13,146 nucleotides of DNA from Actinomycetota bacterium (GTDB lineage Bacteria > Actinomycetota > Actinomycetes > Actinomycetales > Angustibacteraceae). Each line of letters opens with the position of its first letter. The stretch's first letter is position 1. The notes beneath the pieces are model-generated. The model did not search any database and had not been told where the DNA came from. It was given only the letters and a program-made list of their open reading frames with translations. The stretch covers positions 1-13,146 of the forward strand of contig JACMOY010000010.1 in assembly GCA_014377795.1 (NCBI GenBank), written 5' to 3'. Below, one piece after another: positions 1 through 13,146 of the stretch. Made by a program: the position numbers and the translations under genes.

Positions 1-563
1 ACGCGCCCCGCCTCGATGCCTCCCTCGTCGCCTGCCTGCTGCTCGCCGCGCTCGCCGCGCGCGCAGGGGACCGGGTGGACCTGCTCGCGCACGACCGCCA
101 CCTGCGCGCCTACGTGACCGGCGGGACGGGCGCGTCGCTGCTGCCGCGGCTGGTCGAGGCGATGGCTCCGCTGCAGGCGTCGCTGGTGGAGACCGACCTG
201 CAGGCGGTCTCGCACGAGGTGCTGACCCGGGTCCGGGCCCGCAGCCTGGTCGTGCTGTTCACCGCGCTCGACCCCGCCCCGGTGGAGCAGGGCCTGCTCC
301 CCGCGTTGAGCGCGCTGACCGCCCGCCACACCGTGATGGTGGCCGCGGTGTCGGGCCCGGCGGTCGCCGCACTGGCCCCGGGCCGCGCCGACGCCGGCGT
401 GGTGTACGCCGCCGCCGCAGCGGAATCGGCGCTGGCCGGCCGCCGCGCGGTCACCCAGCAGCTGCGCCGGCGCGGGGTCGAGGTCGTCGAGGCCCCGCCG
501 GAGCGGCTCGCCCCCGCCGTGGCCGACGCCTATCTCGCCCTCAAGGCCGCCGGTCGGCTCTGA
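1..563 (+). CDS. DUF58 family protein, C-terminal part (5' end outside window)
   Basis: The reading frame is open from base 3, so the gene enters from the left; 186 codons plus stop are visible. Residues 2-24 (PRLDASLV... ending ARAGDRV) match the DUF58 motif in which a conserved Arg-Leu-Asp is followed by a helix and GDRV. The rest fits the family tail: a VETD motif, a buried strand RSLVVLFTALD, RHTVMVAAVSGP, and the ending YLALKAAGRL. DUF58 proteins carry a von Willebrand factor A-like fold and are usually paired with MoxR AAA ATPases and membrane proteins; the biochemical role is poorly defined. The GTG at 75 is not the true start, because family-conserved sequence lies before it in frame. 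It converges with the gene ending at 592. The family call is firm; the function is not known. Confidence 0.85.
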   Translation, partial: APRLDASLVACLLLAALAARAGDRVDLLAHDRHLRAYVTGGTGASLLPRLVEAMAPLQASLVETDLQAVSHEVLTRVRARSLVVLFTALDPAPVEQGLLPALSALTARHTVMVAAVSGPAVAALAPGRADAGVVYAAAAAESALAGRRAVTQQLRRRGVEVVEAPPERLAPAVADAYLALKAAGRL

Positions 564-590
564 CCGCTCGGAGCGACGCGCTGCCGACCG
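551..590. terminator. Possible bidirectional terminator between convergent genes
   Basis: A perfect 8-bp inverted repeat, CGGTCGGC (551-558) and GCCGACCG (583-590), spans the DUF58 stop codon and the short gap before the convergent gene's stop. The 24-nt loop contains a second small palindrome (CGCTC G GAGCG, 565-575). There is no T tract, so activity as an intrinsic terminator is inference from position and symmetry only. Confidence 0.3.
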
Positions 591-591
591 C

Positions 592-1386
592 TCAGGCGGC
601 GTACCCCCGGATGCGGACCTCGCCGACCGAGCCACGGAACCCGCCGCCCTCGACGGGGCCGACGTCGCGCAGCCACAGCACCAGGTAGCGCGCCTGCACC
701 GGGGCCGCCGGCGTGAGCTCGACCTCCCCGCTACCGGCGTCGCCGCTGGCCACGGTCACCAGGTCGTCCTTGCTGTCGCCGGCCCGCAGCTCGAAGCGGG
801 TGGCAGGGGACGCGCCCTCCAGCGTGACCGCCGCCACCGCCTGGGGCTCCCCCAGGTCGAAGACGAGGCCGACCCCGCTCTTGAGGCCGCCGAAGTCCCG
901 ACCGCGGTAGCGGTCGGTGTTCCAGGTCGTGGCAGGGTCGCCGTCGGTCACGCGAGCCACCTGCTCAGGGTGCTCGGTGCCGTCGCCCTCGGGGTCCAGT
1001 GACGCCACGCTGACGACGCTCACCCCTCGCGGCGCCGACGACCCGGCTGTCGACGGGGACGGCGACCCCGACGGGGCGGTGGAGGGCCTGGTGGAGTCCC
1101 CGGGGGTGGGCGCCGGCGAGGGTTGTCCCGGGGTCACCGCGTCAGCGGCTCCACGGAAGGCGCTGCCGACGACGGTCGCGGACATCCCGGCGATACCGAC
1201 GCCGACCACCCCCACGAGCAGGAGCCCGGTGGTCCCCAGGACCGTCAGCACCACCGCGGTGCGCCGGTCCCGGTCGGCCGGCAGGACCCCCTGCACCCGG
1301 CGCGCGGCGCGCCGGCGGGGGCTCGCCCGGGGACCGCGGGGATCGAGGTCGGGGGGGAGTGGAGCGGGCTGCTCTGAGGAGTTCAC
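592..1386 (-). CDS. Membrane-anchored protein with extracytoplasmic discoidin-like (F5/8 type C-like) domain
   Basis: 264 residues from a GTG start. Residues 1-42 are Pro/Arg-rich and basic (cytoplasmic). Residues 43-67 form one hydrophobic membrane segment. Residues 85-120 are a low-complexity Pro/Ser/Thr/Gly linker, and residues 121-264 form a compact beta-rich domain. That domain carries VTDGDPATTWNTDRY (147-160), FDLGEPQAV and a final VGEVRIRGYAA, the pattern of discoidin-like jelly-roll domains that bind carbohydrate or wall material. The topology implies a domain held outside the membrane by a flexible stalk. It lies 84 bp downstream of the SpoIIM-like gene on the same strand and may be cotranscribed with it. 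No strong ribosome-binding site precedes the GTG, so the start is less certain than the frame. The ligand is unknown; similar domains occur at the ends of actinobacterial kinase-like and MurJ-linked proteins. Confidence 0.7.
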   Translation of the reverse strand: MNSSEQPAPLPPDLDPRGPRASPRRRAARRVQGVLPADRDRRTAVVLTVLGTTGLLLVGVVGVGIAGMSATVVGSAFRGAADAVTPGQPSPAPTPGDSTRPSTAPSGSPSPSTAGSSAPRGVSVVSVASLDPEGDGTEHPEQVARVTDGDPATTWNTDRYRGRDFGGLKSGVGLVFDLGEPQAVAAVTLEGASPATRFELRAGDSKDDLVTVASGDAGSGEVELTPAAPVQARYLVLWLRDVGPVEGGGFRGSVGEVRIRGYAA

Positions 1387-1470
1387 CGGCCCGGCTTACC
1401 CCTCACCCCCCCTCGGCTATCCCTTTCGTGAACCATGTCACGCCGAGGCGGACCGGTGGGAGTCACCACC

Positions 1471-2481
1471 TCAGCCGGCGACCGGGAGCACGTCCCCGCG
1501 CTGGGAGACGTCCACGTCGCCCGTCAGCCCGGCGCGGCGGGCCCGGAGCCCCAGCACGATGACGTAGCTGAAGAAGGCGGTCTCGGCCGCGCCCCCGATG
1601 GCGATCCTGGCCCAGGTCGGCAGTCCGGACGGGGTCACGAACGCCTCGATCACCCCGGAGAGGGCCAGCACCAGGGCCAGCCCGAGCGCGGCGCTGACCG
1701 CGGCCCGACCCCGTTCGGCGAGGGCCTGCGCGCGGCTGCGCGGCCCGGGGTCGATCAGCGTCCAGCCAAGCTGCAGACCGATGCCGCCGGCGACGAACAC
1801 CGCGGTGATCTCGAGCAGCCCGTGCGGGATGATCAGCCCGAAGAACAGGTCGGCCCGGCCGTTCGCGGCGAGCAGCCCGCCGGCGATCCCCACGTTGACG
1901 GCGTTCTGGAACAGGATCACCAGCACCGGGATCCCGAGGAGCACCCCCAGCACCAGCGTGGCTGCGGCGATGAGGGCGTTGTTGGTGAACACCTGCGCCG
2001 CGAACGAGGCGGCCGGGTTCGACGAGTAGTAGTTCTCGAAGTCGGTCTCCACCAGGGCCCGGATCTGCTCCGGAGTGGCCAGCGAGGCACGGACCGAGGG
2101 CTGGGTGGCCACCCAGGTGCCCACCGAGAGCGAGACCAGGCAGAACGCCGTCGCCACCCCGCACCACCACCGCCACGCCCCCAGCACGACGACCGGGAAC
2201 CCCGCGGTGAGGAACCGCCCGGCGTCACGCCAGGCCGGGCTCGTGGAGCCGGCGACGGCGGCCCGGGCCCGCGCGACGAGGGTGGAGAGGCGACTCACCA
2301 ACGCCGGGTCGGGGGCGCTGGACTGCACCCGGGACAGGTGGGTGGCGACCTGCTGGTAGAGCTCCACCAGCTCGTCGGCCTCCGCGCCCGACAGCGGCCG
2401 GCGGCGGTTCGACCGCGCGACGAGCTGGTCGAGCCGGGCCCACTGCGCCCGGTGCGTCACGACGAAGACGTCGAGGTCCAC
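1471..2481 (-). CDS. Stage II sporulation protein M (SpoIIM/DUF95) family integral membrane protein
   Basis: 336 residues. The GTG start at 2481 is chosen because AGGAGG (reverse complement at 2486-2491) sits 4 nt upstream and the sequence before it has no membrane-protein character. Residues 1-90 are a soluble, helical, charged N-terminal region. Membrane segments follow around 95-125, 165-205, 212-240, 262-280 and 291-312. Family hallmarks are FENYYSSNPAASFAAQVFTNNA (148-169), PHGLLEITAVF (219-229) and AFVTPSGLPTW (280-290). In Bacillus SpoIIM belongs to the DMP complex that remodels peptidoglycan during engulfment. Relatives in Actinobacteria, most of which do not form endospores, are of unknown function and sit next to RDD and DUF58 genes as here. 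It is divergent from the RDD gene, and a candidate two-gene unit with the discoidin-like gene downstream. Confidence 0.88.
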   Translation of the reverse strand: MDLDVFVVTHRAQWARLDQLVARSNRRRPLSGAEADELVELYQQVATHLSRVQSSAPDPALVSRLSTLVARARAAVAGSTSPAWRDAGRFLTAGFPVVVLGAWRWWCGVATAFCLVSLSVGTWVATQPSVRASLATPEQIRALVETDFENYYSSNPAASFAAQVFTNNALIAAATLVLGVLLGIPVLVILFQNAVNVGIAGGLLAANGRADLFFGLIIPHGLLEITAVFVAGGIGLQLGWTLIDPGPRSRAQALAERGRAAVSAALGLALVLALSGVIEAFVTPSGLPTWARIAIGGAAETAFFSYVIVLGLRARRAGLTGDVDVSQRGDVLPVAG

Positions 2482-2610
2482 CTGTCCTCCTGACGAGCAC
2501 CGCCGCGGGTGCTCCCCGCGGCGCCAGGCGCACCGACGACGCCCGTGGTCCAGACTAGGGGGGCACCCCCCCGACCGCCGGGTGCGGGGCAGGCATCGAG
2601 GGAGCAGCGT
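2482..2610. promoter_or_regulatory. Divergent intergenic region between SpoIIM-like and RDD genes
   Basis: This 129-bp gap must carry the promoters of both flanking genes. It holds the AGGAGG ribosome-binding site of the minus-strand gene (2486-2491), a G-run/C-run palindrome (GGGGGG CA CCCCCC, around 2559-2572), and GAGGGA (2598-2603) 7 nt before the plus-strand GTG. A minus-strand TAGTCT (about 2552-2557) fits a TAnnnT -10 hexamer, but I see no convincing -35. The location is secure; the exact promoter elements are not. Confidence 0.4.
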
Positions 2611-3492
2611 GTGAGCATCGTCGTCACCGGGGAAGCCGTGGCGCTGGACCTCCGTCCGGCCCAGCTCCCGACCCGGCTGCTGGCCGCTCTGATCGACGGT
2701 TCGCTCCAGGTCGCGATCCTCGTCAGCCTGCTGGTCGGGCTGAGCCAGGTGAGCCTCGACGGGGCCGCCAGTGCCGCCGCCTCGCTGGTCGCCGTGCTGC
2801 TGGCGCTGCTGGTGTACCCGGTGGCCTTCGAGACCCTGACCCGCGGACGCACGCCCGGCAAGATGGCGCTCGGCCTGCGGGTCGTGCGCGACGACGCCGG
2901 CCCGGTCGGGTTCCGCCAGGCCTTCGCCCGCGGGCTCACCGGCGCCTTCCTGGAGCGGCCCGGTCTGATGCTGCCGGGCCTGGGTCTGGGACTCTCCTTC
3001 CTGGTCCAGATCGCCCACCCGCAGGGCAAGCGCATCGGTGACGTCCTCGCCGGCACGGTGGTGCTGCGCGAGCGCTCCCCCAGGTCGGTCGGCCCGATGG
3101 CGGCGATGCCTCCCCAGCTCGCCGGCTGGGCCCGCACCCTCGACCTCTCCCGGCTGCCCGACGGGCTGGCGCTCGCGGCGCGGCAGTTCGTCTCCCGGGC
3201 TTCCGAGCTCACCCCCGGGGCGCGGGAGCAGCTGGGCAGCGAGCTCGCCGGGCAGATCGCCGCCGTGGTGAGCCCGCCACCCCCGGTCGGCACCCCCGGC
3301 GCCGCCTACCTCGCTGCGGTGCTGTCCGAGCGACGCCGACGGGCAGAGGAGAAGGTCGCCGCCGTGCCCGCGTCGTCCGCCGCACCGCTCCCGCCTGCGG
3401 ACCCCTCCGCTCCGGCGGCGTGGTCGCGTCCCTCCCCGCCGCCGGCCGACGCCCCGGTCGTGCCGCAGCAGGGCTTCGCCGTGCCCCGCTGA
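2611..3492 (+). CDS. RDD family integral membrane protein with Pro-rich C-terminal tail
   Basis: 293 residues from the GTG at 2611, preceded by GAGGGA at 2598-2603; an in-frame upstream ATG-type start would only add Pro/Gly-rich, non-family sequence. RDD hallmarks: the Arg and Asp of RLLAALID (22-29), membrane segments about 24-47 and 56-76, the conserved TRGRTPGKMALGLRVV (77-92), a third hydrophobic stretch 117-134, and GKRIGDVLAGTVVLRE (139-154). Residues 170-245 are soluble and probably cytoplasmic, and 250-293 are Pro/Ala-rich and disordered. RDD proteins are small membrane proteins of mostly unsettled function; some have been linked to ion exchange. The gene converges on the SahH-like gene with only 4 bp between the stop codons, leaving no room for a conventional terminator. 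Confidence 0.88.
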   Translation: MSIVVTGEAVALDLRPAQLPTRLLAALIDGSLQVAILVSLLVGLSQVSLDGAASAAASLVAVLLALLVYPVAFETLTRGRTPGKMALGLRVVRDDAGPVGFRQAFARGLTGAFLERPGLMLPGLGLGLSFLVQIAHPQGKRIGDVLAGTVVLRERSPRSVGPMAAMPPQLAGWARTLDLSRLPDGLALAARQFVSRASELTPGAREQLGSELAGQIAAVVSPPPPVGTPGAAYLAAVLSERRRRAEEKVAAVPASSAAPLPPADPSAPAAWSRPSPPPADAPVVPQQGFAVPR

Positions 3493-3496
3493 GGGT

Positions 3497-4807
3497 TCAC
3501 GATCCCTGCTGCCAGGACGAGAGGTACCCCCGCTGCGCCTCGCTGAGGCTGTCCACCTCGACCCCGAGGGCGGCGAGGCCGAGGGCGGCCACCCGACCGT
3601 CGAGGGTCGCGGGAACCGGGTGCACCCCGCGGGCGAGGGTCGCCGCCGCGGTCGCCAGCCAGGACAGCAGCATCGCCTGCTCGGCGAAGGCCATGTCCAT
3701 CACCGCGGGCGGATGCCCCTCCGCGACGGCGAGGTTCACCACCCGCCCGGCCGCGAGCAGCAGCACCCGGCGGCCGTCGGCGAGCACGTGCTCGTCCGCG
3801 CCCGGGCGGACCCCCAGGTGGGTCGCCACCGACGCGGCCGCCAGCGCCTTGACATCGATCTCGACGTCGAAGTGCCCCGCGTTCGCGAGCACCGCACCGT
3901 CCTTGAGCAGCTCCAGGTGCTCGCCGCGCACGACCCCGACGTTGCCGGTCGCAGTGATGACGACGTCGGCCTCGCGCAGCGCCCGGGCCATCGGCAGGAC
4001 CCGGAAGCCTCGCAGGGTCGCCTCCAACGCCCGCAGCGGGTCCACCTCGGTGACGACCACGACCGCGCCCAGCCCGGCCGCCCGCTCGGCGATCCCCCGC
4101 CCGCAGGCGCCGTAGCCGGCGACGACGACGGTGCGCCCCGCGAGGAGCAGGTGGGTCGCGCGCAGCACCGCCTCCAGGGTGCTCTGGCCGGTGCCGTGCC
4201 GCGCTTCCAGCAGCCGGGCGGTGGCACTCGAGGTGGCGGCGATCATGGGGAAGGCGAGGGTGCCGTCGCGGGCCATCTGACGCAGCCGCACGACCCCGCT
4301 GCTGGTGTCCTCCACGCCTGCCCGCACCCGGGGCAGCAGCTCCCGGCGGGTGGTGTGCAGGGTCGTGACCAGGTCGCAGCCGTCGTCGAGGACGAGCAGC
4401 GGACCGGCTGCGGCAGCGGCGTCGTCCAGGGCTGCCGACAGGTGTGCGTAGTAGGTGCGCCGGTCCGCCCCGTGCTGGGCGTGCACGGCCACCCCAACTG
4501 TGCGCAAAGCGGCCGCGACGTCGTCCTGCGCCGAGAGCGGGTTGGCGGAGGCCAGCGACACCGACGCCCCACCCGCCTGCAGCGCCTCGAGCAGGCAGGC
4601 CGTCTCCGGGGTCACGTGCAGGCACGCCGCGATGCTCAGCCCCCGCAGGGACTGCTCTGCCGCCAGCTGGGCCGCGACGATGCGCAGCACCGGCATGGCC
4701 CGGGCGGCGTAGGCGATCCGCGCACTCCCCGGGGACGCGGCGGCGGTCTCGTCGGAGGGCACCGGGAGAGCGTAGTGGCGGGCTCGGGTCGACGCTGCGC
4801 GGCTCAC
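3497..4807 (-). CDS. Adenosylhomocysteinase-like protein (short, archaeal/Thermotoga type) with altered active site
   Basis: 436 residues. The GTG start overlaps the preceding stop as GTGA, and residues 29-41 already match the family N-terminus (RIAYAARAMPVLR), so the later ATG at 4696 is less likely. Retained features: HVTPETA (H64, equivalent to human H55), NPLSAQD, LDDGCD (140-145), the NAD motif GYGACGRG (231-238), VTEVDP with E254, NAGHFDVEID (H312) and EGHPPAVM (H365). Changed: where human SahH has K186, D190 and N191 (motif KSKFDN), this protein has A197, E201 and A202, and human E156 aligns with D167. It lacks the long insertion and the HYRY-type tail of the actinobacterial enzyme. 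It is the last gene of the ABC-transporter operon. NAD binding looks likely; normal SAH hydrolysis does not. It could be a redox or elimination enzyme on another nucleoside-like substrate, or a regulatory pseudoenzyme. Confidence 0.85.
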   Translation of the reverse strand: MSRAASTRARHYALPVPSDETAAASPGSARIAYAARAMPVLRIVAAQLAAEQSLRGLSIAACLHVTPETACLLEALQAGGASVSLASANPLSAQDDVAAALRTVGVAVHAQHGADRRTYYAHLSAALDDAAAAAGPLLVLDDGCDLVTTLHTTRRELLPRVRAGVEDTSSGVVRLRQMARDGTLAFPMIAATSSATARLLEARHGTGQSTLEAVLRATHLLLAGRTVVVAGYGACGRGIAERAAGLGAVVVVTEVDPLRALEATLRGFRVLPMARALREADVVITATGNVGVVRGEHLELLKDGAVLANAGHFDVEIDVKALAAASVATHLGVRPGADEHVLADGRRVLLLAAGRVVNLAVAEGHPPAVMDMAFAEQAMLLSWLATAAATLARGVHPVPATLDGRVAALGLAALGVEVDSLSEAQRGYLSSWQQGS

Positions 4808-5724
4808 CCCGCCCCTACGGCCGCCAGCGTTGCCACCTCGGCGCCGATGGCCGCCGCCCCGCTGGGCCCGTACCCGACCGAGTAGTGGTTGGTGCCCTCG
4901 ACGGTGCGCACCCGCAGCCCGGGCAGCTCGGCAGCGAACTCTGCGCAGGCGGCCTCGGGCATCATCGGGGCCATCGTCTCCGGCGAGACGCAGAACCCTG
5001 CGGTGGCCCGCACCAGCGTCACCGGGCAGCGCACCAGGTCCAGGTCCTCGCGCAGGGTCGGGCGCTGCCCGACCGGGTCCCAGTAGCTGACGGCGTCGGC
5101 GGTGGCGGCCAGCACCGTGCAGCGGGCCGTCGCCGTGCCGTCTGCAGCGATGTCGAGGCCCTCGAGCAGGTGCTCGGCGAGGGCGTCGGACCAGATGCCG
5201 ACGAACGCCGGGTGGGCCTGGAAGGCGTCGAGGAGCACCTGCGCCGAGGGCAGGGTGGCGCCGAGGCGGACGTCCCAACCGGCCCCCATCACGGCATCGA
5301 CCGCCGCACGCGGGGTGACCCCGGCGGGCAGGTCGGCGAACCAGCCGCCGTCGACGGCGACGACGCCGCGCACCAGGTCGCCGTGGTGGGCCGCGAGCTG
5401 AAGACCGACCCACGCCCCCATCGAGTGCCCCACCACCACGACCTCGGCGAGGCCCAGGTGCCGCAGCACCGCAGCCGCGTCGTCGGCGTGACGCCGCATG
5501 CCGTAGCGGGACGGGTCCGCGGGCGAGTCCGAGAGCCCCCGCCCGCGGGCGTCGAGGCTCACCAGCGTCGCGCCGGCAGGCAGGTACGGGCGCAGCGGGC
5601 CGAAGCCCAGCCGGTTCGCCGAGAGCCCGTGCAGGCCGAGCACCACCGGTCCGCCGGGTTCACCGGGCCAGACCTGTGCCTGCAGCACGACCCCGTCGTC
5701 GGCGGTGACCCGCAGCATCGTCAT
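4804..5724 (-). CDS. Alpha/beta hydrolase
   Basis: 306 residues, a full-length single-domain alpha/beta hydrolase fold protein with no signal peptide (cytoplasmic). Visible motifs: oxyanion-hole LHG (31-33), LDARGRGLSD (58-66), nucleophile elbow GHSMG (99-103, Ser101), and a C-terminal NHYSV whose His280 is the likely catalytic base. The usual acid after strand 7 is not evident (VRATAGFCVSPE, 238-249); D125 after strand 6 (VAVDGG) is a candidate instead. The likely reaction is hydrolysis of an ester, amide or similar bond in a small molecule; the substrate cannot be read from sequence. The ATG overlaps the stop of the 54-residue gene as ATGA, and its stop overlaps the SahH-like start as GTGA, so all three should be made together. 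An ATG two codons later (5718) is an equally possible start. Confidence 0.85.
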   Translation of the reverse strand: MTMLRVTADDGVVLQAQVWPGEPGGPVVLGLHGLSANRLGFGPLRPYLPAGATLVSLDARGRGLSDSPADPSRYGMRRHADDAAAVLRHLGLAEVVVVGHSMGAWVGLQLAAHHGDLVRGVVAVDGGWFADLPAGVTPRAAVDAVMGAGWDVRLGATLPSAQVLLDAFQAHPAFVGIWSDALAEHLLEGLDIAADGTATARCTVLAATADAVSYWDPVGQRPTLREDLDLVRCPVTLVRATAGFCVSPETMAPMMPEAACAEFAAELPGLRVRTVEGTNHYSVGYGPSGAAAIGAEVATLAAVGAG

Positions 5725-5885
5725 GGCCGCACCCGTCCACCGAGCATCGCGCGCATCTCCTTCGTGTCGAGCATCCCCACACCCGTGCGTGGGAGGTCGT
5801 CGAGCAACGCCCGATCCTCGGGCAGCCACCAGGGTGGCACCTGATCCTCGAGGAAGTCGCCCAGCCGGGTCGTGGCGGCGTTCAC
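5721..5885 (-). CDS. Small conserved-looking protein of 54 residues, function unknown
   Basis: A short frame, GTG at 5885 to TGA at 5721, fills the only gap in the operon exactly. Its GTG overlaps the PucR stop (GTGA) and its TGA overlaps the hydrolase ATG (ATGA), the junction style used throughout the operon. The product starts VNAATTRLGDFLEDQVPPWW, continues LPEDRALLDDLPRTG and ends with the basic stretch MRAMLGGRVRP. It is acidic in the first half and basic at the end, with a Pro-Pro-Trp-Trp motif (17-20). There is no membrane segment, signal or cysteine. I do not recognise the family. Its size and position between regulator and hydrolase suggest a small accessory subunit or partner of the downstream enzymes. 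The coupled overlaps at both ends are the main evidence that it is real. Confidence 0.7.
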   Translation of the reverse strand: MNAATTRLGDFLEDQVPPWWLPEDRALLDDLPRTGVGMLDTKEMRAMLGGRVRP

Positions 5886-7042
5886 CGCAGGTCCTGGTCG
5901 TCGGTGGGGAGGCCGAGGCCGAGCACCAGCACGGCCGCGTCGGAGGGGATCCGGGGGTCCAGCCCGGTGAGCTCACGGACCCGGGTGAGCCGGTAGCCCA
6001 CCGTGTTGGCGTGCACGAGCTCATGACGGGCCGTCTGCGGGACCGAGCCGGTGTCGAGATAGCAGCGCAGGGTGGCGGTGATGACGCCGGCGGAGTCTGC
6101 GCGGGTGAGCACGTCGAGCACCCGCCGCCGCAGCCCGGCGGCGACCCGGTCGTTGCCGAGCAGCAGCTGCTCCACCAGCAGGTCGTCGGGGCCGAAGCTG
6201 CCGCTGGTGCGGCCCTGCGCCAGCGCGGTGAGCAGCAACGCCTCGACCTGGTGCACCTCCGCCAGCAGCGCACGCCCACAGGGCGCGGCCAGGCCGGTGC
6301 AGGTGAGGTCGTCGCCCCGGGCCCGCCACGGCGCTGCCCGGTGGGGCACCAGCAGCAGCACACGGGCGACGCGGTGCCCTGCGAGGGTCCCGTCCGGCGC
6401 ATCCCGCAGCAGCGCGTCCACCCCGGCCGCCGCTGCGGTGCCCCCGACGAGCACCGGCACGTACGCCGCCGCCAGCACGGTGGAGAACCGCAGCGACACC
6501 GCCGCCACCTCGGACGGATCGGTCGCGGTGAGCAGCGCCTCGACGAGCTCGCGGCGACGGGCGTCGACGTGCCGCAGCCGTTCGTGCGAGGCCGCGACGT
6601 AGGCCTGGGTCAGCGCCGAGCAGGTGCGGTCGACGACGTCCATCCACCGCGTCCCCAGGTCGGCGAGGAGCCGGGTCTCCCCCGGCCTGACGGCGGCGCA
6701 CATCGCCGACCAGGCCTCCCGGCCGGCGATCCGGTAGGCGTGCAGCACCGACTCCAGCGGCATGCCCATCGCCAGCCGCATCCGGCCGGAGTCCTCGAAC
6801 GTCTGCAGCTCACGGCGGTTCAGCGGACGCTGCTCCACCACGCAGGACAGGAACGTGGTGACCAGCCGGCGTGACACCGGCAGCACCTCGAGCTCGAGCT
6901 GTCCCGGGGCGAGCGCGGCGTACTCCGGGATCTCCTCGCGGTAGGCCTGCCCCATCCGCACGACCACGGAGTCGAGGTCGGCCATCAGCCGCTCGGCGAG
7001 CGCCCCGGCCCCGTCGTCGCGGACCGCCCGCAGCGTCGTCAC
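5882..7042 (-). CDS. PucR family transcriptional regulator
   Basis: 386 residues from a GTG that overlaps the livF stop as GTGA. The C-terminal 60 residues carry the PucR helix-turn-helix signature: TLRCYLDTGSVPQTA (324-338), HANTVGYRLTRVRELTG (344-360) and a hydrophobic end (370-378). Residues 1-160 are helical and resemble the N-terminal sensing region found before PucR domains in Actinobacteria; the middle (165-275) is a GGDEF-like/CdaR-type linker region. PucR activators typically respond to a metabolite; the founding member controls purine catabolism in Bacillus subtilis. Being inside the operon it probably governs, it is a candidate autoregulator responding to the imported solute or a product. 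A likely target is the inverted repeat at 12271-12307. There is no clear ribosome-binding site of its own, so translation probably depends on coupling to livF. Confidence 0.85.
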   Translation of the reverse strand: MTTLRAVRDDGAGALAERLMADLDSVVVRMGQAYREEIPEYAALAPGQLELEVLPVSRRLVTTFLSCVVEQRPLNRRELQTFEDSGRMRLAMGMPLESVLHAYRIAGREAWSAMCAAVRPGETRLLADLGTRWMDVVDRTCSALTQAYVAASHERLRHVDARRRELVEALLTATDPSEVAAVSLRFSTVLAAAYVPVLVGGTAAAAGVDALLRDAPDGTLAGHRVARVLLLVPHRAAPWRARGDDLTCTGLAAPCGRALLAEVHQVEALLLTALAQGRTSGSFGPDDLLVEQLLLGNDRVAAGLRRRVLDVLTRADSAGVITATLRCYLDTGSVPQTARHELVHANTVGYRLTRVRELTGLDPRIPSDAAVLVLGLGLPTDDQDLR

Positions 7043-7818
7043 GACGTGCCGCGCTTGCGGGCGAGCAGGGCGGATCCGGTGGCGCCGGCCAGCACCCGGC
7101 CGATGCCCAGGTGGGTGGCGAGGGTGTCGTTGTCGAGGCTGGCCACCGGCGCGGAGTGCACGACCCGGCCGGTCTGCAGCAGGTGCGCGGTGTCGACCAG
7201 CGACAGCCCGAACGCGACGTTCTGCTCGACGAGCACCATCGTCACCCCGGTCTGCCGGACCACCTCGAGCACCGCCCGCAGCTCGAGCTGGGCGACCGGG
7301 GAGAGCCCGGCGCTGGGCTCGTCGACGAGGATCAGCCGCGGCTCGTTGATCAGTGCCCGGGCGACCGAGAGCGACGCCTGCTGCCCACCGGACATCGTCC
7401 CGGCGAGCTGGTGGCGACGTTCGCGCAGCACCGGGAACTGGGAGTACGTCCGCTCCAGGCTCGCGGCATAGCGGGCCCGCCGACGCCGCCGCAGGGTGTA
7501 CGCGCCGAGGCGAAGGTTGTCCTCGACCGAGAGACCGGGGAACACCTGGCGACCCTGCGGCACGTGCCCCATCCCGCGCGCCACCCGCTGCTCGGGGCTG
7601 AGCGTCGTCACGTCCTCGCCGTCGAGGAGCACCCGACCGCTGCGGACCGGGACGACTCCGCCGATGGTCTTCATCGTCACCGACTTGCCGGCACCGTTGA
7701 GGCCGAAGACGCCGGCGATGGAGCCCGCCGGGACCACCATCGAGACGCCGTGCAGCACGGTGACGGCGCCGAACCCGGCGGTGACGTCGATGATCTCCAG
7801 CATCGGGGCGGCACTCAT
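7039..7818 (-). CDS. livF: ABC transporter ATP-binding protein, LivF type
   Basis: 259 residues. The ATG at 7818 is preceded by AGGAGGTG (reverse complement 7824-7831), the strongest ribosome-binding site in the operon, and overlaps the LivM-LivG stop as ATGA. Walker A GLNGAGKS (39-46), Q-loop VPQGR (87-91), signature MSGGQQ (142-147), Walker B LILVDEP (162-168), D-loop SAGLS. The position after Walker B reads LVEQN (196-200), as is usual in LivF, with Gln in place of the switch His of LivG. This is the second ATPase of a high-affinity branched-chain amino acid/amide/urea-type importer and would pair with the LivG domain of the upstream fusion at the cytoplasmic face of the membrane. The 25-residue tail after the ATPase core is basic. 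The symbol reflects family membership, not proven leucine transport. Confidence 0.9.
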   Translation of the reverse strand: MSAAPMLEIIDVTAGFGAVTVLHGVSMVVPAGSIAGVFGLNGAGKSVTMKTIGGVVPVRSGRVLLDGEDVTTLSPEQRVARGMGHVPQGRQVFPGLSVEDNLRLGAYTLRRRRRARYAASLERTYSQFPVLRERRHQLAGTMSGGQQASLSVARALINEPRLILVDEPSAGLSPVAQLELRAVLEVVRQTGVTMVLVEQNVAFGLSLVDTAHLLQTGRVVHSAPVASLDNDTLATHLGIGRVLAGATGSALLARKRGTS

Positions 7819-9680
7819 GCCGACACCTCCTGACCGAGGTAGGCGCGGACGACCTCGGGACGGCCGACGACCTCGAGCGGCTCGCCGTCGGCGATCACCC
7901 GGCCGGCGTCCATCACGTAGAGCTCGTCGGCGGTGGCGAGGACCAGCGGGATGTTGTGCTCGATCAGCAGGATCGTGCGCCCGAGGGTGTCGCGGATGTC
8001 GATCAGCGTCGAGGCCAGGTCCTCCGCCGCCGCCGGGCTCATGCCGGCGCTCGGCTCGTCGAGCATGAGCAGCTCGGGGCTGGTGACCAGCGCGCACCCG
8101 ATCTCCACGATCCGCTGCTGACCGTGGCTGAGCCGCCCCACCGGGGTGTCGCGGTACCGCCCGAACCCGAGGCCGTCCATCGTGGCGTCGGCGCGGTCGC
8201 GGAGGTCGCGCTCCCACGCCCGGCTGCCCAGCGTCGTCAGGGCCGCGGCCACCCCGTAGGGGGCTGCGAGGTGCTGGGCGATGAGCAGGTTCTCGTAGAC
8301 CGTCTCCGCCTTCGCGAGCCCGATCAGCTGGAAGGTGCGCCCCATCCCGCGGGCCGCCCGGCGGTGCGCGGCGAGGGAGGACACGTCCTCGCCGAGGAAG
8401 TGCACGGTGCCGGCGTCGGGGGTCAGCGCCCCGGTGAGGGCGTTGAACAAGGTCGTCTTGCCGGCGCCGTTGGGGCCCATCAGGGCAGCGATGGTGCCCC
8501 GGTCGACGCGCAACCCAGCACCATCGACGGCCTGCAGCCCACCGAAGGCGACGCTGATGCCGCTGCCGTGCAGCACCGGCTCGCCGCGGTGGATCCGCCG
8601 TGGCGTCGGCATCCCGGACGGCCGGCCCAGGTCGGGCAGCGACGGCCTGGTCGGCGGCAGCGGTGGCTCGCCGCCCTGGCGGGCCCGGCGACGCTCACGG
8701 GCATCGGCCATCGCCCCGGCGTAGCCGCGCGGCTGGAAGGCGACGACGGCCATCAGCACGACCCCGTTGATGACGAGGTCGACCCCGCGGATGCCGTCAC
8801 CGACGATGCTGAGCAGCACCTCCGGGTAGAGGGTGACCACGAACGCGGCGGCGACCACCCCACCGCGGCTGCCGAGGCCCCCGACGACCACGACCACCAG
8901 CAGGGCCAACGACTGCGCGTAGCCGTAACCGGCTCCGGTCACCGTGCCGTACGCGGTGCCGTTGAGGCAGCCGGCGATCCCGGCGATCGCCCCCGACAGG
9001 CTGAACGCGAGCAGCTTGTAGCGGGCGACGTCCACCCCGAAGGAGGCAGCGACGCTCTCGTCGGCCTTGATGACGCGCAAGGCCCGGCCGAGGCGGGACC
9101 GGGTGAGGTTCACGTCGGCGCGCCAGAGCAGCACCAGCAGCACCAGCCCGATCGCGAGGATCGAGGCGTTGCTGGCCAGCGCGGTGTCCCCCACGTAGGG
9201 CCGCGGGACGACCTTGCCGGCCGACCCGCCACCGATCGCGTCGATGCGGAACAGCGACTCGCTGGCGGCGTAGGCGACCGCGATGGTGACGACCGCGAGG
9301 TAGAGCCCGCGCAGGCGCAGTGCCGGCAGCCCGACGAGGAACGCCAGCCCCGCCCCGACGACAGCGCTGGCGAGGAGTCCGAGCAGCCACGGCAGCCGCA
9401 GGTCCGCCACCCCGGTGACGATGCCGGTGGTGAACGCACCGACCCCGACGAACGCGTACTGGCCCAGCGACACCTGCCCGGCGTAGCCGAGCAGCAGGTT
9501 CAGCGACAGCGCTGCCATCGCGGTGACGCAGGCCCCGGTGAGCAGCAGGGCGTGCGGCTCGCTGAGCAGCGGGGTGGCACCGGCGAGCGGGGGCAGCACC
9601 GCGGCCAGCAGCAGCGCGACGACGACCCTGGGGACTCCGGGCCGGCCGGCCAGGACGGCGGGCAGGGACACCGCGGTCAT
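7815..9680 (-). CDS. Fused LivM-LivG: ABC permease plus ATP-binding protein
   Basis: 621 residues joining two subunits that are separate in E. coli. Residues 1-320 are the LivM-type permease, with about eight to ten hydrophobic helices and the family motifs NLLLGYAGQVSLGQYAFVGVGA (61-82), GLYLAVVTIAVAY (125-137) and GVDVARYKLLAFSLSGAIAGIAG (215-237). A charged, Pro-rich linker spans about 322-368 (RERRRARQGGEPPLPPTRPS). Residues 369-621 are the LivG-type ATPase: Walker A GPNGAGKTT (402-410), signature LSHGQQ (517-522), Walker B LLMLDEP (537-543) and switch His in EHN (574-576). The frame is continuous with no stop, and GAGGAG precedes the ATG by about 8 nt. Its ATG overlaps the livH stop (ATGA). 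The fusion should lock permease and ATPase in 1:1 ratio. Such fusions occur in Actinobacteria; the domain calls are firm, the substrate unknown. Confidence 0.92.
   Translation of the reverse strand: MTAVSLPAVLAGRPGVPRVVVALLLAAVLPPLAGATPLLSEPHALLLTGACVTAMAALSLNLLLGYAGQVSLGQYAFVGVGAFTTGIVTGVADLRLPWLLGLLASAVVGAGLAFLVGLPALRLRGLYLAVVTIAVAYAASESLFRIDAIGGGSAGKVVPRPYVGDTALASNASILAIGLVLLVLLWRADVNLTRSRLGRALRVIKADESVAASFGVDVARYKLLAFSLSGAIAGIAGCLNGTAYGTVTGAGYGYAQSLALLVVVVVGGLGSRGGVVAAAFVVTLYPEVLLSIVGDGIRGVDLVINGVVLMAVVAFQPRGYAGAMADARERRRARQGGEPPLPPTRPSLPDLGRPSGMPTPRRIHRGEPVLHGSGISVAFGGLQAVDGAGLRVDRGTIAALMGPNGAGKTTLFNALTGALTPDAGTVHFLGEDVSSLAAHRRAARGMGRTFQLIGLAKAETVYENLLIAQHLAAPYGVAAALTTLGSRAWERDLRDRADATMDGLGFGRYRDTPVGRLSHGQQRIVEIGCALVTSPELLMLDEPSAGMSPAAAEDLASTLIDIRDTLGRTILLIEHNIPLVLATADELYVMDAGRVIADGEPLEVVGRPEVVRAYLGQEVSA
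7824..7831 (-). promoter_or_regulatory. Strong ribosome-binding site of livF
   Basis: AGGAGGTG on the minus strand lies a few bases before the livF ATG and within the end of the upstream coding region. It matches the 16S anti-Shine-Dalgarno over eight bases and settles the ATG at 7818 as the start. The other coupled junctions of this operon have weaker sites, so LivF may also be initiated independently. Confidence 0.75.
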
Positions 9681-10603
9681 GCGGGGATCTCCTCAGCGAC
9701 GGGGGTGCTCGTGGGTGCGGCGGGGGGCGGGGGGTAGATCCACGCGACCAGGCCGGGCAGCGCGTTCCGCCCGACCAGGGCCAGCAGCAGCAGCATCAGG
9801 TCGACGACGTAGTTGAGGTTGGGGATGCCGGCGTCGCCGAACAGGCGCTGGGCGACGGACTCGGTGAGCCCGAGCACCACGGCGCCGATGACCGCGCCCG
9901 ACAGCGAGGTCAGCCCGCCGAGCACCGCGGCGACGAGCCCGCCGAGGTAGAGCGTGCTGGCGTAGCCGGGGGTGACGAATCCGACGGTCGGCTCGACCAG
10001 CAGCGCCGCGACCGCGGCGGGCCCTGCCGACGCGCTCCACACGACCAGCCGGATGCGGGCCAACGGCACCCCGACCAGGCGGACGGCAGCCGGGTCCTCG
10101 GCAGCGGCGAGGATGCCCAGGCCGAAGTCGGTGCGGCGCAGGGCCGACTGCAGGCCCAGGCCGAGCGCGGCGGCGACCACCAGCGAGGCGATCATCGTCG
10201 GCGACAGCACGATCCCGGCGAGCTCGACTCCCCCGCGGAACGGCGGCGCCAGCCCCTGCGGGCTGCTGCCGAAGGCGAGGGTCTCCACCGACAGCAGCGT
10301 CAGCGCCAGGCCCACGGTGAGGATGGAGAGCACCACCGGGTCGGCGTCGACCGCCCGCCGGACCAGCAGGAACTCGAACGCCGCCCCCAGCAGCACGGCC
10401 GAGGTCACGGCGGCCAGCGCTCCCACCCCCCACGGCAGTCCGGCGCGGGTGCTCACCAGGGCGGCGACGTACAGCGAGGCGGTGCCGATCTCCCCGCCGG
10501 CGAAGGTCAGCACCCGGGTGGCCCGGTAGACGAACACGATGCCCACCGCGAACAGGGCGTAGATGCCGGCCTGGATGAGGCCGAGCAGCAGCACCTGGCC
10601 CAT
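9677..10603 (-). CDS. livH: ABC transporter permease, LivH type
   Basis: 308 residues from the ATG at 10603, which shares one base with the stop of the binding-protein gene (TGATG). The protein is strongly hydrophobic with about eight membrane segments. LivH motifs: GLIQAGIYALFAVGIVFVYR (8-27) and LTFAGGEIGTASLYVAA (32-48, the usual N-F-A-x-G-E pattern with T for N), a cytoplasmic loop SALRRTDFGLGILAAAEDPAAVRLVGVP (153-180) that contacts the ATPase, and GGLTSLSGAVIGAVVLGLTE (229-248). The C-terminal 18 residues are Pro/Thr-rich. With the LivM domain it would form the transmembrane channel of the importer. No good ribosome-binding site precedes the ATG, so translation probably follows from termination of the upstream gene. 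A longer open frame extends upstream to 11704 but has no permease features. Confidence 0.88.
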   Translation of the reverse strand: MGQVLLLGLIQAGIYALFAVGIVFVYRATRVLTFAGGEIGTASLYVAALVSTRAGLPWGVGALAAVTSAVLLGAAFEFLLVRRAVDADPVVLSILTVGLALTLLSVETLAFGSSPQGLAPPFRGGVELAGIVLSPTMIASLVVAAALGLGLQSALRRTDFGLGILAAAEDPAAVRLVGVPLARIRLVVWSASAGPAAVAALLVEPTVGFVTPGYASTLYLGGLVAAVLGGLTSLSGAVIGAVVLGLTESVAQRLFGDAGIPNLNYVVDLMLLLLALVGRNALPGLVAWIYPPPPAAPTSTPVAEEIPA

Positions 10604-12177
10604 CAGGGGGCCACGCACTTGCGGGTCTCGCGCCAGTTCACGGCGCCGCCGGGCGCGCGGTAGGACGACATGAACGTCACCTGGTTCGCGCCGCGGTAGC
10701 CGTCGGAGCCAGGGAAGTCGATCGGGCAGGCGCTCGACGTCGGCGTCCCGCGGTAGCCGGTGAGGACATCGACGAAGCGGTTGCGGGTGCAGTCCTTCCC
10801 GCACAGCGCGAGCTGCACCGCGAGCGCCTTCTGGGCGGTCCAGTTGAGGAAGAGCAGGTCCCCGCCGGCCCCGGAGAGGTCGGCGTTGGGCCGGTACCTC
10901 GCGTACTGGCCCTCGAACTGCTTCATGTCGTCGGCGTAGGAGGCGAACGTGCCGCTGTAGTCGCCCCTGCTGTACGCGGGGTACATCGCCACCCCGTCCA
11001 GCGGCGGGCCCAGCGCGTCGTCGCCGAGCGTCTGGGTGGTGAGGTTGAACGGGAACGCCATGATGTTCGGGCTGTAGAGCTGGGCCTTCATCTGCTTGAT
11101 GACCTGGGTGGACTCCAGCGCGTTCAACCAGATCCAGACGACGTCGACGTTGGCGTTCTTCATCGTCGTGATGGGGCCGGTGTAGTTCCCGGCGCTGGCC
11201 GGCACCGCGACGTCGGCGACCACGGTGAGCCCGTACCTCGCCGCCGCGGCCTTGAACGCGGTGACCCCCGGTTTCCAGTTGGCGCTGTCGCGCTCGATGA
11301 TGCCGATCCGCTTGCCGCGGAACTTGCTGGCGGCCAGCTGCGCGAAGCCCTCGCCCAGACGCTCCACGGTGGGCAGCTCGGAGAAGGAGTACCGCTGCCC
11401 GGCCGAGCCCTCGACGGTGGCCGAGTGGTGCAGGTAGAGGGTGTGGGAGCGCTCCACGTAGTTGCGCACCGCCGGGATCTGGTCGAAGCCGATCCCACCG
11501 AGCAGCATGAAGATCTTCTTGCTGACGCAGGTGGTGGCCGCCTGCACGGCGGTGTCCGGGGAGTAGTTGTCGTTCTCGTAGGTGACCTCGACCTTGCGGC
11601 CGTTGATGCCGTTGCTCTCCGCGTTGAGGGCGGTCCAGAACACGTTGAGGTCGTCGGTGTCGGTGTTGAAGGCCTTGCCGTAGGTCAGCGCGGCGTGCGC
11701 GCACATCCGCAGCGACGTCGGCGTGATGCCGATCGAGTCCTCCCCGGCGGTGAACAGGGTGCTGCGCGCAGGGGCGGGGCCGGCCGCAGCCGCCGCAGTC
11801 CCTCCCCCCGAGGCAGGGGTCGTGCCGCCGCCCGCCACCGTCGCCGCCGGGGCCCGGGTGCCGGCACCGGCCTGCACCGCCGCAGACGCGCTCGGGCGCC
11901 CGGTCGGGCCGACGCTACTGGTGGCCGCCCCGGTGGGGACACCGGGGCCCGTCGCGGGGCCCGTCGGGGCGGCGCTGCCGGCGGGGGCGGTCGCGTCGAG
12001 GACCGGCTGGCCCTGGGCACCGACCACCGCCGTGCCCAGCGGCGTCGACCTCGGGGCACTGAGCACGTCAGGGGCCGGGGCGCTGGAGCAGGCCGCGACG
12101 ACGGAGAGGGCGGCGAGGCCCAGCAGGGCGGCGGCGCGCCGGTGCCGTTGGGCAGGTCGGCGGGGGCGGTGCGGCAT
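10603..12177 (-). CDS. ABC transporter substrate-binding lipoprotein (type 1 periplasmic-binding fold, LivJ/K-like)
   Basis: 524 residues; ATG at 12177 with GGAG 5 nt upstream. Residues 1-15 are basic, 16-29 hydrophobic, and LSVVAAC ends in Cys30: a lipobox, so the mature protein is lipid-anchored on the outer face of the membrane. Residues 31-142 are an unusually long Ala/Pro/Gly/Thr linker. The binding domain starts near 146 (DSIGITPTSLRM) and shows the family layout: AFNTDTDDLNVFWTALNAESNGINGRKVEV (169-198), GGIGFDQIPAVRNYV, then RGKRIGIIERDSANWKPGVTAF (287-308) at the start of the second lobe. The last 70 residues hold four Cys (459, 463, 484, 521) that could form disulfides. It is longer than typical LivJ (about 370 residues), mainly through the linker and C-terminal region. 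It captures the solute for the importer encoded downstream; the identity of the solute is not readable. Confidence 0.88.
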   Translation of the reverse strand: MPHRPRRPAQRHRRAAALLGLAALSVVAACSSAPAPDVLSAPRSTPLGTAVVGAQGQPVLDATAPAGSAAPTGPATGPGVPTGAATSSVGPTGRPSASAAVQAGAGTRAPAATVAGGGTTPASGGGTAAAAAGPAPARSTLFTAGEDSIGITPTSLRMCAHAALTYGKAFNTDTDDLNVFWTALNAESNGINGRKVEVTYENDNYSPDTAVQAATTCVSKKIFMLLGGIGFDQIPAVRNYVERSHTLYLHHSATVEGSAGQRYSFSELPTVERLGEGFAQLAASKFRGKRIGIIERDSANWKPGVTAFKAAAARYGLTVVADVAVPASAGNYTGPITTMKNANVDVVWIWLNALESTQVIKQMKAQLYSPNIMAFPFNLTTQTLGDDALGPPLDGVAMYPAYSRGDYSGTFASYADDMKQFEGQYARYRPNADLSGAGGDLLFLNWTAQKALAVQLALCGKDCTRNRFVDVLTGYRGTPTSSACPIDFPGSDGYRGANQVTFMSSYRAPGGAVNWRETRKCVAP

Positions 12178-12270
12178 GGCTGCTCCAGAGGTGGTGCCGC
12201 ACGGCGAGAAGTGCCGTGCTCGTCGTGTGTGAAGTACGACACAGGACCCTCGGTGACCTGCACAGTGATG

Positions 12271-12307
12271 TGGTCAGATCCACGACGTGATCTTGTGGAT
12301 CTCACCA
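12271..12307. promoter_or_regulatory. Candidate operator: 13-bp inverted repeat with 11-bp spacer
   Basis: TGGTCAGATCCAC (12271-12283) and GTGGATCTCACCA (12295-12307) are inverted repeats matching at 12 of 13 positions, separated by 11 bp. GATC occurs in each arm and once in the spacer. The centre lies about 112 bp upstream of the operon's first ATG and downstream of the sahH terminator. This suits an activator or repressor dimer site controlling the operon; the PucR product encoded within the operon is the natural candidate. It does not look like a terminator, since the spacer is long and no T run follows. Binding is inference. Confidence 0.5.
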
Positions 12308-12333
12308 GGTCACGCTCACCGGAGACGCGCCGA

Positions 12334-12361
12334 AGGCCGGCCCCGCGTGCGGGACCGGCCT
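12334..12361 (-). terminator. Rho-independent-type hairpin after sahH
   Basis: Two 12-base arms, AGGCCGGCCCCG (12334-12345) and CGGGACCGGCCT (12350-12361), pair fully with one G-U wobble around a 4-base loop, starting about 21 bp past the sahH stop. The stem is very GC-rich. There is no proper U tract on the minus strand, which is common for actinobacterial terminators. It separates sahH transcription from the ABC operon. Confidence 0.75.
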
Positions 12362-12382
12362 CCGGAGGGTGCTGCGGGTGGA

Positions 12383-13146
<764 letters not shown>

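Follow-up and report, generated by a model that had tools for sequence, protein, structure and literature searches.

The window, that is, the whole stretch of 13,146 nucleotides of actinobacterial DNA that was analysed, carries two genes of the S-adenosylhomocysteine hydrolase (SAH hydrolase, SahH) family, a truncated sahH1 and a complete sahH2, together with the following features.

1471–2484, minus strand: SpoIIM-family protein, the next shared neighbour after the RDD gene
2509–3492, plus strand: RDD-family protein, found downstream of the sahH1–sahH2 pair in 11 of 17 examined loci with the pair
3497–4807, minus strand: sahH2, short-type SahH paralogue, with D167, A197, E201 and A202 replacing E156, K186, D190 and N191 (human numbering); start codon unsure
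4202–4219, minus strand: codons 197–202, A-R-L-L-E-A, at the K-x-x-x-D-N place (translation and alignment, counted from the GTG at 4807)
4307–4309, minus strand: codon 167, Asp replacing E156 (translation and alignment, counted from the same GTG)
4804–5691, minus strand: α/β hydrolase of uncertain start, whose end shares 4 bases (GTGA, containing its TGA) with the GTG of sahH2
5882–7042, minus strand: PucR-type regulator with a C-terminal HTH_30 (domain match)
7039–7833, minus strand: LivF/UrtE-like ABC ATPase (profile matches)
7815–9680, minus strand: fused LivM–LivG-like permease/ATPase (profile matches)
9677–10549, minus strand: LivH/UrtB-like permease (profile matches)
10603–12177, minus strand: LivK-like substrate-binding protein (profile matches)
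12383–13144, minus strand: sahH1, C-terminal part of a canonical long SahH, truncated by the contig end

The gene order was thus sahH1, cassette, sahH2, RDD and SpoIIM, the two sahH genes being co-oriented and sahH2 the downstream one. The cassette separating the two sahH genes (4804–12177) consisted of LivK-H-MG-F, PucR and the α/β hydrolase, and its LivM and LivG parts were fused in a single frame. No RNA families or tRNA were found in the window. The repeats detected were weak matches where the sequence is rich in G+C, and sahH2 and sahH1 had one 30-base match in common (93 %). No agm-type genes were recognized among the 10 window proteins scanned. Among the matches listed, the best homologue of the window hydrolase was P0243 (75 % identical). 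P0243 and P0003, the closest listed relative of the window SahH2, come from contigs of equal length (616,967 bases), from which it is inferred that they share one contig. No PucR homologue on a 616,967-base contig was present among the 120 best matches listed; a PucR homologue (P0174) and a hydrolase homologue (P0247) have in common a longest contig of 59,997 bases.

The sahH2 frame opened with GTG, closed with a terminal stop, contained no internal stop and encoded 436 aa; its start is unsure because the database record of the protein (P0002, 421 aa) begins later. The best PDB match, obtained with phmmer, was the SahH of Synechocystis (7o5l, residues 22–435 of the window protein, 394.5 bits). 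There were 58 distinct PDB sequence matches with E up to 0.001, nine of which were other dehydrogenases or reductoisomerases and the remainder SahH or SahH-like. In the 7o5l alignment the chain reads TKHFYDNRYGTGQST opposite TARLLEARHGTGQST in the window protein, and EETTTG lies opposite the EDTSSG of the window's VEDTSSG. This pairing equates A197 with K186, E201 with D190, A202 with N191 and D167 with E156 (human/mouse numbering). The spacings between residues 131, 156, 186, 190 and 301 of the mammalian enzyme, as named in PMC4647836 (25, 30, 4 and 111), matched those between positions 142, 167, 197, 201 and 312 of the window protein exactly. The replacement of SahH residues put forward in an earlier, sequence-only reading of this DNA was therefore correct: E156, K186, D190 and N191 are absent from the window SahH2, which has D, A, E and A instead. 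The same reading had stated that the NAD motif, E254, H64, H312 and H365 were kept, and this was borne out in the aligned rows, in which H64, H312 and H365 occupy the places of H55, H301 and H353. Also retained were D142 (D131), T66 (T57), E68 (E59), T168 (T157), F313 (F302) and N358 (N346). The KSKFDN that it had attributed to the canonical gene was found in the sahH1 fragment.

Membership of the family was evident from Pfam, with 144.6 bits for the AdoHcyase domain (cut-off 25) and 160.2 bits for AdoHcyase_NAD (cut-off 27). Of the curated equivalog models, NF004005 (NCBIfam adenosylhomocysteinase) scored 495.4 bits (cut-off 275) and TIGR00936 scored 477.3 (cut-off 497.6). The AF2 model of the window SahH2, built from an alignment of 55 sequences, had a mean pLDDT of 90.4, and the top Foldseek match of this model was the SAHH of P. 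furiosus (TM 0.89/0.92, 415 columns). The query-normalized TM of the predicted model was 0.84–0.89 for 48 of the 50 chains listed, in keeping with the SAHH fold; two chains of the inactive form of T. maritima SahH gave a TM of 0.70. The fold is thus predicted to be intact. With the short-type enzymes of Synechocystis (7o5l), P. furiosus (7r37) and T. maritima (3x2e/3x2f) the window protein shares its length class, the NAD motif and the gate His-Phe, as well as the modelled fold (TM 0.86–0.89), and its adenine motif, HxTxE, is that of bacterial and crenarchaeal enzymes. It differs from them in the replacement of E156, K186, D190 and N191 and in the presence of a second SahH at its locus. The structure of rat SahH K185N (1xwf), which lacks the same Lys, also resembles the window model (TM 0.88), although that protein is a laboratory single mutant whereas the window protein shows a natural fourfold loss.

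Among the matches listed, the closest protein to the window SahH2 was P0003, from another assembly, which was 77–78 % identical and reads D/A/E/G at the four positions. As P0003 carries nearly the same set, the substitutions are neither a one-off nor an assembly error. A frame error in sahH2 was likewise rejected, since D/A/E is repeated in this second assembly. An alignment of 121 rows was made from the window protein and the best 120 of its 7,912 matches (its own record in the database plus 119 homologues), and the combination of A197 and E201 occurred in three of them, namely the window, its record and P0003; no wider D-A-E clade was found among these best matches. In the other 118 rows, which were up to 63 % identical, position 201 was Asp in 118, position 197 was Lys in 102 and Arg in 14, and position 202 was Asn in 112. 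Across 221 other aligned short SahH, comprising pooled loci and database proteins of which some may count twice, D201 was Asp in all 221 and N202 was Asn in 211. These 221 sequences had 160 positions with at least 95 % conservation, of which 14 were altered in both the window protein and P0003, seven more in the window alone and three in P0003 alone. The changes common to both included N192 and D193 (just ahead of the motif), D201, N202, T170 and N219, and their being shared marks them as an inherited feature of a clade with two known members.

Searches of further genomes added no member. The A1 search of 396 genomes of the window's nominal order (1e-90) returned the window as the sole match, and a search with P0003 of 394 genomes of the class returned the window at 78 % and otherwise nothing above 66 % identity. 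P0003 had no match in eight genomes of the order of f27, the nearest family by sahH1 (1e-90), and a set of 393 genomes from the class, centred anew on G460, gave no further match (1e-153). The genome and DNA of P0003 were not among the sets searched. The sequence-only reading had made its case for a changed function depend on close orthologues. The closest of those listed, P0003, has the altered set, in line with that reading, but the 118 other rows mostly have Lys or Arg, Asp and Asn. Of the A/E/A triplet whose conservation in a clade it had suggested testing, the first two residues are common to the window and P0003, and the third is Gly in P0003.

The window sahH2 occupies the second place in a tandem, found in Actinobacteria, of a long sahH1 and a short sahH2. 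The order sahH1–sahH2–RDD–SpoIIM, without the cassette of the window, was found in 11 of the 17 examined relatives having both genes (L036, L039, L041, L050, L058, L089, L092, L094, L113, L156 and L162), with the RDD gene up to some 8 kb from the pair. No match to RDD or SpoIIM was found in the flanking sequence of the other six (L091, L098, L102, L155, L160 and L161). In all but one of the 96 tandem rows the sahH1 and sahH2 matches lay −34 to 414 bases apart; the exception, L190, had a gap of 1362 bases. Horizontal gain of sahH2 was not favoured, as the gene order with RDD–SpoIIM is that of the relatives. Four loci of f27 (L151–L154) had no sahH2 between sahH1 and RDD. Two unusual sequences were also seen. 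In L163 (G400), about 20 bases separate a sahH1 from a short SahH that has Met at K186. This short copy forms a long branch apart from the other tandem rows, which may reflect a second emergence of the tandem or an error in placing the branch. P0004 (549 aa, on a contig of 2652 bases) is a SahH in which a portion of the NAD-domain and C-terminal sequence recurs internally, possibly as an artefact of assembly.

Thirteen active-site positions were compared in 146 rows, and noncanonical residues were present in 47 of 96 tandem rows versus none of 43 non-tandem rows. Removal of one fragment (L201), 11 identical duplicates, P0003 (context unknown) and four contig-edge rows (L057, altered; L105, L106 and L107, unaltered) left 129 distinct rows. 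In these, at least one active-site residue was altered in 45 of 89 tandem copies, the remaining 44 being unaltered, compared with 0 of 40 non-tandem copies (Fisher p 7e-10, ignoring relatedness). The tandem class includes the window, with its cassette between the genes, and L190, with its gap of 1362 bases. ‘Non-tandem’ denotes the lack of sahH1 in the available stretch, at least 1.2 kb upstream, and such a genome may still have a sahH1; the flanks of L133–L136 extended to only about 1.5 kb, and sahH1 was far off for L133, L134 and L136.

A phylogenetic tree of 134 rows was reconstructed by a ‘quick’ method with the 13 active-site columns excluded and long branches flagged. On this tree the altered state changed at least six times, four of which were forced by well-supported branches. 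The tandem trait itself changed twice, so that the independent-pairs test, with one informative pair, cannot reach significance. The window and P0003 formed a clade with support of 100, which adjoined f47 with weaker support (92). The tandem relatives (L036–L114 and L155–L202) showed repeated changes at E156, K186, N191, H55 and H353. The minimum number of changes was nine at E156, seven at K186, five at N191, three each at H55 and H353 and one each at D190 and N346, and there were none at D131, T57, E59, T157, H301 and F302 across the 134 rows. Of the 128 sites that were invariant in the 40 non-tandem rows, three (E156 included) changed as often in tandem rows as E156, and only six as often as K186; H55, H353 and N191 ranked lower and D190 was ordinary.

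The residues altered varied between groups. E156Q alone accounted for the majority of altered tandem rows, was present in 16 of 18 Actinomadura loci and also in Allonocardiopsis and Actinorugispora, and may be mild in its effect. Three f31 genomes, including G406, combined E156G with K186R, and the f47 loci (L155, L160, L162 and L176) carried H55P, N346G and H353S, largely different from the changes of the window. As the clades lose different residues, a single common new role is not implied. In G431, G490, G500 and G519 sahH1 is distant and the short copy is unaltered, and therefore redundancy alone does not predict the change. On these alignments, the window case belongs to a pattern that recurs among tandem sahH2 genes and that the sequence-only reading had not noted.

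Nei–Gojobori dN/dS values were 0.039–0.249 in 10 of 11 pairs of altered copies, the exception being L162/L176 (0.44), and 0.009–0.168 in five pairs of unaltered copies. The pairs were hand-picked, shared rows (L036 and L166 twice each) and came from clades other than that of the window. The low values, among them 0.062 for the L155/L160 pair with H55P, N346G and H353S, indicate that selection can keep copies with broken canonical sites. Between the window and the P0003/P0243 contig, SahH2 was 77–78 % and the neighbouring hydrolase 75 % identical, apparently in a comparison of the same two contigs. The G+C content of sahH2 by codon position (0.80/0.54/0.94) resembled the values for the hydrolase and PucR genes.

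The bin containing the window is, by its own figures, 73 % complete and 2.4 % contaminated, and three distinct long sahH genes were present in it (on C124, C361 and the window's C380). Over a shared 102 aa, the C380 copy had 73 and 78 % identity with the other copies, compared with 91 % between C124 and C361. The C124 copy was 90 % identical to that of a genome of the same family (L017), and the best matches of the C380 copy among those compared were at 86 % (f27) and 85 % (f47). Named PucR homologues among the matches listed belonged to bacteria of the Frankiales, Frankiaceae or Mycobacteriales. It is probable that the window contig was placed in the wrong bin and derives from another genome; the sahH2 finding is independent of this.

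In mouse SAHH the 2′-OH of the ribose is held by E156 and D190 and the 3′-OH by T157 and K186, and K186 is the proposed acid that returns a proton to the 3′-keto group (PMC4647836). AgmF, an NAD-dependent dehydratase of angustmycin A biosynthesis in Streptomyces, is described as a re-purposed SahH homologue whose activity is abolished by K184A and by D188A (PMC8599513). Given these residue roles and mutants, the window SahH2 is not expected to perform the initial redox step of the usual mechanism: in the absence of Lys186 the 3′-OH proton would be neither taken nor returned, and ribose oxidation, and hence SAH hydrolysis, would be lost or very slow. Judged by its residues, SAH hydrolysis by the window protein is unlikely. 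The kept adenine side, D131, gate and NAD motif fit a protein that binds NAD and an adenine nucleoside, and the window SahH2 probably binds NAD and adenine. The sequence-only reading had proposed NAD(H) binding together with either a different nucleoside-like substrate or a sensor or partner role; it is supported in part, by the replaced residues, their recurrence in P0003, the conserved fold and NAD motif, and the signs against simple decay.

The reading preferred here, with a probability of about 0.5, is that SahH2 is a retained SahH paralogue that would hold NAD and serve as an adenosine/SAH-binding partner or sensor without hydrolysing SAH. The loss of the Lys, the varied pocket alterations and the tie to sahH1 fit a partner or sensor, and such a role is preferred to activity on a new nucleoside. 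The gene would have been inherited as the short-type partner of the tandem pair. Once the pair had formed, sahH1 presumably covered SAH hydrolysis, and constraint on the sugar-oxidizing residues of sahH2 may have been relaxed several times, leading in the window lineage to the replacement of all four named ribose-side residues. SahH2 could possibly act in mixed oligomers with SahH1.

Comparable departures are known in other SahH relatives. AHCYL1 and AHCYL2 of animals (IRBIT and long-IRBIT) have substitutions of critical catalytic residues and, according to PMC12955632, cannot catalyse the SAH reaction. The likeness of the window SahH2 to these paralogues as described there lies in catalytic-residue substitutions; unlike them, it is bacterial and without the N-terminal IRBIT extension, about 21 residues preceding the SahH match. 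Short SahH of Euryarchaeota that prefer S-inosylhomocysteine provide a case of altered specificity (PMC10978960), but as described there these enzymes differ on the base side (HxExK), whereas the window protein has HxTxE intact and its differences lie at the ribose.

It is possible, if doubtful, that SahH2 is instead an enzyme of changed substrate, in which the remodelled ribose side takes another nucleoside or nucleoside-like compound in elimination/addition chemistry like that of AgmF. AgmF offers a precedent, being annotated as an SAH hydrolase and reported to reject SAH and dehydrate angustmycin C (PMC8599513). D131, H301, F302 and the adenine-side T57 and E59 were retained in 134 of 134 rows, and E156D with D190E resembles a length swap of two carboxylates, which, with K-to-A and N-to-A, would leave room for a differently substituted nucleoside ligand. 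The overlapping hydrolase gene would also suit such an enzyme, as would the same-strand genes farther upstream for the PucR regulator and ABC importer; the carboxylate swap, the kept D131 and H301 and this cassette together fit a new substrate. However, AgmF as described keeps and needs the Lys and Asp that are replaced by A197 and E201 at the K-x-x-x-D places of the window protein, the scan of the window proteins recognized no agm-type genes, and different parts of the pocket are lost in different altered clades. The Asp156 of AgmF was considered as the residue of the E156 column and rejected by spacing (K184 minus 30 being 154).

It is improbable that SahH2 still hydrolyses SAH in the ordinary way, perhaps more slowly, with different groups taking over from the missing residues. 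Its NF004005 score lies above the cut-off, and the predicted fold and the NAD motif are intact, but its TIGR00936 score falls under the cut-off, no new Lys or Arg common to the window and P0003 was seen in the replaced loop (alignment, by eye), and the missing residues are among those stated to be crucial in the rat enzyme (PMC7203018). A decaying gene on its way to loss is very improbable, and the sequence-only reading had likewise argued against simple decay. Four f27 loci do have sahH1–RDD–SpoIIM without sahH2 between, and P0001 matched six of eight f27 genomes as long SahH alone (38–39 % identity; no match at 1e-30 in two), but the frame is open with the G+C pattern of its neighbours, its identity to P0003 is comparable to that of the neighbouring hydrolases, the conserved-site changes are mostly common to P0003 (14 in both, 10 in just one, of 160) and other altered clades have low dN/dS.

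Non-hydrolytic SahH paralogues in animals (PMC12955632) and a re-purposed SahH in Streptomyces (PMC8599513) are already described. Among the matches listed in the open-licence literature, no paper was recognized on tandem sahH in Actinobacteria or on a natural K186-less bacterial SahH. Related strains offer both unaltered and altered tandem copies, so that a SahH fold without the first redox step is directly testable. The more general idea, that Actinobacteria have a two-part SahH system in which sahH2 repeatedly became a non-hydrolytic subunit or sensor, is put forward tentatively from the comparison of sequences. If true, sahH2 would keep the NAD/adenine site and the gate while dropping the ribose-oxidizing residues, and the pair would be an independently arisen bacterial equivalent of AHCY/AHCYL in animals. 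The tandem pair bears on whether a paralogue regulates methyl-cycle flux in bacteria, and it calls for caution in actinobacterial models, as not every sahH2 may encode an SAH hydrolase.
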